In this document: positions 1 through 8,955 of the stretch, one piece after another
How the letters are laid out: every line of letters starts with the position of its first letter
How positions within the stretch are numbered: the stretch's first letter is position 1
Assembly: GCA_020350725.1 (NCBI GenBank)
Contig: CP070719.1
Coordinates: 2,768,209 to 2,777,163 of the forward strand
DNA: 8,955 nucleotides
Origin: a bacterium
Lineage (GTDB): Bacteria; BMS3Abin14
Direction of reading: 5' to 3'
Notes under the pieces: generated by a model
Told to the model about the DNA's origin: nothing
What the model saw: only the letters and a program-made list of their open reading frames with translations
The model's database searches: none
Made by a program: the position numbers and the translations under genes

Positions 1-1
1 C

Positions 2-129
2 GAATCACAAATCACGGCTGTTTCCCAACCGGGAACGGTGAACGGTGAACTGTGAACTGTCTTTTTGGATTTTGGACTTTGGATTGATCTCTAATCTCTA
101 ATCTCTAATTTCTAATGCTCTGATTCCCC
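2..129 (-). repeat. Composite heptad repeat element, left inverted copy
   Basis: This stretch is made of four kinds of 7-nt tandem word. Two AATCAC-type units lie at 2-15. Four GGGAACG/GTGAACG/GTGAACT units lie at 31-58. Three TTTGGAT/TTTGGAC units lie at 64-84. Four CTCTAAT/TTCTAAT units lie at 89-116. A unique end, GCTCTGATTCCCC, follows at 117-129. Read on the minus strand, the same modules in the same order recur at 5856-5963, so the RND operon lies between inverted copies. Compared with the right copy it carries two extra ATTAGAG-type units and two extra TCCAAA-type units. The left end may continue beyond the window. This is seen directly in the sequence; no function is known. Confidence 0.85.
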
Positions 130-132
130 ACT

Positions 133-153
133 GTGGACCGTGAACGGGGAACT
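133..153 (+). repeat. Short heptad array in the RND operon leader
   Basis: Three degenerate 7-nt units, GTGGACC, GTGAACG and GGGAACT, run in phase. They are the same word family as the array at 31-58. The sequence after them (ATCTTTTTTGG) resembles that after the first array (GTCTTTTTGG at 59-68), so this looks like a second, truncated copy of that junction. It ends only 27 nt before the adaptor start codon, so the leader between the composite repeat and the operon is itself largely repeat. No convincing sigma70 promoter is seen in 1-180. TATCTT at 153-158 is a weak -10 lookalike without a good -35. Confidence 0.7.
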
Positions 154-180
154 ATCTTTTTTGGTTGAGAAGGGACAGCC

Positions 181-1308
181 ATGGATCAGGATATCGCACG
201 GATGGACAGCCAGCCCACGGGTAGAAAAAGATCTCTGCGCCAGTTCCTCTGGCTGCCGCTGACCCTGCTGGCCGTCGTTGGGTTGTCGCTGTTCCTCAGG
301 GCGGCCGACACTCAGGACAGCCCGGAAAGCGCGAAGACCGATATATCCCCCTCTCCGGGCCTCCTGGTGGAGACGGCCCCGGCCGAGATCATGCCCGCCA
401 ACCGTGAGATCTCAGCCGTCGGGACCCTGCACTCCAACGAGGCTGTGGTCATCGCGGCGGAGATCGCCGGCAGGGTGACGGAGATCTCCTTTACCGAAGG
501 GGAAAGGGTCAGGGCCGGAAAGGTGTTGGCCCGCCTCGACAGTTCCGTTCTCCAGGCCCAGCGTGACCGGGCCGATGCCAGCCTGGTCCTCAGCCGGGCC
601 AACCGGGACCGGGCCGATGTCCTGCTCAAGGACGAGGCCATCTCCCAGCGGGAATGGGACGAGGCCTATGCCCAGTGGCGCCTCGACGAGGCCGACCTCC
701 GCCTGGCCGAAGCCCAGCTTGCCAAGACTGTCATCGAGGCGCCCTTCGATGGAGTCCTCGGGCTTCGCCATGTGAGCGTCGGCGAGTATGTCCAACCCGG
801 CATAGCCATTGTCACCCTGGACGACACCGACCCGATCAAGGTCGATTTCAGGGTTCCCGAGACTTTCATCGGGGGTCTCGAAGTCGGCCAGACGGTCCAG
901 GTCGAGGTCGATGCCATGCCGGACAGGACCTTTACCGGCCTGGTCTACGCCATTGACCCCAAAGTGGACGTCAACGGCCGAAACCTTCTCGTGCGGGCGA
1001 GGATCTCCAACCGGGACCGATCCCTCCGCCCTGGGATGTTCGCCCACGTCAACCTGGTCATCGAGGAAAATCCCACGGCCCTGATGGTCCCCGAACCGGC
1101 CATCATCTCCCGGGGCCGGGACCAGCTGGTGTACAAGGTCGTCGAAGGCAGGGTGGTGGAGGCGCAGGTGACCATCGGGATGCGCCGCAGGGGGCTGGTG
1201 GAGATCGTGGAGGGGCTCGAGGCCGGCGACATCGTCATCACTGCGGGCCAGATCAAGGTCCGGCCGGGGATGCCGGTCACCGTGGCGCCGGCCGGTGAGG
1301 GCAACTGA
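181..1308 (+). CDS. RND efflux periplasmic adaptor (membrane fusion protein)
   Basis: This 375-residue protein is the periplasmic adaptor of a tripartite RND pump. It would link the inner-membrane transporter to the outer-membrane channel. After a basic N-terminus there is one hydrophobic segment at about 21-39 and no lipobox cysteine, so it is probably anchored by an uncleaved helix. The order is the usual HlyD/AcrA order: half lipoyl domain about 80-120 (GRVTEI.F.EGERVRAG), an alpha-helical coiled-coil hairpin about 121-182, second lipoyl half about 184-215 (IEAPFDGVLG), beta-barrel about 218-293, and membrane-proximal domain about 296-370. The start is ATG with AAGGGA 5 nt upstream; a second ATG at codon 8 is less well placed. 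It is the first gene of the operon and ends 5 nt before the pump gene. The family assignment is firm; the drug or metabolite handled cannot be read from it. Confidence 0.95.
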   Translation: MDQDIARMDSQPTGRKRSLRQFLWLPLTLLAVVGLSLFLRAADTQDSPESAKTDISPSPGLLVETAPAEIMPANREISAVGTLHSNEAVVIAAEIAGRVTEISFTEGERVRAGKVLARLDSSVLQAQRDRADASLVLSRANRDRADVLLKDEAISQREWDEAYAQWRLDEADLRLAEAQLAKTVIEAPFDGVLGLRHVSVGEYVQPGIAIVTLDDTDPIKVDFRVPETFIGGLEVGQTVQVEVDAMPDRTFTGLVYAIDPKVDVNGRNLLVRARISNRDRSLRPGMFAHVNLVIEENPTALMVPEPAIISRGRDQLVYKVVEGRVVEAQVTIGMRRRGLVEIVEGLEAGDIVITAGQIKVRPGMPVTVAPAGEGN

Positions 1309-1313
1309 CGCTT

Positions 1314-4300
1314 ATGGTCCTCTCAGACCTGTCCATCCGCAGACCGGTCCTGGCCACAGTGATGAGCCTCGTCCTGATCCTCGTCGGCCTGATCAGCTAC
1401 CAGCGCCTGTCCGTTCGCGAGTACCCCAAGATCGACGAGCCCGTGGTCAACGTGACCACCGTCTACACCGGCGCCACCGCCGAGATCGTCGAATCGCAGA
1501 TCACCCAGCCCCTGGAGGAGAGCCTGGCCGGCATCGAGGGCATTGACCTGATGACCTCCACCTCCCGGCCCGAGAGAAGCCAGATCACCGTCAAGTTCGG
1601 CCTCACCCGGAACCCGGATGAGGCGGCCAACGACGTGCGCGACCGCGTGTCCAGGGTGCGGGGCCGCCTGCCGTCGGACATCAGCGAACCGGTCATCAGC
1701 AAGGTCGAGGCCGATGCCCAGCCGACGATCTTCCTCGCCTTCTCCTCCGCCAACCACACCGCCCTCGAGATCACCGACTACGCTGAGAGGTTCGTCAAGG
1801 ACCGCCTCCAGAACATCCAGGGCGTGGCCAACGTCCGGGTCCTGGGCGAACGGCGGTTCGCCATGCGGATCTGGCTCGACCGGATGCGGCTGGCCGCCTT
1901 CCAGCTTACCCCCCAGGACGTGGAGAGCGCCCTGCGCCAGCAGAACGTGGAGATCCCGTCGGGCCGGATCGAGTCCATCGACCGCGAGTTCACGGTGCTG
2001 TCGGAGACGGACATGCGGACGGCCGAGGAGTTCGAACAGATGATCTTACGGGACGTCGGCGGCTACCTGGTCCGTCTCAAGGACGTCGGCCGGGCCGAGA
2101 TCGGCGCAGAGAGCGAACGCACGGTGGTCCGCTTCCAGGGCGAGCCGGCCGTGGCCCTCGGCGTGGTCCGACAGGCCACGGCGAACCCTCTGGACGTCTC
2201 CGAGGCCGTCCGGGAGAGCCTTCCCGCCATCGAGGCGTCCCTGCCCGACGGGATGCGGGTCTACGTCGCCTATGACAGCTCCATCTTCATCGAGCACTCC
2301 ATCAGGAACGTCTTTCACGCCGTAGGCGAGGCCGTGGCCCTGGTCATCCTCGTCATCTTTCTCTTCCTGCGCTCCGTCCGTTCGACACTGATCCCCCTGG
2401 TGACCATCCCGGTGTCCCTGGTCGGTGCCTTCGGCCTCATGTACGCCTTCGGCTTCACCATCAACACCCTCACCCTGCTCGCCATGGTGCTGGCTATCGG
2501 CCTCGTGGTGGACGATGCCATCGTGGTCCTGGAGAACATCTTCCGCCACGTGGAGGAGGGGATGGACCCTCTGAAGGCGTCCTTCCAGGGCAGTCGGGAG
2601 ATCGCCTTCGCCGTCATCGCCATGACCCTGACCCTGGCGGCGGTCTACGCCCCCATCGGTTTCATGCAGGGGCGCACCGGCAGGCTGTTCACCGAGTTCG
2701 CCCTGACCCTGGCCGGGGCGGTGCTCGTGTCGGGTTTCGTGGCCCTGACCCTGTCACCCATGATGAGCTCCAAGCTGCTGCGCCACCGGGACAGGCACAT
2801 GGCCATCTACAATGTCATCGAGGCGGTGATCGTCGCGATGACGGAGGGCTACCGCCGCCTGCTCCAGTGGTCCCTCAGGGCCAGCTTTGTGGTCATCCTG
2901 GTCGGCCTGCTGATCGCGGGGGGGGCCTACTTCCTGTTCGGAATGCTCAAGTCCGAACTGGCCCCCACTGAGGACCGGGGGGTCATCCTGAGCATCGGCA
3001 TAGGGCCCGAGGGGTCGACGGTGGCCTACACTGACCGCTACGCCCGCATGATGGAAGGTGTCTTCGCCGGCACGCCGGAGGTCGAGCGGTACTTTGTTGT
3101 CTCCGGCTACCCCACCGTGTCCCAGATCATCTCCTTCGCCAGTCTCAAGGACTGGGGCAGCCGGGAGCGGAAGCAGCAGGCCATAGCCCGTGAGCTGCAG
3201 CCCAAGCTCTTCGGCGGCATTCCCGGCGTCATGGCCTTTCCCATTAACCCGCCGTCCCTCGGCCAGCGCTCCATCGCCCAGCCCGTACAGATAGTGGTTC
3301 TGACTTCGGCCCCCTACGAAGAGCTGCGCAGGATGACGGACCGGATCGTGGAGGAAGCGCGCCAGTGGCCCGGATTCATCAACCTGGATACGGACCTGAA
3401 GCTGAACAAGCCCCAGCTCAACGTGCAGGTGGACCGCGAAAAGGTAGTGGACGTGGGACTCGAGGTGGCCACTGTCGGCCGCACACTGGAGACCATGCTG
3501 GGCGGGCGGCAGGTCACCCGGTTCAAGCGCCACGGCAAGCAGTACGACGTCATTGTCCAGGTGGAGGAGGCCGACCGCGCCACTCCGTCCGACCTGTCAG
3601 CCATCTACGTGCGGGGCAGGGACGGAGAGATGGTTCAGCTGTCGAACCTGGTGACGGTGAGGGAAACGGTGGCCCCCAAGGAGCTGAACCACTTCAACCA
3701 GCTCCGGTCGGCCAAGATCACCGCCAGCCTGGCGCCGGGCTATTCCCTCGGTGAGGCCCTGGAGGAGCTGGAGGTGATCACCGATCGGGTCCTGCCCGCA
3801 GACGCTGTGATCGATTACGACGGGCCCTCGCGTGAGTTCCGGGAGAGCGGCGCGAGCATGTACGTTACCTTTCTCCTCGCCCTGGGTTTTATCTACCTCG
3901 TCCTGGCCGCCCAGTTCGAAAGCTTCATCGATCCTTTCATCATCATGCTCTCGGTTCCCCTCAGCGTGACCGGAGCCCTGGGCGCCCTTTACCTGACCGG
4001 CAACACACTGAATATCTACAGCCAGATCGGCCTGGTGACGCTGGTCGGCCTGATCACCAAGCACGGCATCCTTATCGTCGAATTCGCCAATCAGCAGAGG
4101 GAAAGAGGGATGGAAAAGCTGGAGGCGGTGGTGGAATCGGCCACCCTCAGGCTGCGTCCCATACTGATGACCACGGGCGCCATGGTGCTGGGCGCTATGC
4201 CGCTGGCCCTGGCCACCGGCGCCGGCGCCGAGAGCCGTCAGGCCATAGGATGGGTCATCGTCGGCGGTATGTCCCTCGGCACCCTCCTGACCCTTTTCGT

Positions 4301-4391
4301 CGTCCCGACGGCCTATCTCCTCATTGCCCGGCGGCAGAGGACCCCGGGAGAGGAGATGGTGGGCGGTCCGTCGTTGGGAGATGGAGCATGA
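1314..4391 (+). CDS. RND multidrug-type efflux pump, inner-membrane subunit (HAE-1/AcrB family)
   Basis: This 1025-residue protein is near full AcrB length (about 1050). It is a proton-driven exporter expected to work as a trimer. The N-terminus (SIRRPV, then VREYPKID at 34-41) is typical of the family. The layout is TM1 at about 10-30, a large periplasmic porter loop, TM2-TM6 from about 335 to 485, TM7 at about 523-543, a second periplasmic loop, and TM8-TM12 from about 850 to 1005. The proton-relay residues are present: the Asp pair D400-D401 in GLVVDDA (TM4), K916 in GLITKHGIL (TM10), and R948 in RLRPILMT (TM11). It should therefore be active. The start at ATG 1314 gives the standard N-terminus; GAGGG lies 12 nt upstream, inside the end of the adaptor gene. 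An uninterrupted G8 run at 2918-2925 codes for part of TM7. The substrate is unknown; HAE-1 members export drugs, dyes, bile salts, lipids or signals. Confidence 0.96.
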   Translation: MVLSDLSIRRPVLATVMSLVLILVGLISYQRLSVREYPKIDEPVVNVTTVYTGATAEIVESQITQPLEESLAGIEGIDLMTSTSRPERSQITVKFGLTRNPDEAANDVRDRVSRVRGRLPSDISEPVISKVEADAQPTIFLAFSSANHTALEITDYAERFVKDRLQNIQGVANVRVLGERRFAMRIWLDRMRLAAFQLTPQDVESALRQQNVEIPSGRIESIDREFTVLSETDMRTAEEFEQMILRDVGGYLVRLKDVGRAEIGAESERTVVRFQGEPAVALGVVRQATANPLDVSEAVRESLPAIEASLPDGMRVYVAYDSSIFIEHSIRNVFHAVGEAVALVILVIFLFLRSVRSTLIPLVTIPVSLVGAFGLMYAFGFTINTLTLLAMVLAIGLVVDDAIVVLENIFRHVEEGMDPLKASFQGSREIAFAVIAMTLTLAAVYAPIGFMQGRTGRLFTEFALTLAGAVLVSGFVALTLSPMMSSKLLRHRDRHMAIYNVIEAVIVAMTEGYRRLLQWSLRASFVVILVGLLIAGGAYFLFGMLKSELAPTEDRGVILSIGIGPEGSTVAYTDRYARMMEGVFAGTPEVERYFVVSGYPTVSQIISFASLKDWGSRERKQQAIARELQPKLFGGIPGVMAFPINPPSLGQRSIAQPVQIVVLTSAPYEELRRMTDRIVEEARQWPGFINLDTDLKLNKPQLNVQVDREKVVDVGLEVATVGRTLETMLGGRQVTRFKRHGKQYDVIVQVEEADRATPSDLSAIYVRGRDGEMVQLSNLVTVRETVAPKELNHFNQLRSAKITASLAPGYSLGEALEELEVITDRVLPADAVIDYDGPSREFRESGASMYVTFLLALGFIYLVLAAQFESFIDPFIIMLSVPLSVTGALGALYLTGNTLNIYSQIGLVTLVGLITKHGILIVEFANQQRERGMEKLEAVVESATLRLRPILMTTGAMVLGAMPLALATGAGAESRQAIGWVIVGGMSLGTLLTLFVVPTAYLLIARRQRTPGEEMVGGPSLGDGA

Positions 4392-4410
4392 TTTCGGTCC
4401 CGGACAGACC

Positions 4411-4414
4411 GAGG
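4411..4414 (+). promoter_or_regulatory. Ribosome-binding site deciding the outer-membrane channel start
   Basis: GAGG is followed by five bases and then ATG at 4420. The two other in-frame ATGs are worse. The one at 4381 has GGGAG directly against it with no spacing, and the one at 4324 lies deep in the pump gene. Starting at 4420 also gives a clean lipoprotein signal peptide. Confidence 0.6.
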
Positions 4415-4419
4415 CTGCT

Positions 4420-5880
4420 ATGCATCGGAACCCTGTAAAAAGTCGCCGCAGCAGACTCGCTCTTTTCGCCGTCCTCGTCCTGGCCCTGGCCGGGTGCACC
4501 GTCGGCCAGGAGTACCGCAGGCCCGAATTGAGTGTGCCGAAGACATACCGCGAAGGGGCCCCGTGGAAGGAGGCCGAACCCTCCGATACGCTGCCGAAAG
4601 GCAGGTGGTGGTCCATGTTCTCGGATGCGGGGCTTGACGATCTGCAGGACCGGGCCCGAAAGGCCAACCAGGACCTCCAGGCCGCCCTCGCCCGCATCGA
4701 ACAGGCCCGATCGGCCCTCCAGGCCGTCGGGTCCGGCATCTATCCCCGACTGGATCTCAACCCCTCCGCAGAGCGCAAACGGACCGCTGAAGACCTCTCG
4801 TCCACCGGCAGCGGTCTGACCTCGACAACCCTTCGAACACCCCTGGACCTGAGCTATGAGGTGGACCTCTGGGGAAGGGTGAGGCGGTCCGTGGAGGCGG
4901 CCCGGACCGAATTCGAGGCAAGCCAGGCCGATTTTGAGAACATTCTGCTTGCGTTACAGGCCGATGTGGCCCGCAGCTATTTTTCCCTGAGGACACTGGA
5001 CGCGGAGATCGACCTTTTGGGCCGCACAGTAGACCTGCGGAGAAAAAACCTCGAACTGGTTCAGAGCCTGTTCCGTAACGGGCAGGTGTCCCGACTCGAC
5101 CTCGCCCGGGCCGAGACCGAGCTGGCCAACACCACCGCCGATCTGGCCGCGCTCCGCCGCCTGAGGGCCTCCACCGAACACGCCCTCGCCGTCCTGGCCG
5201 GTGAGCCGGCGTCCGGCTTCAGGGTCCCGGCCATGCCCCTCGATCTTGACGCGCAGCCCCCTGCCGTCTATCCCGGTATCCCGTCCAGCCTGCTCGAACG
5301 GCGCCCGGACATCGCCGCCGCCGAACGCCGGTTGATGGCGGCCAACGCCCGCATCGGTGTCGCCGAGGCCGCCTTTTTCCCCTCCATCCGGCTGACGGGC
5401 AGCGCCGGATATGCCAGCGACGAGCTCTCGTCGCTCTTCAGCTGGGACAACCGGACCTGGTCCCTGGGGCCTTTCCTCTCCCTTCCGGTCTTCGACGGAG
5501 GGCGCAACCGGTCCGGCCTCAACCTGGCTCGGGCGAGGTGGGAGGAGGCCGTGGCCCGCTACCGGAAGCAGGTCCTGGTGGCCTTCGCCGAGGTGGAAGA
5601 CGCCCTCTCGGACCTTCGCAACCTGGACGTGCAGTCGCAGGCCCAGCGGCAGGCCATGACCTCGGCGCGACAGGCGTCGGAACTGTCGGGAAAGAGGTAT
5701 CGTGCCGGCCTGGTCAGCTATCTGGAGGTCGTGGTCAGCGAACGGACGGCTCTTGCCTCGGAACTCCTCGCCGTGAGGGTTCTGGGGCTCCGTCTCCAGG
5801 CAAGCGTCACCCTGATCAAGGCGCTCGGCGGGGGATGGGAGGATGCCTCCGGGGCGGGGAATCAGAGCATTAGAGATTAG
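4420..5880 (+). CDS. Outer-membrane efflux lipoprotein of the NodT type (TolC-like channel)
   Basis: This 486-residue lipoprotein is the outer-membrane exit duct that docks on the RND adaptor. From ATG 4420 there is a basic n-region, a hydrophobic stretch and a lipobox LALAGC with the lipidated cysteine at residue 26, followed by TVGQEYRRPEL, the usual start of mature NodT-family channels. Two outer-membrane efflux (OEP, PF02321) repeats follow. The hallmark region IPSSLLERRPDI (287-298) then AAAERRL..ANARIGVAEAAFFPSI opens the second. Conserved sequence ends around ALGGGW, a common family ending. The remaining residues run into a heptad repeat: codons for NQSIRD and the TAG stop are part of the composite repeat at 5856-5963, so the tail is probably acquired. 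The gene starts 28 nt after the pump stop and completes the operon. Longer starts at 4381 (11-nt overlap with the pump gene) or 4324 are possible but would spoil the signal peptide. Confidence 0.93.
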   Translation: MHRNPVKSRRSRLALFAVLVLALAGCTVGQEYRRPELSVPKTYREGAPWKEAEPSDTLPKGRWWSMFSDAGLDDLQDRARKANQDLQAALARIEQARSALQAVGSGIYPRLDLNPSAERKRTAEDLSSTGSGLTSTTLRTPLDLSYEVDLWGRVRRSVEAARTEFEASQADFENILLALQADVARSYFSLRTLDAEIDLLGRTVDLRRKNLELVQSLFRNGQVSRLDLARAETELANTTADLAALRRLRASTEHALAVLAGEPASGFRVPAMPLDLDAQPPAVYPGIPSSLLERRPDIAAAERRLMAANARIGVAEAAFFPSIRLTGSAGYASDELSSLFSWDNRTWSLGPFLSLPVFDGGRNRSGLNLARARWEEAVARYRKQVLVAFAEVEDALSDLRNLDVQSQAQRQAMTSARQASELSGKRYRAGLVSYLEVVVSERTALASELLAVRVLGLRLQASVTLIKALGGGWEDASGAGNQSIRD

Positions 5881-5963
5881 AGATCAATCCAAAAGGACAG
5901 TTCACCGTTCACAGTTCACGGTTCACAGCTATAAACCTTCGTGATTCGTGATTTGTGATTTGG
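5856..5963 (+). repeat. Composite heptad repeat element, right inverted copy
   Basis: The sequence runs GGGGAATCAGAGC, two ATTAGAG units (5869-5882), ATCAATCC, AAAAGGACA, four GTTCACN units (5900-5927), a unique GCTATAAACCTTC, then three GTGATTC/GTGATTT units (5941-5961). The modules match the reverse complement of 2-129 in order, including identical unique junctions (GGGGAATCAGAGCATTAG and AGAGATCAATCCAAA). The array overlaps the 3' end of the outer-membrane channel gene and supplies its TAG at 5878-5880. No stem plus T-run terminator is visible here. Confidence 0.85.
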
Positions 5964-5971
5964 AAAGACGA

Positions 5972-5985
5972 GTTCACCGTTCACC
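5972..5985 (+). repeat. Two further GTTCACC heptads
   Basis: Two exact GTTCACC units stand apart from the composite element, separated from it by GGAAAGACGA, and run directly into the palindromic motif at 5990. They are the same word as in the array at 5900-5927. Confidence 0.6.
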
Positions 5986-5989
5986 GCCT

Positions 5990-6010
5990 GCCCTGAGCCT
6001 GTCGAAGGGC
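5990..6010. repeat. Short dispersed hairpin motif (GCCCT ... CTGTCGAAGGGC)
   Basis: A 21-nt motif begins GCCCTGAGCC and ends TGTCGAAGGGC, with a 5-bp stem GCCCT/AGGGC. From memory, near-identical motifs (CCCTTCGACAGGCTCAGGG) are scattered between genes in many environmental bacteria. It is followed by a C-run, not a T-run, so it is not a standard intrinsic terminator on the + strand, though it could act at the RNA level after the RND operon. Confidence 0.5.
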
Positions 6011-6064
6011 CCCCTCGCCCTATCTCCCCCTCGCCCCCTCGGGTAGGTCCCCGCGTCTCCGCCT
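6010..6064 (-). repeat. C-rich block with G-quadruplex pattern on the minus strand
   Basis: Four C-runs (6010-6014, 6018-6020, 6026-6030, 6034-6038) are separated by TCG, TATCT and TCG. On the minus strand this fits G3+N1-7 four times. It continues into GGTCCCCGCGTCTCCGCC, whose reverse complement resembles the GACGCGGAGA words at 8875-8884. A related block in opposite orientation lies after the ABC operon. It lies just upstream of the promoter candidate for that operon. Confidence 0.55.
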
Positions 6065-6084
6065 CTGCTTTTCGTCCCTTCTTC

Positions 6085-6093
6085 TGCTACAAT
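6085..6093 (+). promoter_or_regulatory. Extended -10 promoter candidate for the ABC operon
   Basis: TGCTACAAT fits the extended -10 form TGnTATAAT with one mismatch in the hexamer. The 17-nt-spaced -35 position (CTGCTT) is poor, as is usual for extended -10 promoters. Transcription would begin near 6100, giving a leader of roughly 20 nt to the TTG start. The site lies between the repeat mosaic and the first permease. It is inferred from sequence only. Confidence 0.45.
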
Positions 6094-6112
6094 TCCCCTG
6101 ATCGATCTCCCC

Positions 6113-6117
6113 GGAGG
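6113..6117 (+). promoter_or_regulatory. Strong ribosome-binding site selecting a TTG start
   Basis: GGAGG is a near-perfect anti-SD match. TTG at 6123 sits 5 nt after it. The alternative in-frame GTG at 6117 overlaps the last G of the site, which leaves no spacing, so TTG is preferred. Confidence 0.6.
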
Positions 6118-6122
6118 TGGCC

Positions 6123-6965
6123 TTGGACCTGCCCAGAGCCGAACAATCCGTTTCCGCCGCACTGACCCGTTACTGGTTCGCTTTCCGACTGGTCTTCCAG
6201 GAGCGGATGGCATACAGGGTGAATTTCTTCCTCGAGGTACTCAGCGGCATCTTCGCCTCCCTCATAGTGGTCTTCCTGTGGCTGGCCGTGTACCGGTCCT
6301 CTGGAACGCCAAGGGTGGGGGGGTTTTCCCTGGCGGAGATGATCACCTATCTTCTGGGAGGCGGCCTCATCAATACCTTTATCCTCACCGCCGCGGACAA
6401 CCCGGAATCGAGCCGGGACATCCTGGAGGGGGACCTCTCCGGCCTCCTCATCCGTCCCATGAGCCCCTACGGACTGTGGTTCGCCCGGGACGCCGGCAGC
6501 AAGGTCTTCCTTCTCATCCTGGGCGGACTGGGCTACGCCGCCGTTCTCCTCGTCTTCAGGAAGTATCTCCTCGGCCCGGCCGGCCCCGTCTCCCTCGCCC
6601 TCACCCTGGCACTCGTGGCCACCGCCGCCCTTGTCCAGTTCTTCCTTTTCCAGGGCCTCAACATGCTGGCCTTCTGGGTGGAACAGACCTATGGTTTTCT
6701 GTTTGTCATGCGCATCGTCATGGAGGTGGTGGGCGGGGCCATCATTCCGCTGTCCTTCTTCCCGGACATCGTCCAGCGAGTGTTCATGGCCACCCCCTTC
6801 CCCTACATGGTCTACATCCCCATGCAGACCTGGCTGGGGCGGATCGGACCGGGTGAGGCGGCGGCGGCCCTGGGCCGGTCGGCTGCCTGGGCCGTGGCTC
6901 TGGGCCTGATCAACCTCGTCCTGTGGCGGCGGGGTGTCCGGCAGTACGTTTCCATGGGGGACTGA
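6123..6965 (+). CDS. ABC-2 type permease, COG4587-like (PF06182 family)
   Basis: This 280-residue inner-membrane protein is one of two permease subunits of an ABC exporter. About six hydrophobic helices are visible, near 36-56, 70-90, 126-146, 155-178, 195-215 and 253-268. The amphipathic N-terminus (YWFAFRLVFQERMAYRVNFF), the cytoplasmic loop DILEGDLSGLLIRPMSP (99-115) and the C-terminal WRRGVRQYVSMG are typical of the COG4587 branch. The loop is the likely coupling contact with the ATPase. TTG 6123 is chosen for its spacing to GGAGG; GTG 6117 would add two residues. The gene ends 4 nt before the second permease. Its codons include a G7T4 run at 6317-6327. The substrate is not known for this branch; I assign family and role, not cargo. 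Confidence 0.88.
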   Translation: MDLPRAEQSVSAALTRYWFAFRLVFQERMAYRVNFFLEVLSGIFASLIVVFLWLAVYRSSGTPRVGGFSLAEMITYLLGGGLINTFILTAADNPESSRDILEGDLSGLLIRPMSPYGLWFARDAGSKVFLLILGGLGYAAVLLVFRKYLLGPAGPVSLALTLALVATAALVQFFLFQGLNMLAFWVEQTYGFLFVMRIVMEVVGGAIIPLSFFPDIVQRVFMATPFPYMVYIPMQTWLGRIGPGEAAAALGRSAAWAVALGLINLVLWRRGVRQYVSMGD

Positions 6966-6969
6966 GACC

Positions 6970-7770
6970 ATGGGAATCCTGAACCGCTACATCACCATTC
7001 TCCGACACCTGGCCCGGAACGCCCTCATGAGGCAGATGGCCTACCGCCCCCACTTTTTCCTCATGGTAACCGGCAAGGTGGTGCGCATCGGGCTCCTCAT
7101 CCTTTTCTTCAATGCCCTGTTCTCCCAAGTGGACCGCCTGGGCTCCTGGACCTACGACCAGGTCCTGCTTCTGTTCGCAACGTTCCATCTGGTCGACTTC
7201 ATCATCAGCTTCACCTTTCACCGCAACCTCGCCTTCGCCCTCCCAGCCCAGGTCCAGTCCGGGGACCTGGACTCACGCATGCTCCTGCCGGTCAATCTCC
7301 TGTTCCTCGTTTCCCTGGAGTACATCGACGTTCAGGACTTCCTGAGCTTCCTGCCCACCCTCGGCTTCGCAGGCTACGTCCTGTGGCGAATGGAGATCCC
7401 CCTCACCGCTCCGGGAGTGACCCTCTACCTCCTGCTGGTGGTCAACGCCGTCGTCTTTCTGTACGCGGCCGTCCTGGCGGTGGCGTCCCTTTCCTTCTGG
7501 ACCACCCAGTCGCGGGGCCTGGCCCGAGTCTTCGACAACCTCATGAAAGTCGGCCGCTATCCCCTGGACATCTTCAGGGGAGCAGCGAGAGCGGTCTTTG
7601 CCTACGTTCTGCCTCTTGTCCTCATTGCCCAGGTCCCCACACAGGCCCTCACCGGCGTTCTGACCCCGGGCGGGATCCTGTTCGCCTTCTCCTTCTCCGC
7701 CGCCGCCCTGACATTCTCCCTGATCCTGTGGAACAAGGGACTGCGGACCTACTCGTCGGCCAGCACATGA
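6970..7770 (+). CDS. ABC-2 type permease, COG3694-like (PF06182 family)
   Basis: This 266-residue protein is the partner permease of the upstream gene, expected to form a heterodimeric pore with it. Six hydrophobic regions are visible, near 28-50, 63-83, 122-138, 147-177, 203-224 and 234-253. The loop VQSGDLDSRMLLPVN (95-109) parallels EGDLSGLLIRPMS of the first permease and is the likely ATPase contact. The segment GRYPLDIF (195-202) followed by the VLPLVLIAQVP helix, and the ending LWNKGLRTYSSAS, match the COG3694 branch. ATG 6970 is preferred, with GGGGGA 8 nt upstream. A GTG at 6934 would overlap the upstream gene by 32 nt and add 12 residues with no family match. The ATPase gene begins 13 nt after its stop. 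Confidence 0.88.
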   Translation: MGILNRYITILRHLARNALMRQMAYRPHFFLMVTGKVVRIGLLILFFNALFSQVDRLGSWTYDQVLLLFATFHLVDFIISFTFHRNLAFALPAQVQSGDLDSRMLLPVNLLFLVSLEYIDVQDFLSFLPTLGFAGYVLWRMEIPLTAPGVTLYLLLVVNAVVFLYAAVLAVASLSFWTTQSRGLARVFDNLMKVGRYPLDIFRGAARAVFAYVLPLVLIAQVPTQALTGVLTPGGILFAFSFSAAALTFSLILWNKGLRTYSSAST

Positions 7771-7783
7771 GAGGTTCGTCATT

Positions 7784-8779
7784 GTGAGCGTCATCTCCGC
7801 CAAAGAGCTCTCCCGCAGGTACTGGTTCTACGAAAAGGAACCCGGCATGGCCGGAGCCCTGCGGTCTCTTTTCAGCGGCAGGAGGCGTTACGTGGACGCT
7901 GTCAGAATGCTCGACCTCGAGGTGGGACTGGGGGAGGTCATCGGCTTTCTGGGCCCCAACGGCGCCGGCAAGACCACCACCCTCAAGATGCTGTGCGGCA
8001 TTCTCCATCCCTCTTCCGGGCACCTCGAGGTTCTGGGTCACAGGCCGTCGCGCCGGGAGAAGGATTTCCTTCGCCAGATCACCTACGTGGCCGGCCAGCG
8101 CAACCGCCTGTTCTGGGACCTTCCCGCAGAGGACTATTTCTCTTTCTGCCAGGTTCTCTACGAGATTCCCGATCCCGTGTACCGCCGCAATCTGGATGAA
8201 CTGGTTGAGCTGGCCGGTATCGGCGAGATCCTCAACGTGCCCCAGCGAAAGCTTTCCGCCGGCCAGCGCAAGCGCTGCGAGATCGTTGGAGCCCTCCTCC
8301 ACGACCCCAGGCTCATCCTCCTCGACGAACCCACCAACGCCCTGGACCTGATCAATGCCAGGCGGATCCGACGTTTCATTCAGAACCGGAGCCGCGACGG
8401 GCGGCACACCTTCCTGGTCACCTCCCACAACATGTCCGACATCGAGGGGGTGTGCGACCGCGTCGTGGTCATCGACGGGGGAACCAAGGTCTTCGACGGG
8501 CCCATCACGGGCCTCAACCGGCAGGGAGGCCACAGCAAACAGGTGCGGGTGACCTTTTCCGCGGAGTGGAAGAGGAAAGCCCTGGAGGAACTGGGCAGCA
8601 TTGTCAGGGTCATGGGGGACGAGGTGACCCTGGAGGTGCCGCCTGACAGGGCCGCCGCTGTGGCCCGGACACTCCTTGACAACTTTCCCGTGAGGGACAT
8701 CAGCGTCACGGAACCGACTCTGGAACGGGTGATCGAGGGCCTTTACGAGGGAAGGGAAGACGGAGAGGGGGAGAAATGA
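7784..8779 (+). CDS. ABC transporter ATP-binding protein, COG4586-type
   Basis: This 331-residue ATPase would drive the two permeases encoded just upstream. The nucleotide-binding domain is intact. Walker A is GPNGAGKT (57-64), the Q-loop is Q105 in YVAGQRNRLFWDLP, the signature is LSAGQ (157-161), Walker B is LILLDEP (177-183), the D-loop is NALD, and the H-loop is H215 in VTSHNM. The AGQRNRLFWDLP stretch resembles the GQ...WWDLP motif of the COG4586 branch and helps set it apart from general NatA-like ATPases. A C-terminal extension (about 250-331) follows the core. The start is GTG 7784 with GAGAGG 9 nt upstream. The TGA stop overlaps the first unit of a GAGTCCA heptad array. Gene order permease-permease-ATPase is the reverse of the ATPase-first order I recall for this triad. 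The transported substrate is unknown. Confidence 0.93.
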   Translation: MSVISAKELSRRYWFYEKEPGMAGALRSLFSGRRRYVDAVRMLDLEVGLGEVIGFLGPNGAGKTTTLKMLCGILHPSSGHLEVLGHRPSRREKDFLRQITYVAGQRNRLFWDLPAEDYFSFCQVLYEIPDPVYRRNLDELVELAGIGEILNVPQRKLSAGQRKRCEIVGALLHDPRLILLDEPTNALDLINARRIRRFIQNRSRDGRHTFLVTSHNMSDIEGVCDRVVVIDGGTKVFDGPITGLNRQGGHSKQVRVTFSAEWKRKALEELGSIVRVMGDEVTLEVPPDRAAAVARTLLDNFPVRDISVTEPTLERVIEGLYEGREDGEGEK

Positions 8780-8809
8780 GTCCAGAGTCCAGAGGCCAGG
8801 GTCCAGAGG
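8778..8809 (+). repeat. GAGTCCA heptad array at the end of the ABC operon
   Basis: Four in-phase 7-nt units, GAGTCCA, GAGTCCA, GAGGCCA and GGGTCCA, are followed by a partial GAGG. The first two bases of the array are the last two of the ATPase TGA stop, so the array begins at the stop codon. The word is distantly like the GTGGACC unit at 133-139 on the opposite strand (TGGACTC). Confidence 0.8.
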
Positions 8810-8811
8810 GA

Positions 8812-8882
8812 GCAAAGAGCGGACGCGGAAATGCGAGGGGGCGGTGGGGCGAGAGGGCGGTGGGGCGAAGAGCAGACGCGGA
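8812..8882 (+). repeat. G-rich repeat block with G-quadruplex pattern
   Basis: The outer direct repeats at 8812-8829 and 8865-8882 match at 16 of 18 positions (core AGAGC.GACGCGGA). Inside them, GCGGTGGGGCGA occurs twice (8841-8852 and 8857-8868) with a 16-nt period. Four G-runs (8837-8841, 8846-8849, 8855-8857, 8862-8865) with 4-5-nt loops fit a canonical quadruplex pattern on the + strand. The block resembles the reverse complement of 6010-6064. No open reading frame of interest crosses it. Confidence 0.65.
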
Positions 8883-8896
8883 GAGAAAAGGCGGTT

Positions 8897-8932
8897 GTCA
8901 TTGCGAACCGATACCAGTGTGAAGCAATCTCG
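8897..8932. repeat. Dispersed imperfect palindrome (GTCATTGCGAAC ... GAAGCAATCTCG)
   Basis: The outer parts ATTGC and GCAAT pair around a less conserved centre. From memory, the frame GTCATTGCGA ... GCAATCTCG is a widely dispersed intergenic repeat in environmental bacteria, with a variable middle that often forms a stem. The centre here (CCGATACCAGTGT) pairs poorly, so this copy may be degenerate. The remaining 23 bases to the window end show nothing I can name. Confidence 0.5.
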
Positions 8933-8955
8933 GGAATAAAAGCTTTAACACAGAG

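Follow-up and report, generated by a model that had tools for sequence, protein, structure and literature searches.

Genes and repeat elements at the locus

The DNA analysed here (the window, a stretch of 8,955 nucleotides taken as a whole) encodes six genes, all of them transport genes, and holds three repeat elements built of short modules designated by letters. All six genes were recovered by the codon-usage gene caller that also supplied the coding calls used below. In order, the features are:

1..153, minus strand: left element, truncated at window base 1 where an assembly piece ends; in minus-strand order a partial A-like array, the junction CAGAGCATTAG, D (ATTAGAG) and C (TCCAAAG), then the A array (GTTCACN), a connector and the start of the B array (GTGATT)
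181..1308, plus strand: RND efflux periplasmic adaptor (MFP) gene (TIGR01730, E 1e-81)
1314..4391, plus strand: RND efflux permease gene, multidrug-type (HAE1-like) (NF033617, 1202 bits)
4381..5880, plus strand: NodT-type outer-membrane efflux factor gene (TIGR01845, E 4e-130; coordinates from the gene call)
5856..6067, plus strand: right element; arrays D, C, A, B and A, then CCTGCCCTGAGCCTGTCGAAGGG (~5987-6009), C-rich octads Q (6009-6041) and an S module (CCGCGTC)
6117..6965, plus strand: ABC-2 type membrane protein gene of the neighbouring operon (PF06182, E 4e-23)
6970..7770, plus strand: second ABC-2 type membrane protein gene (PF06182, E 8e-44)
7784..8779, plus strand: ABC transporter ATPase gene (PF00005, E 2e-26)
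8764..8955 (about), minus strand: third element of the same mosaic, reaching the assembly-piece end; E array at 8778-8808, Q octads at 8833-8868 and P palindrome at ~8891-8930

The permease score lies slightly below the NF033617 cut-off of 1250, and the start of the outer-membrane gene is uncertain, being placed at 4381 by the gene caller while the family search used 4420. The initial annotation had described an operon enclosed by two inverted repeat copies, at 2-129 and 5856-5963, in a window devoid of transposase and recombinase genes. The interval does contain one complete operon, composed of an MFP adaptor, an RND permease and a NodT-type outer-membrane factor, but the right copy is not cleanly outside it, the outer-membrane gene reaching its stop codon (5880) within a repeat arm. 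All six genes being transport genes, the window, in which the left element is incomplete, has no transposase gene; a recombinase gene is likewise absent from it. The ABC ATPase gene likewise has its stop in element-like sequence, GAGAAATGAGTCCAG, which recurs. The outer-membrane and ABC ATPase genes, the two genes of the window that extend into an element, both terminate inside it. Their last codons and stops are supplied by the repeat (5856-5880 and 8764-8779, respectively), as are those of several other genes.

The inverted similarity between the two copies was borne out. It comprises three inverted arms made of 7-bp tandem modules, which pair 33-71 with 5886-5924 (39 nt, 90% identity), 101-129 with 5856-5884 (29 nt, 97%) and 78-102 with 5869-5893 (25 nt, 100%) at a spacing of 5.7-5.8 kb. 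Heptad runs occupy positions 33-60, 87-109, 5869-5884, 5938-5962 and 5972-5986 of the window. Two junctions formerly called unique turned out to recur, GGGGAATCAGAGCATTAG being found 5 times and AGAGATCAATCC 10 times in 1.33 Mb of the same genome. The third element, at ~8764-8955, had not been counted. It lies at the window end, and the neighbouring ABC operon is likewise bracketed by inverted elements.

Architecture of the repeats

The repeats were characterized in a sample of 60 spaced 20-kb stretches (1.2 Mb), to which chosen stretches were added for a total of 1.33 Mb, about half of the genome. Among 453 tandem arrays in the sample, 152 have a period of 7 and 94 a period of 14, and exact runs at both periods are in excess over a Markov control. 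Nine recurring modules share one polarity, 573 of 591 adjacent modules being co-oriented, and they follow a preferred order, D-C-A-B-A-P-S-Q-E, with recurring connectors. The module words are ATTAGAG (D), TCCAAAG (C), GTTCACN (A), GTGATTN (B) and CCGCGTC (S); P reads ATTGCTTCAC...TCGCAATGACAACCGC and looks palindromic, Q consists of C-rich octads and E is CTCTGGACNCTGG. D and E modules often adjoin stop codons, in the orientation expected for the two ends of a block. Owing to partial reverse complementarity between the A and B words, the A-B part is predicted to fold as one hairpin. Over 40 copies, the predicted fold reaches mean z-scores of -1.7 and -1.9 on the two strands, with 15 and 17 copies below -2, values that remain modest. 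No Rfam match to a known structured RNA was obtained up to E 0.5.

Copy number and genomic distribution

The A-array pattern, GTGAACNGTGAAC, matches 198 times genome-wide (112 on the plus and 86 on the minus strand) versus a single match for the reversed control (0 plus, 1 minus), an abundance far above chance as judged by this control. A BLAST search with the right copy returned 86 matching pieces in its own genome. Heptad runs are predominantly intergenic, 228 lying between genes versus 24 in coding sequence, in a sample of which 85% is called coding. Within assembly pieces, 26 pairs of adjacent elements were found 0.1-14 kb apart, 11 of them inverted and 15 direct; bracketing by inverted copies is an ordinary event in this genome. 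Since elements adjoin many transcription units in both orientations, the RND operon is not marked as a unit. These numbers support one of the possibilities raised initially, namely a common genome-wide repeat of which two copies happened to land here. They also correspond to the situation that, according to the initial annotation, would make the bracketing coincidental (hundreds of copies in random orientation around unrelated genes): about 200 array matches lie in both orientations beside many different, unrelated genes. Consequently, the bracketing pair very probably represents two members of a genome-wide, polarised, intergenic mosaic family made mainly of 7-bp tandem modules, and their position on either side of the operon is most likely coincidental rather than a sign of a cassette that moved or flips.

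The two copies are also poorly matched to each other. In the roughly half of the genome searched (1.33 Mb), the left copy ranks only 33rd among the matches to the right copy, the self-match counted, with a bit score of 63.5 versus 117 for the best other match. The nearest relatives of the left copy lie elsewhere as well, headed by the overlap of this copy with another piece of the assembly. An invertible segment, in which recombination at the inverted copies would flip the operon, could draw on inverted arms of 25-39 nt placed 5.7 kb apart. The longest uninterrupted identity in these arms, however, is 25 bases, whereas stretches of 150-350 bases at 93-99% identity are shared by other copies (overlaps between assembly pieces account for some of these), hence the bracketing pair is not favoured for recombination. 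Given in addition the many alternative partner copies and a window without a recombinase gene, inversion of the operon appears highly unlikely.

Elements located between genes of the same direction are more often antisense to them (36:13, p=0.0014 on the assumption, possibly wrong, of independent elements), which hints at selection or at an insertion preference. Their spread is uneven, as 58 elements lie in 25 gap-containing stretches versus 11 in 35 gap-free stretches.

A-B elements are absent from G000:C1:1-270000 of the host genome (G000) and from other long gap-free stretches; elsewhere they reach up to 10 core matches per 20 kb, a contrast for which breaks of the assembly at repeats account only partly at best.

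Assembly breaks at the repeats

The 2.78-Mb contig consists of pieces chained by gaps of exactly 100 N, 43 of which fall in the 1.2-Mb sample. One such gap (G000:C1:2768109-2768208) immediately precedes the first base of the window, and the last base of the window is the last base of the contig record. A heptad run lies within 200 bp of 23 of 85 piece ends versus 3.35% of random windows, an approximately 8-fold enrichment that fits assembly breaking at heptad repeats.

The left element continues in an overlapping piece, 848659-854782. Positions 1-475 of the window overlap the end of that piece (L135, G000:C1:848659-849141) in inverted orientation at 97% identity, 470 of 483 alignment columns being identical and the remainder comprising five mismatches and an 8-nt indel, TAATGCTC, located in the D array. 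From the alignment, the window probably has piece 848659-854782 as its true neighbour on the left, and the inverted overlap would probably be explained by two versions in the population that are one repeat unit apart. A second overlap between pieces carries a 15-nt difference in its D array, about two units. Such differences in unit number amount to two cases only, with units of 7 and 8, and may partly be assembly errors.

The operon in related genomes

Relatives of the permease in the same family share 84% (G001), 77% (G002) and 71% (G008) identity with it. In G001 and G002, which represent two related genera, the adaptor gene follows a gap of ~80 bp that is free of repeats. The gene upstream of it looks like a TetR regulator by its sequence and is 77% identical between both genomes; unlike in these, no TetR-like gene lies beside the operon here. 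In G002 the permease is not followed by an outer-membrane gene, and in G001 the outer-membrane gene extends into an assembly gap. Both the adaptor and the permease gene of G002 (L124, G002:C45, 6031-10214) are broken into several frames and may be decayed or misassembled. Judged from these comparisons, the neighbours of the operon differ from genus to genus, and the operon exists without upstream repeats. The initial annotation had held that an orthologous operon in the same place without repeats would argue against movement; the repeat-free upstream gap is indeed present in both genera, although with different neighbours, and so not strictly in the same place.

These comparisons bear on whether the operon moved as a unit between terminal inverted copies in the style of a composite transposon. 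One complete operon does lie between inverted copies, and its neighbours do differ in each related genus. Cassette transposition was nevertheless rejected on three grounds: the two copies do not match each other best (the left one has rank 33), the left end is an assembly break beyond which the sequence continues into another piece, and orthologous operons are repeat-free upstream; many copies, moreover, adjoin unrelated genes, and the window has no transposase gene. The footprint of a transposed cassette proposed earlier is already largely refuted, and we regard it as extremely improbable. The main use of assigning the pair to a dispersed repeat family is to keep the efflux operon from being wrongly described as a mobile or invertible cassette. 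The locus also illustrates how an assembly that breaks at repeats can give the impression of a bracket.

The modules themselves are unevenly distributed in the host's family. G000, G002, G004 and G011 contain the A word frequently, and G003, G007 and G009 lack it. The P word was found in G003 and G007 without A arrays, hence modules are separable. In G051, from another family, GTGAACNGTGAAC has 24 matches versus 6 for the reversed control, which hints at the word outside the host's family. The two orthologous gaps of G002 that were compared, L124 (G002:C45) 11948-12032 and L147 (G002:C1) 3845-4071, carry other 7-bp words where G000 has the mosaic (small samples): CAGAACG and TCTGCGT in one gap and CTTATCC in the other.

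Possible roles and origin

Elements could flank the operon because they are selected at gene ends, where the A-B hairpin would act in RNA 3'-end stabilisation, processing or termination. The single hairpin predicted for the A and B arrays (mean z -1.7 / -1.9), the antisense bias relative to tandem genes (36:13) and the element ends that adjoin stop codons, some of these stops being supplied by the element, are all consistent with such a role. Yet only 62 of 352 gaps of at least 150 nt have a module and long stretches are without any, the repeat words differ in the two orthologous gaps of the related genus, the fold z-scores are modest and Rfam gave no match. We consider a role at gene ends rather unlikely as the reason for the bracket.

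The elements are mosaic, palindromic, high-copy and intergenic, which recalls elements of the REPIN/BIME kind that a RAYT (REP-associated tyrosine transposase) mobilises in trans, and the genome has two Y1_Tnp genes. Different repeats, however, flank one of these, and the other reaches an assembly gap, on the far side of which heptads lie. Neither Y1 transposase gene found is clearly linked to the element, and mobilisation by a RAYT seems unlikely to account for the family. A Y1-type transposase gene at L143 (G000:C1:1208563-1208886) has a flanking inverted pair, GGTTAAAAGGCAAGATGCGACCCC, that is unrelated to the heptad mosaic.

For the dispersed mosaic family itself, we propose that array units would be gained and lost by replication slippage. 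Slippage during replication has been proposed for the length change of heptanucleotide repeats (PMC4679880, PMC4692102). Slippage alone is insufficient to explain the uneven spread of the elements, and whole blocks may also be copied to other intergenic sites, for example by gene conversion or, in trans, by a transposase. The majority of copies are probably close to neutral. Because the two orthologous gaps of the related genus carry different 7-bp words, one may further imagine that intergenic DNA in the host's family is repeatedly rebuilt by a copying process that works in steps of 7 whatever the word, the arrays of this lineage having become a polarised, block-spreading composite. This last idea is tentative and has, in our estimation, a small chance of being correct; if true, the step of 7 would be a property of an enzyme, not of a sequence. 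The repeat family may merit study for its unrelated heptad words in fixed order and for the other words found at two orthologous gaps, features relevant to why repeats of 7 nt prevail in certain bacteria, a question that is still open.

Comparison with known repeat systems

Composite transposons have mutually closest terminal repeats and a transposase gene in or between their ends. Here, the left copy is only of rank 33 for the right one and all six genes of the window are transport genes. The family resembles heptanucleotide simple sequence repeats, with which it shares an excess of period 7 and a mostly intergenic location (228:24). Intergenic heptameric repeats have been described as GGGAATC in Xanthomonas and GGGGA(C/T)T in Nostoc (PMC4692102). 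Like these, the present repeats have a unit of 7 with variable positions and occur in many intergenic copies, probably vary in sequence and length among relatives and have the potential to form stem-loops. The Xanthomonas and Nostoc repeats consist of one G-rich word with quadruplex potential, whereas several unrelated words in a fixed order, joined by connectors, are found here. TAACTGA direct repeats occur in marine Beggiatoaceae, Cyanobacteria and some Bacteroidetes (PMC4679880); they too are short, intergenic 7-bp direct-repeat arrays with a patchy distribution among relatives, but they use a single word located mostly just upstream of start codons, while the present mosaics often adjoin stop codons.

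With BIMEs and REPINs (PMC2817692, PMC3116915), the family has in common a mosaic of recurring motifs in many intergenic copies, a high copy number, the formation of hairpins and the absence of own coding capacity. BIMEs and REPINs are made of REP palindromes, while the elements described here are mostly tandem heptads, with neither Y1_Tnp gene clearly linked to them. Altogether, the family is a modest variant of known repeats, combining the period, location and probable variability of heptad repeats with a mosaic, hairpin-forming organisation like that of BIMEs and REPINs.
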